From Syntrophotalea acetylenivorans (GTDB lineage Bacteria > Desulfobacterota > Desulfuromonadia > Desulfuromonadales > Syntrophotaleaceae), in the NCBI RefSeq assembly GCF_001887775.1, contig NZ_CP015519.1, positions 744,001-808,000 on the forward strand: a stretch of 64,000 nt of DNA, written 5' to 3'. Positions 1 to 64,000 of this stretch are shown here, one piece after another. The first letter of the stretch is position 1; every line of letters starts with the position of its first letter. The notes beneath the pieces were generated by a model. The model saw nothing but the letters and a program-made list of their open reading frames with translations. It was not told the DNA's origin and ran no database searches. The position numbers were made by a program, and so were the translations under genes.

Positions 1-974
1 CCGGGGATACCGGAAGTGCCGCCATCTATGGGGTGCGGGGTAAAGAAAACATCAATATTTTCATTCTTCACCCCCATCAAAAAGTCTCCCCCATACAAGA
101 ACTGCAGATGACCACGGTTACCGACCCCAATGTCTTTAACCTGGCTATTCGCGGGACTTTTGATGACGGCCAGCGTATTGTCAAAGAAGTTTTCGGAGAC
201 CTCGATTTCAAATCCGAATTTTCTTTAGGGGCGGTAAACTCCATCAACTGGGCAAGGGTTTTGGCCCAGGTTGTTTATTACTTCTATGCCTTTGGCCGAG
301 TACAACGGGACACCGGCTGCAAGGAAGCATATTTTTCAGTACCGACCGGTAATTTCGGCGACATCTTTGCCGGATTTATCGCGAAACGTATGGGGCTGCC
401 TATCCGCCGTCTTATTCTAGCCACCAACGAAAACGACATCCTGTCACGCTTTGTAGGAAAAGGCGACTATTCCATTGCCGATGTGGTAGAAACCCCTGCC
501 CCGTCCATGGACATTCAGTTAGCCAGCAACTTCGAGCGTTATCTTTACTATCTGATGGATCAAGACACCGCCAAAGTTCGCAAGGCCATGGCCGACTTTT
601 CCAGCACGGGGGGCTTGAGTTTCGATGCGAACCTGCAACAACGCGTAGCTCAGGACTTCCTCAGCGGGTCTGCCACTCGCAGCGAAACTATCGACACCAT
701 TCGGGACTTTTACCAAAAGACCGGATATATCCTGGATCCGCATACGGCTATCGGCGTCAAGGTCGGCAAAGAACAAACCGGCGGCGAGTGTCCTCTCATC
801 TGCCTGGCGACGGCTCACCCGGCCAAATTTGGAGATGCTGTCCAAGAAGCCATCAATACCTCGCCGACCATGCCTGACTCCCTGGCCGGTATTGAAAAAC
901 GCCCTAGTCGATGTGAAATTATCGACGCCGAAACCGACGCAGTTCGCAATTTTGTCGAACAGCATAGCTGCTGA
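1..974 (+). CDS. thrC: threonine synthase, C-terminal part (5' end outside window)
   Basis: PLP enzyme converting O-phosphohomoserine to threonine and phosphate, the last step of threonine synthesis in the cytoplasm. The reading frame is open from the first bases (codons begin at base 3), so the gene is cut by the window edge. The visible part starts with the family's phosphate-binding stretch GDTGSAAIYG and continues through PTGNFGDIFAGF, both typical of fold-type II threonine synthases of the long (about 450-480 residue) class. The segment with the PLP-binding lysine lies upstream, outside the window. The GTG at 33 is only an internal valine and not a credible start. It ends with TGA at 972-974, followed by a strong hairpin shared with the convergent glnA. 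Confidence 0.93.
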   Translation, partial: GDTGSAAIYGVRGKENINIFILHPHQKVSPIQELQMTTVTDPNVFNLAIRGTFDDGQRIVKEVFGDLDFKSEFSLGAVNSINWARVLAQVVYYFYAFGRVQRDTGCKEAYFSVPTGNFGDIFAGFIAKRMGLPIRRLILATNENDILSRFVGKGDYSIADVVETPAPSMDIQLASNFERYLYYLMDQDTAKVRKAMADFSSTGGLSFDANLQQRVAQDFLSGSATRSETIDTIRDFYQKTGYILDPHTAIGVKVGKEQTGGECPLICLATAHPAKFGDAVQEAINTSPTMPDSLAGIEKRPSRCEIIDAETDAVRNFVEQHSC

Positions 975-1025
975 CCTTGATCATTCTGAGACGTATTCTT
1001 CTCAGGAACTTTAAAAACAAAAAAA

Positions 1026-1045
1026 CCCCGGTCCTAGGACCGGGG
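1026..1045. terminator. bidirectional rho-independent terminator between thrC and glnA
   Basis: A perfect 20-base palindrome, ccccggtcctaggaccgggg, is flanked by A-rich sequence on the left and a run of seven T on the right. Read on either strand it gives a GC-rich hairpin followed by U-rich sequence, so it can end both thrC (plus) and glnA (minus). Confidence 0.93.
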
Positions 1046-1073
1046 TTTTTTTGTTTAACAACCAACGACGAAA

Positions 1074-2483
1074 TTAGCAGTCGTAGTAAAGAGCGAACTC
1101 TTCAGGTACCGGACGCATGCGAACCGGGTTAACTTCAGCTTCGGTCTTGTACTCGATCCACTTCTCAATAACATCTTCGGTGAATACGTCGCCCTTGAGC
1201 AGGAAGTCATGATCGGTCTTAAGAGCTTCGAGAGCTTCAGCCAAAGTACCGGCAACGCAAGGAATGTCAGCCAGCTCTTCAGGAGGCAGAGCGTAAAGGT
1301 CTTTATCCAGAGGCTCGCCCGGATCCAGTTTGTTCTCGATACCGTCGAGACCAGCCATAAGAATGGCCGAGAAGCACAGGTAGCCATTGGAAGACGGATC
1401 AGGAGTACGATACTCGACTCGCTTGGACTTGGGATTCGAGGTGGTCGGGATACGCAGAGCAGCAGAGCGGTTACGGCCGGAGTAGGCCAGGTTAACCGGC
1501 GCTTCGAAGCCAGGCACCAGACGCTTGTAGGAGTTGGTGCTGGGGTTGGTGAAGGCGCACAGAGCCTTCGCGTGCTTGATGATACCGCCGATGAAGTACA
1601 GGGCGTTCTTGGACAGACCGGCGTAGCCGTCGCCGGCGAAGGTGTTTTCGCCGTCTTTCCAGATCGAAACGTGGCAGTGCATGCCGCTGCCATTGTCGTC
1701 AAAGAGAGGCTTGGGCATGAAGGTTACGGTCTTGCCATTGCGTACTGCAACGTTTTTGATGATGTATTTGAACCACTGAAGAGTGTCGCCCATGCTGACC
1801 AGAGAATCGAAACGCATGTCGATTTCGCACTGACCGCCGGTGGCCACTTCGTGGTGAGAAGCTTCAATGCGCATCCCAACGCTCTGCAGGACCTGAACCA
1901 TCTCGTTACGCAGGTCAACCAGGGAATCGGTGGGGGCGCAGGGGAAGTAACCTTCCTTGTGGCGGGGCTTGTAACCGAGGTTGGGGTACTCTTCACGACC
2001 GGTGTTCCAGATGCCTTCGGTAGTGTCGACGCTGTAGAAAGACTGGTTGCAGCTGGAAGCGTAGCGCACGTCTTCAAAAACGAAGAATTCAGGCTCGGGA
2101 CCGATGAAAGCGGTATCGCCAATTCCGGTAGACTTGAGGTAAGCTTCAGCTTTCTGTGCGATGAAGCGGGGATCACGGCTGTAACCTTCTTTGGTGATCG
2201 GATCGTAGATGTTGCAGATCAGGCTCAGGGTGGTCATTTCTACGAAAGGATCGATCATCGCGGTGCTGGGATCAGGAACGATCGCCATATCGCTGTTGTG
2301 GATCGGCTGCCAACCGCGGATGGAAGAACCGTCAAATCCGAGGCCATCTTCAAAAACCTCTTCTTCAAACTCGCTCACCGGGGTGGTGAAATGCTGCCAG
2401 ATACCGACAAAATCCAGAAACTTGTAATCCACCATCTGGACATTATTTTCCTTGGCAAACTGAATTACCTCTTTTGGCGTCAT
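1074..2483 (-). CDS. glnA: type I glutamine synthetase
   Basis: ATP-dependent ligation of ammonium to glutamate, the central ammonium-assimilation enzyme, a cytoplasmic dodecamer. The 469-residue length and motifs fit GSI-beta: DGSSIRGW near residue 52, the catalytic MHCHVS stretch near 270 and the NRSAALRIP region near 340. Tyr397 lies in KDLYALP, the context adenylylated by GlnE in this subclass, so covalent regulation is expected. The start at 2483 has AAGGAGT upstream. It follows glnB by 77 bases on the same strand and is likely co-transcribed; a bidirectional terminator lies beyond its stop. Confidence 0.97.
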
Positions 2484-2560
2484 TGCGCTACTCCTTTAGA
2501 TTTTTAATGCGTTTTCAGAACCACACCCGGCGGATATCCCCCGGCTTCAATAGCTTGTTA

Positions 2561-2992
<432 letters not shown>

Positions 2993-3034
2993 TCAAGCGC
3001 AACCAAGTCTTCTTCTAGTTTCCACACCTGACTG

Positions 3035-3050
3035 AGCAATTCCCTTGCCA
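3035..3050 (-). promoter_or_regulatory. sigma-54 (-24/-12) promoter element upstream of glnB-glnA
   Basis: Read on the minus strand the bases are TGGCAAGGGAATTGCT. They carry the invariant GG and GC separated by 10 bases, as in the RpoN consensus TGGCAC-N5-TTGCA. A start site about 12 bases downstream would leave a leader of roughly 125 bases before glnB. Nitrogen-limited, NtrC-type activation is the established role of such promoters at glnA operons; I could not find a convincing NtrC dyad in the bases upstream. The rest of the 2900-3293 gap holds nothing else I recognise. Confidence 0.65.
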
Positions 3051-3293
3051 AAACAACCAACCAACCTGAAATAAGAAGCTAACATGCTGAAAAACGATTA
3101 CTTTTCAAGAAAGTGCTATTTGCATTCAAACTACAAAACCTGAACCAACGGACAAAACTGCCTGTTTTTTGGGCACGCCAAGCTGCACGGAGATGTTTTT
3201 TTAGGCATTCAATCGTTATGCATTATACAGTTTCAAAGGAATTATCCTAAACAAAAGATGGTGATAAAAACATAAAAAAACCAAACAAGGTCT

Positions 3294-3836
3294 TTAAGTA
3301 TTTGAAAACGGGGACGTTAAGGCGCCTCGATTGCTCTCCCACTCCAAAAACAGGCTCCATTCATGTTCGAAATTAGGAGTCAAAAAACCACTGCCCAGCA
3401 TTTGAGCAATTCTTTCCGGTGAGTAAAAAGCAACCGCTTCTATCTCTTTGGGATCGAAGTGGACTGGACCATCGTAGCAGAGCCAAAAGGAAGTAACATT
3501 TTCCGATTCAAAGGTGTTGCGGTGGGGGTAAGAATATAAAAGTTCAAGGGGCTGATTAATAATACCCAGTTCTTCAGCCATCTCCCGGAGGGCGCCTGCC
3601 AGATAATCTTCTCCCGGATCGAGGTGACCTCCAACGCTGGTATCCCAGCGGCCGGGCTGCACATCCTTAAATCTGGAGCGTTTTTGTAAAAGTACCTGCC
3701 CCGCACTGTTAAATACCAAAACATGAGCAACACGGTGAATCAACGCAGGATTACCGTGACACGCAGACCTGGGTGCCTGACCGATTACCCGGTCTTGGTC
3801 GTCTACAATATCAAACAATTCTTCCATGGGAACCAT
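3294..3836 (-). CDS. NUDIX hydrolase (YfcD-like)
   Basis: Predicted hydrolase of a nucleoside-diphosphate-linked substrate, metal dependent and cytoplasmic. The complete NUDIX box (G-x5-E-x7-REVxEExGU type) occupies residues 70-92, with G70, E76, R84, E85, E88 and E89 all present. The N-terminal start MEELFDIVDDQDRVIG resembles the YfcD/isopentenyl-diphosphate-isomerase-like subgroup, whose substrates are mostly undefined. The ATG at 3834-3836 directly abuts the stop codon of the DUF2148 gene (TAGATG), so translation is probably coupled; a second ATG three codons on is possible. The 180-residue length fits. Confidence 0.88.
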   Translation of the reverse strand: MVPMEELFDIVDDQDRVIGQAPRSACHGNPALIHRVAHVLVFNSAGQVLLQKRSRFKDVQPGRWDTSVGGHLDPGEDYLAGALREMAEELGIINQPLELLYSYPHRNTFESENVTSFWLCYDGPVHFDPKEIEAVAFYSPERIAQMLGSGFLTPNFEHEWSLFLEWESNRGALTSPFSNT

Positions 3837-4367
3837 CTACCCACGGTCGAAAAAGAGATTTTTACCACGGGCCGACAAGGGAATTCCGTAAGCCATCGAT
3901 ACATCGGGGCCTAACAGCTTAAGTTCTACCGCCGCCTTGCCGACAGAATACATAATCCGATTGTCCAACCGCAGATCGGCAGCACGACTGACTGCCGACC
4001 CCAACGCTATACCGAGGTCACCGCTGTTAAAGGCGCAAACCCCACCAGATTCACTGAGTTTCTGGCAATCTTCAAACCCACAGTATCCACAATGCGGCAA
4101 CCCCATAACTTCCTTACGGGTGCCGATCAATACAACCACAGGTGAATCGTCAATGTTCTGGGCATCACGCTCAAAGAACGCTACGCCGTCACGGCGGGCT
4201 ATATCCCTCATTGTGTCGGCAAGGCGGGTTTTATCTGCCCCACTGACAATACCCGTCACCAAAAAATCACGACCTCTAGCCTTGGGTGCTGTACGGGCAG
4301 CGATACACAATTGATGTGCCATCTCGACAAGTGTTTGGGTATGAGATTCGGCATTAAGGTTCAACAT
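3837..4367 (-). CDS. DUF2148 ferredoxin-like domain protein
   Basis: Small conserved protein of anaerobes with no assigned reaction. It has four cysteines suited to bind an Fe-S cluster or metal, C93, C96, C101 and C111, in the motif CGYCGFEDC followed by GGVC. A family-typical stretch follows (GIALGSAVSRAADLRLDNR). The 176-residue length is usual for DUF2148. It abuts the downstream NUDIX gene without a spacer and sits 142 bases after the COG2403 gene on the same strand. The pairing with NUDIX and aldehyde-dehydrogenase genes gives no clear pathway. The family call is firm, the function unknown. Confidence 0.85.
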   Translation of the reverse strand: MLNLNAESHTQTLVEMAHQLCIAARTAPKARGRDFLVTGIVSGADKTRLADTMRDIARRDGVAFFERDAQNIDDSPVVVLIGTRKEVMGLPHCGYCGFEDCQKLSESGGVCAFNSGDLGIALGSAVSRAADLRLDNRIMYSVGKAAVELKLLGPDVSMAYGIPLSARGKNLFFDRG

Positions 4368-4509
4368 GAAATAAGCCTCGACAAAATCACCTGCGACACA
4401 TTACAGCAAGAGGCTGTATCCTACCCTCTTGCCAACACCTGTCAAGAGGAAATTATAGAAGCCCCAAGGGCCACTCCACCCATCAACAAAAAAGGAGGTT
4501 AAAATACAA

Positions 4510-5856
4510 CTAGGATGACCTTTGCTGATGCAACCAGGCAAGAATTAGCTCGTGCATTTCATTTTTATTTTGTTCGATAAATTCGTAACGTACCTGCTCT
4601 ATGGGTTTTTTCAATTGAAGCAAACGATTCAGGTCCACCGGAGTTGCCGATACGATTAAATCACAGTCCACTTTTTCCAGGGTCAAGCGCAAATCTTCCA
4701 ATTGCTGCACGGTGTACCCCATGGCAGGCAACACGCGAGACAGATGAGGCCAACTTTCATAGACGGCACGCAAGCTTCCATGCGCGACAGAGCGAGGGTC
4801 AACAACCTCTGATGCACCGTAACGTTGCGCGGCAACCATGCCAGCTCCATAAGCCATGCCGCCGTGGGTCACGGTGGGGCCATCTTCCACCACCACAACG
4901 CGCTTCCCTTGTAGAGCTTGAGGGTTATCCAATAGCACCTCCAGACGTCCCTCAATGACATCGGCTGTCGGATTTAGCTCTTGAATATTGTCCTGCACTC
5001 TATCCAACTGCTGCTGGCTTGCCTCATCAACTTTATTCATTACCAACACATTTGCCCGCCGTAAATTCACCTGGCCGGGATAATACTCAATTTCATCCCC
5101 AGCCCGTAAGGGGTCGAGCAGTACCACTTCAAGGTCCGGACGAAAAAATGGCGTATCGTTATTGCCACCGTCCCAGATGATTAGATCCCCGGCTTTTTCA
5201 GCTTCGTCTAGAATAGCTTGATAATCGACTCCACAGTACACGCTAACCCCTAAATTCAATAGAGGTTCGAACTCTTCCCGCTCTTCAAGGGTCCAAAGTG
5301 ATTCTTGAAGGTCCACTTCGGCAGAAATTCGCTGCACCGCCCTGCCCTCTAAATCGCCATACGCCATGGGATGCCGTACTACAACCGGCCGCTGGCCTTC
5401 AGCAATCAGAAGCTTGCATAAAAAACGTACCAGCGGACTTTTCCCGCAACCGGTACGTACGGCGCAAACAGACAAGACCGGCACACTAGCTGACAACATG
5501 GTTTGTTCAATAGACGGCAAGATAAACTGACTGCCAAGGGCTAATACGTCAGACGCGATGGTCATCAACTGCTGATGGGATATATCGCTGTAGGAAAATA
5601 CCACTTCTACATCTTTAGTTGCCAAAAGCGATGGCAATTCCTTTTCATCGACGATGGGAATTCCCCGGGGATAGTTTGGCCCTGATAATTCGGGTGGATA
5701 GCACCGATTCTGCTGGAAAGGAATTTGGGCGGCCGTGAAGGCAACAACCTCGATCTCCGGTCGATGTCGATATAGAACGTTAAAATTATGGAAATCACGT
5801 CCACCAGCTCCAAGAATAACCACTTTACGGCGCTGGTGGACATCTACTGGGAACAT
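4510..5856 (-). CDS. COG2403 GTPase / cyclic 2,3-diphosphoglycerate synthetase-like protein
   Basis: Predicted P-loop NTPase related to archaeal cyclic 2,3-diphosphoglycerate synthetase. An N-terminal Rossmann-like part (residues 10-120) begins with the nucleotide-binding motif VVILGAGGRDFHNF. A P-loop with GCGKS lies at 136-140, a DGGN stretch near 229 and NKVD (guanine-specificity-type motif) at 274-277. The 448-residue length fits the family. The start codon overlaps the stop of the upstream aldehyde dehydrogenase by one base (TAATG) with AGGAG just upstream, implying tight coupling. In bacteria the real substrate is unsettled; cyclic-diphosphoglycerate synthesis is only a homology-based suggestion. 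Confidence 0.82.
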   Translation of the reverse strand: MFPVDVHQRRKVVILGAGGRDFHNFNVLYRHRPEIEVVAFTAAQIPFQQNRCYPPELSGPNYPRGIPIVDEKELPSLLATKDVEVVFSYSDISHQQLMTIASDVLALGSQFILPSIEQTMLSASVPVLSVCAVRTGCGKSPLVRFLCKLLIAEGQRPVVVRHPMAYGDLEGRAVQRISAEVDLQESLWTLEEREEFEPLLNLGVSVYCGVDYQAILDEAEKAGDLIIWDGGNNDTPFFRPDLEVVLLDPLRAGDEIEYYPGQVNLRRANVLVMNKVDEASQQQLDRVQDNIQELNPTADVIEGRLEVLLDNPQALQGKRVVVVEDGPTVTHGGMAYGAGMVAAQRYGASEVVDPRSVAHGSLRAVYESWPHLSRVLPAMGYTVQQLEDLRLTLEKVDCDLIVSATPVDLNRLLQLKKPIEQVRYEFIEQNKNEMHELILAWLHQQRSS

Positions 5857-7352
5857 TATGTTGACTCCTGAGAGATCTGGGCCTTTTGCAGGCGGCCACT
5901 AAAATCTCGATAGATCACCTTAATTCGGGAATAGAAGTCAATCCCACCCATCCTCCCGCCGGCCTCAGGGTGTCCCGAACCGGAATGCTTAAAGCCGCCG
6001 AAAGGCAGTTGGATTTCTGCGCCGATGGTGCTGGCATTTATATAAACCAGCCCACTATCCAGGTCACCTTCGGCGCGGGCGGCATGATTGACATTATTCG
6101 TGTAGATCGACGTAGACAAACCGTAACGGCTCTGGTTGACCAGTCTGATCCCTTCTTCATAGTCGGCACAGGACATGACCGCCACTACCGGGCCGAAAAT
6201 TTCTTCCTCAACAATACGCATTCCGGGCCGGGCATTAGCGAAGACAGCCGGCTTCATAAAATAGCCTTCTTGCAGACTTCCCCCGTCTGCCCGCTCACCG
6301 CCACACATCAATTCAGCCCCCTCTTCCTGGCCTATTCGGATATATTCCATAACTTTATCCAAAGCTGGGGCATTGATCAGCGGCCCGACGTCGGTCTCTG
6401 GCAACAATCCGTCTCCTAAGCGCAGAGCATTGGCCGCATCAATCAGTCGGGTCAAGAACCGATCATAAATCGTTTGTTCCAGGATTATTCGGCTGGCTGC
6501 GGTGCAACGCTGGCCGGTGGTCCCGAAAGCCCCCCACAACACCCCGTGCAGGGCAAGATCCAGATCGGCATCCTTAAGAATGAGAATGGCATTTTTACCA
6601 CCCATTTCCATCGCGATGGGTCGGTGCAAAACCGCCGCATGCTGGGCCAGTGTTTCACCTACGGCACAAGAACCGGTAAAAGAAATTCCATCTACATCGG
6701 GATGAGTCGCCAGATATTCCCCGACTTTCTTACCCTGCCCCATAACCAGGTTCAACACCCCTGGAGGCAGCCCGGCTTCTTCAAGAATCTCCACCAGAAG
6801 AGCCGCGCAATAGGGACTATCCGAAGAAGGTTTGAATACGGCCGTATTGCCGCAAATCAAAGAAGCGAAGATCTTCCAGACAGGGATGGCGACAGGAAAG
6901 TTCCAGGGGGTGATCAGCGCAAAAACCCCGTGAGGTACCCGTATCGACTTGCCATCCTTATGGGGCAGCTCGCAAGGCACAGTCTCCCCGACCAGCCTCC
7001 TACCTTCACCGGCCATATAATAGGCCATATCGATGGCTTCCTGAATATCACCCAGACCTTCAGAAGATACCTTTCCCATCTCCCTGGTCACGCTTTTACC
7101 TAATTCCGGTTTGGCTCGCTGTAACATTTCAGCGGCTTTATACAATATCTCAGCCCTTCTAGGAGCAGGAAAGTCCCGCCATGCGGGATAAGCCTCCCTT
7201 GCAGCTGCGACCGCCCTATCGACATCAATTTTGGCGGAAAGTGGATAACGGGTAACAATATCTGAGATACGCGCCGGATTTACACTTTGGGCAAATTCAC
7301 CGCTGCTCGGCAAAACCCATTCACCGCCGATATAATTATTGATTCGGGTCAT
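5856..7352 (-). CDS. NAD(P)-dependent aldehyde dehydrogenase
   Basis: Oxidises an aldehyde to its carboxylate. All catalytic landmarks are present: PWNFP with N151, K174 in the cofactor-binding loop, E249 in MEMGGKN and nucleophile C283 in GQRCTA. The start at 7352 is chosen because GGGAGG precedes it and homologues begin with a similar INNYIGGEW; an upstream in-frame ATG at 7415 would add 21 unconserved residues. At 498 residues it is full length. The N-terminus resembles 2-oxoglutarate-semialdehyde dehydrogenases, but substrate cannot be assigned from sequence. It is translationally coupled to the COG2403 gene (TAATG). Confidence 0.9.
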   Translation of the reverse strand: MTRINNYIGGEWVLPSSGEFAQSVNPARISDIVTRYPLSAKIDVDRAVAAAREAYPAWRDFPAPRRAEILYKAAEMLQRAKPELGKSVTREMGKVSSEGLGDIQEAIDMAYYMAGEGRRLVGETVPCELPHKDGKSIRVPHGVFALITPWNFPVAIPVWKIFASLICGNTAVFKPSSDSPYCAALLVEILEEAGLPPGVLNLVMGQGKKVGEYLATHPDVDGISFTGSCAVGETLAQHAAVLHRPIAMEMGGKNAILILKDADLDLALHGVLWGAFGTTGQRCTAASRIILEQTIYDRFLTRLIDAANALRLGDGLLPETDVGPLINAPALDKVMEYIRIGQEEGAELMCGGERADGGSLQEGYFMKPAVFANARPGMRIVEEEIFGPVVAVMSCADYEEGIRLVNQSRYGLSTSIYTNNVNHAARAEGDLDSGLVYINASTIGAEIQLPFGGFKHSGSGHPEAGGRMGGIDFYSRIKVIYRDFSGRLQKAQISQEST

Positions 7353-7492
7353 GATATACCTCCCGCTAAAGGATGGTTTGGCCGGTTGCATGAGAACTTT
7401 TGCAAAGCATACCAAAGCGAAAGGTCACCGCAATACAAAGATACGGAGGACGAATTGTTACCTGCTGCAAAACAGGTTGAAGCGAGGATAAA

Positions 7493-7960
7493 TTATTGAG
7501 GGCTTGTCGGTACTTTGACCGTGGCTACAGCTGGGGACTGGGAGCGTGCAGAGGATTTAGCGTCGAATACCCAATATCGGTAACTAAAGAAATTCCAGAC
7601 CAGACTGGCAAAAGTCGCAGCGATTTTAGCCAAGTTGACCCAGATCGCCGGTGACAAAGCCACAGGAGACGCGCCGGGAAGAGTCAAAAGATAAACTATC
7701 GTACAATTAATGAGGAGACCGATAGTGGTCAGTAGAAAAAAGAGTCCCACATGGGGCAACGTTGAGGGCCGGCGGTCACCGAAAGTCCAATATTTATTAA
7801 ATAAATAGCTGTTCCCGCTGGCAACAGTGAAAGCCAGTGCATTGTAGGCGAACAGCTTCCATCCAACGGGATAACCATCCATCCACAACAAACCGTTAAG
7901 TACCCCGAAATCGATCAAGGTGTTTAACAATCCAACTATGGCGAACCGCATGAACTGCAT
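7493..7960 (-). CDS. GtrA-family membrane protein (putative undecaprenyl-sugar flippase)
   Basis: Small polytopic inner-membrane protein of 155 residues with four predicted membrane helices (about 5-25, 38-58, 73-95, 107-130). It carries family hallmarks: FAIVGLLNTLIDFGVL at the N-terminus, SYLFNKYWTF in the middle and WNFFSYRYWVF at the fourth helix. GtrA proteins are thought to move undecaprenyl-phosphate-linked sugars across the membrane for O-antigen or wall glycosylation, working with a GtrB-type GT2 and a GT-C transferase. Both partner types occur at 19.4-24.9 kb. It is transcribed away from flp. The C-terminal tail is Ser/Ala-rich and unlikely to be functional. Confidence 0.86.
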   Translation of the reverse strand: MQFMRFAIVGLLNTLIDFGVLNGLLWMDGYPVGWKLFAYNALAFTVASGNSYLFNKYWTFGDRRPSTLPHVGLFFLLTTIGLLINCTIVYLLTLPGASPVALSPAIWVNLAKIAATFASLVWNFFSYRYWVFDAKSSARSQSPAVATVKVPTSPQ

Positions 7961-8325
7961 TTAAAACAAAACCCTTCCCATCATACGCCCTGTCAACCGT
8001 TATATGATAACAGCCCATTGAGTTTTTCGCCAGTCGTTATATATACCTGATTACATTGAAAGGTTCCGCCTAATGTTTTCTCGCTAACTATTATTAAATT
8101 CCCTACTCGACTTGCTTGACACATTAAATATCCCCGTTACTCTTAAATCAAATGAGGGGTTTACCGAGTACCCAATGCATTACACGACGAACCCCATTTG
8201 ATATTTTCCACGATCTTTCCAATTATAAAACTTAACGTTCATTACCGGGCAGATAAACCAACCATCCGCCGTATGGCTACCTGCAAAGTCCAAGGGCGGG
8301 AGATATCAACCAAAGGAGGCAAAGA
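7961..8325. other. divergent intergenic region between gtrA-like gene and flp
   Basis: This 365-base AT-rich gap must hold the promoter for the Tad locus. TTGACA at 8116-8121 is followed after 16 bases by TACTCT, a weak sigma-70-type pair that would start transcription about 175 bases before flp. I find no -24/-12 element, riboswitch or hairpin that I would defend. AAAGGAGG at 8312-8319 is the flp ribosome binding site. Confidence 0.35.
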
Positions 8326-8505
8326 ATGAAAATGATGCTGCAAAAAGCCAAAGAATTATGGGTAAGCGAAGAAGGGGCTACGGCAACTGAATATGCCGTC
8401 ATGCTCGCACTGATTATCATCGTATCGATTGTCGCCATTACCGTCCTTGGTAACAAGGTCAATAACACGTTCCAGAACATTGCTGATCGTCTGCCAAACG
8501 GCTAA
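8326..8505 (+). CDS. flp: Flp-type type IVb major pilin
   Basis: Structural subunit of the Tad/Flp adhesive pilus, exported after removal of its leader. It is only 59 codons long, so length-filtered gene searches can miss it. ATG at 8326 has AAAGGAGG seven bases upstream; TAA ends at 8505. The 17-residue charged leader ends in Gly, with predicted cleavage at G17/A18. It is followed by ATATEYAV with Glu at +5 and Tyr at +6, the Flp motif, and then by a hydrophobic helix (LALIIIVSIVAITVLG). The mature pilin would have 42 residues and no cysteine. It is followed by the prepilin peptidase gene and the rest of the Tad machinery. Confidence 0.95.
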   Translation: MKMMLQKAKELWVSEEGATATEYAVMLALIIIVSIVAITVLGNKVNNTFQNIADRLPNG

Positions 8506-8569
8506 ATGTTTATTTGCTGAACTTTCTAGTTTTCCATGTGAATTATTTGAGACGAAGGAGGCAGCCAAC

Positions 8570-9184
8570 ATGACCTACCGTGGCAGCCAGGACATTCCAA
8601 GATATGCTACAGGAACCGTCGCCATGGGATTCGCTCTGTTTTTCATTTATCAGCAACGAGCGGACTGGGTCGTACTAGCTGCCTCCTCTTTTCTCTTCTT
8701 GATTTGCGCTAGCGACACTCTTTTTTCAAAGATTCCCAACCTCTTTAATTTAGTGTGGGTGCTTTTTGCCTTTGGCTACCACATTTACAACACAGGCCTG
8801 GCTGGTTTCAGCTTGGCCTTTTTGGGCTTATTCGCCGGGCTGGCTCTATTCCTTATCCCCTTTTTAATGGGCGGCATGGGAGCTGGAGACGTTAAAGCCC
8901 TAGCGGCACTGGGCGCCTTGTTGGGGCCTGCGACCATATTCCAGGTATTTATTTACACCGCCCTTTGGGGAGGTATCATGGGGCTGTTGCAATGCCTGTT
9001 TGTACCCCAGTTACGACAGGCTTGCATGGAGTGGATGCGCGCCCTTCGGTCAGGTCTTTTACCGGCTAATAGCATCACGGATATCCCGCGCCAAACACTT
9101 CGTTTTCCTTATGCGGCCGCGATTGCATTTGGTTATTACGCCTACATCAGTTGGGGCGGCCTGCTTAAACTGTTAGCGACATAA
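8570..9184 (+). CDS. tadV: Tad prepilin peptidase (A24 family, CpaA/TadV)
   Basis: Inner-membrane aspartyl protease that cleaves the leader of Flp and the pseudopilins TadE/TadG. The 204 residues hold about six membrane helices and the two catalytic aspartates: D49 (SDTLFSKIPN context) and D107 in GGMGAGDVK. The start at 8570 is chosen because GAAGGAGG precedes it; the frame is open further upstream but has no ribosome site there. It lies 64 bases behind flp, the usual order. The next gene, cpaB, begins after a 135-base gap. Confidence 0.93.
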   Translation: MTYRGSQDIPRYATGTVAMGFALFFIYQQRADWVVLAASSFLFLICASDTLFSKIPNLFNLVWVLFAFGYHIYNTGLAGFSLAFLGLFAGLALFLIPFLMGGMGAGDVKALAALGALLGPATIFQVFIYTALWGGIMGLLQCLFVPQLRQACMEWMRALRSGLLPANSITDIPRQTLRFPYAAAIAFGYYAYISWGGLLKLLAT

Positions 9185-9319
9185 CATTGTAAGTAATTCG
9201 CACCAGCCTGCTAAGGGTGTTGCGATCAACCATATAAGCAAATGGGTGAATTGCTGAAATTGTGGAGATCCAAAGATCTGATTCGGCACCCTTAAAAAAT
9301 AAGCGTGGAGGAGGTTTTC

Positions 9320-10126
9320 ATGAAAAAGTACGGAACCATTATCGCTTTAGGGCTGGCCATCCTGTTCGGCGTAGTGGCCGTGATTCTGGTTAACAAATGG
9401 TTGTCTGCCCAGAATCCGACAGTCACTGTAGAACGCAGCAGCGAGAGCGTCCCCATGGCCCAAATCGTGGTCGCGTCAAACGACTTGACTATTGGCTCGC
9501 GTCTGACCAGCGAGAATTTGTCCCTGGCCAAATGGCCAAGAACCAGTATTCCCAAAGGAGCCTTTGAAAAGATTGAGGATGTCGAGGGACGAGTCAATAT
9601 CTCCAAGATGGTCGCAGGAACTCCTGTCCTCGGCGCTGAACTGGCCGCTCCAGGATCCGGAGCCGGTCTCGTAGCGGTTATCAAACCCGGCATGAGAGCC
9701 ATGGCCATCAAGGTTAATGAAGTGACCGGCGTCGGCGGCTTCATCCTGCCCAATACCTTTGTCGATGTCATTTCCATACAGAAAAAGGGCAAGACAAGGA
9801 CAGCAAAAACTCTGCTGCAAAAAATTGAGGTTCTGGCTATCGCCCAGGAAACCTTCATTGAAGAAGGCAAGCCTAAAGTAGTTCGCACCGTTACCCTTGA
9901 GCTAACACCTGATCAAGCACGCAAACTAGCGTTGCAGACCAATGAAGGCCCAATTCGGTTAGTGCTGCGAAATCCTTTGGATGAAGACATACCTAAACCG
10001 AAAGTGGTCCGCCGGGTTCGCCGGGTGCGTCCCCGGGTTTACACCCCACCCCCTCCGACCTTCGAGGTAGAGATTATCCGCGGGGAAAAAGCACCGGAAA
10101 AATATCAGTTCAAACAGCAACCTTAA
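9320..10126 (+). CDS. cpaB: Flp pilus assembly protein CpaB/RcpC
   Basis: Periplasmic, membrane-anchored Tad component thought to support the outer-membrane secretin. A membrane anchor covers residues 6-26, followed by an SAF domain (about 47-110, VPMAQIVVASNDLTIGSRLT) and the RcpC/CpaB domain in which a KPGMRAMAIKV motif is clear. The C-terminus is Pro/Arg-rich (RRVRRVRPRVYTPPPP), perhaps a peptidoglycan- or membrane-contacting tail. The start at 9320 follows GGAGGAGG. The 268-residue length is typical. The secretin gene begins 45 bases later. Confidence 0.92.
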   Translation: MKKYGTIIALGLAILFGVVAVILVNKWLSAQNPTVTVERSSESVPMAQIVVASNDLTIGSRLTSENLSLAKWPRTSIPKGAFEKIEDVEGRVNISKMVAGTPVLGAELAAPGSGAGLVAVIKPGMRAMAIKVNEVTGVGGFILPNTFVDVISIQKKGKTRTAKTLLQKIEVLAIAQETFIEEGKPKVVRTVTLELTPDQARKLALQTNEGPIRLVLRNPLDEDIPKPKVVRRVRRVRPRVYTPPPPTFEVEIIRGEKAPEKYQFKQQP

Positions 10127-10171
10127 GCTGCTGCCGTTACAGATCGCGGTTTAACCAATCAGGAGGTCACT

Positions 10172-11689
10172 ATGAGAAAATTTCGTTTAATTGCTAAGCC
10201 GATGAGACTGGCAGCGGGATTGGCACTGTTGCTGTTTGCCGCCCCACTCTTCGCGGCAGAAATCGAGCATCTGACTCTCGATGTCAACGTCGGGGGCTCA
10301 GAACTGGTTAAAATAGCCGAACCGAGCCGCAGAATGAAAATACTGATTTCCAATCAGGACATCATTGGTGCCCGGCCACTTAAAGCCGACCTGATCAACG
10401 TCTATAATCTCGGGAAAAAAGTCGGATACTCGCGAGTTACCGTCTGGGACGATTATAAGCGGGAAGTCCGGGCCATCATAGACGTCAACGTCTCTCTCGA
10501 CGTCACCCCGCTTAAACAGAAATTGCATCAGCTCTATCCGAACCAAGACATCAAGGTCTATTCCTCCGAATCAGGCATCGTCCTGTCCGGCAGCGTTTCA
10601 GGCCCCGAGGTAATGGAACAAACACTTCGCCTCGCAAGGACTTTTCTGCCACCCAAGGCCGAAGGGGATCGCAGCGAAGAAGATACTGGCAAGTCCGGTG
10701 ACGGCATCACCAACTTGATGAGAGTGAGCGGCATTCAACAAGTCATGCTCGAGGTCAAGTTTGCCGAAGTCACCCGTTCTTCCAGTCGCGACCTGAGAGC
10801 CGCCTTCGGCTGGGACGGCCTCATTGGGGATGACATTGCCGTGGGTGGAATTGGGGGCCTGGCGACCAATTCGAACGGCACCCTGAGCGGCGCCACGCCT
10901 GGAAGCCTGCTCCTGAATTTCGCTAATTTTGGAGGTGATATCCCAGCTAACATCTTTGTCGAGATCGGCGATTTTTCAGCCGCCCTGCGCTTTCTGGAAG
11001 AAGAAGGCCTTGCCAGACTGCTCGCCGAACCTCGTTTGGTCACCCAGAGCGGTCAAGAAGCTAGCTTCCTGGCCGGTGGTGAATTCCCGATTCCTGTTCC
11101 AGATGATGACGGCATCACTATAGAATACAAGGAATTCGGTGTCGCCCTACGATTTACCCCGGTCGTCCTCAGCAACGGAAAGATCAGCCTGCGCGTGGCT
11201 CCAAGCGTCAGTGACATTGCCTCCAGTAGCACAATTCCAACAGGGACTATCACAGACTTTGTTGTGCCTAACCTGATCACCCGCAAACTAGAAAGCACGG
11301 TCCAGTTGTACGACGGGCAGACCCTGGCTCTAGCTGGCTTATTACAGGATTCCTTGCGAGAAAGTGTCAGCAAAATACCTGGGCTTGGAGACATCCCAAT
11401 CATCGGTACCTTATTCCGCAGTACCAGCTACCAACAAGAGAGAACTGATTTGATGATCTCAGTGACGCCGCACCTGGTCACGGCAAACAAAGAAGGCACC
11501 ATCAAGTACCCAGGTCAAGACATGAAGATCCCTAATCGTTACGAATTTTATCTGGAAGGCCGTCTGGAGGGACGCAGGTCTGGCGATATGGATACCCTGG
11601 GTGTGCATTCTTTCGGCCAAGAAGTCCCAGAGAGCGAACAAGGCGGACTTGAAGGATCCTTTGGACATGAACCTGTAACGGCCGAATAA
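10172..11689 (+). CDS. cpaC: Flp pilus secretin CpaC/RcpA
   Basis: Outer-membrane secretin forming the channel for the Flp pilus. It has a signal peptide at 1-29 (LALLLFAAPLFAAE), the N-terminal pilus domain to about residue 110, a BON-like domain (about 110-170) and a secretin core from about 265 to 440 with typical motifs: LLAEPRLVTQSGQEASFLAG, FTPVVLSNGKISLRV and a PGLGDIPIIGTLFRS segment. The 505 residues fit the family. AGGAGGT lies just before the ATG. The last 60 residues are acidic and not part of the core. A small lipoprotein gene follows after 16 bases. Confidence 0.94.
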   Translation: MRKFRLIAKPMRLAAGLALLLFAAPLFAAEIEHLTLDVNVGGSELVKIAEPSRRMKILISNQDIIGARPLKADLINVYNLGKKVGYSRVTVWDDYKREVRAIIDVNVSLDVTPLKQKLHQLYPNQDIKVYSSESGIVLSGSVSGPEVMEQTLRLARTFLPPKAEGDRSEEDTGKSGDGITNLMRVSGIQQVMLEVKFAEVTRSSSRDLRAAFGWDGLIGDDIAVGGIGGLATNSNGTLSGATPGSLLLNFANFGGDIPANIFVEIGDFSAALRFLEEEGLARLLAEPRLVTQSGQEASFLAGGEFPIPVPDDDGITIEYKEFGVALRFTPVVLSNGKISLRVAPSVSDIASSSTIPTGTITDFVVPNLITRKLESTVQLYDGQTLALAGLLQDSLRESVSKIPGLGDIPIIGTLFRSTSYQQERTDLMISVTPHLVTANKEGTIKYPGQDMKIPNRYEFYLEGRLEGRRSGDMDTLGVHSFGQEVPESEQGGLEGSFGHEPVTAE

Positions 11690-11705
11690 AGATAAGGAGC
11701 GAGCT

Positions 11706-11996
11706 ATGAAAACAATGATCCTTTTGCTGGCAAGTTCAATACTGCTGGTAGGCTGCGCCTCCTTTGAAGAGGCCTACTATGTCGATCGCGAATTCGGGAA
11801 ACAAAGCCAGGAAACCTGGGATATGCAGGTAGCCTACCCCGATTACCGTTACGCAGCAGACCAGACCACCGGCGAGTTTAACAACCCGGAAGATCTTGAA
11901 GGCCTGCCTGCTGAAAATGTTATGGAAGTTTACACCGATACCTTTGCCGACAAACCGACCACAGGTAACGTCCTTAACTTTAATGTGACGGATTAA
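11706..11996 (+). CDS. small lipoprotein of the Tad locus, function unknown
   Basis: A 96-residue precursor with a clear lipobox (LLVGC, Cys17) after a short hydrophobic signal, so the mature product is an acylated protein of about 80 residues, probably in the outer membrane. The mature part is acidic and Tyr-rich with no recognised domain. The position between the secretin and tadE genes matches where CpaD- or TadD-type or pilotin-like lipoproteins are found in other Tad loci, but I see no sequence match to CpaD. A role in secretin localisation is an inference from position. AAGGAGCG precedes the ATG. Confidence 0.8.
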   Translation: MKTMILLLASSILLVGCASFEEAYYVDREFGKQSQETWDMQVAYPDYRYAADQTTGEFNNPEDLEGLPAENVMEVYTDTFADKPTTGNVLNFNVTD

Positions 11997-12005
11997 ACAG
12001 CTTGA

Positions 12006-12052
12006 CCGCTCAATAATTCAACGGTGGTATTAATTACCGAAACAGTGAGCGG
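12006..12052 (+). promoter_or_regulatory. possible RNA hairpin covering the tadE ribosome binding site
   Basis: CCGCTCA at 12006-12012 can pair with TGAGCGG at 12046-12052. Between them CGGT and ACCG flank a GGTATTAATTACC-like near-palindrome. The right arm runs into GGGAGGTG, the ribosome binding site of tadE (ATG 12062), so folding could limit its translation. This is seen by inspection only; no energy calculation was possible. Confidence 0.3.
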
Positions 12053-12061
12053 GAGGTGCAA

Positions 12062-12520
12062 ATGAAATTAAGATCCGAACAAGGTACAGCGGTTGTAGAG
12101 TTTGCAGTGATCTTACCGTTTCTACTGGTTGTTATTTTTGGCATCGTGGAATTCGGGTTTATTTTCTACAATAAAGCGATGCTCACCAATGCAAGTCGTG
12201 AGGGAGCTCGCAGGGCAATTGTTTACCAGGTTGACAGCGATGGCAACCGAATTGTCCCAGGCGCTGAAGTTGAGAACGCCGTAACAAGGCAACTCTACAG
12301 CGACTTTCCTACAAACAATGAACTGAGGCTGGTTACTTTTGGCACCGATGCCCTAACTATTGATCCAGATAGTTCAGATGGCGATATCGCTACAACGCAA
12401 GGGGCATATGTGACTGTACGAGTCGACTTTGACTACAACTTTCTTCTCATCCCCTCTTTTATCCCTGGTATTCCAGGCAATATAACACTGAGTGGGATAA
12501 CTACAATGAGGGCAGAATAG
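12062..12520 (+). CDS. tadE: TadE-like minor pilin/pseudopilin
   Basis: Minor subunit of the Tad system, inserted by an N-terminal helix and processed by TadV. The N-terminus has EQGTAVVEFAVILPFLLVVI, with a Gly before TAVVEF giving the TadE cleavage pattern and Glu at +5; one membrane helix (about 15-37) is followed by a periplasmic part. The 152-residue length is typical. The start at 12062 follows GGGAGGTG; a GTG two codons upstream lies within that site and is less likely. The next gene begins 21 bases after the stop. Confidence 0.9.
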   Translation: MKLRSEQGTAVVEFAVILPFLLVVIFGIVEFGFIFYNKAMLTNASREGARRAIVYQVDSDGNRIVPGAEVENAVTRQLYSDFPTNNELRLVTFGTDALTIDPDSSDGDIATTQGAYVTVRVDFDYNFLLIPSFIPGIPGNITLSGITTMRAE

Positions 12521-12541
12521 TGTAAAGAAGGGAAATCGACT

Positions 12542-13801
12542 ATGACTTCACATGGCAAGTTGTCACTTCTTAGACAAAATGAAAGAGGAGCAGTTATAGC
12601 CCTTATTGCTATTTTACTTGTGTTCTTTATCGGAATTGTTGCTATTGCTGTTGATGTTTATCACCTCTATGTCGTCCGTAACGAATTGCAAAATGGCGCA
12701 GATAGTGGAGCATTAGCTGGAGCTCGTGAACTATATCTGGACGATGGAACAGCAGTTGACCCTAATTCGAACACCATCGCTGCCAATACTGCAATTCAGA
12801 ATGCTAGTGAAAAAATTCCTGTCGAAGTAGATTACAATGCTGGGGCAAACTCTGGTGATGTCCAACGGGGACATTGGAGTTTCTCTACTCGACAATTTAC
12901 ACCCAATGATTCATTAACGGCAATAGATATTGGCATATATACAGAGGCAGAATTAGACGCAAATTTAGATTATATAAATGCCATCAGAGTTGCAACTCGC
13001 AGGCAAGGCACCCCTGCTGCATCCTTTTTTGCACGAATCTTCGGCTATGAAGATTTTGCAGTTAGTGCAGAGGCCGTAGCATATCTTGGATATTCTGGAT
13101 CACTCCTCCCCTCTGATGTTGACCAGCCAATTGCAATATGTGAAGAGTCTATCCTAAATGGCGATGGAGACTATGACTGCAATATGGGTAGAATGCTAAA
13201 TAGTGGGAATGACCCGAATGCGGCCAACACAGGAGGATGGACAAATTTTTCTCAACCATGCGTAACAGCCAGCAAACCTACACTGGATCCTCTAATCTGT
13301 GCTGGAGGCAACCCAAACCAGGTAAATTATGGCCAAGGAATCGGTGCAACAGGTGGTGTCCAAGATGTTACTTTTAATTCTTTTGAGACTTGTTGGGAAA
13401 ATGAAACCGACAAAAAACGTGTTTGGAATATGACTCTCCCCGTAATCGAATGCCCCGCCAATAATGTTAGTAATTGTCCAACGGTAGTAGGAGCTGTCAA
13501 TGTTGATGTCGTATGGGTACAACGTGATAATCCCGATAAGGATTTCACTGACGCCCCTAGGGAAATGGAAGATTGGAGTTGTCCAGATGGAACACCTGGG
13601 TTTGATTGTTGGAAAAGTTTCGTAGACCATTTCAATCTTGCAAATGTTAGCGGCCCACCAATAACAGATCAAGACTATAAAGATATGTTCCAAAAAAAGG
13701 CCATCTTCTTTCTTCCCTCTTGTGAAAAAATAGCACCTGCTGGTGTCACTGGAGGAACTAATTATGGTGTTCTAGCAGAAATTCCAGTTTTAGTTGATTA
13801 G
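12542..13801 (+). CDS. tadG: TadG-like pilus assembly protein
   Basis: Membrane-anchored Tad component with the TadG N-terminal domain: ERGAVIALIAILLVFFIGIV (helix about 14-38), then the family stretch DVYHLYVVRNELQNGADSGA. The remaining 350 residues are periplasmic. They lack a recognisable von Willebrand A domain but hold ten cysteines after residue 195, suggesting disulfide bonding. Base composition is visibly more AT-rich than the flanking cpaC and cpaE genes, and codon choice differs (many TTT, AAT, GTT). Proteins of this kind and length (about 420) are annotated TadG-related in relatives. The N-terminal assignment is firm; the C-terminal role is unknown. Confidence 0.83.
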   Translation: MTSHGKLSLLRQNERGAVIALIAILLVFFIGIVAIAVDVYHLYVVRNELQNGADSGALAGARELYLDDGTAVDPNSNTIAANTAIQNASEKIPVEVDYNAGANSGDVQRGHWSFSTRQFTPNDSLTAIDIGIYTEAELDANLDYINAIRVATRRQGTPAASFFARIFGYEDFAVSAEAVAYLGYSGSLLPSDVDQPIAICEESILNGDGDYDCNMGRMLNSGNDPNAANTGGWTNFSQPCVTASKPTLDPLICAGGNPNQVNYGQGIGATGGVQDVTFNSFETCWENETDKKRVWNMTLPVIECPANNVSNCPTVVGAVNVDVVWVQRDNPDKDFTDAPREMEDWSCPDGTPGFDCWKSFVDHFNLANVSGPPITDQDYKDMFQKKAIFFLPSCEKIAPAGVTGGTNYGVLAEIPVLVD

Positions 13802-13816
13802 ATGCCATAATGCTAC

Positions 13817-13845
13817 AAATACAATTTTCAATTGGAAATGTATTT
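13817..13845 (+). terminator. AT-rich hairpin between tadG and cpaE (possible attenuator)
   Basis: AAATACA and TGTATTT arms enclose ATTTTC/GGAAAT with an AATT loop, followed by TTTTAAC-type sequence. It could be a weak terminator splitting the Tad operon into an outer-component half (flp to tadG) and an inner-membrane motor half (cpaE onward). The low GC content makes function uncertain. Confidence 0.3.
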
Positions 13846-13865
13846 TAACTTTATAGAGGTACTGC

Positions 13866-15044
13866 ATGGCCAACAATTTAATCATAGCTGTCGAATTGGC
13901 CGACAACCACCTTGCCACGGATGTCTTAAAGACCCTGGAAGCCATTCCTAACGTGGAGGCCGTTCAGTGGTTCGACTCCCTGGGCGAAAAAGGGGCTGTG
14001 GCCGTTAAAGATTGCCCGGAAATCATTATTATAGACGACCGTCCAGATATTCAGCAGTTAAACAATCACCTGGCGTTGCTTCGCGAGTCCTTTCCGGATG
14101 CTGCTTACTTCGTCGTCGCTTCAGATCAAAGCCCAAAACATATTATCGAAGTCATGAAGGCGGGTGTAGCGGAATATCTTGTCACTCCAATTGACAACAA
14201 AGTTCTGCACAACGCCGTTGAAGACATTCGCGCCAAACTGGCCAATGCCGGCAAAATTGCCCGCGGTTCGGTATACAGCTTTATCAGCAGCAAGGGTGGA
14301 CTTGGGGCATCGGTACTCGCCGTTAACACCGCCTATGCCCTTGCACAAAAAAAAGAGTCCAACGTTGCCCTGCTGGATCTCAGCCTGCAATCCGGGGACG
14401 CTTCGGTAATGCTCGACATACTACCAGAAACATCGATCAGCGACCTGGTTAAAAACTTTCACCGCATGGATGCTTCTTTTCTATCAGCGGTCATGACCAA
14501 GGCATTTAAACAATTTGATTTTCTTGCCGCCCCAACCAGCCCAAACGAATGCCAGGGAATAAACGGTGAGCATATTTCAGCAATAATCGAATTAGGGAAA
14601 AAACTCTACGACCACTTGATTGTCGACTGCACGTCGATGCAAATCAACGAATGTTCTCTTGAAGCCTTTGATGCTTCTGAAAAGATATTCGTCGTTATTG
14701 ACTTGTCGGTTCCGGCCATTCGCAACGCCGCCCGCTTATGCGAATTACTCGAAAAGCATCTGATCCCGTCAGACAAGATTGAAGTGATCGCCAACCGTTT
14801 TATCAAGGGCGGAACGCTGTCTTTAGCCGAAGTCGAAAAGACCCTGGAAAAGCGTGTGTCCTGGCTGTTCCCAAATGACTTCAAGAGTGTCATCAGTGCC
14901 ATCAACAAGGGCATACCGCTTATCAAGTTCAGCCCGGGGTGTCCCTTGTCCAAGAATCTTGCAAGTTTCGCCGACAATTTGACCAAACATCAAACAAACG
15001 AAAAGTTCCGTGGCATCCGTGGAACCTTCGGGCGCGCAATTTAG
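13866..15044 (+). CDS. cpaE: TadZ/CpaE localisation ATPase-like protein
   Basis: MinD/ParA-like protein that places the Tad machine in the cell. Residues 1-125 form an atypical receiver-like domain (EIIIIDD, then [25 protein letters not shown]). The P-loop region is K143-GGLGAS-149: the signature lysine is present, but the second lysine and threonine of the standard KGGxGKT are replaced by Ala-Ser, as described for atypical TadZ proteins that may bind ATP without hydrolysing it well. The 392-residue length is normal. It is followed after 10 bases by cpaF. Confidence 0.9.
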
Positions 15045-15054
15045 GAGGTCTGTT

Positions 15055-16410
15055 ATGGCATTTAAAAATTTATGGGAACGGGAAAAGCCCTCAGCCGAAG
15101 AGACCGACCAAAAGGCAGCCGCCAGCGGCGAAAGGGTAGCATTTTTCTACGACATCAAGCACAAAATCCATAATCGCTTTGTTGAAGAAGCCAATCTTTC
15201 GGCATTAGAGAATATGGATGCATCCGAAGTACGCGTCGAAATAGTCAAGATCATCGACTATTTCTTAAGCGAGGAAAAAGCCCTTCTTAACGAAGAAGAA
15301 AAAAAGGCCCTTGCTGAAGAGATTCTTGATGAGCTAACCGGTCTCGGCCCCATCGAACCATTTTTTAAAGATCCGACCATTTCCGATATCTTGGTCAATA
15401 CCTACAAAAATATTTATGTCGAGCGTAAAGGTCTTCTGGAAAAGACCAATGCCCGGTTTATCGACAACGCCCATCTGATGAATATTATTGACCGAATTAT
15501 ATCGAGGGTTGGTCGTCGCATAGACGAATCGTCACCGATGGTCGATGCCCGACTGGCTGACGGCAGTCGTGTAAACGCCATCATTCCACCTTTGTCACTC
15601 GATGGTCCGATTCTCTCTATACGCCGTTTTTCCGTTGACCCTCTGAAGATGGATGATCTGATTAACTTTAAAACCCTGATACCGGACGTCGCCCTACTCC
15701 TTTCAGGCTGCGTGCAAGCCAAACTCAACATCATGATTTCCGGTGGTACCGGCGCCGGTAAAACAACTCTGCTGAACATCCTCTCCGGGTTTATCCCCGG
15801 AAAGGAACGAATCGTCACCATTGAAGATTCAGCGGAACTTCAATTGCAACAAGAGCATGTGGTAAGACTTGAAACCCGACCGGAAAGTATCGAAGGCACC
15901 GGCCTGGTGAGTCAGCGTGATCTGGTAAAAAACAGTCTGCGGATGCGCCCGGACCGAATCATCATCGGTGAGGTCCGCGGTTCCGAAGCTTTCGACATGC
16001 TGCAAGCCATGAATACCGGTCACGAAGGGTCTCTCACGACCATCCATGCGAACACCCCGAGAGATTCACTGACGCGATTAGAATCCATGATTCTCATGAC
16101 AGGCATCGATCTACCGGAACATGCCATGCGCTTCATGGTTTCATCAGCCCTCGATCTGATTGTGCAAACCGCCCGCCTGACTGACGGTACCCGAAAGGTG
16201 ACCTCTATCAGTGAGGTAGTCGGCATGGAAGGCGATATCATTACGCTGCAAGACATCTTCGTCTTCGAAAAATCTGGTATCGATAAGAATGGCAAGGTGC
16301 TGGGGCGATTCCGGGCAACCGGTATTCGGCCCAAGTTTGCCGACAAGCTTGAGGTTGCCGGCGTCAACCTGCCGGATGATTTGTTCTTTTCCGGCAAATC
16401 TTTTGAATGA
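15055..16410 (+). CDS. cpaF: Tad secretion ATPase CpaF/TadA
   Basis: Hexameric type II/IV secretion ATPase powering Flp pilus assembly at the inner membrane. It has Walker A GGTGAGKT at 230-237, an Asp-box region TIEDSAEL near 262, Walker [13 protein letters not shown] near 303 and the His-box stretch [14 protein letters not shown] that follows it. The start at 15055 is chosen for AGGAGGT seven bases upstream; the frame extends 15 codons into cpaE without a ribosome site. At 451 residues it is full length. Its TGA overlaps the upstream candidate ATG of tadB (ATGA). Confidence 0.95.
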
Positions 16411-16421
16411 CGGGAGGCACC

Positions 16422-17399
16422 GTGGATGTATTGACATTACTACTACTGGCCGCTGTTTTTCTCTTCACCGTATCCCTGGTCGGCATGATTTTCCTGGCGT
16501 GGACCGAGAGTCGATTTGCCGAAAAACATGTCATCAAAAAACGACTCTACTACATCTCCGCCGGGGGTAAACATGGCCAGGAAAAACTTAAAAAATATCG
16601 GGAACGAGTTCTCAAAGACGTAGGAGCCTTTGAAAGCTTGGCTTTGAAAATGCCACGGGTCAGCAGTCTTGACCGCTTACTGCTCAAAGCCGGCATACCG
16701 TTGAATGCGACGACATTCATCATTGGTACCGTTGCCTTCGCCGCCATCGGAACTCTACTCGGCCTAAAACTGCTACCACAAGCCATTACCGCTTACGGCT
16801 TGGGAATACTCTTGCTGGTTTTACCCTTTCTCGCCCTCAAGGTAGCTGAAAGAAATTATTTCAACCGATTTCAAGAGCAGTTGCCTGAAGCACTTGACCT
16901 GCTGGCCAGAGCCCTGCGTTCCGGTCACGCCCTGACCAGTGGCTTGGAGATGGTAGCCACGGAAATGGACGACCCCATCAAGTCTGAAATCGGGGCGGCT
17001 GTCGACGAGATAAATCTCGGTCTGACCTTTCAGGAGGCCTTTGAAAACCTCTGTGCCCGAGTGCCAAGCACCGACTTGCGATTTTTCACTATCTCCGTCC
17101 TGATTCAACGGGAAACAGGCGGCAACATTGCCGAGATCCTTGACAACATCAGTCGGCTGATACGGGAACGCATCCAATTCGCCCGTCAGGTTAAGGCCCT
17201 GACGGCTGAAGGTCGATATTCCGCCGGTGTCCTGATCAGCTTACCCATCTTTCTCTTTATCTATATCTACTTCGCTAATTACACTTACCTATCGCTGCTT
17301 TGGAGTGAGGAGTTAGGCAAATATATGATGTTCGGAGCAGTCATAAGCCAGATTGTTGGATCTTACTTGATTAAGCGCATTGTAACCATTGACATATAA
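16422..17399 (+). CDS. tadB: Tad inner-membrane platform protein TadB
   Basis: Polytopic protein with a type II secretion F domain that, with TadC, forms the membrane platform driven by CpaF. Membrane helices lie at about 2-22, 95-130 and two near the C-terminus; the T2SSF domain includes LPEALDLLARALRSGHAL and FFTISVLIQRETGGNIAEIL. I place the start at GTG 16422, preceded by GGGAGG at six bases; an ATG at 16407 overlapping the cpaF stop (ATGA) lacks a ribosome site and would add five residues. The length of 325 is usual. Confidence 0.92.
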   Translation: MDVLTLLLLAAVFLFTVSLVGMIFLAWTESRFAEKHVIKKRLYYISAGGKHGQEKLKKYRERVLKDVGAFESLALKMPRVSSLDRLLLKAGIPLNATTFIIGTVAFAAIGTLLGLKLLPQAITAYGLGILLLVLPFLALKVAERNYFNRFQEQLPEALDLLARALRSGHALTSGLEMVATEMDDPIKSEIGAAVDEINLGLTFQEAFENLCARVPSTDLRFFTISVLIQRETGGNIAEILDNISRLIRERIQFARQVKALTAEGRYSAGVLISLPIFLFIYIYFANYTYLSLLWSEELGKYMMFGAVISQIVGSYLIKRIVTIDI

Positions 17400-17408
17400 G
17401 GGGCCCTT

Positions 17409-18389
17409 ATGAACCAGATAATGACATACTATTTCTGGATCGTTGACAACCTCACTTATTTCGGTTTGTTGCTGCTGGTATTCTGTGCGGTCGCATTGGC
17501 GGTTTACGGCATTTACTATTTGTTCCTTAAGCCGAATCCCACCGAGGAGCGCCTTGAACGTCTAGTGCCTCACGGCGATGCCGGCACACATGTCAAACCC
17601 AAATTACTGGATGACAACGATAGTGGTTTTGTAACCAGAGTTACCCAACCGATCAATGAATTAATTGCTCCCCGCAGCGGCGATATTGCCAAACGGTCAC
17701 GGTTGCGCCTGATTCAGGCAGGTTACCGTTCGAAGCATTCATACCAATATTTCTTTACGGCCAAGGTGTTGCTGGCACTGCTCTTGCCGGTACTCTATCT
17801 TGCCGCAACGGCCTTCCATGCGTTTTCCCTGGTTCGAATCCTTCTTGTCGTGCTGCTGCTGGTCATCGGCTTTGGCCTTCCTGACAGTATCGTGGGTATT
17901 ATTTCACGGTCGCGTCAAAAGCGTATCACCAAAGCGCTACCCGACGCCCTTGATTTAATGGTCATCTGTGTCGAAGCCGGACTTGGCCTCGATATGACCT
18001 TCAAACGCGTTGGCGATGAAATTCGCCCGATCTGCAGCGACCTGAGCGATGAATTTGCTTTGACCAATCTTGAAGTACGGGCTGGAAAAAATCGAGCGGA
18101 TTGCTTTAAAAACATGTCGCTCCGAACAGGAGTACCTGAAATTAACAACTTAATGACTATTCTGGTTCAAACCAACCGATTCGGAACGAGTCTGGCCAAG
18201 GCCCTGCGGGTGCATTCGGATGCCATGCGCATCAAAAGACGTCAAATTGCGGAAGAAGTCGCAGCCAAATCGACCGTTAAACTTATTTTCCCTTTGGTTT
18301 GTTTTATTTTCCCCGCTATCTTTGTCGTACTGATCGGGCCTGGCGTTATACGAATTATTAAAGTACTATTCCCTGCCATGGGCGGATAA
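17409..18389 (+). CDS. tadC: Tad inner-membrane platform protein TadC
   Basis: Partner of TadB with the same T2SSF domain, cytoplasmic-membrane platform of the pilus. The N-terminal helix is about residues 16-38, a helix pair about 115-160 and the C-terminal pair about 290-322 (IFPLVCFIFPAIFVVLIGPGVI). The central F-domain motif LPDALDLMVICVEAGLGLD is clear. The ATG follows GGGGCCC, a weak ribosome site, 9 bases behind the tadB stop, which suggests coupled translation. The 326-residue length is typical. Confidence 0.92.
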   Translation: MNQIMTYYFWIVDNLTYFGLLLLVFCAVALAVYGIYYLFLKPNPTEERLERLVPHGDAGTHVKPKLLDDNDSGFVTRVTQPINELIAPRSGDIAKRSRLRLIQAGYRSKHSYQYFFTAKVLLALLLPVLYLAATAFHAFSLVRILLVVLLLVIGFGLPDSIVGIISRSRQKRITKALPDALDLMVICVEAGLGLDMTFKRVGDEIRPICSDLSDEFALTNLEVRAGKNRADCFKNMSLRTGVPEINNLMTILVQTNRFGTSLAKALRVHSDAMRIKRRQIAEEVAAKSTVKLIFPLVCFIFPAIFVVLIGPGVIRIIKVLFPAMGG

Positions 18390-18449
18390 TTGCACCCCCT
18401 GGCCAAATTTTCATGCAAATATTTTGTGGCAATGCCAAGGAGAAATCAA

Positions 18450-19400
18450 ATGAAACTATTCCATCCATTTTTTAATGGCCAGACTTCTTGCGCCAATCTT
18501 GCCCTGCTTATTCTGTTGTCCCTGCTTGTGTCGGGTTGCACATCTAAGACGCAGTATGTTTCCCCCTCGAAGCTCACCATTGAAGAAGCGTCTGCGGACA
18601 ATGACCCATCCAAGAAAATTGCTAACCTTTCTTATGAGCAATTGATCCAGAAGGCTGACTATTACAAAAAAAATGGCAACAAACAACTGGCGACCCTGCA
18701 TTTCGAAAAAGCGCTTTCAAAAAAACCAAAATCCATGGCGGCAGCAATTGGTTTGAGTCATATGCTGCTTCTTGAAGGCAAAATCGAAGAAGCGCAACAA
18801 TTGCTGGAATCCGCTTTAGAAAACGAGAATAATAATGTAGCTGCGTTGACCTTAATGGGCAATATCTCTCGGAATCGAGGAGACCTGGATAGATCTTTGG
18901 AATTCCTCAATGAAGCCTATCAGCACGCCCCCCAAAACCCGGAAGTTCTCACCGAATTGGCGATCACCAACGACCACATGGGCCAGGAGAGGCTGACCTA
19001 TGCTGAACCCCTTTATAAAAAAGTTGTCTCTTTAAAACCCCGCTCTTCCGCTGCCCATAATAATCTTGGGTTTAATTATCTATTGCAGGGACGTCACCAG
19101 GATGCGGCAAAAACCTTTACCAAAGCCTTGGCTCTGGATCCCGGCAACAAACGTGCAAAAAATAATTTAGGGGCTGCCTATCTCCTGAATAATCAGACCG
19201 AAGAGGCACTCAAACTGTTTCAAGATACTGTTGGTCAGGCCGCAGCCTATAATAATCTCGGTTATATTCTGATGACCCGGGGGGATTGGGAAAAAGCGGA
19301 GAAGGCTTTCAAAAAGGCCTTGCAACTGAACCCATCCTTTTATGTCCGAGCTCAGGAAAACCTCGAGCAACTTGACCACTTGCACAGCAGCAGACAGTGA
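18450..19400 (+). CDS. tadD: TadD-like TPR lipoprotein
   Basis: Tetratricopeptide-repeat lipoprotein that in other Tad loci acts as pilotin for the secretin. A signal peptide ends in the lipobox LVSGC; the mature part has at least six TPR units (for example YYKKNGNKQLATLHFEKAL, HNNLGFNYLLQGRHQDAAKT). The start at 18450 follows AAGGAG; the frame upstream is open but has no ribosome site. At 316 residues it is longer than many TadD proteins. It lies 60 bases behind tadC and closes the recognisable Tad genes. Confidence 0.85.
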   Translation: MKLFHPFFNGQTSCANLALLILLSLLVSGCTSKTQYVSPSKLTIEEASADNDPSKKIANLSYEQLIQKADYYKKNGNKQLATLHFEKALSKKPKSMAAAIGLSHMLLLEGKIEEAQQLLESALENENNNVAALTLMGNISRNRGDLDRSLEFLNEAYQHAPQNPEVLTELAITNDHMGQERLTYAEPLYKKVVSLKPRSSAAHNNLGFNYLLQGRHQDAAKTFTKALALDPGNKRAKNNLGAAYLLNNQTEEALKLFQDTVGQAAAYNNLGYILMTRGDWEKAEKAFKKALQLNPSFYVRAQENLEQLDHLHSSRQ

Positions 19401-19438
19401 TTCGGATCTCTTTCAACCCTGGAATCTCTTTTTATCAA

Positions 19439-20935
19439 ATGAAATCAAAACAACAATCACTCGCCATACTGCCTGACATCCCAGGTTTGTACGGCTTCAT
19501 TGTATTTGTCACCCTGTTTCTTTTTGATGGCGGTAAGTCCTTGCTGGACGGGGATACTTTTTGGCACGTCAAGGCCGGCATGACCATGCTTGACCAGGGA
19601 AGTATTTTAACCCAGGACATTTTTTCCCATACTGTCAGCGGAATTCCGTGGACGGCCCATGAATGGCTAGCGGAAGTCATTATGGCTGCGCTGCACCGAT
19701 TCGGCGGTTTACAAGGTGTGGCGTTATTCTTTTTTTTCATTGCAGCTCTGAGTTTTTGGATTTTATTTCGCATTGCCCGCCACTTAACCCGCGACTGGCT
19801 TGCGTTACTATGGGTGTCAACAGCCTTCGCCTTTTCAATGACTCATCTGTTGGCAAGACCGCATATTTTCAGTTGGCTGTTCGGTGTTTGTACCCTTGGC
19901 TTGCTGGTGAAAGGAGGCAGGGCAAAATATTTCCTCCCCCTGCTCATTGCTCTATGGGCCAACCTGCATGGCGGATTTATTCTCGGGCTGGTGCTACAAG
20001 GCATATTTATAGCCGGAGCTATACTGGATAAGGTTTGTCTAGCTGGTTTATCTCAATGGCGGAACATCCTACACTCCCAAAAACATGCCTTGATTATACT
20101 GTTCCTTAGCATTGTGACCTCAGGACTTAACCCTTTTGGCTATCACCTGTTAATCTTTCCTTTTCTGGTAACCAAAACGATCTTCACCACCGGTATCGGC
20201 GAATGGCTGGCTCCGGACATGCAGAGGGAAATTTTCTTCCGGTACTACCTGATCGCCGTCATTTTTCTTGTCTCATTACCGCGTTTGCAAATCAATTGGA
20301 CCAATCGCTTACTGCTCGTTTTCTGGATCAATGCCTCACTGGCGCACGGCAGGTATATCAGCATGGCTTCGGTTTATTTGGTTCCCCTGCTGGCACAAAT
20401 CGGCAACCAAATAGTAGATCGTCTGCCATTGAAGGATCGAAAGGCATCCGGGAACGAACTTCGCCTTTCCCCCTATTCCGGATTAATCGCTACAGTCGGA
20501 TTATTCTTGATATTGTTTTGTAGCAGCATTTACCAGTCGCCGCTGCGACCCTTAATGGCTGCAGTCATTCCGGTTAAATCTGAATATCATCCAGTCGCCG
20601 CTGTGAACTATCTCAATTCAGCGCCTCTGGCAGGAAAGATGTTCAATAAATATGGTTGGGGTGGGTACCTGATCTACGCCCTTGACCCCTCCCAACCGGT
20701 ATTTATCGATGGCCGTGCAGATATGTACGGAGAAGAACTATTTAAGGAATACAGGAAGGTCGTCGCTATCGACAAGGATATCGACACGATTCTTGAAAAA
20801 CATGACGTGAGTTGGGTACTCTACCCCAGCGATACGCCATTGGTAAGATACTTGCTCGCCGGTAATCGCTGGAAGCAAATTTATCAGGACGAAGAAGCTT
20901 CTGTCCTATTGCGCAATCCAATTCTACGACCATAA
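19439..20935 (+). CDS. polytopic membrane protein, GT-C glycosyltransferase-like
   Basis: About ten predicted membrane helices and an early loop DGDTFWHVKAGMTMLD resembling the acidic first periplasmic loop of GT-C (GT39/PMT-like) transferases, which take sugars from polyprenyl-phosphate donors. A C-terminal periplasmic segment has GWGGYLIYALDP and VFIDGRADMYG, typical of a family often annotated only as hypothetical membrane protein. The start is uncertain: ATG 19439 gives 498 residues; a GTG at 19397 overlapping the tadD stop would add 14. The tight link to tadD suggests co-transcription with the Tad locus. Its last 52 bases overlap the convergent GT2 gene. Confidence 0.65.
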   Translation: MKSKQQSLAILPDIPGLYGFIVFVTLFLFDGGKSLLDGDTFWHVKAGMTMLDQGSILTQDIFSHTVSGIPWTAHEWLAEVIMAALHRFGGLQGVALFFFFIAALSFWILFRIARHLTRDWLALLWVSTAFAFSMTHLLARPHIFSWLFGVCTLGLLVKGGRAKYFLPLLIALWANLHGGFILGLVLQGIFIAGAILDKVCLAGLSQWRNILHSQKHALIILFLSIVTSGLNPFGYHLLIFPFLVTKTIFTTGIGEWLAPDMQREIFFRYYLIAVIFLVSLPRLQINWTNRLLLVFWINASLAHGRYISMASVYLVPLLAQIGNQIVDRLPLKDRKASGNELRLSPYSGLIATVGLFLILFCSSIYQSPLRPLMAAVIPVKSEYHPVAAVNYLNSAPLAGKMFNKYGWGGYLIYALDPSQPVFIDGRADMYGEELFKEYRKVVAIDKDIDTILEKHDVSWVLYPSDTPLVRYLLAGNRWKQIYQDEEASVLLRNPILRP

Positions 20936-21663
20936 TAACCAAGCAAAGCATAGCTGCGAATAATCACCAGGTCTTTAAACATCTGAAGTGAATGATATAT
21001 CGGGTGTACCTTGCTTTGGGTGTCATTCGTCCACAAGACACCGACTTCTTTAACTTTAAAGTCTCTCTTTTTTGCTATATACAACATTTCAACATCGAAG
21101 CTGAATCCGTCTATATAACAGTCTTTAAATATATCGAGAGCAATAGCTGCTTTAAAACACTTGAACCCGCACTGAGTATCATTAATTTCAGAAACAGCTA
21201 ATAGTTTTACAATTTTGTTAAAAGTTTTTCCCATAAGCACCCGGTAAACCGGCTGCCGCTTAAGTATGCGGGTGTCTTTTCTAGCCCTCGATCCTATGGC
21301 AATATCGCAACCATCGTCTATGGCTTTAAGGAGTTTCCGAACCTCCCGGAACGGAGTTGAGAGGTCCGCATCACAATAGAGGACATAATCTTTTTTCGCC
21401 GCTAGCACACCGGTTCTTACAGCATGCCCTTTCCCCATATTGTGTCTGTAACTTATCAAGCGTACTTTTTTATTGATAGCTGTAAATTTTTTAACTATTT
21501 TTGCAGTATCATCGTTGCTTCCGTCGTCAACAATAATTATTTCAAAATCAAGAAACCTTCTCTCAACTTCTCTCAAAAGTTTTGGCAGGCTATGAATAAT
21601 TCTGTTTTGTTCGTTATAAGCAGGGACAATAACGGATAAGCAGTGGCTAGTCTTTCTTGACAT
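20884..21663 (-). CDS. family 2 glycosyltransferase, dolichyl-phosphate glucose synthase-like
   Basis: Predicted to attach a hexose to undecaprenyl phosphate on the cytoplasmic face. The GT-A fold motifs are complete: VIVPAYNEQNRI near the start, IIVDDGSNDDT, YCDADLSTP (the metal-binding DxD) and a DTQCGFKCF acceptor-site motif. There is no C-terminal membrane helix, unlike GtrB. The 259-residue length fits the DPG-synthase group. Its 3' end overlaps the convergent membrane-protein gene by 52 bases, so the C-terminal tail (RNRTEASSS) is encoded opposite that gene's end. GGAGG lies just upstream of the ATG. Confidence 0.88.
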   Translation of the reverse strand: MSRKTSHCLSVIVPAYNEQNRIIHSLPKLLREVERRFLDFEIIIVDDGSNDDTAKIVKKFTAINKKVRLISYRHNMGKGHAVRTGVLAAKKDYVLYCDADLSTPFREVRKLLKAIDDGCDIAIGSRARKDTRILKRQPVYRVLMGKTFNKIVKLLAVSEINDTQCGFKCFKAAIALDIFKDCYIDGFSFDVEMLYIAKKRDFKVKEVGVLWTNDTQSKVHPIYHSLQMFKDLVIIRSYALLGYYGRRIGLRNRTEASSS

Positions 21664-21749
21664 GCAATCCTCCCTTCAATTGAAAACGAGATAATCACAT
21701 GTATAGTTTAACTAAAGATTGAACTTATTCTACTGAGGCGAGAAAAAAT

Positions 21750-22184
21750 ATGAAATACTTCCTCTTGATGACATTTCTTTTATTTAACATTTCTTTATGT
21801 CAAGCTGAGATTGTCTACGTAAAAATCCATACGGGCACATTGTGGTCTCAGCCTGGTGGGCAATATGCCTTTGAGACTTTAAAGGTACCTCGCCACTACC
21901 CTCTTTCGGTCCTTGAAAGTAGCTCTGGGTATCTAAAAGTCAGGGATTACGCTGGACAGACTGGTTGGGTAACGACCGACCAAGTAGGACCGCAAAAGGG
22001 AATTGTTGTGGAAATAGCCAGTGTCAACATACGGAAAGGGCCTGGGAAAAACTACCCTGTCCTATTTAAAGCATATAAGGGCGTGACTTTTAGAGTTCTT
22101 GAAGAGAAGGAGGGATGGCTTCATGTCAGGCATGAAAATGGGGACAAGGGATGGGTGATTAAATCCTCTACTTGGGGACTATAA
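21750..22184 (+). CDS. secreted protein with two SH3-type repeats
   Basis: A 144-residue protein with a signal peptide (about 1-19, ending CQA/E) followed by two bacterial SH3 domains at roughly 22-80 and 88-142. Each has the ligand-binding layout of LWSQPGG..LKVRDYAGQTGWV and VNIRKGPGKNYPV..WLHVRHENGDKGWV. Such domains usually bind peptidoglycan or other envelope polymers; the specific role is unknown. It stands between two glycosyltransferase genes and reads divergently from the GT2 gene. Confidence 0.8.
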   Translation: MKYFLLMTFLLFNISLCQAEIVYVKIHTGTLWSQPGGQYAFETLKVPRHYPLSVLESSSGYLKVRDYAGQTGWVTTDQVGPQKGIVVEIASVNIRKGPGKNYPVLFKAYKGVTFRVLEEKEGWLHVRHENGDKGWVIKSSTWGL

Positions 22185-22226
22185 GGGTCAACCATTTAAT
22201 TTTATATTAGTGGATGCGATTTTAGA

Positions 22227-23948
22227 ATGAAAAGTTTTTACAAGCAAACAACTGAAAACATTATACGCCGTATAAATTCATTTTTTTTGCTATTAATTAT
22301 TTTAGAAATAGTTTTAAAGTTTTTATTGGTGACAAGACATAAAATAGGTTGGGATGAATTCTATTTCCTATCAATTGTACATTCTTTTAAAAGAAATGAA
22401 CTTATCCAACCTTTTCAAAGTTTTCATGTCCACCTTTTAGGATGGATACCAGGATTTGCTGAAAACGAGGTCGTTCAGGTCATAGCTGCACGATGCTTTC
22501 TCCTCCTGCTCCTTATTGCCTCCGGTATATTTCTCTACCTGATTTCTCGGGAGTTTTTAAATAAAAGCGGGGCTCTGTTTTCTGTTTTTTGCTGGCTTTC
22601 TTTTTCCAATATTATCAACCATGGTGCCAGTTTAAGAGCCGACTCCTTTTGCACCTTCTTTTTCCTGTTGGCGGCCTTTGCCTTGTTGCGGGTAAACAGG
22701 GGGCGATTATGGGCAGCCATTGCCGGTATCGCTATGGGTTTATCCGTTCTGGTCTCTATCAAAGCTGTCATTCATCTTGCGTCGCTTTTCGCATTGCTAG
22801 GCTTTTTACTTTTTATTTCTCATCAAAAAAAACTGTGTCTTAAAAAAATAGCCCTTTTTTCTGCCCTTGTAGCTTTAACTTTTGGCCTTGGTTTTATCCT
22901 TCATCGCCAAACATTAGTTCAAACAACGTTGTTGGCAGAACAAGACTTCATCAGCCGAACCTCGTCGCAAGCCAGAGTTTTTGATGAATTTTTCCCAAAG
23001 GTAGGATACTTTTCCGATTCCCTAAGAAAAAACCTGATTACATGGTGGCTGCTGGGGGTCGGAGTCTTTTACTCAATTTTTGACCTGAAAAAGGGGACAA
23101 ACAAAAGAGTTGTTGTTCTTCTTGCCTTCCTGGTGCCTATTTTTACCCTTCCCTTTTATCGCAACGCATTCCCTTACTACTACTTTTTCATAATCGCTCC
23201 GGCAATTCTATTTTGCGGATTCCTGCCGCATAGAATTCTGCAGGATTTTCAAAAGACAGGTTCCAAAGCCCTATTGCTCCCCCTTGCCATTATTTGTCTG
23301 CCAATCGCAGGCAGCGCCGCATTTCACTACTATAAAGCCTTCAACAAACCAAACAAGCCGCAAGAGGAAATCCTAAGCGTCGTCCACAAAATGTTTCCCG
23401 CCCCTGTTCCCTACATAGACGGATGTTCTGCTGTTTCATCTTTCCCGAAAGTGGGATTTTTTATGAGCAATTGGGGCTTTGAAAACTATTTTGCTGCTGG
23501 AAAGCCCCTTTTCCGAAATATCCTACAGGAACAGCAACCACAATTCATTTTAGCGGATACACCTCATCTGGATTTCAGACTTCCCCGAAATCATATATTT
23601 TTTGAAATAAACCATGATTTTTTTGAAAAGGACAAACACGTATTAGTAAATAACTTTGTAAGATACTGGGGAATGATATGGTTGCCGGGGAAGGTTTTAC
23701 AGAACCTGACTGCAGGTAAGCAGCAATCTTTTGAAATACTAATCCCAGGACCTTATGTTGTCGATAGTAGCCATCCTGTTGTCATCGACAACAAAAATTT
23801 AAAGCCTGGTGAGAAAGCAATACTAACGCCTGGCAATCATCTAATTGAAGCCAAAGAAAACAATCAGAAAATCGTTTTGCGTTGGGATAAAATAGAATAT
23901 ATACCGACAACCCCTCCTCCCGAGATATCCACCTTTTATGGATTTTAA
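22227..23948 (+). CDS. GT39/ArnT-like membrane glycosyltransferase (GT-C)
   Basis: Polytopic inner-membrane protein of 573 residues with about ten helices between residues 15 and 390, then a periplasmic C-terminal domain. The first loop has KIGWDEFYFLS, matching the acidic D-E motif with which GT-C enzymes bind polyprenyl-phosphate sugar donors. This is the type of enzyme that puts a single sugar on lipid A, O-antigen or protein; the acceptor is not predictable here. The gene is AT-rich. The next GT2 gene starts 16 bases after its stop and resembles GtrB, a natural donor-synthesis partner. Confidence 0.75.
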   Translation: MKSFYKQTTENIIRRINSFFLLLIILEIVLKFLLVTRHKIGWDEFYFLSIVHSFKRNELIQPFQSFHVHLLGWIPGFAENEVVQVIAARCFLLLLLIASGIFLYLISREFLNKSGALFSVFCWLSFSNIINHGASLRADSFCTFFFLLAAFALLRVNRGRLWAAIAGIAMGLSVLVSIKAVIHLASLFALLGFLLFISHQKKLCLKKIALFSALVALTFGLGFILHRQTLVQTTLLAEQDFISRTSSQARVFDEFFPKVGYFSDSLRKNLITWWLLGVGVFYSIFDLKKGTNKRVVVLLAFLVPIFTLPFYRNAFPYYYFFIIAPAILFCGFLPHRILQDFQKTGSKALLLPLAIICLPIAGSAAFHYYKAFNKPNKPQEEILSVVHKMFPAPVPYIDGCSAVSSFPKVGFFMSNWGFENYFAAGKPLFRNILQEQQPQFILADTPHLDFRLPRNHIFFEINHDFFEKDKHVLVNNFVRYWGMIWLPGKVLQNLTAGKQQSFEILIPGPYVVDSSHPVVIDNKNLKPGEKAILTPGNHLIEAKENNQKIVLRWDKIEYIPTTPPPEISTFYGF

Positions 23949-23964
23949 TTTAGAGGGTTCCTAA

Positions 23965-24900
23965 ATGAAACTTATAATCCAAATCCCTTGTTTCAATGAA
24001 GCCGATACCTTACCTCTGACCTTGGCTAACTTGCCTCGTCATTTAGACGGGATTGAAACGGTTGAATGGTTGGTAATTGATGATGGAAGTGTAGATAATA
24101 CAGCTCAAATAGCCGAACAATGTGGTGTAGACCACGTTATCAAGCATATTAGAAACCAGGGATTGGCCAAAACATTCATGACAGGAGTAGATGCATGTCT
24201 TAAGCTCCAAGCAGATATAATTGTCAATACGGATGCCGACAATCAATATAATGCTGATGACATTCCGAAACTGATTTATCCAATTCTTGATGGAAGTGCC
24301 GATTTTGTAATAGGTTCAAGACCAATTTCCTCTATCAAACATTTTTCGTCACTAAAAAAGATCTTGCAAAAGTTTGGAAGTTGGTCTGTCAGAGTTGCAA
24401 GTAAAACGGATATAGTAGATGCCCCCAGCGGATTCAGGGCAATCAGTCGTGAGGCCGCTTTACGTCTGAATGTTTTCAATGAATATACCTATACCCTTGA
24501 AACTATCATTCAGGCCGGTCAGAAAAACATGTCCATCTTATCCGTTCCAATTCGTGTCAACGGCGTAACACGCCCTTCCCGCCTTATAAAAAGCATTCCA
24601 TTTTATATTTACAAGTCTCTTCTAACAATCTCTAGAATTTTTGTTGTATACAGACCATTTCGGTTCTTCATGATAATCGGTGTTTTTCTCTTTACGTTAG
24701 GTTTTCTACTAGGGATACGATTCCTCCTATTTTATTTCGGCGGTGAAGGGTCCGGACATATTCAATCAGTGATCTTATCTGGGATTTTATTAGTCATTGG
24801 ATTCCAAACTATTTTGGTTGGAATAATTGCTGACCTACTTTCAGTCAACAGGAAAATCCTTGAAGATATACAGTTAAGAATTAAACTTGGTGGGCTTTAA
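23965..24900 (+). CDS. GtrB-like family 2 glycosyltransferase with two C-terminal membrane helices
   Basis: Polyprenyl-phosphate glycosyltransferase of the DPM1/GtrB type. The catalytic GT-A part (1-215) contains IQIPCFNEADTLP, VIDDGSVDNT, NTDADNQYN (DxD) and APSGFRAISR. Two membrane helices follow at about 232-255 and 268-292, as in GtrB. It probably makes undecaprenyl-phosphate-hexose for the neighbouring GT-C enzyme, with the GtrA homologue at 7.5-8.0 kb as possible flippase; that three-part assignment is inference. It lies 16 bases behind the GT-C gene and is presumably co-transcribed. Confidence 0.88.
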   Translation: MKLIIQIPCFNEADTLPLTLANLPRHLDGIETVEWLVIDDGSVDNTAQIAEQCGVDHVIKHIRNQGLAKTFMTGVDACLKLQADIIVNTDADNQYNADDIPKLIYPILDGSADFVIGSRPISSIKHFSSLKKILQKFGSWSVRVASKTDIVDAPSGFRAISREAALRLNVFNEYTYTLETIIQAGQKNMSILSVPIRVNGVTRPSRLIKSIPFYIYKSLLTISRIFVVYRPFRFFMIIGVFLFTLGFLLGIRFLLFYFGGEGSGHIQSVILSGILLVIGFQTILVGIIADLLSVNRKILEDIQLRIKLGGL

Positions 24901-24973
24901 TCTTGAAATTTTTCAAGTACTTATTCTTTAAATCGAATATTTTTGAATACTTTTAAATTTATTAGGTAAAGTC

Positions 24974-26122
24974 ATGAGAGTCGTAGCTTGGGGAACCTAT
25001 GATAAAGGAAAGCCAAGAGTCAGGATACTACTAGATGGTTTAAGGCAAAATGGCATTGAAATAGTCGAATGTCACGCGGATATATGGAATGGAGTCGAAG
25101 ACAAGGCTTGTATGAGAAAAAGCTGGAAATTGGTTCCGGTTTTATTAAGGTGGATTTTTTCATACCCAAAGCTAGTTATAAATTACCTTTTATTGCCTAA
25201 ACATGATGCTGTTTTTGTTGGGTATATGGGGCACCTGGATGCAATCGTATTATGGCCATTTGCCAAATTAAGGGGAGTTCCAGTTATTTGGGATGCCTTT
25301 CTTTCAATCTACAACACCATAGTAGAGGATCGCGGCTTAACAAGACGCCTGAATCCACTTTCATTTATTGTATGTATTCTTGAATTCCTTGCCTGTTGTG
25401 CAAGCAATTTAATTCTTTTAGACACCAATTCCCACATAGATTATTTTTGTAAAAAATATCCTCTTCCACCCGAGAAATTCCTGAGGGTTTTCGTTGGTGT
25501 TGAAAATAATTATTTCTCTGAATTGACAAGCCCTTACAAGGCACCCCAACCAAACGAGCCATTAAAAATTTTATTTTATGGGCAATTCATACCCCTGCAC
25601 GGAATTGAACACATAATTTCAACAGCAAGGTTGCTGGAAGAGCAAAATATTGAATTTACTATAATTGGAAATGGACAGGAAAAAGAAAAAATCGATAATA
25701 TGCTTACCAATTATCCACTTCCAAAACTGAAATGGATTCTTTGGGTGCCTTACAAAAATCTTTCCGAGTGGATTGGTGATGCAGACATATGCCTTGGAAT
25801 CTTTGGAAATTCACAAAAAGCGTCTCAAGTAATCCCAAACAAAGTATTTCAAGTGCTTGCTTGTGGCAAACCGCTCATCACCCGAGATTCACCGGCAATT
25901 CGGGAACTTCTGACGCCCGAAATGCCAGGCATTAGGCTTGTCCCACCAGCTGACCCCAATAGAATGGCTGAAGCCATACTTGACATGAGAGAAGAACTTA
26001 TATCCATTCCTCCTGAAGTTCTTCACCAAAACTTGATAAAAACACTAATCCCCAAAGCCATTGGAAAGACCCTGAAGCCAACCTTAGTCGCATTGGTAAA
26101 AAGCCCAAAAGGAACCTTTTGA
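24974..26122 (+). CDS. family 4 glycosyltransferase
   Basis: Retaining GT-B fold glycosyltransferase of 382 residues. The C-terminal Rossmann half contains the family's donor-binding pattern: KILFYGQFIPLHGIE, FTIIGNGQEKEKI, then GIFGNSQKASQVIPNKVFQVLACGKPLITRDS with the E/N-x7-E-like region. The N-terminal half has a short hydrophobic surface suited to membrane association. Substrate is unknown; presumably it extends a surface saccharide. The TGA overlaps the start of the next gene (TGATG), indicating coupling to the methyltransferase. The sequence is AT-rich. Confidence 0.85.
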   Translation: MRVVAWGTYDKGKPRVRILLDGLRQNGIEIVECHADIWNGVEDKACMRKSWKLVPVLLRWIFSYPKLVINYLLLPKHDAVFVGYMGHLDAIVLWPFAKLRGVPVIWDAFLSIYNTIVEDRGLTRRLNPLSFIVCILEFLACCASNLILLDTNSHIDYFCKKYPLPPEKFLRVFVGVENNYFSELTSPYKAPQPNEPLKILFYGQFIPLHGIEHIISTARLLEEQNIEFTIIGNGQEKEKIDNMLTNYPLPKLKWILWVPYKNLSEWIGDADICLGIFGNSQKASQVIPNKVFQVLACGKPLITRDSPAIRELLTPEMPGIRLVPPADPNRMAEAILDMREELISIPPEVLHQNLIKTLIPKAIGKTLKPTLVALVKSPKGTF

Positions 26123-26919
26123 TGCAAAACGACTCTTTGTATGGTGTATGCGCACCAGAAATCGGATGGGTTCCAGCACCGCGGTATTTACTCAGACGTG
26201 AGAGGATCTTGGAAATCATAAAACTTCTTCCACGTGGGGATATTTTAGAGATAGGCTGCGGTGCAGGGGCTATGTTGGTTGACCTTTCAAACGCTGGCTT
26301 TAACTGCACAGCCCTAGAGACATCGGTCCCTGCTAATCAAATCGCAAAAGAATTAAACAAGCACCATCAAAGCACAAGTATCCATTTAGAGCCATCTGAT
26401 AATTGGGCTGAAAGATTTGATTACATATTTGCCTTTGAAGTTCTCGAACACAACAAGGACGATAAAGGAATTCTTGAACATTGGCGTGAATGGCTAAAAC
26501 CAAATGGAACAATGGTCCTATCTGTACCAGCCAAACCTGAATTATGGAATGCACGTGACGTATGGGCTGGTCATTACCGCCGCTATGATAGAAGCAGTAT
26601 TACTTCAGTATTAAAAGAAGCCGGCTTTATGATTGAACACCTTGAAAGTTATGGTTTCCCCCTATTCAATTTGCTAGAAAGTATTGGAGCAATTTCCCAT
26701 GGCAAATTTTTTTCAAGACAAAAAGAACTCCCCATAGGAGATAAATTTTCTACCGCTAAAAGTGGCATAGATAGATCATTTGAGGTCCGAATTTTTCCTC
26801 TACAAGCAAGCCGTCTAGGGAAGTCTCTTATGAAGTTTTTCTTTTTCCTACAAACCTTATTCCTCAAGTATGATATAGGAAATGGGTATATAGTTACGGT
26901 CACAAAAAATGAACGCTAA
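26122..26919 (+). CDS. class I SAM-dependent methyltransferase
   Basis: A 265-residue protein with motif I ILEIGCGAGAML at about 33-44, an acidic residue at the end of strand 2 and FAFEVLEHNKDD after motif II, all typical of UbiG/Coq3-like small-molecule methyltransferases. It probably methylates a sugar or lipid intermediate made by the adjacent transferases; no acceptor can be read from sequence. The start ATG overlaps the GT4 stop codon. The C-terminal 50 residues are hydrophobic and basic, and may touch the membrane. The last 11 bases overlap the following gene. Confidence 0.83.
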   Translation: MQNDSLYGVCAPEIGWVPAPRYLLRRERILEIIKLLPRGDILEIGCGAGAMLVDLSNAGFNCTALETSVPANQIAKELNKHHQSTSIHLEPSDNWAERFDYIFAFEVLEHNKDDKGILEHWREWLKPNGTMVLSVPAKPELWNARDVWAGHYRRYDRSSITSVLKEAGFMIEHLESYGFPLFNLLESIGAISHGKFFSRQKELPIGDKFSTAKSGIDRSFEVRIFPLQASRLGKSLMKFFFFLQTLFLKYDIGNGYIVTVTKNER

Positions 26920-27856
26920 AAAGATTATATCCTTCTTCGGAATTTTTTTATCGGTTATTTCCTGTATATATTTTATATATTATTTTAAAATCAATTTCTC
27001 TGAGATTCCAAGAATAGAAGTTTATTCTAATGCTTATTTATATTTCAGCTCTGCGTTATTTTTATCTTTTTTACCAATTTTACTAGGTGGACTTAGCTGG
27101 CATCTACTCCTTGGTTACACGAAAATTACTATTCCAATAAAAACCTCTCTCTTTATTTTTGCAACCTCACAATTTGCGAAATACCTACCAGGTAATTTTA
27201 CTCATCATATTGGAAGAGTGGCTATTGCCAGTTCCTATGGTTTAAAAATATCACGCGTATTATATACAATGGTTCTGGAATTTTATCTAACTTTGATTTC
27301 TAGTTTTATCTTGTCTATTATTTCTTTGAGAATAATTGATAATCCATCACTTTCAATCATACCGCTTTACATACCAAAATTTGTAAAACTTATTATTTTA
27401 TCTTCTATTATTTTTATTTCAATATTCTCTTGCATATGGATATTTCGGGGAAAACTAGCTCTACCGTTTAAAAGCATGCCAGAAATTCAAACTCTCTCAA
27501 CTCATAAAAAGGTTTTATATTTAAAAAACATATTATTATACATTTTGAGCTTCTTCTCAATTGGTATTGTCATAAATATTTTGGCTGTTGGTATTTTTAA
27601 CGCACCCCAAATAAATGTTTGTTTCTTAACTAGTATCTTTTCCATAGCCTGGCTTTCTGGCTTTGTTACACCAGGCGCTCCAGCTGGATTCGGAGTGCGT
27701 GAGACTGTTCTGGTTACTTTGCTTGAACCATTTTATGGTCCTGGAATTGCGATAGGCGTCAGTGCATTCCTGAGAATAATAACAACCTCTAGTGATGGGT
27801 TGTCTTTTTCCATCGCTCTTGCATGCAAAAAATCGGGTTTGATACTTAAAAGTTAA
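26909..27856 (+). CDS. AglD/LPG-synthase-type (UPF0104) integral membrane protein
   Basis: A 315-residue polytopic protein with about eight membrane helices matching the flippase-like domain of lysylphosphatidylglycerol synthases and AglD. The conserved glycine-rich segment SGFVTPGAPAGFGVRE near residue 250 is the family signature. Members are often linked to glycosyltransferase operons and may move or bind lipid-linked saccharides. It is the most AT-rich gene in the window, with strong ATT/TTT/AAA bias. It starts 11 bases inside the methyltransferase gene and is followed by a perfect 13-bp terminator stem. Confidence 0.8.
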   Translation: MNAKKIISFFGIFLSVISCIYFIYYFKINFSEIPRIEVYSNAYLYFSSALFLSFLPILLGGLSWHLLLGYTKITIPIKTSLFIFATSQFAKYLPGNFTHHIGRVAIASSYGLKISRVLYTMVLEFYLTLISSFILSIISLRIIDNPSLSIIPLYIPKFVKLIILSSIIFISIFSCIWIFRGKLALPFKSMPEIQTLSTHKKVLYLKNILLYILSFFSIGIVINILAVGIFNAPQINVCFLTSIFSIAWLSGFVTPGAPAGFGVRETVLVTLLEPFYGPGIAIGVSAFLRIITTSSDGLSFSIALACKKSGLILKS

Positions 27857-27874
27857 ATCAACCAGTCAAAACAA

Positions 27875-27910
27875 AATAAGCCTCCCTTCTAAAGAATAGG
27901 GAGGCTTATT
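27875..27910 (+). terminator. terminator hairpin closing the glycosylation block
   Basis: AATAAGCCTCCCT at 27875-27887 and its exact complement at 27898-27910 form a 13-bp stem with a 10-base loop. The stem ends are AT pairs that supply a short T-rich end on both strands, so it can act for the plus-strand block and also for the convergent small gene at 27959. Confidence 0.8.
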
Positions 27911-27958
27911 CAAAGCAAGGTCATACTATGACTTTACCCCAAACAGGTCTGAACAGTA

Positions 27959-28228
27959 TTAGTCAATCACCGTCACACCGGGCTCATCACGGGGAATCCC
28001 GATGCCCAGACAAAGCTTGGAAATATTATCAGTTTCTATTCGCGCACCGCATTCATCACGCAACTCGCGGAATGTTTGGCAATCCAGCATCTTCTCGTCG
28101 GGCAGCTGAAAAACCGGGTAGCCTGCAGAACCTGCACAGAAGGATTCATTATTGTGCAGTTCGTTTACTGTTTCCAGGCCTCTTTCCCGCGCTTTTTCCG
28201 CATCGTCAATTATCAATCTGAGAATCAT
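27959..28228 (-). CDS. small conserved-looking protein, unknown
   Basis: Encodes 89 residues (MILRLIIDDAEKARERGLE...) with no domain I recognise. It is acidic and probably cytoplasmic, with four cysteines spread through the chain and not in a clear CxxC pair. GCGGAGG lies just before two adjacent ATG codons; the second (28228) has the better spacing, while the first (28231) would add one Met. It is the last of several small minus-strand genes ending near the terminator at 27875-27910. Coding status rests on the ribosome site and balanced composition. Confidence 0.6.
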   Translation of the reverse strand: MILRLIIDDAEKARERGLETVNELHNNESFCAGSAGYPVFQLPDEKMLDCQTFRELRDECGARIETDNISKLCLGIGIPRDEPGVTVID

Positions 28229-28269
28229 CATTTCCTCCGCATTTTATTCAAACCACAATAATCGTTAAA

Positions 28270-28536
28270 TTAATCATCCAGCGAGATATGATCTCCGGGA
28301 TTCTTCAGTTCCGCGATCTCGGGGTAAAACTCTTCTAAGCCTTTCAAAAACTTTTCCTTGTTCTTGAAAGCTGCTTTGATTTCGTGATCCCACGGAATTT
28401 CAACGGCATATTGACAATGAGTGCAGGTGTCAATCGCCTTATCACCAACAGGAACAGCTTGATATATGGTGTAGAAATCGCAATTCTTACATTTTTGCCG
28501 ATGCAAAATCGGCTTAACTTCTCGTTTGTTGATCAT
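28270..28536 (-). CDS. small zinc-ribbon protein, copy 1 of a tandem pair
   Basis: An 88-residue protein with two CxxC pairs, KCKNC (C16, C19) and TCTHC (C38, C41), spaced as in a zinc ribbon, then an acidic, helical C-terminal half ending LKNPGDHISLDD. It shares KCKxCDxxT, TCTHCQ, EIxWD and LKNxGDH with the gene immediately upstream, so the two are tandem paralogues. No enzyme motif is visible. The ribosome site is weak (AAGG), and it may depend on transcription from copy 2, 48 bases upstream. A nucleic-acid or protein-binding adaptor role is possible but not shown. Confidence 0.75.
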   Translation of the reverse strand: MINKREVKPILHRQKCKNCDFYTIYQAVPVGDKAIDTCTHCQYAVEIPWDHEIKAAFKNKEKFLKGLEEFYPEIAELKNPGDHISLDD

Positions 28537-28584
28537 TGCATTAATGCCTTGTGGAAAGAGAAAACTACTTGTACTTCTGGCACA

Positions 28585-28818
28585 TTAAAACCGGACATGA
28601 TCTCCGCGGTTTTTCAAACCAGCTAATGCCGGGAAATGACCTTCTAACGCTCGGATATCTTTTTCGCCGTCGCTAATCAAAGTTTCAGCCTTAGTGTCCC
28701 AGACAATCTCCGTAGAATCCTGGCAGTGGGTACAAGTTTTCACTGCCGTATCACCGTTCACCTGTAAATCAAAAACGGTCCAATAATCACAGGCCTTACA
28801 TTTGTTTCTGAAAATCAT
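28585..28818 (-). CDS. small zinc-ribbon protein, copy 2 of a tandem pair
   Basis: A 77-residue protein with the same architecture as its neighbour: KCKAC and TCTHC pairs within the first 35 residues, an EIVWD stretch, and a C-terminal HFPALAGLKNRGDH. The ATG at 28818 is chosen because GGAGAGG precedes it by 8 bases; a GTG at 28827 overlaps that site. It differs from copy 1 by lacking the basic N-terminal ten residues and by more acidic spacer residues, so the copies have diverged. Function unknown. Confidence 0.75.
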   Translation of the reverse strand: MIFRNKCKACDYWTVFDLQVNGDTAVKTCTHCQDSTEIVWDTKAETLISDGEKDIRALEGHFPALAGLKNRGDHVRF

Positions 28819-29114
28819 TGTTGCCACCTCTCCTTAAATTTAATGCCCAAAAAACCCGCGTTATCATTGCACCCGGATTCGCTGGATAAACTTTTTGGCA
28901 GATGCTGTAACGACATGTACCAATCGAAACAGGTAATCGTCAAGATCCCGATGAACAATATAATTCGTCAACTGCTCGCCGTCAATGGCCCAGGCCATTC
29001 TATGCATCTCAAACCTTCTATTCGGCTTCCGCAAAAAAATCCTGCCCGGTCAAGGGCAGGATCACAGATGCGTACAGCGCCATGTAGAACCTCTAGATAT
29101 TTCTGGTCTTAACC
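28819..29114. other. gap between zinc-ribbon gene and the upstream repeat
   Basis: Short open frames here lack ribosome sites and do not look like protein. The one clear element is the minus-strand terminator at 29039-29062. The stretch 28843-29030 probably carries the promoter of the small zinc-ribbon genes; I see no convincing -35/-10 pair. Confidence 0.5.
29039..29062 (-). terminator. rho-independent terminator for the DUF4242 gene
   Basis: On the minus strand, ATCCTGCCC and GGGCAGGAT form a 9-bp stem with a 6-base loop followed directly by a run of T. It lies beyond the repeat element that follows the DUF4242 stop, so the transcript of that gene would include the whole repeat. Confidence 0.85.
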
Positions 29115-29269
29115 TTGATGCATTCGTGAAAACTCACAGGATGGCTAAGCAAAATTTTTGCCCTACAAGGTTTGGTGTTTTTTCAGGGGTGAAGGCATAC
29201 ATCTCGTATATCGAGGCCCTAAAAACACATTGTAACTCCGTAGAGCGAACTTTTTTGCGACGCCATCAA
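29115..29269. repeat. 155-bp inverted-repeat intergenic element, copy A
   Basis: It begins TTGATGC and ends, on the other strand, TTGATGGCGTCGC, so the ends are imperfect inverted repeats. It aligns over its whole length with the element at 48193-48346, sharing CTAAGCAAAA, TACAAGG, TTTTTCAGGGG, GGCATACA and the end TTTTTGCGACGCCATCAA. A central ATAC/GTAT dyad is kept in both. It carries no open frame or transposase and resembles a MITE or REP-like element. Its right end supplies the TGA stop of the DUF4242 gene. Confidence 0.85.
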
Positions 29270-29541
29270 CCTTCAGCGGTAATCGGACTGATGACGGTCT
29301 TAACTTCGGCAACGCTGTTCGCAGGGAAGCCACCCTGCTGAGCATGCTCTACAACCATCTCTGCATTAGGGGCAATATAGATACAATAAATCTTGTCAGC
29401 GGTCACATAGCTTTCAACCCATTGAATCTGAGGGCCGAGGCCTTCCAAAACACCACAGGACTTTTGGGAAATAGCCTTGAAATCTTCAGCTGTCAGGTCC
29501 CCAGCTCCGGGAATTTCGCGTTCAATTACGTATTTAGGCAT
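29266..29541 (-). CDS. DUF4242 domain protein
   Basis: A 91-residue ferredoxin-fold-like small protein of the DUF4242 family, starting MPKYVIEREIPGAGDL and containing IQWVESYVTADKIYCIYIAP, both typical. A related Streptomyces protein binds nickel, but a metal role here is not shown. The length is complete for the family. The stop codon TGA is formed by the first bases of the adjoining repeat element. A ribosome site (AAAGGGG) precedes the ATG. It stands alone between the small zinc-ribbon genes and the addAB-like operon. Confidence 0.85.
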   Translation of the reverse strand: MPKYVIEREIPGAGDLTAEDFKAISQKSCGVLEGLGPQIQWVESYVTADKIYCIYIAPNAEMVVEHAQQGGFPANSVAEVKTVISPITAEG

Positions 29542-29808
29542 TATGGTACCCCTTTCTAGACTCTGGATAAAATTTACTGCTCGAATGAATTACAGTACGG
29601 GGATAATGGTTCCAGCGCATCAAAAAAACCCATATCAAGTCGTCACAGAACCTTAAAACAGTGTTTCACCTACAGTGACGTATATCAGGTAAAAAATCAA
29701 GAATCTTTCACAGCCACAGCATGTATACGAGCCATTCTGTCTTATTTTATAGCAGACCGTCTCAGCCCCCCTACTCCCCTATTTCTGCAAGTGTAGGCCA
29801 AAACAGTC

Positions 29809-32800
29809 TTAAGGTGAAAGTTCGTACCATCCGTCGATCAAAGGAAAATAAAGAGCCGTGCGAACCTTTCGACCCGGTTCGAATTCTTCAAACAACCGCC
29901 GGTATATAGCGAGCTGCCCCCGGTAATGTTCGCCCTCATTGGACAAAAAGGCTTGACTATCCTTATTTTCTGGCACACTGGTCTTATAGTCGATAATCCA
30001 CCGTACCCCCTGCACATCAATAAAGGTGCGATCAATGACGGCATGCACCAAGAGCCCGTCCACCATCCCGGACAGAGCCAATTCGCATTCGGCCTGTTCG
30101 TGTTGGCCGAGCAACCAGCGTCCCCTTTCGCCCTGCAAAGTCTGTTGCAATGCCAGTAGAACCTTGTCAACGGCATTATCCAACCGGGATGCGGCAATGC
30201 CCAACTGGGCCAGATGAATGCGCCACAGAGCCCGTTCGGTGCTGAGTCGATCCATCGGCCAGGCTTCCAACCCGTCGCGAGCAACGGACTCAAGACATTG
30301 ATGGATAACTGTCCCGATATGACGGCCTTCCTCCGTTGCAGGCCCCAGACTGGTTTCTTCTGAACGTCGAGCTACCGATGAGGGCTGCAAGACATCCACT
30401 ACTGTCCCGACGTAACTATTTGACAGTTCAGGCAGTTGCCAGTCACCAGGCAACCGCCGTAACAGACGGTTATTTTGTCGACCATCCGTCGACACGGCAC
30501 TCTGGCGTTCTAGCCCGATAAACTCATCGGCCACAGCCGGCCATAATTTGGCAAGGAAGGACCCGCTCTCGGGACGGCACTCATGCTCACCTACCGGTCT
30601 GGCGTAACCCATTAGGTGCAGGCGTTTTTTAGCGCGGGTGGCGGCCACATACAGAACTCGGGCAAGTTCCATATCGTTCTTCTGCTTTTCGATGCGACCG
30701 ATCGCATCGTAAATAGCATCGCGAGCCCCACTCTCTAAGGGGGCCAGAGGGGCCAGCAGTAAACCGGTGTCAGGCAGGTCGAGCCAACGCATGAGCGCCG
30801 CATCTTCGGCACGGGGACGACGGCCCAGACCCGGCAGAATCACCATATCGAACTCAAGCCCCTTGGCCTTGTGGATGGTCATGACCTGCAGAGATTCGTC
30901 AGCCAGAGGGTCGGCAGCGGCATACAGTTTGGCGAGTTTTTCAGCCAAAGATTCAAAAGGCAACAGGTCGCCGCCTTGATCGAGTTCTTCCAGCAGTCCC
31001 AGTACAGCATCGGCATCGACCAAACCGGCTGCATCCAAACACCCCGGACCACCAAGAGCCAGCCACGCGCCTTCAACCAGAACCCGCAGCGAGACCCTGC
31101 CCCGTTGTGCCATGGATTGATGTAACACGGCTTGTACCCGCTCCAGGCGTTTGCGCCCATCGCTGGAAAGTGCCAGGTGCCTCTGCGGTTGTCGCAACAG
31201 TTCCGCCATAGTGCTATCCTGAGCTTCGCCGCTGAGGATATGCAAATCCTCCAGGCTCAAGCCGCACCATGGGGCACGCAGTACGGCCAGGTGAGCGATT
31301 CTATCTCCAGGATGAAGCAAAGCCCGCGTCAGGGCCAGCAAATCCCTCGCTACGGGTCGTTCGGCGAGGGAATCGATCTCCTGAGCGCGGAACCGTAGTC
31401 CTGCTGTGCGAAAGGCCGCCAAGATTTCCTTGAGATGCGTCCGCGCACGAACGAGAACGGCAACACTGCCCTGCGGGTTCTCTTGTTGTGCCTGACGTAC
31501 CAACTTAACTACCTGTGCAGCCTCTATACGGTCATCACGGCCAACGGTTGGATGAAGGGTAACGGCGGGACGATCCAACGGTGCACGGGCAGCCACCGAA
31601 GGTGCATAGGTGACTCCTCCCAGGGCCTCGTCCTCAGAGTCTGGAAAAAGACTGGGAAACATACGGTTTACCCAATCAACGATCCCAGCCTGAGAACGAA
31701 AATTGGTCTTCAGATAGAGAGGATCAAGACGCAGATGATCGATCCCCTGCTGACGAGCCTGAAGATACAATCCAACTTCAGCCTCGCGAAAGCGATAGAT
31801 GGATTGCATGGGGTCGCCAACCAGAAACAGGCTGCGACCGTCACCCTGCTGCCAGCCGGCGATGAGCTTCTTCAACAGCAGAAACTGTCCCCAGGAGGTA
31901 TCCTGAAATTCATCTACGAGGATATGGCGAATGCGGCTGTCAAGGTGCAGCAGGAGGTCGGTCGGCGCATCGACATCCCCAAGGGCCTGCCCGGCCGACA
32001 GGGCGACTTGAACAAAATCGCATTGGCCGCGTTCCTTGAAGGCCAGCCAAAGTTCGCCTACAGCCCGTGGCAACAGAGTTACCAAGGCCTGTAAAACCTG
32101 CCACTGTTCCGGTTCATAAACCACCGGCGGCAAGGTGCGTATCTCGTCGAACAGGGCGACAACAGCCGACCGCTCTGCAAAATCCTCCAACAGCAAGCCC
32201 ATGGCTTCTTTCATGGATGCATGGGGTTCTTTTTTTCCGGGGAGGAAGCCGCAGTTCTTATCGAGGCGCTTGCGCAGAGTTCCGCTGCGAGTCAACAGCA
32301 GATCGGCCAGGCCGCGCCAGGTCTGGATTTCATCCGCTATCGGCTTTGGAAAAGAGGTCAAATCAACCAAACAGCTGATGCTATTGTCGATCCCCTGGCT
32401 ATGCAGGTTGCCTCCCGCAAAAGCCCCCATGCGCACCAGGGCGCTTCGCTCCTCTGGAGTCAACAGGCTATGCAAACGATGGAGCGCTCCTTCCACCAAC
32501 GAGCGCAATCCCCCTTCAAGAATCTGTCGTTGCTCATCGGCCCGGTGACCGTAAAGGTGGCGCAACCATTGATCCCGCCGGGCCAACATACCGACCAGCA
32601 GCTCCCGTAGCCTCTCCATGCGATTATCCAGATGGGACAGCAGCTGGCAGGCGGCCGAACCGCAAGGGTCCTTATGATCAGCCAAAGCCAGTACACGCTC
32701 GGCTGCAAGTCGGTAGAGCTCGTTGGCGTCTTCAACGATGGCGGCCTGGGCACCAAAACGGGACAACCAGGGCATACGACGTACCAGAGAGGCGCAGAAA

Positions 32801-33171
32801 CTGTCGATGGTTTGTACCGTCAGTCGCACCGGGTTTTCCAACAGCCGCCAATCGTGTCGAGCATCGTTTTCCAGGACGGTCCGAGCCAGACGCCAGGTGG
32901 TTCGGGCGTGATCGGCATCCGGCTCCGGTTCTTGGGCCGACTCCAGGGAACGCACCAGGCGGTCCCGCATTTCACCGGCAGCTTTGCGAGTAAAAGTAAT
33001 GGCCAGCACTTCCTCTGGTTGTTCGGCTACACCGAGCAAAGCAAGAATCCGTTGGATCAGCAATTCGGTTTTACCGCTCCCCGCAGGTGCCTGAACGATA
33101 AAAGACCCCGATGGATCTAAAGCCTGGCGGCGGGCCTGAATATCCGGGGGGTCTGTGATGGTCAACTTCAT
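29809..33171 (-). CDS. addA: AddA/RecB-like helicase-nuclease (UvrD family)
   Basis: Large subunit of a double-strand-break resection enzyme: 3'-5' helicase plus nuclease, cytoplasmic. It has Walker A APAGSGKT at 28-35, motif Ia ITFTRKAAGEM, Walker B DEFQDTSW, motif IV-V TIHKAKGLEF, motif VI VAATRAKKRL, and a C-terminal PD-(D/E)XK nuclease with IIDYKTS followed by GQLAIYRRLF. At 1120 residues it is full length. It overlaps the addB-like gene by four bases (ATGA), the usual coupling. There is no RecC- or RecD-like gene nearby, so an AddAB-type heterodimer is the better reading than RecBCD. Confidence 0.88.
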   Translation of the reverse strand: MKLTITDPPDIQARRQALDPSGSFIVQAPAGSGKTELLIQRILALLGVAEQPEEVLAITFTRKAAGEMRDRLVRSLESAQEPEPDADHARTTWRLARTVLENDARHDWRLLENPVRLTVQTIDSFCASLVRRMPWLSRFGAQAAIVEDANELYRLAAERVLALADHKDPCGSAACQLLSHLDNRMERLRELLVGMLARRDQWLRHLYGHRADEQRQILEGGLRSLVEGALHRLHSLLTPEERSALVRMGAFAGGNLHSQGIDNSISCLVDLTSFPKPIADEIQTWRGLADLLLTRSGTLRKRLDKNCGFLPGKKEPHASMKEAMGLLLEDFAERSAVVALFDEIRTLPPVVYEPEQWQVLQALVTLLPRAVGELWLAFKERGQCDFVQVALSAGQALGDVDAPTDLLLHLDSRIRHILVDEFQDTSWGQFLLLKKLIAGWQQGDGRSLFLVGDPMQSIYRFREAEVGLYLQARQQGIDHLRLDPLYLKTNFRSQAGIVDWVNRMFPSLFPDSEDEALGGVTYAPSVAARAPLDRPAVTLHPTVGRDDRIEAAQVVKLVRQAQQENPQGSVAVLVRARTHLKEILAAFRTAGLRFRAQEIDSLAERPVARDLLALTRALLHPGDRIAHLAVLRAPWCGLSLEDLHILSGEAQDSTMAELLRQPQRHLALSSDGRKRLERVQAVLHQSMAQRGRVSLRVLVEGAWLALGGPGCLDAAGLVDADAVLGLLEELDQGGDLLPFESLAEKLAKLYAAADPLADESLQVMTIHKAKGLEFDMVILPGLGRRPRAEDAALMRWLDLPDTGLLLAPLAPLESGARDAIYDAIGRIEKQKNDMELARVLYVAATRAKKRLHLMGYARPVGEHECRPESGSFLAKLWPAVADEFIGLERQSAVSTDGRQNNRLLRRLPGDWQLPELSNSYVGTVVDVLQPSSVARRSEETSLGPATEEGRHIGTVIHQCLESVARDGLEAWPMDRLSTERALWRIHLAQLGIAASRLDNAVDKVLLALQQTLQGERGRWLLGQHEQAECELALSGMVDGLLVHAVIDRTFIDVQGVRWIIDYKTSVPENKDSQAFLSNEGEHYRGQLAIYRRLFEEFEPGRKVRTALYFPLIDGWYELSP

Positions 33172-35849
33172 AACTGTTCCTCCCCCCCTTGCTGTCCGTT
33201 TTGGTCAACAATCCGGCAAAGAGCTTGCAAATCACAACGATCGCAGGCCTGCCGGTCATTGATCGGATCGACCTGTGCTTGCCCGCCGGCAAAACCGTCA
33301 CCGAGTTGATGCAGGGTCTGGCGCCAGCTTCTCAGCAGATCATCCCAGTGGCCGATGTCAGTCCCTTCGAGTTTTGGATGACCGCTGGCACTGGCCACAC
33401 CTGGCAATAATTCATCGTCTCGACCAAGTCCGACAAAAGAACAATCCCCACGCCGAACTTTGGCAAAGGCAACAGCAGCCAGTTCAGAGTCACGACGATC
33501 CATAGTATAGAGGGGCAACTGGGGCTCTACCGGTCGATCTCCGAGCCAATCTCCGACAGCAGCCATCCCTGTTTTGTAGTCGATGATAACCTGAGAGCCG
33601 TCCGCCAGGCGATCTATGCGGTCGATACGCGTCTGCAAGGTTAAAGGACCGAAGGTCTCTCGATGCCAGGCCTCCATGATGTCTACGCTGAAAGGGGGTC
33701 GTTGTGCCTCGAGATCCAGCCACTCCCCAAGCAGCCCCAGCAATCGTTGCTTTTCCAGTTGTCGCTGGCTGTTCGACAAGGCTATCTGCCGCTCGGCATC
33801 CAACTCATCCAGCGCTTGTTCGACGCAGGACAAGGAGCGTTGGCTCCAATCATCGGTGTCAAGGGCGGTCAAGCCCTGCCAGTCTCCTGTTTTTTGCCAA
33901 AACAGTTCCAGAACACGATGCACCAACGAGCCCCGATCAAGGCCGTCAAGACCGAAACCGGGAGTGGCAAGCCCTCTCGCACCAAGCCGATGGCGCGCAA
34001 AAGCCTTAAAAGGACACAAAGCCTGATCCTTCAGAATCGCCGTCCCTCCGGAGATTCTACTTCCCTCAGCAATCGACGGTCCTTGTGCATCACACAAGAC
34101 TTCCAAGGACGGGGAAACAGCCTGAATCAGCAACGCCGGCCGTTGGCTGCCGGACAGCGGTAGTTCAATCATCGGTAAGTGCTGAACCAAGGGACTCGGC
34201 AATCGCTCGCGACCGTCCATGCGCAGAGGCCAGCTGACCACAACCTCCGGCGCCGCAGCCAATAGCCTCCCGGCGATTTTCTGGGCAAAATCAAGTTCTC
34301 TCTCGGCATCCGCATGTGGCATCTTTAAACGACGCTGCAAAGAAGGCGGAATAAATGCGTTGGGACGAGCCGAAGCGGGCAAGGATTCATCGTGGAAACC
34401 CAAAAGCCATAAGGCATCGAACTGCTGCCCGGATGCTTCAAGAGCGCCTAGCACCTGCACCCGCCCTGCCGAACCTTCCGGCTGAAAAATTTTGTCGGCG
34501 GCCAACCGTCGCAACAGGGCCAGCGCTTCACCACGACTCATGGGCTTGGAAACAGTATCCAGACAGGCGATACCAGCCAACAGCTCCTTCCAGGCTGTGA
34601 ATACCTGGAATTCACGGCTGGTCAGGCTGCGATCCCGAGACCATTGGCAACTATCGAGGACTTCGGCGAAGTGCCTTGCCCAGTCTCCGGGTAGACGCTT
34701 AGCAGTATCCGCCAGAGCATTTTGGATGATTTCGAGTTGGCTGGCAAAGATATCGGCGCGGCCCAGTTTTTTCTTGACCCCCCTTTCGGCAAAACGCAGG
34801 ACGTTTTTCAGAGGCAGTTCCATCAACCGCAGATTGCGCAATTCCCGATCCAGGATTGCACGGGCGTTCTGTTCTCCGGAATACCCCCAGACAAAGGGCG
34901 AGCGGAGCAAATAGCTGATACTGTCCAGAGTTACTATACGCCCCAGACCCAACAGCTCAAAAGCGGCGACCACCATGCCTTCTTTTAGTAAGGGAGTCCC
35001 CAAAGAAAGGTTGAAAGCTTTCTCTGCGCCAGCTCCGGGCAGCAATGCTGCCGGACTTAACTCTTCGCGAAATATCCGCTGTAGTCGCTGCTGATAAGCG
35101 GCCATATCGACGGCGATGATGCCGATTCTCTCAACGTTGCTTTCCAGTTGATGGCGCACCCATTGAGCGCAACTTCGCACCTCTTCATCAGGATCGGCAT
35201 AACCGACCCTTCCTTGAGATTGTGGTTGACAAGCCGGAGGCATCCAATGGTGAACGGTCACACCTCGCTTCTGCAGCGTCAAGCACAAGTTCGCAATCGT
35301 TGGCGTAAGATCGTCAAAGCCGGCAAGCCACAAATCTCCCGGCAACGGCAACACCGCATCCTCCAGTGCCTGAATCAATCGGACCGAAAGCAGCCCCGGG
35401 TCATCCCATCCCCCCTCGCGGCACAACTGCTGCCAGCGATGCTGCCAGCGCAAAAAAGCCCGATGATCTTCTCCCCCCTCCTCCGGCTTGAAAGCTGTGC
35501 CATACTCGCATAGCAATTGATGGGCCTGGGAGGCAGCACGGGCGGCATCAGTCACCCGCATGAGACCGTCCCTCTCATTGCCCCGCTCCACCTCTTCAAC
35601 AGCCCTTTCCCACAAGAGCAAAGCCTGAGTCGGCCCAAGGATTTTGCTGTCGAGACCCAAAAGGCCGGCCATTTTCCGTTGCCAGTTGAGATGAAAAACA
35701 ATACTCGGCGATGTCCACGCAGAACGCCCTTGTTCCTGCTGACGGCGATCATATGCCTGTACCAGGTAACGGGCGAGACGCTGGTTGACAGTCAGCACCA
35801 GGGCACCTTTTTCGGCAGCTGCCAAGATGTCCATCACGTCAGTTTCCAT
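33168..35849 (-). CDS. addB: AddB-like nuclease subunit (TIGR03623-type)
   Basis: Second subunit of the AddAB-type enzyme: a degenerate helicase-like core and a C-terminal PD-(D/E)XK nuclease with VIIDYKTG followed by EPQLPLY. Four cysteines for a structural 4Fe-4S cluster are present: one in ALCPFKAFARH and three in CDRCDLQALC near the C-terminus, the arrangement known in AddB. The start is ATG 35849; a TTG two codons upstream has closer spacing to AAGGAG and is an alternative. At 893 residues it is complete. The VanZ-like gene ends within the same ribosome-site region, so the three genes form one transcription unit. Confidence 0.85.
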   Translation of the reverse strand: METDVMDILAAAEKGALVLTVNQRLARYLVQAYDRRQQEQGRSAWTSPSIVFHLNWQRKMAGLLGLDSKILGPTQALLLWERAVEEVERGNERDGLMRVTDAARAASQAHQLLCEYGTAFKPEEGGEDHRAFLRWQHRWQQLCREGGWDDPGLLSVRLIQALEDAVLPLPGDLWLAGFDDLTPTIANLCLTLQKRGVTVHHWMPPACQPQSQGRVGYADPDEEVRSCAQWVRHQLESNVERIGIIAVDMAAYQQRLQRIFREELSPAALLPGAGAEKAFNLSLGTPLLKEGMVVAAFELLGLGRIVTLDSISYLLRSPFVWGYSGEQNARAILDRELRNLRLMELPLKNVLRFAERGVKKKLGRADIFASQLEIIQNALADTAKRLPGDWARHFAEVLDSCQWSRDRSLTSREFQVFTAWKELLAGIACLDTVSKPMSRGEALALLRRLAADKIFQPEGSAGRVQVLGALEASGQQFDALWLLGFHDESLPASARPNAFIPPSLQRRLKMPHADAERELDFAQKIAGRLLAAAPEVVVSWPLRMDGRERLPSPLVQHLPMIELPLSGSQRPALLIQAVSPSLEVLCDAQGPSIAEGSRISGGTAILKDQALCPFKAFARHRLGARGLATPGFGLDGLDRGSLVHRVLELFWQKTGDWQGLTALDTDDWSQRSLSCVEQALDELDAERQIALSNSQRQLEKQRLLGLLGEWLDLEAQRPPFSVDIMEAWHRETFGPLTLQTRIDRIDRLADGSQVIIDYKTGMAAVGDWLGDRPVEPQLPLYTMDRRDSELAAVAFAKVRRGDCSFVGLGRDDELLPGVASASGHPKLEGTDIGHWDDLLRSWRQTLHQLGDGFAGGQAQVDPINDRQACDRCDLQALCRIVDQNGQQGGEEQL

Positions 35850-35851
35850 GT

Positions 35852-36247
35852 TCAACGCTTCTCCTTACCACCATTGAACTTACGACAATAAAGCAACCAT
35901 ATCGGGATATAGATCACAAGACCTCCCAAAGCATTAGCCAGAATGTCTGCGAGATCGCCGCTTCGACCACGGGTAAGCAGGGCCTGGGCACCCTCCATAA
36001 GGGCGCCATAACCCACGACAATAAACAGCGCGTAGCGCCATGCATCCAGTCTAGAGGGTGTCATCGGCAAAAAGGCCCAGCCACCGAGAATCATGAGAAA
36101 CGCATAAGCGAAGGCATGTTGCGCCTTGTCCCAGGAAAGAATCCCGGATTGAGGTACAGGCGGGTTAGGCATCACCGAAAGCCCTAAAATTACCAAAGCG
36201 GCAAAGATAAACAGCAACAGGCGAAACCGGCCATCAAACTGAATCAT
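35852..36247 (-). CDS. VanZ-like membrane protein
   Basis: A small polytopic protein (131 residues from the chosen start) with four membrane helices. It has VanZ hallmarks: DKAQHAFAYAFL after helix 1 and GALMEGAQ near helix 3, then DLADILANALGGL. Many such proteins have no link to glycopeptide resistance, so no resistance function is claimed. The upstream ATG at 36337 would add 30 non-conserved residues; neither start has a strong ribosome site. It is the first gene of the addB-addA unit, an association that has no obvious functional reason. Confidence 0.75.
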   Translation of the reverse strand: MIQFDGRFRLLLFIFAALVILGLSVMPNPPVPQSGILSWDKAQHAFAYAFLMILGGWAFLPMTPSRLDAWRYALFIVVGYGALMEGAQALLTRGRSGDLADILANALGGLVIYIPIWLLYCRKFNGGKEKR

Positions 36248-36492
36248 AAATTTTTCCGAATTACTGGGGAATTGACGACCACGTTTGAACAGGTGTGATG
36301 TGGGAGCCCAAAAACAGGGTTCCATATTAAGGGTCATTCAATGTACAATGAAAACCGTTCTTTTGTACAGCAGCTTGGCACAACGCAGTTCGGCAGCGTT
36401 TTGGGACTTCTTTTTCATCGCCGATCATGCCCGGCCTGCATAACCATGAAATCATGATTCCTCAAACTAATTATCCCAGGAGAACTGACGCC

Positions 36493-36954
36493 ATGATCAG
36501 AACATTGCAAACCTTCGCTGTTACTACTCTCCTCGTCTTTGCCCTGCTGGCAGGCACGGCCCAGAGCCGCCCCTGCGCCGTGAACGGCAAGGGACCTGGA
36601 CCATACAAAACGGCCCAACTGACCGCAGAAGAGCAAAAAACCGTACAAGAAATTAATGCCAAATACCAGGCTTCTATGGTTGAAAAGAAAGCCAAACTTC
36701 ACGCCAAGCGGGCCGAATTGAAAGCCACCATGGCCGCGGAAAAATTCGATGCTGCCAAGGCCAGGGAACTGAGCAAAGAAACCGCTGCCCTGCACAGCGA
36801 ACTTATGGAACTCCAAATGGTTCAGTGCATCGAAATGCGGGAAAAGGGCCTGGCATCCTGCGCCACCTGCCGGCCTGGCGCACAACACAGGGGATGCCCC
36901 CTCGGCCAGGGTAAGCAGCCCGTGGGGCCAGCGCCCTGTCCAAAAGCTCCCTGA
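36493..36954 (+). CDS. Spy/CpxP/ZraP-like periplasmic metal-associated protein
   Basis: A 153-residue periplasmic protein: signal peptide about 1-25, then a helical region with LTAEEQKTVQEINAKYQ (the LTxxQ-type motif) and a long amphipathic helix pair rich in Lys/Glu/Ala. The last 40 residues hold six cysteines (for example SCATC and RGC), unlike classic Spy, and may bind metal. ZraP and CpxP relatives sense or buffer metals or act as periplasmic chaperones. It is convergent with the copper ATPase gene and shares a bidirectional terminator with it. AGGAG lies upstream of the ATG. Confidence 0.78.
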   Translation: MIRTLQTFAVTTLLVFALLAGTAQSRPCAVNGKGPGPYKTAQLTAEEQKTVQEINAKYQASMVEKKAKLHAKRAELKATMAAEKFDAAKARELSKETAALHSELMELQMVQCIEMREKGLASCATCRPGAQHRGCPLGQGKQPVGPAPCPKAP

Positions 36955-36978
36955 ACCTCACCACCCAAGTGACCATTG

Positions 36979-37018
36979 AAAACGGCATGCCGATTACCAT
37001 CGCGCATGCCGTTTTTTT
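36979..37018. terminator. bidirectional terminator between the ZraP-like gene and the copper ATPase
   Basis: AAAACGGCATGC at 36979-36990 pairs with GCATGCCGTTTT at 37004-37015, a 12-bp stem with a 13-base loop; T residues continue to 37018 on the plus strand. The A/T ends give U-rich tails on both strands. Confidence 0.92.
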
Positions 37019-37031
37019 ATTGCAGGGTTTG

Positions 37032-39335
37032 TCAGCCGAGTCGGACCTTACGCAACCGCAGGGCATTGCTGATCACCGATACCGAGCTGAAACTCATTGC
37101 GGCCGCGGCAAGCATGGGGCTTAGAAGCAGGCCGAAGAAGGGATAGAGCACCCCTGCCGCGATGGGTACGCCCAAAGCGTTGTAGCAAAAAGCGAAAAAA
37201 AGGTTCTGGCGGATATTGCGCATCGTTGCCTGGCTCAAGGAACGAGCACGGACAATGCCACGCAGGTCGCCCTTGACCAGGGTCACCCCCGCACTTTCCA
37301 TAGCCACATCGGTGCCGGTACCCATGGCGATACCGACCTGGGCCTGGGCCAGGGCCGGCGCATCATTGATGCCGTCGCCAGCCATGGCGACGAAACGTCC
37401 CTGCTCCTGTAACTCCTTGACCTTGGCCGCCTTGTCCTGGGGCAGCACCCCGGCACGTACTTCGTCGATATTCAGTTGATCTGCAACCGCCTTGGCGGTA
37501 GTAAGGTTGTCACCGGTAAGCATCACGATATGAATGCCGCTTCGATGCAGCTGCTCAATTGCTTCAGGCGTGGTTTTTTTGATGGGATCGGCCACGGCCA
37601 GCAATCCGGCCGCCTTTCCATTTACGGCCACGAACATGGCGGTTTGCCCCTTCCCGCGCAACAGTTCGGCCTTCTCCAGCAGCGGTTCCGGGTCGATGCC
37701 CTGTTCTTTCAACAGCGTTTCGGTGCCCAAAACCACTTTAACATCGTCAACCCTCCCCAGAACCCCTTTCCCGGTGAGAGACTCAAAGTCTGTTGCCGCC
37801 GTCAAGGCGATATCCCGCTCTTTGGCCCCCTGCACAATGGCCGCTGCCAGGGGGTGCTCGCTACCCATTTCCAGGCTAGCGGCCAGTCGCAGCACCTCAT
37901 CTTCCGACAGACGTTCAGGCTCAACGGCGACCAGTTTCGGCTTGCCCTCTGTCAGGGTACCGGTCTTGTCCACCACCAAGGTATCGACCTGACGCAGATG
38001 CTCTACCGCCTCGGCGTTTTTGAAGAGTACTCCCAGAGAAGCGCCCCGGCCGGTGGCCACCATAATGGACATGGGAGTAGCCAATCCCAGAGCGCAGGGG
38101 CAGGCGATGATCAGCACCGCCACGGCGTTAATCAGGGCGTGGGCCATGCGCGGCTCTGGGCCTAGCAAAGCCCAGACGAAGAAGGCGACCAATGCGACGC
38201 TCACAACTGCCGGCACGAAATATCCGGCCACCCTATCGGCCAGGTTCTGAATCGGCGCACGGCTACGCTGGGCTTCAGCCACCATCTGCACGATCTGGCT
38301 CAACAGGGTATCGGCCCCCACCCGTTCGGCCTGCATGATGAGAGAGCCGGTCTGATTGACTGTCGCGCCTGTGACCGGATCGCCAGATCCTTTAGCCACC
38401 GGCAGGGGTTCACCGGTAATCATCGATTCATCGATACTGCTGATCCCTTCAAGGACCACGCCGTCTACGGGAACCTTTTCGCCAGGCCGTATCCGTAACC
38501 GATCACCAACCAGAACCTCCTCGAGGGCCACGTCGACCTCGCTGCCGTCTTCAGCAAGACGTCGAGCGGTCTTGGCTGCCAGCCCCAGAAGCGCGCGGAT
38601 CGCCTTTCCGGTCTGGCTGCGGGCTCGTCCCTCCAGGACCTGGCCCAGCAAAACCAGGGTGGTAATCACGGCGGCGGCTTCGAAATAGACCGCCACCTCC
38701 CCTTCGGCACCACGGAATGATGCCGGAAAAAACCCAGGCCACAGGGTGGCTACTACACTGTAAAGGTAGGCTACCCCGACCCCAAGCCCGATGAGGGTAA
38801 ACATGTTGAGACTGCGATTGACCAGCGACTGCCAGTAGCGAACCAGAAACGGCCAGCCGCACCACAGGACGACCGGCGTGGCAAACAGCCACTCAAAAAC
38901 ATTGCGCATTCGCGGAGACGCGAGACTGGCGATCCCTTCGGCGAGTCCCGGCACCATTTTCCCCATCGCCAGAGTGAAGACCGGTACGGTCAGCAACAGG
39001 CTGGCCCAGAAACGCCGAGTCATGTTGCGAAGTTCGGGGTTATCCTCGTCCTCAAGGCTGATTTCTTTCGGCTCTAGATCCATGCCGCAGGCAGGACAAC
39101 TACCCGGCCCTGTTTGCACCACCTCGGGATGCATGGGGCAGGTGTATTCGCGCAGGTCGGTGCCAGCATCTTTTTTAACCATTTTTTTCAATCGCTTATC
39201 CAGAGCTTGCTGAGGATTTGCTTTAAATTTTTCCAAGCAGTGCAAGGAGCAGAAATAATAGGTTTTACCTTCGTATTCGGCGTGCCCTGCAGCCTTTTCT
39301 GGAGTAACGACCATGCCGCAGACGGGATCTTTCAT
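37032..39335 (-). CDS. copA: copper/silver-translocating P1B-type ATPase with YHS and HMBD domains
   Basis: Inner-membrane pump that exports Cu(I) or Ag(I) using ATP. From the N-terminus: a YHS domain (about 1-44, [14 protein letters not shown]), a heavy-metal-binding domain (63-91, [17 protein letters not shown]), eight membrane helices, TGEP at 307-310, the ion-site CPC at 412-414, the phosphorylated Asp in DKTGT (456-460), SEHP and GDGINDAP. There is no HMA domain; YHS plus HMBD replaces it. At 767 residues it is full length. It lies 13 bases downstream of the Met/His-rich gene, so it belongs to the cus operon. Confidence 0.93.
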
Positions 39336-39348
39336 GGCAACCTCGCTG

Positions 39349-39867
39349 TTATTTAATTACATGATGCCCGTGATATTTATGCACTTTGCCTTCGGCCAGT
39401 TTGGCAGCAATGCGGAAATGCCAGATACCCAGTTGATCAAGCACGACGTCGGCACCGAAATGACCCTGCATGCCCATCAACCGAACGGGTGCCGCTTCTT
39501 TGCCATCGGGCGAGCCAATTTTAATCGCCACAGTGCCGCTCTCAACGGGCTTTCCGGTTTCAGCATCGCTCAACCTCACCATCAGATGATGGGTAGCCTT
39601 GGATCCGGCAGGCATCATTTTCAAATCAATGGGCATCAGGTGGCACATAGCCTTAACACCTTCCTGAACGTCCTCGCCCAAAATGACCATCATACCCTGG
39701 CCATGGGCCATACCGTCATCCATGCCGTTCATATCCTGCATTTGGCCGTGGTCCATGGATTCGGACATTTTGTGTTGCTCGTGGCCATCCATAGCCATTG
39801 CCGAAGTGACAAGCAGGGTAACACCTGCGATCAGGCTAATCAGCATTCCAAGTTTTCTTTGTTTCAT
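39349..39867 (-). CDS. Met/His-rich periplasmic protein (putative copper binder)
   Basis: A 172-residue secreted protein with a signal peptide 1-25. The next 35 residues are crowded with Met, His and Asp ([20 protein letters not shown]), a pattern seen in periplasmic Cu(I)/Ag(I)-binding proteins such as CusF-linked or PcoE-like chaperones. The C-terminal part (about 65-172) looks like a small beta-sandwich of the FixH/YtkA kind with [10 protein letters not shown] and a HKYHGHH tail. It is placed between cusA and the copper ATPase, suggesting it hands metal between pump systems; that role is inferred. GGAGG precedes the ATG. Confidence 0.75.
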
Positions 39868-39921
39868 AGTTTCCTCCGTAAGATGGTGTATTTACCTGTC
39901 GGGTAACCTACAGGGGTGAGG

Positions 39922-42900
39922 TTAATCTTCCAGTTCCCCAGGGGCGGTTGCCTCCAAGCTTGAATCCAAACTGCGGGCCCGCCAAATATAGAAAATAACG
40001 GGATAGACCAGCATTTCCAGTACCAGGGAAGTGACCGAACCGCCAACCATGGGGGCGGCGATGCGTTTCATCACGTCGGCCCCCGCTCCGGTGCTCCACA
40101 TAATGGGAAAAAGGCCTGCGATGATGGTGATAACCGTCATCACCTTGGGCCGGATGCGCTTGACGGCACCGTGATGGATAGCTTGGGCCAGGTCACCGCG
40201 GGTGCGCATACGCCCTTTTTCCGTCCAGTTCTTGTGGGCAATATCAAGATACAGAAGCATTACCACCCCGGTTTCAGCGTCCAACCCGGCCAGAGCGATG
40301 AGGCCGACCCACACCCCGATGGACATGTTGTAGCCGAGCAGATAGAGCAGCCAGAAAGCGCCCACCAGCGAAAAAGGCACAGCCAGAAACACGATGCCTG
40401 TTTTAATCGCCGACTTGGTACTGAGGTAGATCAGCACAAAGATCACCACCACCGTCAGCGGAATGATCAGCAGCAGTCGTTCCCGGGTGGACTCGATGTA
40501 CTCGTATTGACCGCTCCAGACGAGGTTGTAGCCTTCCGGCAGGGTGATATTCTCCGCCACGGCCTTGCGGGCGTTCTTCACGTAGGTGCCGACGTCGATC
40601 CCCTTGAGATCCACGAACACCCAGGCGGTGCGCCGGGCGTTCTCGCTTTTGATGGCGCCCGGGCCTTTTTGGATACGAATATCGGCAACCTGACCGATGG
40701 GGATATGTTTACCCTCTGCGATGGGGATCAAGACCCGTTTCAGGGCCGGCAGGTCGTTGCGGTAGTCCTGCAGGTAGCGGACGTTGACCGGGTAGCGCTC
40801 CAGACCCTCGACGGTCTGGGTCACGTTCATGCCCCCAATGGCACTCTGGATGATGTCCTGCACATCGCCGACGGTCAGGCCGTAGCGGGCCACTTGGTCG
40901 CGGTCGATGATGAAGTCAAGATAGTTGCCGCCCACCACCCGCTCGGAAAAGGCACTCAGGGTTCCCGGCAGGGTCCTCACCAGGGCCTCGACCTGTTCGC
41001 CTAGATCGCTCAGGGTCTGCAGGTCCGGTCCCATGATCTTGATGCCCACCGGCGTCTTAATCCCGGTGGAGAGCATGTCAATACGGGTCTTGATGGGCAT
41101 GGTCCAGGCGTTGGTCAATCCCGGAAACTGGATCGCCGCGTTGAGCTCCTCAGTCAACTGCTCGACGCTGATCCGCTTCTCCTCCGGCCAGATCCAGCGC
41201 AAGGTTACCTTCAGCGGTTTGGTCCAGTCGGGCCATTCGCTGTAAAAGCGCTCCGTATAAATTTCGCGCCACTCGTCTTCCGGCTTGAGCAGAATGGTGG
41301 TTTCGATCATCGACAAAGGCGCCGGGTCGGTGGCCGTTTCGGCGCGTCCGACCTTGCCGAAGACCCGCTCGACCTCAGGAAACTGGCCAATGATGCGGTC
41401 GGTCTGTTGCAACAGTTCCCGGGCCTTGGTAATGGAGATCCCCGGCAGGGTGGTCGGCATATAGAGCAGGTCCCCCTCGTAGAGAGGGGGCATGAACTCA
41501 GTGCCCAAACGGGACAATGGATAAGCGGCGGAGATGACAAGCAGCAGAGCCACCAGCAGGGTCGTTTTGCGCCAACGCAGCACGAAATCGACCACAGGAT
41601 GGTAGAGGCGGATCAGCAACCGGCTGATAGGATTGCGATCCTCATGATGGATTTTCCCGCGAATGAACCAGACCATCAACACCGGCACCAAGGTAACGGC
41701 CAGGATCGCCGCAGCCGCCATGGAATAGGTCTTGGTGAAAGCCAGCGGCTTGAAAAGCCGCCCCGCCTGCTCCTGCAGGGTGAATACGGGGGCGAAGGAC
41801 ACGGTGATGACCAGCAGGGCGAAAAAAATTGTCGGGCCGACCTCCTTGGCCGCCGTGACGATGGCCTGGGTGCGCGTCCTCCCTTCCCCGCCCTTTTCCA
41901 AGTGTTTGTGGGCGTTCTCCACCATGATGATGGCCGAGTCGACCATGGTGCCGATGGCGATGGCGATACCACCCAGACTCATGATGTTGACGTTGATCCC
42001 CTGGGCGAACATGATGATAAAAGCCATCAGAATCGCCACCGGCAGAGCAAGGATCACCACCGCAGCGCTCGGCAGGTGAAACAGGAAGAGGATAATCACC
42101 AAGGCGACGACTATGCTCTCCTCCAGAAGCTTCTCCTGCAAGTTGGAAACGGAGCGCTGAATCAGCCCGGAGCGGTCGTAAACCGGGACGATCTCCACCC
42201 CTTCGGGGAGCCCGGCCTTTAGTGACTGCAGCTTTTCTTTAACGTTGTCGATGGTTTTCAAGGCGTTCTCACCGGAACGCATGACGATGATCCCTCCCAC
42301 CGTCTCGCCCTTGCCGTCGAGCTCCGCCAGACCACGGCGCAATTCCGGGCCGATGCGTACCTGGGCCAGGTCCCGCAACAGAATCGGCGTGCCCCGGCGG
42401 TCGGTGCCCACGACCACCTTTTCCAGATCGGCCAGCGACTGAAGGTAACCAGGGCTGCGCACCATGAATTCGGTCTCGGCCATCTCCACAAGACGGCCCC
42501 CGACGTCGTTGTTGCTGCGCTGAATAGCCTTTTTGATCTGCGGAATAGTGATATGGTAGGCAAGCAGCCGGTCGGGGTCGACCGCCACCTGATACTGCTT
42601 GACGTAGCCGCCGAGGCTGGCCACCTCGGATACGCCCTCCACGGCGGTCAACTCGTAACGCAGAAACCAGTCCTGAATGGAACGCAGTTGCTGCAGGTCG
42701 TGGCTGTCGCTTTGCAGGGCGTACTCGTAGACCCAGCCGACCCCGGTGGCATCGGGGCCAAGACTCGGCGTCACTCCCCGTGGCAATCGGCCGGACGCGT
42801 AGTTGAGGTATTCGAGGACCCGAGAGCGGGCCCAGTACAGGTCGGTGCCGTCCTCGAAGATGATGTAAACAAAGGAAAAGCCGAAGAAGGAGTAACCGCG

Positions 42901-43146
42901 CACCACCTTGGCGCCAGGCACGGCAAGCATCTGCGTGGTGAGCGGATAGGTGACCTGGTCCTCCACCACCTGCGGCGCCTGACCCGGATACTCGGTAAAA
43001 ACGATGACCTGCACATCCGAAAGATCGGGGATGGCGTCGATAGGTATATTCTTCAGGGAATAAACCCCGCCGACCATCAGAAAAGCGGTCGCCAGAATCA
43101 CCATGAATTTATTGCGAACGGACCATTCAATTATTTTTTCAAGCAT
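39922..43146 (-). CDS. cusA: CusA-type heavy-metal RND efflux pump
   Basis: Inner-membrane proton-driven transporter of the HME-RND family that exports Cu(I)/Ag(I) through CusB and the TolC-like channel. The 1074-residue length and twelve-helix layout are standard. The three methionines that bind metal in E. coli CusA have counterparts in LLYMPTTLPG, PLSMIETT and RIDMLSTG, which supports monovalent copper/silver rather than zinc/cobalt specificity. The transport residues GLDAETGVVM in the late membrane region are present. It lies between cusB (upstream) and the Met/His-rich gene. A ribosome site (AGGA) is present. Confidence 0.95.
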   Translation of the reverse strand: MLEKIIEWSVRNKFMVILATAFLMVGGVYSLKNIPIDAIPDLSDVQVIVFTEYPGQAPQVVEDQVTYPLTTQMLAVPGAKVVRGYSFFGFSFVYIIFEDGTDLYWARSRVLEYLNYASGRLPRGVTPSLGPDATGVGWVYEYALQSDSHDLQQLRSIQDWFLRYELTAVEGVSEVASLGGYVKQYQVAVDPDRLLAYHITIPQIKKAIQRSNNDVGGRLVEMAETEFMVRSPGYLQSLADLEKVVVGTDRRGTPILLRDLAQVRIGPELRRGLAELDGKGETVGGIIVMRSGENALKTIDNVKEKLQSLKAGLPEGVEIVPVYDRSGLIQRSVSNLQEKLLEESIVVALVIILFLFHLPSAAVVILALPVAILMAFIIMFAQGINVNIMSLGGIAIAIGTMVDSAIIMVENAHKHLEKGGEGRTRTQAIVTAAKEVGPTIFFALLVITVSFAPVFTLQEQAGRLFKPLAFTKTYSMAAAAILAVTLVPVLMVWFIRGKIHHEDRNPISRLLIRLYHPVVDFVLRWRKTTLLVALLLVISAAYPLSRLGTEFMPPLYEGDLLYMPTTLPGISITKARELLQQTDRIIGQFPEVERVFGKVGRAETATDPAPLSMIETTILLKPEDEWREIYTERFYSEWPDWTKPLKVTLRWIWPEEKRISVEQLTEELNAAIQFPGLTNAWTMPIKTRIDMLSTGIKTPVGIKIMGPDLQTLSDLGEQVEALVRTLPGTLSAFSERVVGGNYLDFIIDRDQVARYGLTVGDVQDIIQSAIGGMNVTQTVEGLERYPVNVRYLQDYRNDLPALKRVLIPIAEGKHIPIGQVADIRIQKGPGAIKSENARRTAWVFVDLKGIDVGTYVKNARKAVAENITLPEGYNLVWSGQYEYIESTRERLLLIIPLTVVVIFVLIYLSTKSAIKTGIVFLAVPFSLVGAFWLLYLLGYNMSIGVWVGLIALAGLDAETGVVMLLYLDIAHKNWTEKGRMRTRGDLAQAIHHGAVKRIRPKVMTVITIIAGLFPIMWSTGAGADVMKRIAAPMVGGSVTSLVLEMLVYPVIFYIWRARSLDSSLEATAPGELED

Positions 43147-43186
43147 GGCAAATCCTAATCTCGGTCCTCATCAAAAACCCCAAAAA

Positions 43187-43323
43187 TTCACCACGAAGGA
43201 CACCAAGAGCACCAAGAAAAAAGAACCTATTCCCCTGATTCCACAGCCTCAGTTTCCAACTGCTGATTGGATTTTGTAAAACCAAATTCGTTTGGTTGTA
43301 ATTCATTCTTCGTGTCCTTCGTG
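43187..43323. repeat. inverted repeat of the CACGAAGGACAC type between cusB and cusA
   Basis: CACGAAGGACACCAAGA at 43192-43208 is repeated inverted at 43307-43323 with one mismatch; each arm continues with further 9-base variants (AAGAGCACC, AAGAGCACG). The two arms are 98 bases apart. The whole cusB-cusA gap is 219 bases and holds nothing else recognisable. Confidence 0.75.
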
Positions 43324-43365
43324 CTCTTCGTAGTAAGAAACTGCCTTTTCTACTATGCCGATTAT

Positions 43366-44841
43366 TTATTCGAACAGAGCTTCGAGATCTTCCTCCGACA
43401 AGTCATGCCCCTGGTGGTTATCAACCGGCGCTTGTTCAACCTCCTTCGGCTCCAGCATCTTCTGAATCGCTTCGCGCAGTCGGCTCTCCGAATCGAACAG
43501 GAATTGGGCACTGGTCACCACCTGTTCCCCTTCAAGCACCCCCTGAGTGATTTCGATAAATCCATCCTGATCCTGAACGCCGGTCTTCACTTCACGTGGT
43601 TCGAATTTACCATCGCCGAGAGCAACGAATACCCTCTGTTTTTCACCGGAATGGATCACCGCCTCGCCGGGTACGGCTAGCGCATCCTGAACCCTTTGAG
43701 CCCGAACACGGACATTGACATACATGTCGGGTTTGAGTTCAAAACCGGGATTGGAAAACTCAAGGCGGGCTTTAACGGTACGGGTTTTAGGCTCGACGTA
43801 AGGATAAATAGTGCTGATTTCAGCGCTGAGAATTTTGCCGCTGACAAAGGGCAACACGACCTCGGCCTTTTGCCCAACCTTGATCCAGGGCAGTTCGTAT
43901 TCATAGATGTCGGCATAGACCCAGACCTTGGAGATATCGCCGATCCGGAACAGTTCCTGTCCGGCCTTGATGAACTGGCCGGGCATGGCCATCTTCATGG
44001 TGACTACCCCCTGGTAGGGCGCGTACAAAGTCAGGGTCTTGCGCACCTGGCCGGTTTTCTCCAACTGCCGGATCTGCCGGTCGCTGATATCCCAGTAGCG
44101 CAGACGCTGGCGTGAGGCCTCCAGCAAGCGGTCGCCACCGGCGGAAATTTCCGTAAAAGTACTGCCTTTAAGCGCCTCCCTGTTGCGCAATGCCAGCAGG
44201 TACTCCTGCTGTGCCGCCACGAGTTTGGGGCTGTATATCTCCAGCAATGCCTGCCCATTTTTCACCAACTGCCCTGTTTCGGCCACGTAGAGCTTTTCGA
44301 TCCAGCCGTCGACCTTAGCGTTGATCGAAGTCACCTTCGGTTCATCGTAATCGACCGTGCCGACGGTACGAATGAGACGATACAGATCACGACGCTCCAC
44401 CGTTGCGGTGCGCACCCCCATGTTCTGGGAGGTCACCGGATCGATGGCGATGGTGGCGCCGGAGGGAGCTTCGTCCTCGTAAACCGGCACCAGATCCATG
44501 CCCATGGGCGACTTACCGGGTTCGTCGCGGATGTAGGTGGGATCCATCGGCGCCACCCAGTACTTGATCTTGCGCTCCCCGGCATCGGCTGCAGAGGCGG
44601 CCGGGCCGCTGGTGCCAGCCTTGACCGGGGTCAGGTCCATTTGGCAAATCGGGCAAGTACCCGGCTCATCAGTGATGATCATCGGGTGCATGCCGCAGGT
44701 GTATTGCTGATGTACCTCCTGATCGTGGTTGACATGGTCGGTTGTTGGTTTTGCCCGGTGGAAGGAATACCAGATTCCGCCAACGGCCAGGGCCATGACA
44801 ACAACGGTGCCTACAAGCAATCGTTTCCTTAATAATTTCAT
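43366..44841 (-). CDS. cusB: CusB-type periplasmic adaptor with N-terminal metal-binding domains
   Basis: Membrane-fusion protein bridging CusA and the outer-membrane channel. A signal anchor (about 8-28) is followed by a heavy-metal-binding domain (YTCGMHPMII..CPICQMDLTPV, about 48-72), a second degenerate one (YWVAPMDPTYIRDEPGKSPMGMDLVP), then the barrel-sandwich hybrid, alpha-hairpin and beta-barrel parts, for example VDGWIEKLYV and YAPYQGVVTMKMAMPGQFI. The 491 residues fit CusB. The C-terminal acidic tail has HQGHDLSEEDLEALFE. It is separated from cusA by 219 bases and from the tolC-like gene by 206; both gaps contain inverted repeats. Confidence 0.93.
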   Translation of the reverse strand: MKLLRKRLLVGTVVVMALAVGGIWYSFHRAKPTTDHVNHDQEVHQQYTCGMHPMIITDEPGTCPICQMDLTPVKAGTSGPAASAADAGERKIKYWVAPMDPTYIRDEPGKSPMGMDLVPVYEDEAPSGATIAIDPVTSQNMGVRTATVERRDLYRLIRTVGTVDYDEPKVTSINAKVDGWIEKLYVAETGQLVKNGQALLEIYSPKLVAAQQEYLLALRNREALKGSTFTEISAGGDRLLEASRQRLRYWDISDRQIRQLEKTGQVRKTLTLYAPYQGVVTMKMAMPGQFIKAGQELFRIGDISKVWVYADIYEYELPWIKVGQKAEVVLPFVSGKILSAEISTIYPYVEPKTRTVKARLEFSNPGFELKPDMYVNVRVRAQRVQDALAVPGEAVIHSGEKQRVFVALGDGKFEPREVKTGVQDQDGFIEITQGVLEGEQVVTSAQFLFDSESRLREAIQKMLEPKEVEQAPVDNHQGHDLSEEDLEALFE

Positions 44842-44920
44842 TTGTTTGATCCTGTCAGGATGCCTCTTTTAAATAACAAAACCCAGAAACCTGTTCTCAC
44901 GCCCGCTCTTTCAGTCGCTC

Positions 44921-44987
44921 AAGCCGCAAAGACGCTAAGAAAAGCTTGTTATGATGTGTTTTGACTTTCTTTGCGCCTTTGAGGCTT
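44921..44987. repeat. 22-bp inverted repeat between the tolC-like gene and cusB
   Basis: AAGCCGCAAAGACGCTAAGAAA-type sequence occupies 44921-44942; its inverted copy with three mismatches is at 44966-44987, with a 23-base loop. Arms of the CGCAAAGACGC kind recur between genes in many bacteria. It could fold as a long hairpin in the transcript. Confidence 0.78.
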
Positions 44988-45047
44988 TAGTGATCGGAGC
45001 GAACGAGCGTGATACAGTTTTTCACCTTTCAAGGTTGAGCACATTAT

Positions 45048-46376
45048 TCATTTTACCTCTTCACCAGAACTCAAATCGATCCCCACCGTCGCCTCCAGCC
45101 TGGCGACGCTTCGCTCATGATCGGCCAAGGCGCGATGGTAGTCGACCTGATAGCGAAATAGAGTCATCAAACTGTCCAGTAAATTAAGAAAATCGACATC
45201 GCCGACCTGATAGGCCGCTAAACTCGCCTCGAAACTCTGTTCAGCCTGAGGGATAATGCCGGTCTGGTACAAATCCACCAGGTCGCGATTCTTTGTCATC
45301 TGTGCGTACTGATCGGTGATGGCAAAGGCCACCCGGTTAGAAAGTTCCTGATACTGCCGTTGTGCCAGGCGGATTCCAGAGTCGGCCTCGGCAACGGCAG
45401 CCTTCCTTTTCCCCTGCCAGAGAGGCAGATTGATGCTGACACCGGCACTGACAAAATCATCCCCTTCTACCGGGTCCCCTGGCACCTCCTCGCGCTGTCG
45501 ATAGCCTGCAAAAATCTTGAAGTTCGGGTAATAATCGAGTTTGGCCAGCCTGCGCTGAGTCTTATAGCGATCGATTCCTGCCTGATAGGTTGTGAAAAGG
45601 GGCCGTTGGGTCAGAGCATGTCCCAACAACTGCTGCTGACTCGCCTGGACCATTGTCGGTTTCAGCACTTCCGGCGGTGCCAGCGGCGTTGAGGACGGAC
45701 GGTTAAGCAGGCGATTGAACTCAGCCAGGGAACTGATTCGCTGTTGTTCGAGGTTAAAGAGTCTGTCCAGTAGCCTGGAGCGTTCCACCTGGGCCTTGAG
45801 CACATCCTGTTGGAGGCCTGTCCCTACGGCATAGCGGGTTTCCGTTAGCTGAATAAAGTCCCTCAAGATGTCGAGATTCAGCCGTGTGATGTCGATGGCC
45901 CGCTGCTGAAAATAAAGCAGAAACCAGGCATCCTTGACCTTTTGCACCAGTTGTCTTTTGGCTTCTTCGTACACTCCCTGTTGCCCTATTGCCTGGTATT
46001 CGGCCATCTCTCCTTGGGCGGCCAGTTTTCCGGGGAAGGGAAACATCTGAGACAGCTGGATCTCCTTGCCCGTCATGGGGGTTTCATCGCCGCCAAGGCT
46101 GTCGACAGGGTAATTCGACAGGACAAAGCTCAACTGCGGGTCCTCGAAACTGCGTGCTGGGCCTATCTTGTGCCGGGCCATCTGCCAGCGTGCTTCTGCG
46201 GCCTGCAAGTCGGGGTTGTTGTTCAAGGCCTCGTCAACATGTCGGGCCAAACGGGCCCTTGGGTTCGATCCTGGGTCAGTCGACTCCCCGGCAACAGCCT
46301 CTATCTGTTCCGGGACACCAATCAAAAGCAACAAAACGAACAGCAAACCAGCTAGAGAATCGGGGGCTTTAATCAT
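45048..46376 (-). CDS. TolC-family outer-membrane channel (CusC-like)
   Basis: Outer-membrane efflux duct for the CusAB pump. It has a signal peptide (about 1-30), then two outer-membrane-efflux repeats with long helices (LDEALNNNPDLQAAEARWQMARHK-type opening shortened here to NNNPDLQAAEARW; later AVGTGLQQDVLKAQVE). No lipobox cysteine is visible at the processing site, unlike E. coli CusC. The start at 46376 is chosen for GGAGGAGG; the frame extends 10 codons further without support. At 442 residues it is full length. It is followed by cusB after 206 bases. Confidence 0.87.
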   Translation of the reverse strand: MIKAPDSLAGLLFVLLLLIGVPEQIEAVAGESTDPGSNPRARLARHVDEALNNNPDLQAAEARWQMARHKIGPARSFEDPQLSFVLSNYPVDSLGGDETPMTGKEIQLSQMFPFPGKLAAQGEMAEYQAIGQQGVYEEAKRQLVQKVKDAWFLLYFQQRAIDITRLNLDILRDFIQLTETRYAVGTGLQQDVLKAQVERSRLLDRLFNLEQQRISSLAEFNRLLNRPSSTPLAPPEVLKPTMVQASQQQLLGHALTQRPLFTTYQAGIDRYKTQRRLAKLDYYPNFKIFAGYRQREEVPGDPVEGDDFVSAGVSINLPLWQGKRKAAVAEADSGIRLAQRQYQELSNRVAFAITDQYAQMTKNRDLVDLYQTGIIPQAEQSFEASLAAYQVGDVDFLNLLDSLMTLFRYQVDYHRALADHERSVARLEATVGIDLSSGEEVK

Positions 46377-46663
46377 ATTCCTCCTCCTGCCTGTTCCGAT
46401 TAGCATTCTTTCCGCTAATTATATCAACCAAACCCATTCACTGCCGGCAAGTGCCAAAAAACCTGGCCATGGCAGATTCACTTTATTAAAAGCAAGGCCT
46501 TGGGATGCAGGCAAAACAACTAGGGGCAATTTGGGGACAGATTGGTATTCAAGTCTAAAATTCGGCCAGCTCGGTTATTACCAGAACTACAGCCAGCCAA
46601 TCTGGGTCGCCAAGACCGACAGACGCACCGGTCCCATGTCGCTCAATATCAGAGGAGGGGAAA
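46377..46663. other. gap inside the cus operon
   Basis: This 287-base gap separates the small secreted-protein gene from the tolC-like gene. Plus-strand open frames here lack ribosome sites and run antisense to the operon. I see no hairpin, repeat or promoter I can support. Confidence 0.4.
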
Positions 46664-47056
46664 TCAGATCAGGAAGGAACACGTACGGAGAAATACGGGT
46701 GGTCCGGCCCCCGAAATAATAGAGTTCCGGACGAAAGAAGAAGGCAGGGGAAGGTTTTTTTGGGGTCGACTTGAAGTGACGGAAGAGACAATGAAATCCG
46801 CGGGGGATATATCATCGAACGGAGATTTGAAACCTGCAGTTAGCCGTTGCTGTTCAAATGACAGAACCTGAACATCGCATCGGTGCGTTAACTGCATGGT
46901 GCCATCTGGCGTTGCATGTCCATGGTCGGCAGGCTGGCAACAAGATGGGCGCTTTAGGTTGTCAGCCGTGTCGCAGCTGTGAACAATCGCCCCCCAAACA
47001 CCAACGGGGGCGGATAAAGTCAGAAGCAACAGGTATGTCAACAGGCGCAACAGCAT
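46664..47056 (-). CDS. small Cys/His-rich secreted protein at the head of the cus operon
   Basis: A 130-residue precursor with a signal peptide (about 1-22, ending GVWGA). The mature start is rich in Cys and His (HSCDTADNLKRPSCCQPADHGH), and it ends GPPVFLRTCSFLI. Proteins of this size and layout, some assigned DUF2946, are often found just before cus-type efflux genes in proteobacteria. A role in copper binding or sensing is plausible but unproven. The ribosome site is weak (GGTGAG very near the ATG). The only promoter space for the operon is the 173 bases upstream. Confidence 0.65.
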   Translation of the reverse strand: MLLRLLTYLLLLTLSAPVGVWGAIVHSCDTADNLKRPSCCQPADHGHATPDGTMQLTHRCDVQVLSFEQQRLTAGFKSPFDDISPADFIVSSVTSSRPQKNLPLPSSFVRNSIISGAGPPVFLRTCSFLI

Positions 47057-47100
47057 TTCTCACCAATTAAAAGGAAAAAGACTCAACTGCCCATCTCACT

Positions 47101-47121
47101 ACTTGACTCTTTTGGTCAAGT
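47101..47121. promoter_or_regulatory. dyad in the presumed cus promoter region
   Basis: ACTTGAC and GTCAAGT (7-bp arms) flank a 7-base spacer, 45 bases before the first gene of the cus operon. It may be an operator or the foot of a hairpin after cysK. The spacing does not match FNR/CRP boxes (4-6 bases) or the CueR/MerR dyads I know. Confidence 0.3.
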
Positions 47122-47229
47122 TTAATTCAAGTACTACTGGCATGCAACATTTATAGTAAATTTTGTAACGAAGTCTCAGTTGATGCCACCCATCACATAA
47201 TTCGGGAGCCATCAACCGAGTCTGGATCA

Positions 47230-48150
47230 TTAACCGAACAACTCCGTCGACAGGTAGCGCTCCCCGGTATCGGGCAAAATGACAACGATCCGCTTGTCCT
47301 TCATCTCTTCCCGCTGGGCTAATTGCAGTGCGGCATGCACCGCAGCACCGGCAGAAATTCCGACCAGCAATCCTTCCGTTCGGGCCAGGTCGCGAGCGGT
47401 GGCAAAGGCCTGTTCCGCTTCGATCGTTACCACCTCGTCGATGATAGTCCGATTGAGCACTTCAGGTACAAACCCGGCGCCAATACCTTGCAATTTGTGT
47501 TGGCCGGGCACTCCGCCGGACAAAATAGCCGACTCTACAGGCTCCACTGCCACCATGCGAATCTGTGGATTACGCTCTTTCAGAGCTTCACCGATACCGG
47601 TAATAGTTCCACCGGTGCCGACTCCGGCCACAACAACATCTACCAGACCGTCAGTGTCGTTCCAGATCTCCTCGGCTGTGGTCCGGCGATGTACGGCCGG
47701 ATTGGCCGGATTGCTGAACTGTTGAAGAATCACCGCATCGGGTGTCTTTGCGGCAAGTTCCATAGCCTCTTTAATAGCCCCTGTCATACCCTTGGTCCTG
47801 GGAGTCAACACGACCTTGGCACCATATTGCTTCAATAGATTCCGTCGCTCGACACTCATCGACTCGGGCATGGTCAGGATCAGCTTATAACCGCGGGCCG
47901 CTGCCACCAGCGCCAGTGCAAGGCCGGTATTTCCGCTAGTCGGCTCAATAATAACCGCCCCTTTTTTAAGCACGCCCCGGGATTCGGCATCCTCAATCAT
48001 ACTCAGGCCAATACGGTCCTTAACGCTGCCACCCGGGTTGAAATATTCCAGTTTGGCGAGGACTTCACCGTAGCCTTTGCTGTTGATGGTGCCGAGACGC
48101 ACCAAAGGTGTTCCCCCGATGAGCTCGGTTACACTATCGTATATTTTCAT
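47230..48150 (-). CDS. cysK: cysteine synthase A
   Basis: PLP-dependent O-acetylserine sulfhydrylase making cysteine from O-acetylserine and sulfide. The PLP lysine is K44 in [10 protein letters not shown], the substrate loop SGNTGLAL near residue 73 and the phosphate-binding GTGGTITG near 175. The start at 48150 follows GGGAG at six bases; a TTG two codons upstream lies against that site. At 306 residues it is full length. It follows metY after a repeat element (copy B), so it is part of the sulfur module but probably transcribed partly on its own. Confidence 0.94.
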
Positions 48151-48192
48151 AAACAACTCCCTGCAACTGCGTTTGAAACGGACAAATCAAAG

Positions 48193-49665
<1,473 letters not shown>

Positions 49666-49717
49666 TTATTTTGACAAAACGATTAATTATCTGACTCAAC
49701 GGATCAACCTGTAGTCC

Positions 49718-50536
49718 TTAAAATGGGACGTCTTCCGTCTCCATAGCCAACAGATCAATATGCAATTTACGATTGCGCAACAGTTCCCCTTCGCCACTGA
49801 TAATCTTGCAGACCTCGGCTACCTGGAAGCTGGCGGCTGCCCCCGGCGTAAAAGAAGGATTCCCGAGCTGTTTTTCCACACCAGGGGTTTCATCGGCATT
49901 ACCGTAGAGCTTGCCGATAATCTCGTCGCCAGGGTACTGGGTGCTCACGTGACCGTACCAGCCGGCAATAGCCCCATGAACCAGAGGCACCTTCAATTCC
50001 CGACACACCACATCCAGTGCCTTTCGGGCCGCGACATTATCCACTGCATCAACCACCACATCGGCCCCGGCTACCAGATCGGCACCGTTATCGGCATCAA
50101 AGGCCTCCTGGATGGCCACCAGATTCAAAGCAGGATTGATGTCGTTAACCCTCGCCCTGGCCGTTTCGGCCTTCGACGCGCCCAACAGGCGTGGGGAGGA
50201 CAGCAGTTGCCGATTAAGGTTATGTTCCTCGAATACATCGGGATCTATGGCGATAATCTTGCCGACCCCCAGCCGTGCCAACTGCTCAAGAATGTAACCA
50301 CCGAGGCCACCACAGCCGATCACCGCCACAGAACTGCGAAAAAGCTTGTGTTGCTGTTCGGTGCTCAACATGTTGCGGTTGCGTTGATAACGCGCTGGAA
50401 GTAAGCCTGCTCCAAAGATAGCTTCCTCGACTTCCCCAAGACTCATGGAGAATTTTGCGGCAGCCTCAACCTGGAATTTCCAGGCGATCAGGTCCCCGCT
50501 TGCCTTGGCTGCAAAATACTCTTCCAATGTGCTCAT
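49718..50536 (-). CDS. ThiF/MoeB/HesA-family carrier-activating adenylyltransferase
   Basis: E1-like enzyme that adenylates the C-terminal glycine of a small sulfur carrier. Motifs: VIGCGGLGGYILEQLARLG (ATP-binding, about 70-88), IDPDVFEEHNLNRQ, then DAVDNVAARKALD. The zinc-binding CxxC pairs found in MoeB/ThiF are not evident in the C-terminal part. At 272 residues it is slightly longer than ThiF, with an N-terminal 60-residue extension. The start at 50536 has GGAGG at five bases; the frame extends upstream without support. It overlaps by spacing (one base gap) with the carrier gene and lies 85 bases before metY. Confidence 0.87.
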   Translation of the reverse strand: MSTLEEYFAAKASGDLIAWKFQVEAAAKFSMSLGEVEEAIFGAGLLPARYQRNRNMLSTEQQHKLFRSSVAVIGCGGLGGYILEQLARLGVGKIIAIDPDVFEEHNLNRQLLSSPRLLGASKAETARARVNDINPALNLVAIQEAFDADNGADLVAGADVVVDAVDNVAARKALDVVCRELKVPLVHGAIAGWYGHVSTQYPGDEIIGKLYGNADETPGVEKQLGNPSFTPGAAASFQVAEVCKIISGEGELLRNRKLHIDLLAMETEDVPF

Positions 50537-50537
50537 C

Positions 50538-50762
50538 TCATCCTCCTCCCACCAGCGGAAATATGGACAGGGTGTCCCCGTCATGGAGTACCAGGTCCTT
50601 TTCGACGTGCCGGGAATTCAGCAAAATGGCTCCGAGTTGCTCCTCCGGCAGTTCTAGCTGTTCTATAATCTGAGCGATAGTCGTTTGCTCGGGATAACTG
50701 CACCGATCTTCTTTGAACCGGCCTTCCCGAAAAGTGGCAAATAATTTAACCGTTACCGTCAT
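50538..50762 (-). CDS. ThiS/MoaD-like small sulfur-carrier protein
   Basis: A 74-residue beta-grasp protein ending SIFPLVGGG; the C-terminal Gly-Gly is what ThiF-type enzymes adenylate and convert to a thiocarboxylate. No extra residues follow the glycines, so no protease is needed for maturation, unlike the Wolinella HcyS precursor. The neighbours metY and cysK favour a role in methionine/cysteine sulfur delivery over thiamine or molybdopterin synthesis; no thi or moa genes are nearby. AGGAGAGG precedes the ATG. Confidence 0.87.
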   Translation of the reverse strand: MTVTVKLFATFREGRFKEDRCSYPEQTTIAQIIEQLELPEEQLGAILLNSRHVEKDLVLHDGDTLSIFPLVGGG

Positions 50763-50849
50763 GACACCTCTCCTTCACCTTGCTCTGAAACTATACCTCT
50801 CTTTTTGTGCAACCATTGAGCACACGAATAAAACCACACTCTGCACGTA

Positions 50850-50878
50850 TTTAGTATTTTTGTTTTTTAGTGTTTTTG
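50850..50878. promoter_or_regulatory. 13-bp direct repeat upstream of the sulfur-carrier module
   Basis: TTTAGTATTTTTG at 50850-50862 and TTTAGTGTTTTTG at 50866-50878 are direct repeats with one mismatch and 16-base spacing. On the minus strand a TTGACA lies just upstream of them and TACTAAAT within. A TACTAAA also occurs in the metY leader (49652-49658 on the opposite strand). These may be operator half-sites of a sulfur-responsive regulator; the binding protein is unknown. Confidence 0.45.
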
Positions 50879-50999
50879 TCAAGAATTATTTTTTTAGCTG
50901 CTTCCTGCACTAGAGCCTTTTCCACGACCAACGTTTTAAGAGTATTATCATACCGCAAATAATGCGGCCCCACACTATACGCACATAATTTTGTTTTTT

Positions 51000-51027
51000 T
51001 TGACCGGGATCAAGTTTTTTCTTGATC
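51000..51027. promoter_or_regulatory. FNR/CRP-family-like dyad and second palindrome upstream of hydE
   Basis: TTGACCGGGATCAA at 51000-51013 matches the FNR-type pattern TTGAT-N4-ATCAA with one mismatch. Overlapping it, GATCAAG (51008-51014) and CTTGATC (51021-51027) form a 7-bp inverted repeat around six T. The site lies about 115 bases before hydE and on the far side of the carrier-gene promoter, so it could control either or both. Redox control of hydrogenase maturation is plausible. Confidence 0.5.
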
Positions 51028-51127
51028 GTTTTGGTAGGGTTCTAAAACCTATTATTGAAATTACCGGCAGACAGAGGCTTTCCTGCCGAACTCGGCAATA
51101 ACTGAAAACACAGGAAAGGATAAAATT

Positions 51128-52174
51128 ATGGAGCGGAACAAAGTCCTCGAATGGCTGAAAACCGAAGACGAAGAGAAATTGCAGGAATTGTGGCAGGAAG
51201 CGGACCTGGTGCGGCAACAGCATGTCGGCAATGCGGTGCACTTGCGGGGATTACTGGAATTTTCCAACACCTGTTCTCGGGACTGTCACTATTGCGGACT
51301 ACGGGCAGGCAATCGTAAAATCGAACGCTACCAAATGCCCGAAGAAGAGATAATAGCCTGCGTGCAAGAAGGAGCCGATTACAAATACGGCACCGTCGTA
51401 CTGCAATCGGGAGAGGATTTATCACTGGATGTAGAGTGGATGGCTCAGTTAATTCGCCGAATTAAAAAAGAAACTCCCCTGGCCGTTACACTCAGTCTTG
51501 GCGAACGAAGTCGCGAGGAACTGGCCCTGTGGCGTGAGGCTGGTGCTGACCGTTACCTGCTACGGTTCGAAACCTCCAACGAGACCCTTTACCAGCGCAT
51601 CCACCCTGCCCGCCCCGGTATCGACATCAACCGTATCGAGTTATTGAAAATCATCGGCGAGCTTGGCTATGAGGTTGGCAGCGGCGTCATGGTCGGGATC
51701 CCCGGCCAAACCTACGAAGATCTTGCGAACGACATAGAACTCTTTCGCACCCTCAATCTGGACATGATCGGAGTCGGCCCGTTCATCGCCCACCACGATA
51801 CCATGCTCGGTCAGGCCGCCAAAAAAGAGGCGATCATATCGCCTAATCAGGTTCCCAACACCGAACTGATGACCTACAAGGCCATTGCCCTGACCCGCAT
51901 AGCCTGTCCCCAGGCCAACATTCCAGCCACCTCGGCTTTGGCAACTCTCAATACACCGACGGGGCGCGAACTCGGTCTGTCCCGGGGTGCGAACATTGTA
52001 ATGCCAAACCTGACGCCCAAAAAGTACCGGGCGTTATATGAAATATATCCGGCCAAAGCCTGTATTGATGAAACAGCTGCAGATTGCCGGGCTTGCATGC
52101 ACGGTCGTATTCGTTCAATCGGCAGGGATGTAGGCACCGGTCGGGGTGACTCGGTAAACAAGCAGGCCAGCTGA
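51128..52174 (+). CDS. hydE: [FeFe]-hydrogenase maturase HydE (radical SAM)
   Basis: Radical-SAM enzyme taking part in building the 2Fe subcluster of the [FeFe]-hydrogenase H-cluster, probably forming the dithiomethylamine bridge. The SAM-cluster cysteines C49, C53 and C56 lie in CSRDCHYC within LEFSNTCSRDCHYCGLRAGN. HydE-type features follow: RYQMPEEEI, VLQSGEDLS, LRFETSNETLYQRIHP and GVGPFIAHHDT. The 348-residue length is typical. No hydA, hydF or hydG is in the window, so partners must be elsewhere. A related family, PylB, is less similar in these motifs. AGGAAAGGA precedes the ATG. Confidence 0.9.
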   Translation: MERNKVLEWLKTEDEEKLQELWQEADLVRQQHVGNAVHLRGLLEFSNTCSRDCHYCGLRAGNRKIERYQMPEEEIIACVQEGADYKYGTVVLQSGEDLSLDVEWMAQLIRRIKKETPLAVTLSLGERSREELALWREAGADRYLLRFETSNETLYQRIHPARPGIDINRIELLKIIGELGYEVGSGVMVGIPGQTYEDLANDIELFRTLNLDMIGVGPFIAHHDTMLGQAAKKEAIISPNQVPNTELMTYKAIALTRIACPQANIPATSALATLNTPTGRELGLSRGANIVMPNLTPKKYRALYEIYPAKACIDETAADCRACMHGRIRSIGRDVGTGRGDSVNKQAS

Positions 52175-52220
52175 TAGATGTTTCGGCAATACCGTTTCTG
52201 AGGTTTTATGCTTCTCGCAA

Positions 52221-52258
52221 TCAACAACGGGACCGCCCTTCGGCGGTCCCGTTGTTGA
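52221..52258 (+). terminator. 17-bp hairpin after hydE
   Basis: Perfect 17-bp arms at 52221-52237 and 52242-52258 close a four-base CTTC loop, 46 bases after the hydE stop. The stem is very stable but only a short T-poor tail follows (TCTAACTATTT), so termination is likely but not classical. Confidence 0.75.
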
Positions 52259-52403
52259 TCTAACTATTTAAAACCCGAACTGTTTTCGGGATTATTTACC
52301 CATGGATGCATGTTAATCCCATGAAACAACTATTAAACAAGTCATTGAAACATCTTGTGTTTTATGGTATTTATCAAGTTCAAACAATCCAGAGGAGCCA
52401 GAT

Positions 52404-52868
52404 GTGAGACTATCCACCAAAAGCCGTTACGGCCTGCGTGCCCTGTTCGATATGGCCTACAATGCCGGCAATCTACCGATTCAGGTTAAAGAAATATCCC
52501 GGCGGCAGAACATCTCCCCCCGCTACCTGGAGCAGATCTTTCAAAGCTTCAAAAAGGCCGGCATCCTGAAAAGCAAAAAAGGCCCTCAGGGCGGATATTT
52601 TCTGGCAAAGCGTCCTGAGGAAATTACCGTTCAGGATATTGTTCAGGCTGCCGAAGGTGATACTCTTCTGGTTAGTTGCACCTGTAAAGAAGAAGGCACA
52701 CCAGTCTGCGATTTCAATGGTCAATGTGTTACGCAAACGGTTTGGCACGAAGCGACCGCCCTCCTGAACGAATATCTTTCCAGCCTGACTCTTAAAACTC
52801 TTTGCGAGCGGGGGCAGGCCATGGGCCTTAAGCGCGAATCCAACCATAAATTCATGTACTATATTTGA
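52404..52868 (+). CDS. Rrf2-family transcriptional regulator with Fe-S-type cysteines
   Basis: A 154-residue DNA-binding protein: winged helix at 1-60 (STKSRYGLRALFDMA, then ISPRYLEQIFQSFKKAGIL), wing with KGPQGGYFL and dimer helix. Cysteines C94, C102 and C108 (C-x7-C-x5-C followed by VTQTVWHEA) fit the cluster ligands of IscR/RsrR-type members, plus C92. Rrf2 regulators control Fe-S assembly, cysteine supply (CymR) or redox stress. The setting next to hydE and the sulfur module suggests one of these, unproven. The start is GTG 52404 with GAGGAG at seven bases. Confidence 0.88.
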   Translation: MRLSTKSRYGLRALFDMAYNAGNLPIQVKEISRRQNISPRYLEQIFQSFKKAGILKSKKGPQGGYFLAKRPEEITVQDIVQAAEGDTLLVSCTCKEEGTPVCDFNGQCVTQTVWHEATALLNEYLSSLTLKTLCERGQAMGLKRESNHKFMYYI

Positions 52869-53254
52869 AAGCCTCTCGGCCTAATCGTGGGCCCATGGCC
52901 AAACCGCCTGATTGGCCCGTATTCCCACAACATTCGGCAAATGGCCTTACTGTTTATCCTTAAATTCTTGAATTCTGCCTCCAAACAGTCAATTTTCGTT
53001 TCAGTCCGTCAAACTTGACAGACTTCTCCTCCTTTTTACCATCCATCCTGCATGCGGCAGTCACCCTTGCAACAGAATGTTCTTTGGCCTGCGTCTTTAA
53101 TCTTCCCTCCCGACCACAACCATTTTTCTGGAAATATATTTTGACCAGAGGATTCTTTCCGTTACTCTATAGTAACGTCTAGCAAAGCATGTTCTTATCG
53201 CCGGAGATTTCGGCATTTCTTACCCAACATTTAATTCTTGGAGGATTGTCCCCG
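52869..53254. other. gap upstream of the glucan phosphorylase gene
   Basis: No gene seen in 386 bases. GTCAAACTTGAC (53008-53019) is a short dyad. GTTACT and AGTAAC arms around CTAT (53161-53176) form another, 79 bases before the start, near TTGACC at 53141. These could mark the promoter/operator, but no -10 element with proper spacing stands out. Confidence 0.35.
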
Positions 53255-54967
53255 ATGAGCGACTGGAAACGTTTTCTTGCTGACCCGGTCATCGCCTATT
53301 TTTCCATGGAAATCGGCCTTAGCGCAGACATCCCAACCTACAGTGGCGGGCTTGGCATTCTCGCTGGCGACACCATCAAAGCTGCGGCCGACTTACAATT
53401 GCCCATGGTCGCTGTCACTCTGGCCAGCCGAAAAGGCTATTTTCACCAATCCATCGATAATCAGGGCTGGCAACAAGAATCGCCAAACGAATGGTCTCCG
53501 GAAGAGATTCTGGAGTTGATGCCGGTCAAAGCACTGATCTCTATCGAGAATCGCGACGTTAAAGTTCAAGCCTGGCTTAAACGGGTCAAAAGTCCTACTG
53601 GCGGCGAAGTTCCTGTGTTTTATCTCGATACGGATATTGAAGGCAATCAGGAACAGGATCGAACCATCACCGACCACCTCTATGGCGGAGACAACGAATA
53701 CCGCCTCAAACAGGAGATCGTCCTAGGTATCGGCGGTGCCCGCATCCTTGCCGGGCTCGGATTTCGAATTCGCAAATATCATATGAACGAGGGCCACGCC
53801 AGCTTGCTGACCCTGGAACTGCTTAACCGCACCCGTCGCCCGGTGGAAGACACCTGGGACGAACGCAACTCCTGGGACCCGCGTAAAGTCCAACAGCAAT
53901 GTGTCTTCACTACCCATACCCCGGTGACGGCCGGACATGACCGCTTCCCTTACGACCTGGTTCAGCGGATACTGGGAGACGATGTACCCCTCTTCCTGCT
54001 GAAGGAATTAGGCGGCAAGGACGAGCTCAACATGACCATGCTGGCATTGAATCTGAGTCGTTACGTCAACGGTGTGGCGAAAAAGCACGGCGAGGTCTCA
54101 CAGGCCCTGTTCCCTGGTTTCGAGATTCACGCTATCACCAACGGTATTCATCCCTTCACATGGGCTTCGCCCCACATGGTCAAACTATTTTCCCGTTATT
54201 TCCCAAGTTGGGGCACCGAACCGGAATTGCTGGTCAGGGTCGATACCATTCCAGACCAGGAAATCTGGGAAGCCCATGCCGGGGCCAAAGCTATTTTATT
54301 TCAGTATGTGGCCGAAACGACAGGCATTCAGCTTGATCCGGAAATTCTTACCATCGGTTTTGCCCGCCGGGTTGCTACCTATAAACGAGGCAACCTTATT
54401 TTTTCCGATATAGAACGCCTGTTAAAGGTCGGCCGGAATAAAATTCAGTTGTTGTTTGCAGGCAAGGCTCATCCCCATGATCAACCGGGCAAAGAGATCA
54501 TTCACACCATCATTGGCGAAATCGAAAAACTTCGTGGCCAGATCGAGGTTGTCTATCTGGAAAATTACGACATGCGATTAGCCAGTCTTCTAATCCCTGG
54601 CGTTGACCTCTGGCTTAACAATCCCATTCGTCCCCTTGAGGCTTCGGGAACCAGCGGTATGAAGGCCGCCCTCAACGGCGTTCCCAACTTTAGCGTATTG
54701 GACGGCTGGTGGATCGAAGGCCACATTGAAGGGATCACTGGTTGGTGCATCGGTCCACCGCCTCAAGGCAATTCGATCGATCAAAACCACACCGACGAAG
54801 ATGTCCGCGACCTCTACGACAAATTGGAAAACATTATCTTGCCCCTCTACTACGAAAATCGGCCGGGCTGGATCCGAGTAATGAAAAATGCCATCGGAAA
54901 AAACGCCTACTATTTCAATACTCAATCAATGATGCGCCGCTACGTCAGCGAAGCTTACTTTCGTTAA
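53255..54967 (+). CDS. glgP: alpha-glucan phosphorylase (short type)
   Basis: Phosphorolysis of glycogen or maltodextrin to glucose-1-phosphate, cytoplasmic. This is the shorter bacterial/archaeal GT35 form (570 residues against over 800 for MalP/GlgP). Conserved regions: YFSMEIGLSADIPTYSGGLG at the N-terminus, YHMNEGHASLL, FTTHTPVTAGHD and the PLP-binding lysine K470 in GTSGMKAALNG. The start at 53255 has GGAGG ten bases before it; an upstream in-frame ATG at 53189 would add 22 unconserved residues. It is monocistronic, ending at a strong terminator. Confidence 0.93.
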   Translation: MSDWKRFLADPVIAYFSMEIGLSADIPTYSGGLGILAGDTIKAAADLQLPMVAVTLASRKGYFHQSIDNQGWQQESPNEWSPEEILELMPVKALISIENRDVKVQAWLKRVKSPTGGEVPVFYLDTDIEGNQEQDRTITDHLYGGDNEYRLKQEIVLGIGGARILAGLGFRIRKYHMNEGHASLLTLELLNRTRRPVEDTWDERNSWDPRKVQQQCVFTTHTPVTAGHDRFPYDLVQRILGDDVPLFLLKELGGKDELNMTMLALNLSRYVNGVAKKHGEVSQALFPGFEIHAITNGIHPFTWASPHMVKLFSRYFPSWGTEPELLVRVDTIPDQEIWEAHAGAKAILFQYVAETTGIQLDPEILTIGFARRVATYKRGNLIFSDIERLLKVGRNKIQLLFAGKAHPHDQPGKEIIHTIIGEIEKLRGQIEVVYLENYDMRLASLLIPGVDLWLNNPIRPLEASGTSGMKAALNGVPNFSVLDGWWIEGHIEGITGWCIGPPPQGNSIDQNHTDEDVRDLYDKLENIILPLYYENRPGWIRVMKNAIGKNAYYFNTQSMMRRYVSEAYFR

Positions 54968-54975
54968 AACCATGG

Positions 54976-55002
54976 AGGGCCGCCATTCAGGCGGCCCTTT
55001 TT
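54976..55002 (+). terminator. rho-independent terminator after glgP
   Basis: AGGGCCGCC and GGCGGCCCT form a 9-bp GC-rich stem with a five-base loop, followed by five T, eight bases after the phosphorylase stop. Confidence 0.94.
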
Positions 55003-55107
55003 CATGTCTGAATAGCCATTGTTGTTTTTAACTGCATCCTTTCACTACCTACCCCGCCCAAAACACATTCCTTAACAAAAGAACCTCCCCGCAGTATCAG
55101 TTTTTTC

Positions 55108-55153
55108 TTGACAACTTTACTCGACTTCTCGCATATTGAACGCGGTTTTCAAT
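55108..55153 (+). promoter_or_regulatory. promoter and overlapping operator candidate for the iron importer
   Basis: TTGACA at 55108-55113 and CATATT at 55132-55137 (18-base spacing) form a fair sigma-70 promoter. ATTGAA and TTCAAT arms (55135-55140, 55148-55153) make an inverted repeat over the -10 and start region, where a repressor would block transcription. Iron regulation by Fur would be expected for this operon, but the dyad does not closely match the 19-bp E. coli Fur box. Confidence 0.45.
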
Positions 55154-55175
55154 TTCACGTTCAAAAGGAGTCAGT

Positions 55176-56183
55176 ATGAAATCGTTTGTCTGTCTGTTGA
55201 CCGTCATGATGCTTGTTTTAACCACCTTGCCTGCTTTTTCTGCAGAAAAGAACGAGTTGGTTGTCTACTCGGCCCGAAAGGAGCACCTGATCAAGCCCCT
55301 GTTCGATGCCTACACCGATGCAACCGGGGTAAAAATCCGCTATATTACTGACAAAGCCGGACCTTTGCTGCAGCGCCTCAAGGCTGAAGGGGAACACACC
55401 CAGGCAGACCTGCTGATCACCGTAGATGCCGGCAACCTCTGGCATGCGGCCAATGAGGGGCTGCTCGAGCAGATCGATTCTTCCATCCTTAAAACCAATG
55501 TTCCCGAAGCCCTGCGCGATCCCCAGGGACGATGGTTCGGCCTATCCAAGAGATGCCGCACCATCGTCTACAGCACCGAACGGATCGATCCGGCCGAATT
55601 GACCACTTACGAGGCTCTGGGCGAAGAACAATGGAAAGGGCGCCTGCTGCTGCGCACAGCCAAAAAGGTCTACAATCAATCGCTGGTGGCGATGCTTATC
55701 GCTGAACATGGCGAAGCGAAAACCGAAAAGATCGTAAGATCCTGGGTGGCCAACCTGGCTGCTGCACCTTTTTCCAACGACACCAAAACCATGGAAGCGA
55801 TCCTGGCCGGTCAGGGTGATGTCGCGGTGGTTAACACTTATTATTTCGGTCGCCTGCAAAAGAAAAATTCCGACTTAAAACTGGCATTGTTCTGGCCCAA
55901 CCAAAAAACCAGCGGCGTGCACGTCAATGTTTCCGGTGCCGGTGTGGTTAAAGCCAGCAAAAACCAAGAGGCCGCCACCCGATTCCTCGAGTGGCTATCT
56001 TCGGCAGAGGCGCAGAACCTGTTTGCCGACGCCAATATGGAATACCCGGTCAACCCTGCGGTAAAAGCCAATGATCAGGTCGCGGCCTGGGGCGCCTTCA
56101 AGGGCAACGAAATGAATCTGGCCAAAGCCGGAGAGCTTCAGGCGGCAGCGATCAAGCTCATGGATCGGGCCGGTTATCGTTAA
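55176..56183 (+). CDS. fbpA: ferric-iron ABC transporter, periplasmic binding protein
   Basis: FbpA/FutA/IdiA-type protein that binds Fe(III) in the periplasm and delivers it to the permease. Signal peptide 1-23 (LTTLPAFSA/E). The mature start has LVVYSARKEHLIKPL, typical of the family, and the paired tyrosines in NTYYFGRL near residue 228 are the iron ligands. The 335-residue length is standard. AAAGGAG precedes the ATG. It is followed 30 bases later by the permease, the usual fbpABC order. Specificity for another oxyanion is unlikely given the tyrosine pair. Confidence 0.92.
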   Translation: MKSFVCLLTVMMLVLTTLPAFSAEKNELVVYSARKEHLIKPLFDAYTDATGVKIRYITDKAGPLLQRLKAEGEHTQADLLITVDAGNLWHAANEGLLEQIDSSILKTNVPEALRDPQGRWFGLSKRCRTIVYSTERIDPAELTTYEALGEEQWKGRLLLRTAKKVYNQSLVAMLIAEHGEAKTEKIVRSWVANLAAAPFSNDTKTMEAILAGQGDVAVVNTYYFGRLQKKNSDLKLALFWPNQKTSGVHVNVSGAGVVKASKNQEAATRFLEWLSSAEAQNLFADANMEYPVNPAVKANDQVAAWGAFKGNEMNLAKAGELQAAAIKLMDRAGYR

Positions 56184-56213
56184 ATAGAAAGCTCTTCAAC
56201 TCGGGATAAACCC

Positions 56214-57881
56214 ATGTCTTTAGCACCTTCCACCACGGCAGGGCCTCCCATCGCGGGGGCCCTGCGCCATCGTATTATGCGACTGAACGGTTGGCACTTT
56301 CTGGTGATAACCGTCGCCCTGCTGGTGCTGGCACCACTGGTGGTGGTAGGCGGCTCGTTTTTGCGGCCGCAACCGGAATTGTGGCAACATCTTTACCAGA
56401 CCCTGCTGGTCGAGCTGCTCTGGAACACCCTGTGGCTGGTACTGGGAGTACCTGCCGGCACCTTGCTGCTCGGAGTCAGCCTGGCCTGGCTCACCGCGAC
56501 CTGCGCCTTTCCCGGGCGCCGCTTTTTCTCCTGGGCCCTGTTGCTTCCCATGGCTATGCCGGCCTATGTCATGGCTTTCGTATTTCTCGGCTTGTTCGAT
56601 TTTTCCGGGATAGTGCCGAGCCTGTTACGTTCCTGGTTCGGGCCGGCCATCCCGATTCCGGATATCCGTTCTGCCGCCGGAGTCATAACGGTTCTCTCCC
56701 TGTCCCTTTTCCCCTATGTTTATCTGCTGGCGCGCAACGCCTTTCTGACACAGGGAATACGAGCCCTCGAAGCGGCACAGTCCCTGGGCTGCAATCGCTG
56801 GCAGGGTTTTTTCAGGGTGGCCCTGCCCATGGCCCGGCCTTGGATCGCTGGTGGTGCCCTGCTGGTACTGATGGAAACCCTGGCCGATTTCGGCGCCGTC
56901 TCGGTCTTTAACTACGACACCTTAACCACCGCAATCTACAAGATGTGGTTCGGTTTTTTCTCCTTGGAGGGAGCAGCCCAGCTATCCTCCTTGCTGATCG
57001 TGATCGCCTTCGTTCTGCTGGTGGCTGAACAATGGCAACGGCGCCGCATGCGCTATACCCCCAGTGGTCGTACAGGCCATTCGGGAGAGCGCTTGCAGCT
57101 TACAGGATGGCGCGGCAGGCTGGCCTGCAGTTACTGTGGCCTGATATTACTGGTATCCTTCGGCTTGCCGGCGATGCAATTGCTGCTCTGGGCCTCAAGC
57201 AGCTTCGGCGAGGAATTCGACCGCCGCTATTTCGCTTGGCTCGGTCACTCGCTGTTGCTCGGCCTGCTCGGCGCCCTGTTGATCGCAGCGGTGGCTTTGA
57301 TCCTGTCCTATGCCAGACGGCGTCAACCAGATCGTCTGACCAAGGTACTGGTGTGGATTTCGGGCCTCGGCTATGCCTTGCCAGGCAGCGTACTGGCAGT
57401 CGGCATCTACATCCCACTGGCCGGACTGGACAATATCCTGATCGATACATCGCGCCGCCTGTTCGGCACATCACCCGGAGCAATTTTCCGCGAATCGGTG
57501 GCCATCATGCTCCTGGCTTATCTGATTCGTTTCCTGGCCGTCGGCCACCAAGCGGTCGACAGCGCAATGCAGCGCATTCGTCCCAGTATCGACGAAGCCG
57601 CACGAATGCTCGGAACCGGAGGCCTTGCGCTGGTGCGCAAAATTCACCTGCCCATTGTCAGCAGCGGCCTGGCAACCGCGCTTACCCTGGCCTTTGTCGA
57701 CATTATGAAGGAAATGCCCATCACCTTGATGACCCGGCCCTTTGGCTGGGATACCCTGGCCGTCAAGATATTTGAACTTACCTCAGAAGGTGAATGGGAA
57801 AGGGCCGCCATTCCTGCCCTGTTCCTGGTGGCGGCGGGACTGTTGCCAATTATGCTGCTGATTCGCAAAATGGATCGTTAA
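56214..57881 (+). CDS. fbpB: ferric-iron ABC transporter, fused permease
   Basis: Inner-membrane permease of 555 residues made of two binding-protein-dependent permease domains in one chain (about 60-270 and 340-545), roughly twelve helices. The EAA loops are visible as EAAQSLGCNRWQGFFRVALP and DEAARMLGTGGLALVRKIHLP. The duplicated architecture is the rule for FbpB/SfuB. The ATG at 56214 lacks a strong ribosome site (GGGATAAACCC region), consistent with coupling to fbpA. The ATP-binding gene follows after 61 bases. Confidence 0.92.
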   Translation: MSLAPSTTAGPPIAGALRHRIMRLNGWHFLVITVALLVLAPLVVVGGSFLRPQPELWQHLYQTLLVELLWNTLWLVLGVPAGTLLLGVSLAWLTATCAFPGRRFFSWALLLPMAMPAYVMAFVFLGLFDFSGIVPSLLRSWFGPAIPIPDIRSAAGVITVLSLSLFPYVYLLARNAFLTQGIRALEAAQSLGCNRWQGFFRVALPMARPWIAGGALLVLMETLADFGAVSVFNYDTLTTAIYKMWFGFFSLEGAAQLSSLLIVIAFVLLVAEQWQRRRMRYTPSGRTGHSGERLQLTGWRGRLACSYCGLILLVSFGLPAMQLLLWASSSFGEEFDRRYFAWLGHSLLLGLLGALLIAAVALILSYARRRQPDRLTKVLVWISGLGYALPGSVLAVGIYIPLAGLDNILIDTSRRLFGTSPGAIFRESVAIMLLAYLIRFLAVGHQAVDSAMQRIRPSIDEAARMLGTGGLALVRKIHLPIVSSGLATALTLAFVDIMKEMPITLMTRPFGWDTLAVKIFELTSEGEWERAAIPALFLVAAGLLPIMLLIRKMDR

Positions 57882-57942
57882 TCTGGAACACCCAAACCTG
57901 CAAGAGACTTTGGATCAACGTTATTGCGAAGGACTTTTGACT

Positions 57943-58989
57943 ATGGAACCCATGCTCAAACTTCATAACATCAGCCAGGCCTATGGACGGCAATCGGTGG
58001 TGCACCAACTTTCCATGGAATTGGAGGCCGGCCAGATCGGCTGCCTGCTGGGAGAAAGCGGATGCGGTAAAACCAGCGTACTGCGCACCATCGCCGGTTT
58101 CGAACCCCTGCTGGAGGGCGAGATTCACATCGCCGGACAACTGGCCAGCCGTGCCGACTGGACCCTGGCGGCAGATCAGCGCCGGGTGGGTATGGTATTT
58201 CAGGATTATGCCCTGTTCCCCCATCTGAGCATCTTCGACAATATCGCCTTTGGCCTGAAGGGCACGCCGAAAAAACCTGTCGCCGAACGAGTATCCAACC
58301 TGCTCGAAACCATGGGCCTGGCGAATGTTCAGGAACGATTTCCCCACGAGCTTTCCGGAGGCCAACAACAACGAGTAGCCCTGGCAAGAGCTCTGGCGCC
58401 TCAGCCACAGTTGCTTTTGCTGGACGAACCCTTTTCCAACCTCGATGTCACCTTGCGCGAGCACCTCTCGCTGGAAGTGCGCGATATCCTAAAAGCTCAA
58501 GGCACCACCGCTTTGATGGTCACCCACAACCAGCATGAAGCCTTTGCCATGGCCGATCTGGTCGGGGTGATGAGATCTGGAGAAATTCAGCAGTGGGATA
58601 CGGCTTTCAACCTGTATCACCATCCGGCTAATCCTTATGTAGCTGATTTTGTCGGCGAGGGGGTGCTTCTTCCGGGCATCGTCGGCACCGACTGCCACGT
58701 AGAAACGGAATTGGGCATACTGTATGGTCAGTGTTGCATCGAACTGCCGACTGGCACACCGGTCAATGTCCTGATCCGTCCCGAGGATATTCTCTACGAC
58801 GCGGCATTGGAACCGAATGCCGAAGTTGTTCAGCGCAACTTCCGCGGACCGAACATTCTCTATACCCTGGGTATGGCAAATAACACCCGACTGCAGATGT
58901 TGATGCCCAGTACCTGCGACCACCATCCGGGAACCCGAATCGGTATCCGTGCGGAAGTCCAGCATCTGGTTCTATTTCCTGCGCGTTAA
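57943..58989 (+). CDS. fbpC: ferric-iron ABC transporter, ATP-binding protein
   Basis: Cytoplasmic ATPase energising the FbpAB importer. Walker A GESGCGKT at 37-44, Q-loop VFQDYALFPHL near 86-96, signature LSGGQ at 137-141, Walker B LLLLDE at 157-162 and the switch His in VTHNQHEA. A C-terminal TOBE-type domain (about 250-345) contains VLIRPEDI. The start at 57943 (MEPMLKLHNI) has AAGGA upstream; a TTG at 57910 would add 11 residues. At 348 residues it is normal. Confidence 0.92.
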   Translation: MEPMLKLHNISQAYGRQSVVHQLSMELEAGQIGCLLGESGCGKTSVLRTIAGFEPLLEGEIHIAGQLASRADWTLAADQRRVGMVFQDYALFPHLSIFDNIAFGLKGTPKKPVAERVSNLLETMGLANVQERFPHELSGGQQQRVALARALAPQPQLLLLDEPFSNLDVTLREHLSLEVRDILKAQGTTALMVTHNQHEAFAMADLVGVMRSGEIQQWDTAFNLYHHPANPYVADFVGEGVLLPGIVGTDCHVETELGILYGQCCIELPTGTPVNVLIRPEDILYDAALEPNAEVVQRNFRGPNILYTLGMANNTRLQMLMPSTCDHHPGTRIGIRAEVQHLVLFPAR

Positions 58990-59123
58990 CTTTTCGCAGC
59001 GTCTTCAATTCATACTCGAAGGCTATTCGTTGGTCATTATCCAATGTTGCGATGAAACGGTTGACGCCTTTTAAATCAGTCGATAAAATGCCTGCCATCT
59101 CTTATCCGTAGCAAAGGACGGTC

Positions 59124-60038
59124 ATGCATATACTCGATATTTTTGCCGCCAACCCCACCACCTTTTCTTTTGAGTTCTTTCCACCCAAAACGGATAAGGC
59201 AGCGAACCGCCTCTACGAGACAATCCGCCAGTTGGAACCCCTGAAGCCGCATTTCACTTCGGTGACCTACGGCGCCGGCGGCACAACTCGCGAGAGGACC
59301 CACGAGCTGGTAATGCGGATCCATGAACAAACCCAACTCGACCCCATTCCTCATCTGACCTGTGTTGGCAGTCCGGCAGAAGAAATCGAACAGATCCTTA
59401 CCTGTTATGCCAAGGCCGGAGTGAGCAATATTCTTGCCTTGGCCGGTGATCCGCCCCCCGATAAACCGAACTACGATCGCTCGCAGGACGCTTTTCCACA
59501 GGCCGCTGATCTGGTGCGCTACATTCGCCAGTTCAATGAGCGAGGGCTGCATCCCGACCCACGAGGGTTCGGGATCGGAGTAGCGGGTTTTCCGGAAGGA
59601 CATCCCGGGACCCCTAATCGCCTGTTGGAAATGGATTACCTCAAGGCCAAGGTCGACGAAGGGGCCGACTACATCTGCACCCAGCTGTTTTTCGACAATC
59701 GCGACTTTTACGACTTCCGGGAGCGCTGCCTGCTCGCCGGCATCACCGTACCCATCATCGCCGGCGTGATGCCCATCGCCTCGGTCGAGGGCATGAAGCG
59801 CATGGCCGACCTGGCCGGGGGCACCCGTTTTCCAGCTGCCCTGCTGCGCTCGGTGCAACGTTGCCAGGACGATCCCGAAGCCGTGCGTAATATCGGCATT
59901 CACTGGGCCACCGAACAGTGCCGTGACCTACTGGATAATCAGGTGCGAGGCATTCACTTCTACACCCTTAACAACTCCGATGCCACCAAGCTGATCTTCC
60001 TTCGCCTCGGCCTTAAAACCCAGCAAAAAACTGCCTGA
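59124..60038 (+). CDS. metF: 5,10-methylenetetrahydrofolate reductase
   Basis: FAD-dependent reduction of methylene- to methyl-tetrahydrofolate, feeding methionine synthesis or, in anaerobes, one-carbon metabolism. It is a TIM-barrel protein of 304 residues: FSFEFFPPKT near the start, SVTYGAGGTTRERT, HLTCVG, ILALAGDPP and FDNRDFYDF, all typical of MetF. AAAGGACGG precedes the ATG. It stands alone, 134 bases after the iron importer. No methionine synthase or acs gene is nearby, so it is not placed in a Wood-Ljungdahl cluster. Confidence 0.95.
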   Translation: MHILDIFAANPTTFSFEFFPPKTDKAANRLYETIRQLEPLKPHFTSVTYGAGGTTRERTHELVMRIHEQTQLDPIPHLTCVGSPAEEIEQILTCYAKAGVSNILALAGDPPPDKPNYDRSQDAFPQAADLVRYIRQFNERGLHPDPRGFGIGVAGFPEGHPGTPNRLLEMDYLKAKVDEGADYICTQLFFDNRDFYDFRERCLLAGITVPIIAGVMPIASVEGMKRMADLAGGTRFPAALLRSVQRCQDDPEAVRNIGIHWATEQCRDLLDNQVRGIHFYTLNNSDATKLIFLRLGLKTQQKTA

Positions 60039-60200
60039 CAAAATGTTTATCAAGCGGTGTCAACGTTTCGGCCATATTAGGGAAGCCCGCCTGGTTAGCC
60101 AAGTCTACTGGAAGCCCTTCCTACCGGTGCTTTTTCGACTATCTCACCAGCTTTAGATAATCTCTCAACCACCGCAACCAACTTGAGAAAAATATAAGAC

Positions 60201-60229
60201 GGCCCAACCTGCGGGATGCAGGTTGGGCC
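60201..60229 (-). terminator. terminator hairpin between metF and the MscS-type gene
   Basis: GGCCCAACCTGC and GCAGGTTGGGCC form a 12-bp stem with a five-base loop. On the minus strand it is followed by GTCTTATATTTTTC, so it probably ends the MscS-type transcript, about 100 bases after that stop; it may also slow metF transcripts. The rest of 60039-60329 shows nothing I recognise. Confidence 0.75.
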
Positions 60230-60329
60230 CGTTCCATATCGTTTATCCTTCCAGGCACGAATTGAAATTATGACCCTATTTTTTCGGTTTCGTTCCTTTA
60301 TCGCACTCCTACTAAGGCTTTGTAAAATA

Positions 60330-62735
60330 TCAGTCGTGGGGGAGAACTTCCTCTTGACTCCTTTTACCCACTAGAATCTTTTCGTCCACGCTACGCAGGT
60401 GCAGGTCCCGCTGCGGGAATGGAATCTGTACTCCTTCTTCGCGAAATCTCCGATCAACATATTGTCCCAGCTCACTCCTGACCTGCAGGCGCTTAGTGAC
60501 ATCCCCCATCCAGGCGCGCAACTCGAAATCAAGGGAGCTATCGCCGAATCCGACGAAAATCGGACTCGGGGGAGGATCATCAAGAACATCGGGATGTTTT
60601 TGGGCGGCCTCCTGAAGAACTTCAAGAACCAGCGGCACATCGCTGCCATAGGCGACCCCTACCGGGACGACGGCCCGAGCCACAGAACTGCTTAGGGTCC
60701 AGTTAGTTACGGTTTCGGAGATCAATTGAGAGTTGGGAACAATGACTTCCGCCCGATCCCAGGTTTCCATGATGGTTGATCGCAGACCGATCTTCTTGAT
60801 CGTCCCCCATTCGCCGGCAAGAACGACGACATCTCCTACCTTGACCGGCCGCTCGAAGAGAAGGATTAGGCCGCTTATGAAGTTATTGACGATGTTCTGC
60901 AAGCCGAAGCCGATACCTATGCCGAAGGCCCCGGCCACCACAGCAAAGGCTTTGAGGTCCATTCCCGCGAGGCTAATTGCTATCAAAAATCCGATCAGGA
61001 CCAGAACGTAGTGAAGAAGTTTTTTGATGGAGTCCCTGACCCCGCGATCAAGCTTTTTGCCTGGAAAAAACTGCGTTTCCAGTAGAGCCTGAAGAAACCA
61101 GGAAACTACAAGCGAAAGATACAAGGCGATAACGACCAACAGGCCCATTTTCACGGTCAGGGCGGTTTCTCCTAAACTGACCTCCCACCCCAATAAGGCT
61201 TCCCACCCCTGGCCCGGCGAATCGTAGAGGCCCCATACTGCAAGAAGGTAGAAAAAGACATAGATCACGACCAAGGTGCTGAAAAGCCCCTTTAGGTGAT
61301 CGGCAAGCTTATCGCCATAACGGCGAAAAAATTTAAAATGGCGAAGAAACTCAAGGCTATTAAGGTAATCGATGCTGCCCCTTCCCAGGCGAACACCCAT
61401 GGCTGTCAAAAGACCTAAAAAAACAGTTTGGATGGAGGAATCCATCAATCGCGACGACAGAGTGCTGTAACCGGCAAATTGAGAAACAAAAGAAACGGAA
61501 AGGATTACCACCCCCATCCTGAGTGCCAAGGTAAAACCACCCAACCTCCCCTCCTTGGCGCGCTGATTAATGGAAGCGAGTACCAGCAGCAAGGGGATAC
61601 CGGCCAGTGACAAAAGAGCCAGATAAAGACGATAGACCGGTTGGGGCAACGAGACAATTTGCAGTCCCAGGGAGAGGATTGCAATAAAGGCCAATAAGCA
61701 GACCATGAATATCTTGCGGGGATTTCTTAACAAACTGGCCGTCAGTATAGCTGCAGAGGAGACCGCCAGCCCCCATAAGAAAAGGCGCCACAAAGAGGGC
61801 GGATTGCTATATAGGGGACCGAAAGTAGCGACGGCCACGAAAATCCCCGTAGCCAAAGGGTGGCGCAAGATAAATTGCCACTCTTCAGCGACCTCAGCCC
61901 TTGCCCGGTGCCTATGAATAAACACCGCTAAGGCCAAAGCCAAAACAACCTGTAGGACAAAAACCCAGCCCTGCTCCTGAAAGAAACCGGGGTTGAACGA
62001 TAGTTCTGAGGCCACCCGGGTTCTCGCTGTGTCCCATAGTTCAGCGTTAAATTGCTGGTAATATAGCCCAGAAGCAAAGGAGTGGGCGGTTTTCTTAAAC
62101 GTTTGCTGACGCAGTTCACTAAGGGTTGATTCAACCCGATTGAGAATCTCAAAGTTATTTTTCTGTACATCCGTCGCATCCTTTTGCATGGATACCAGAG
62201 GCGGAGAGGCTTCGCTGACACTTTCCAGAACTTGTTTGGTGATGGATTGAGCGTCCTTAAATGCCTGCTTAGAAACCTGTTGTTGCGCCCCGCTTAATTC
62301 CACTTCCCATTTTTCCCAGAAGGATCTTTTCGCCTTCCATTCCTGACTAAGGCCGTCCAGATCCCCTAGCCGGGCCGACAAAACCTCCAACAGTTTTTGG
62401 AGTGCGTTTTTTTGTTCCGTTAATCGGTAACGTTCGTCCTGAAGACTTTCAAAGCTCCAGGTCGTCAAGTCACCCAGTTTTGCAATTTGTTGTTCCAGCT
62501 CTTCCTGGTTTTGACCGATAGTTTCGAGCTGAGCCGCAAATGATTTCGTATCCGCAATAGCCGTGATTCGGATTTGTATGGCGCTTGCTTGATCTTCCAA
62601 TTCGGCAAGTCTGGGGATAAGCTCAGCCAGGCCGGGGAAAGGGACCTTGTCTGGCGGTGGGACGACTTGTTCTTGAGCGACAAGAGGAGAAACAAGTCCC
62701 AGCAACAGTAATAAGCAGCACAATAGATATTTCAC
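60330..62735 (-). CDS. large MscS-family mechanosensitive channel with periplasmic coiled-coil domain
   Basis: Inner-membrane channel that opens under membrane tension. Signal peptide about 1-20 (LLCCLLLLLGLVSPLVA), then a Gln/Glu/Leu-rich periplasmic domain of about 220 residues with coiled-coil character, about ten membrane helices (255-600) and the MscS core: pore helix FGIGIGFGLQNIVNNFISG and the beta domain with RPVKVGDVV and VIVPNSQLIS. The layout resembles MscK/MscM-like proteins, though shorter at 801 residues. The GTG at 62735 has GGGAGG at four bases and is preferred over ATG 62753. Confidence 0.87.
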   Translation of the reverse strand: MKYLLCCLLLLLGLVSPLVAQEQVVPPPDKVPFPGLAELIPRLAELEDQASAIQIRITAIADTKSFAAQLETIGQNQEELEQQIAKLGDLTTWSFESLQDERYRLTEQKNALQKLLEVLSARLGDLDGLSQEWKAKRSFWEKWEVELSGAQQQVSKQAFKDAQSITKQVLESVSEASPPLVSMQKDATDVQKNNFEILNRVESTLSELRQQTFKKTAHSFASGLYYQQFNAELWDTARTRVASELSFNPGFFQEQGWVFVLQVVLALALAVFIHRHRARAEVAEEWQFILRHPLATGIFVAVATFGPLYSNPPSLWRLFLWGLAVSSAAILTASLLRNPRKIFMVCLLAFIAILSLGLQIVSLPQPVYRLYLALLSLAGIPLLLVLASINQRAKEGRLGGFTLALRMGVVILSVSFVSQFAGYSTLSSRLMDSSIQTVFLGLLTAMGVRLGRGSIDYLNSLEFLRHFKFFRRYGDKLADHLKGLFSTLVVIYVFFYLLAVWGLYDSPGQGWEALLGWEVSLGETALTVKMGLLVVIALYLSLVVSWFLQALLETQFFPGKKLDRGVRDSIKKLLHYVLVLIGFLIAISLAGMDLKAFAVVAGAFGIGIGFGLQNIVNNFISGLILLFERPVKVGDVVVLAGEWGTIKKIGLRSTIMETWDRAEVIVPNSQLISETVTNWTLSSSVARAVVPVGVAYGSDVPLVLEVLQEAAQKHPDVLDDPPPSPIFVGFGDSSLDFELRAWMGDVTKRLQVRSELGQYVDRRFREEGVQIPFPQRDLHLRSVDEKILVGKRSQEEVLPHD

Positions 62736-62768
62736 AACACCTCCCAGGTACATAGATAAACTTTCGCC

Positions 62769-63893
62769 TTACTCTTTCGTAACGTGGGTCGTGCCAAACG
62801 CACAACTCCCATCTTCTCTTGCTCTTGCCACTGTTTTAAGCTCAGCTCGCACTTTCGGCAAGCTTTCAGGAAAATTCTTTTGCAGAAAGGCCAGGAGTTT
62901 CTCTCGAACCTCGCAGCGAAGATCCCATGCCATGGAGGAATCGGGAGCGCTCATCAATGCACGGAATTCCACGGTTGTTGCCGTGGCATTGGTCGCTTGC
63001 AGCTTCCAAACTTTGCCGTCCCAATTTTCTGACCCAGCCAGAATCCGCTGTAACTCATTTCTGAGGGCCTCAACTGGCACGGTGTAATCGGCGTGGAGGA
63101 AAACCGACCCAAGAAGGTCGGCAGAAACCCGCGTCCAGTTCTGGAAAGGCTTTTCCAAGAAATAAGTGACGGGAAGGATAATCCGGCGCAAATCCCAGAT
63201 TCGGACTACCACATAGGTCAAGGTAATCTCTTCGATCCGGCCCCATTCGCCCTCTACGATCACCACGTCGTCGATACGGATCGGTTGGGTAATGGCGATC
63301 TGAAGGCCTGCCAGAAGAGTTCCGAGGCTGCGCTGAGCGGCGAAGCCGACGATGATCCCGATCACTCCCGCCGAAGCCAGAAGGCTGGTGCCCAGTTGTC
63401 GAATATTTTCAAAGATCATCATCATGCACGCTGCCGCTATAACACAGATGACAACCAGGGTTATTTTGACCAGTACATTAATCTGGGTGTGAACTGCCCG
63501 GGCCTTCAGATTGTCCCGGGCTGTGACATCGTATCGGCTAAGAACCAGGTCGCGAAAGATGAATACGGTGCTCCCAAGGAGCCAGGCAACACTGGCAATA
63601 AAACCGAGGCTGAAAATGCGTCGGCATACCATCACGGTCTCTTCTGGAAACTGCAGGGCAGGTGCGATCAACAGGATGGAAAGCAGGGGGATGACCAGAC
63701 CGGCGGGAGCGCGCAAATGCTTCAACAAGGTTACACTCAGGTTTTGCCTGCTATCTACCGCCCGACACTGAAGTAATCGGAAAACAAGAAAATGAATTAT
63801 TCGCCCAATGATGGCCGCCGCCAAAAGCCAGCAGACAGAAAACAAAATGTGATCCCAGCTTTGACTGTCTTCAAACAGCATACGCCAATTCAT
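62769..63893 (-). CDS. MscS-family mechanosensitive channel, second
   Basis: A 374-residue channel-like protein with about five membrane helices (17-40, 60-82, 93-112, 138-162, 172-195). The MscS pore and beta-domain region has GIIVGFAAQRSLGTLLAGL, PIRIDDVVIVEGEWGRIEEI and a C-terminal alpha/beta domain. Its size fits YnaI/YbdG-like medium-length members. It lies 33 bases upstream of the large MscS gene on the same strand, so both are probably co-transcribed. The usual gate-facing glycine-alanine pattern is only partly kept, so gating properties cannot be judged. The 107 bases to the window edge show no gene. Confidence 0.85.
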   Translation of the reverse strand: MNWRMLFEDSQSWDHILFSVCWLLAAAIIGRIIHFLVFRLLQCRAVDSRQNLSVTLLKHLRAPAGLVIPLLSILLIAPALQFPEETVMVCRRIFSLGFIASVAWLLGSTVFIFRDLVLSRYDVTARDNLKARAVHTQINVLVKITLVVICVIAAACMMMIFENIRQLGTSLLASAGVIGIIVGFAAQRSLGTLLAGLQIAITQPIRIDDVVIVEGEWGRIEEITLTYVVVRIWDLRRIILPVTYFLEKPFQNWTRVSADLLGSVFLHADYTVPVEALRNELQRILAGSENWDGKVWKLQATNATATTVEFRALMSAPDSSMAWDLRCEVREKLLAFLQKNFPESLPKVRAELKTVARAREDGSCAFGTTHVTKE

Positions 63894-64000
63894 TTACCCA
63901 CCCCGATGAAGTCCAAAACAGTAGCCACCCTAAAAAAATGACTCGAAATGAACAATGGTAAGGCCTCCTTGTTTTTGTCTAAATATGGCTTTTCGCTGAA

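Follow-up and report, generated by a model that had tools for sequence, protein, structure and literature searches.

In Syntrophotalea acetylenivorans, a short repeated element inserts at T|RA in stop codons that already exist, and the GA with which it begins rebuilds the stop as TGA. The element is best explained as a whole as a non-autonomous, MITE-like hairpin transposon of Desulfuromonadales (probability roughly 0.78). Its preferred target includes the stop triplet TGA, so that about a third of the copies lie in the stop codon of a gene, rebuild TGA, and leave the protein unchanged.

Element copies in the window and adjoining genes

The window, i.e., the whole analysed stretch of 64,000 nucleotides (genome positions 744,001 to 808,000), contains two copies, called A and B, with the following features:

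29111-29116: distal 6-bp target duplication of copy A, AACCTT on the plus strand and AAGGTT on the minus strand
29117-29267, minus strand: element copy A, 151 bp (covariance-model match at genome positions 773140-773269, 127 bits)
29266-29268, minus strand: hybrid stop TGA at copy A, T from the gene and duplication, GA from the element
29268-29273: proximal target duplication of copy A, AACCTT on the plus strand; 29268 is the T of the stop
29266-29541, minus strand: gene ended by copy A, encoding a 91-aa PF14026 protein
47230-48150, minus strand: gene downstream of copy B, cysK-like PLP enzyme (PF00291), 67 nt past the core
48189-48194: distal 6-bp target duplication of copy B, AAAGTT on the plus strand (AACTTT on the minus strand)
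48195-48344, minus strand: element copy B, 150 bp (covariance-model match at 792218-792346, 143.5 bits)
48343-48345, minus strand: hybrid stop TGA of the metY-like gene at copy B
48345-48350: proximal target duplication of copy B, AAAGTT on the plus strand
48343-49632, minus strand: metY-like gene, Cys/Met PLP enzyme of 429 aa (PF01053)

Aligned with each other, copies A and B match over some 150 nt and share the same ends. On the minus strand, TGATGGCGTCGC starts at 29268 and at 48345, so both junctions are as the earlier note had described them, at the stops of the PF14026 gene (which we take to be the former DUF4242) and of the metY-like gene. Copy A reads on the minus strand from GATGGCGTCGC to GAATGCATC and is made up of a hairpin core and a tail of 22-23 nt. 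Since 6-bp direct repeats flank both copies, the T of each stop belongs to the target duplication, and the element, which starts with GA, contributes the other two bases.

At the site of copy A, two empty orthologues from the same genus (L224 and L225) end in the stop TAA and read GAAGGTTAA. Copy B is shared, at the same metY stop, with L031 from Desulfuromonadales bacterium C00003107, which is the closest named relative by metY (96% identity), and is absent from L032 and L033, where metY ends at the corresponding place with ATTTGA and TTGTAA, respectively. A reading frame similar to the cysK-like gene follows metY in L031-L033, as judged by eye.

No terminator-like site was found inside copy A or copy B. 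A terminator-like hairpin with a T run is located at 29038-29063 on the minus strand, approximately 50 nt beyond copy A, and is likely to be the PF14026 gene's own terminator; the prediction around this position gave one site, compared with 0.8 expected in shuffled sequences.

Structure, copy number, and distribution of the element

The element consists of a 129-nt hairpin core and a tail of approximately 22 nt, about 150 bp in total, with inverted ends GATGnnnTCGCAAAAA and a 6-bp target duplication. Its left end reads GATGGCGTCGCAAAAA and its right end TTTTTGCGAATGCATC, which is GATGnnnTCGCAAAAA inverted, and these ends form the terminal inverted repeats expected of a MITE. At about 150 bp, the copies are too short to encode a transposase and fall within the size range of MITEs (below approximately 300 bp, with no transposase gene). 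Exact flanking repeats of at least 6 nt, the target duplication of a MITE, were present in 25 of 81 genome copies, compared with 3.6 expected.

The core folds as a long hairpin on either strand in all four copies tried, and the folding of one copy as single-stranded DNA gave a z of -4.3. In the stem, 96.7% of the cells are paired, and 22 double changes were counted compared with 4.2 in shuffles, which ignore relatedness although the copies fall into subfamilies.

BLASTN identified 46 element matches in the 3.22-Mb genome. A covariance model built from 30 copies gave 127 matches, of which 81 were kept after 45 opposite-strand self-matches of the palindrome and a tandem fragment at 2978426 had been excluded; the genome therefore holds at least 81 copies, a lower bound because 150 of 1379 first-look candidates were scored. 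Tandem arrays with a period of about 145-153 nt and a shared spacer were observed at 1258517-1258949 (three units), 2409450-2409721 (two units), and 3065091-3065362 (two units).

According to the same model (E up to 0.001), the element is present in at least 30 of 58 genomes, S. acetylenivorans included, with a patchy distribution; with 59 candidates scored per genome under stricter filters, the genome counts are lower bounds. Two genomes of the same family (G005 and G006) gave no match to the model under these filters. In the distant mode, a 151-nt copy found no match in the plasmid and phage collections. The search of five element-bearing loci against Rfam (E up to 1) returned three matches, none spanning a complete copy of the element. 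One is a tRNA, and the other two score below the gathering threshold, among them suhB (E 0.3), which touches the end of the tandem fragment in L005.

Altered copies were also observed. In G002, the orthologues of sites 2445135 and 2210413 (L245 and L258) have lost the hairpin and retain the TGATGG end that gives the stop. In G035, one locus (L268) has the right end of the element, the 6-bp duplication, and then an inverted copy of the same right end, and no full second element was seen there.

Target site and position relative to stop codons

In the S. acetylenivorans genome, 28 of the 81 copies start at a gap of exactly -4 from the end of an upstream co-directional gene, and for 34 the gap lies between -4 and 0 (stop within 4 nt). 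Such a gene was present for 54 copies, and only one runs deeper into the element (-50). Genes were called in flanks of about 3 kb to either side of each copy with our own dicodon scorer trained on long ORFs, not with curated annotation; the 545 genes called, 65% on the leading strand, span 81% of the sampled sequence, and missed genes inflate the intergenic null. Among TTRA sites on the fork-direction strand with elements masked, 3114 lie in genes, 1038 are intergenic, and 60 are at stops, so that 60 of the 1098 non-disrupting sites in the sampled sequence (5.5%) would place the element at a stop. The 28 of 81 copies observed there exceed this null (p 1e-15), and the genome-wide tabulation that the earlier note had proposed thus shows that copies do not sit at random distances from stop codons.

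The orientation of the element to the gene, which had been claimed to be the same each time, is nearly fixed but not strict: 28 copies use the left end, and two appear to use the right end, with an opposite-strand gene at gaps of 20 and 21. Two right-end stops against 28 left-end ones are below the 31% expected from opposite-strand TTRA stops (p 0.0015), suggesting that the two ends are not equivalent.

The target was reconstructed from 162 copies in six genomes by searching for a 6-mer before GATGG that recurs past the tail, allowing up to one mismatch. With tails of 19-27 nt, 98 of the 162 copies pass, 27 at stops and 71 not, compared with a mean of 15.3 when ends from different copies were paired in shuffles, so some of the 98 repeats arise by chance; 60 of the 162 carry the exact 6-mer where it is expected (shuffled mean 1.6). 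From the 71 non-stop copies, the pre-insertion target is the palindromic TC-AANNTT-GA, which contains TGA. Its base counts out of 71 are A 50, A 42, T 44, and T 61 (the last base of the repeat), followed by G 42 and A 37; the preceding T 32 and C 26 are weaker. The right half of the motif is stronger than the left, which fits the scarcity of right-end stops. As the motif contains TTGA and was derived from insertions outside stops, the suggestion that the element targets a TTGA context was largely correct.

State of the sites before insertion

The stop codons predate the element. For 12 of the 34 stop-type sites, most of them picked for clear repeats, orthologous places were searched in eight relatives, and 40 of 67 matched places, at 12 sites, were taken for reading; codons were projected gap-free from the flank alignment, by up to 7 nt where the alignment fell short. 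Seven of the 40 loci carry the element and 33 lack a full copy. A stop at the same codon was found in 31 of these 33, of which two (L245 and L258) hold a shrunken remnant and are not empty sites. Same-codon stops were seen at all 12 sites, at 2628353 in only one of three orthologues; the two exceptions there (L241 and L242) read TGG, which is not a stop. The C-termini are accordingly kept intact, as had been proposed.

The empty loci of the same genus read TAA at 773140 (two loci), 141278 (two), and 1453320 (three), compared with TGA in the S. acetylenivorans genome, indicating that the GA comes from the element. Computed removal of the element restored a stop at 0 nt in nine of the ten non-tandem stop copies with a repeat of at least 5 nt, the exception being 2676296. 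No recognisable repeat of at least 4 nt was found in 16 of the 34 stop copies, and six of the 18 with a repeat regain a stop 6-129 nt away.

The earlier claim that the element supplies the stop codon holds in that its GA rebuilds TGA; however, the stop was there before the insertion, and the element replaces the last two bases. The stop is thus not a new creation of the element: orthologues use the same stop within unrelated sequence, which is literally what the earlier note had named as speaking against its claim.

Orientation relative to the replication fork

Seventy-one of the 81 copies point in the direction of the replication fork (67 of 77 with tandem clusters merged), with the chromosome arms set by dnaA at 2266513 as the origin and a GC-skew switch between 640 and 680 kb as the terminus. 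Agreement is complete among copies scoring at least 140 bits (25/25) and then falls to 24/27 and 22/29. The supply of TTGA sites favours the fork strand by 56:44 and alone predicts 56%. Copies flanked by leading-strand genes on both sides read with the fork in 41 of 44 cases, and those flanked by two lagging-strand genes in 14 of 18 (p 0.015), so the orientation does not reflect gene direction.

Local skew over 3 kb reproduced the arm map in 80 of 81 copies and was applied to five other genomes, in which 50 of 81 copies follow the fork, a weak tendency (p 0.02). The counts were 17/30 in G035, 13/21 in G050 (10/13 among strong hits), and 7/12, 8/12, and 5/6 in the remaining three; the weak G050 matches (48-62 bits) may belong to another subfamily that dilutes its count. 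In the same-genus genome G002, 22 of 30 copies follow the fork, including 13 of the 19 that are unshared with S. acetylenivorans. Because the polarity is weaker elsewhere, it is firm only for the S. acetylenivorans genome. At one G002 locus (L345), the right flank matches the site of the S. acetylenivorans copy 826072 and the local skew suggests an anti-fork element; these are possibly the same site occupied in opposite orientations.

Search for a mobilising enzyme

Matches to the element ends with at most two mismatches numbered 79 in the genome, compared with five for a reversed-pattern control. The 81 kept copies account for all but twelve of the 79, and these twelve include the tandem fragment 2978426. 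Five of the twelve were read, of which three look like shrunken copies (1263516, 1945529, and 2222056) and two are lone ends (1513188 and 2944549). In this limited search, covering these five and the loci inspected by eye, no autonomous partner or transposase was recognised. The ISDol1 family, which we take to generate duplications of 6-7 bp, is presumably a candidate mobiliser.

In the same-genus draft genome G004, contigs C80, C137, C173, C198, C212, and others carry the element 13-15 nt from their end, which suggests that near-identical copies broke the assembly.

Explanations for the excess at stop codons

The first explanation to be weighed is a neutral one, in which a preference for TTGA together with the loss of gene-disrupting insertions by purifying selection produces the bias, without stop targeting and without function. 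The presence of TTGA in the motif of non-stop copies agrees with it. When copies at stops were compared with those at near sites, i.e., TTRA within about 60 nt downstream of stops, the five other genomes had 15 of 81 copies at stops and 13 within 60 nt, against 19:31 in the null (OR 1.9, p 0.14), so that motif and tolerance may suffice in these genomes. The same comparison in S. acetylenivorans gave 28:9 against 84:176 (OR 6.5, p 6e-7), a 6.5-fold excess over nearby TTRA that motif and tolerance alone do not predict. The other genomes are also enriched when all intergenic TTRA sites serve as the reference (15/81 vs. 20/753). We give this neutral account, taken alone, about even odds.

The copies with a stop within -4 to 0 numbered 5/30 in G035, 4/21 in G050, 1/12 in G008, 7/12 in G023, and 1/6 in G048, and 10/30 in G002. 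These are the best-scoring copies (30 of 68 in G035, 12 of 34 in G008, 12 of 23 in G023, 6 of 6 in G048, and 30 of 55 in G002; in G050, 21 of 33 matches after 12 opposite-strand self-matches had been dropped).

Alternatively, copies at stops might be kept by positive selection because a 3' hairpin stabilises, processes, or ends the mRNA. This would accommodate the excess at the exact stop in S. acetylenivorans, and the strong folding on both strands is in line with it, as are the paired stem changes (22 cells vs. 4.2, counted without regard to relatedness among subfamilies). Among the 30 of 55 G002 copies considered, six of the 11 shared with S. acetylenivorans are at stops compared with four of the 19 unshared ones (p 0.11), which points the same way. 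However, a 3' hairpin does not need the exact T|RA position, neither window copy was predicted to contain a terminator-like site, and copy B sits in a short gap between two genes on the same strand. Scores, which serve as a rough proxy for age, are also no different at stops than elsewhere (p 0.91). Positive selection of this kind is thus rather unlikely.

Mobility of the REP/RAYT type, in which a Y1 transposase moves a single-stranded hairpin on the lagging-strand template and thereby gives the fork orientation, appears improbable. The fork orientation and the hairpin do resemble the behaviour of IS200/IS605 as given in PMC5371812, and the genome has one Y1_Tnp gene. Y1/RAYT mobility was rejected for this gene, as the single Y1_Tnp match (1504848-1505171) is flanked by another repeat and not by the element. 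At this locus (L193, comprising these positions and their flanks), the flanking repeat contains GGGGACACCATACTCATTAG, is present in copies of both orientations and, together with Y1_Tnp, is a probable separate REP-like system. The observed 6-bp target duplications also speak against a Y1 enzyme, since to our knowledge they are not expected of Y1 elements. Moreover, the 129-nt core far exceeds the 20-40 bp of the REPs described in PMC3733652.

That the element truncates genes and its TGA merely resembles their stop, an artefact of gene calling, is very improbable. Chance alone would give an in-frame TGA in a third of insertions into genes, but the orthologues without a full copy mostly stop at the same codon (31/33) and only one of the 54 copies with a co-directional upstream gene runs deeper into the element.

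As for the claim that stop codons are targeted, the TTGA context stands. An excess beyond nearby TTRA sites, which stop-seeking as such would give, does not reach significance in the five other genomes, whereas the OR of 6.5 in S. acetylenivorans goes beyond what motif and tolerance predict. Much of what the motif leaves over is probably due to purifying selection, and we attribute the bias to motif and survival combined, possibly with an extra pull in the S. acetylenivorans lineage.

Returning to the MITE-like transposon, its spread could be pictured as follows. A transposase acting in trans would insert the element at TTGA-like sites. Because the element starts with GA, a TT|RA at a stop would be one of a small number of places at a coding boundary that take an insertion without cost; surviving copies would build up at stops, and in-gene insertions would be lost. 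In the S. acetylenivorans lineage, insertion may be coupled to the replication fork, which would fix the strand. The hairpin, if transcribed, would start directly after the stop, and any effect that it may have on the mRNA would be secondary. We suggest, tentatively and as a doubtful proposition, that a safe-harbour insertion has evolved here, in which the target motif and the element's own first bases rebuild the stop and insertion is locked to the moving fork, placing tens of copies at gene ends without protein change.

Comparison with known repeats and transposons

Stop-providing repeats have a precedent in REPs. According to PMC3733652, the termini of GTAG REPs frequently serve as the stop codon of ORFs, and REPs are mostly located downstream of genes. 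REPs are palindromes of 20-40 bp with a GTAG or CGTC end, whereas the present element is 150 bp, with a 129-nt core, contributes TGA, and has inverted ends GATG..TCGCAAAAA; it also duplicates 6 bp of its target, and the orthologues show that the stop was there beforehand. Nor does it have the arrangement of a REPtron, a linked RAYT/Y1 gene flanked by the repeat, since the one Y1_Tnp match is bordered by a different repeat.

ERIC (about 127 bp) and YPAL (about 167 bp) are palindromic MITE-like repeats of enterobacteria that form stem-loops near genes and carry TA duplications and TA ends; an ERIC located at a 3' end can change the amount of transcript (PMC2759123 and PMC10969869). The present element is likewise palindromic and MITE-like with a stem-loop near genes, but its duplication is 6 bp and AANNTT-like, not TA. 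One ERIC at the 3' end of a gene (ECA3499) seems to have abolished the usual stop and extended the protein (same papers), which is opposite to the preservation of the stop by our element. Chunjie, a MITE of 178-235 bp inserted in an operon of Geobacter uraniireducens (PMC10969869), comes from a related genus and is larger; this comparison is by description.

Orientation following the direction of chromosome replication is described for Tn7/TnsE, IS200/IS605, and beta-clamp-binding IS (PMC5371812, citing Gomez 2014 for fork-oriented transposons). The element shows the same polarity, strong in S. acetylenivorans and weak elsewhere, but no transposase was recognised for it in the limited search.

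Multicopy, partly palindromic intergenic families are listed for Pelobacter carbinolicus, Geobacter metallireducens, and G. bemidjiensis (PMC3543383, PMC2700814, and PMC2996986), with no stop-codon or fork pattern described in the portions of these sources available; compared by description, the element family may be among them without a name. In a limited search of the literature on stop-codon MITEs, fork orientation, Geobacter MITEs, and multicopy sequences, no description of the element was found. Both stop-providing repeats and fork-oriented transposons thus have precedents. The element family is MITE-like and favours a target that includes TGA; in S. acetylenivorans, about one copy in three rebuilds a stop.

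Biological implications

With its empty orthologous sites, the element is a clear example of how a transposon in bacteria can spread by way of stop codons and leave proteins unchanged. Its choice of target is linked to the genetic code as well as to the replication fork. Whether a transposase chooses stop sites or copies only survive there becomes a testable question. For annotators, it means that hairpins at gene ends can be insertions and not terminators.
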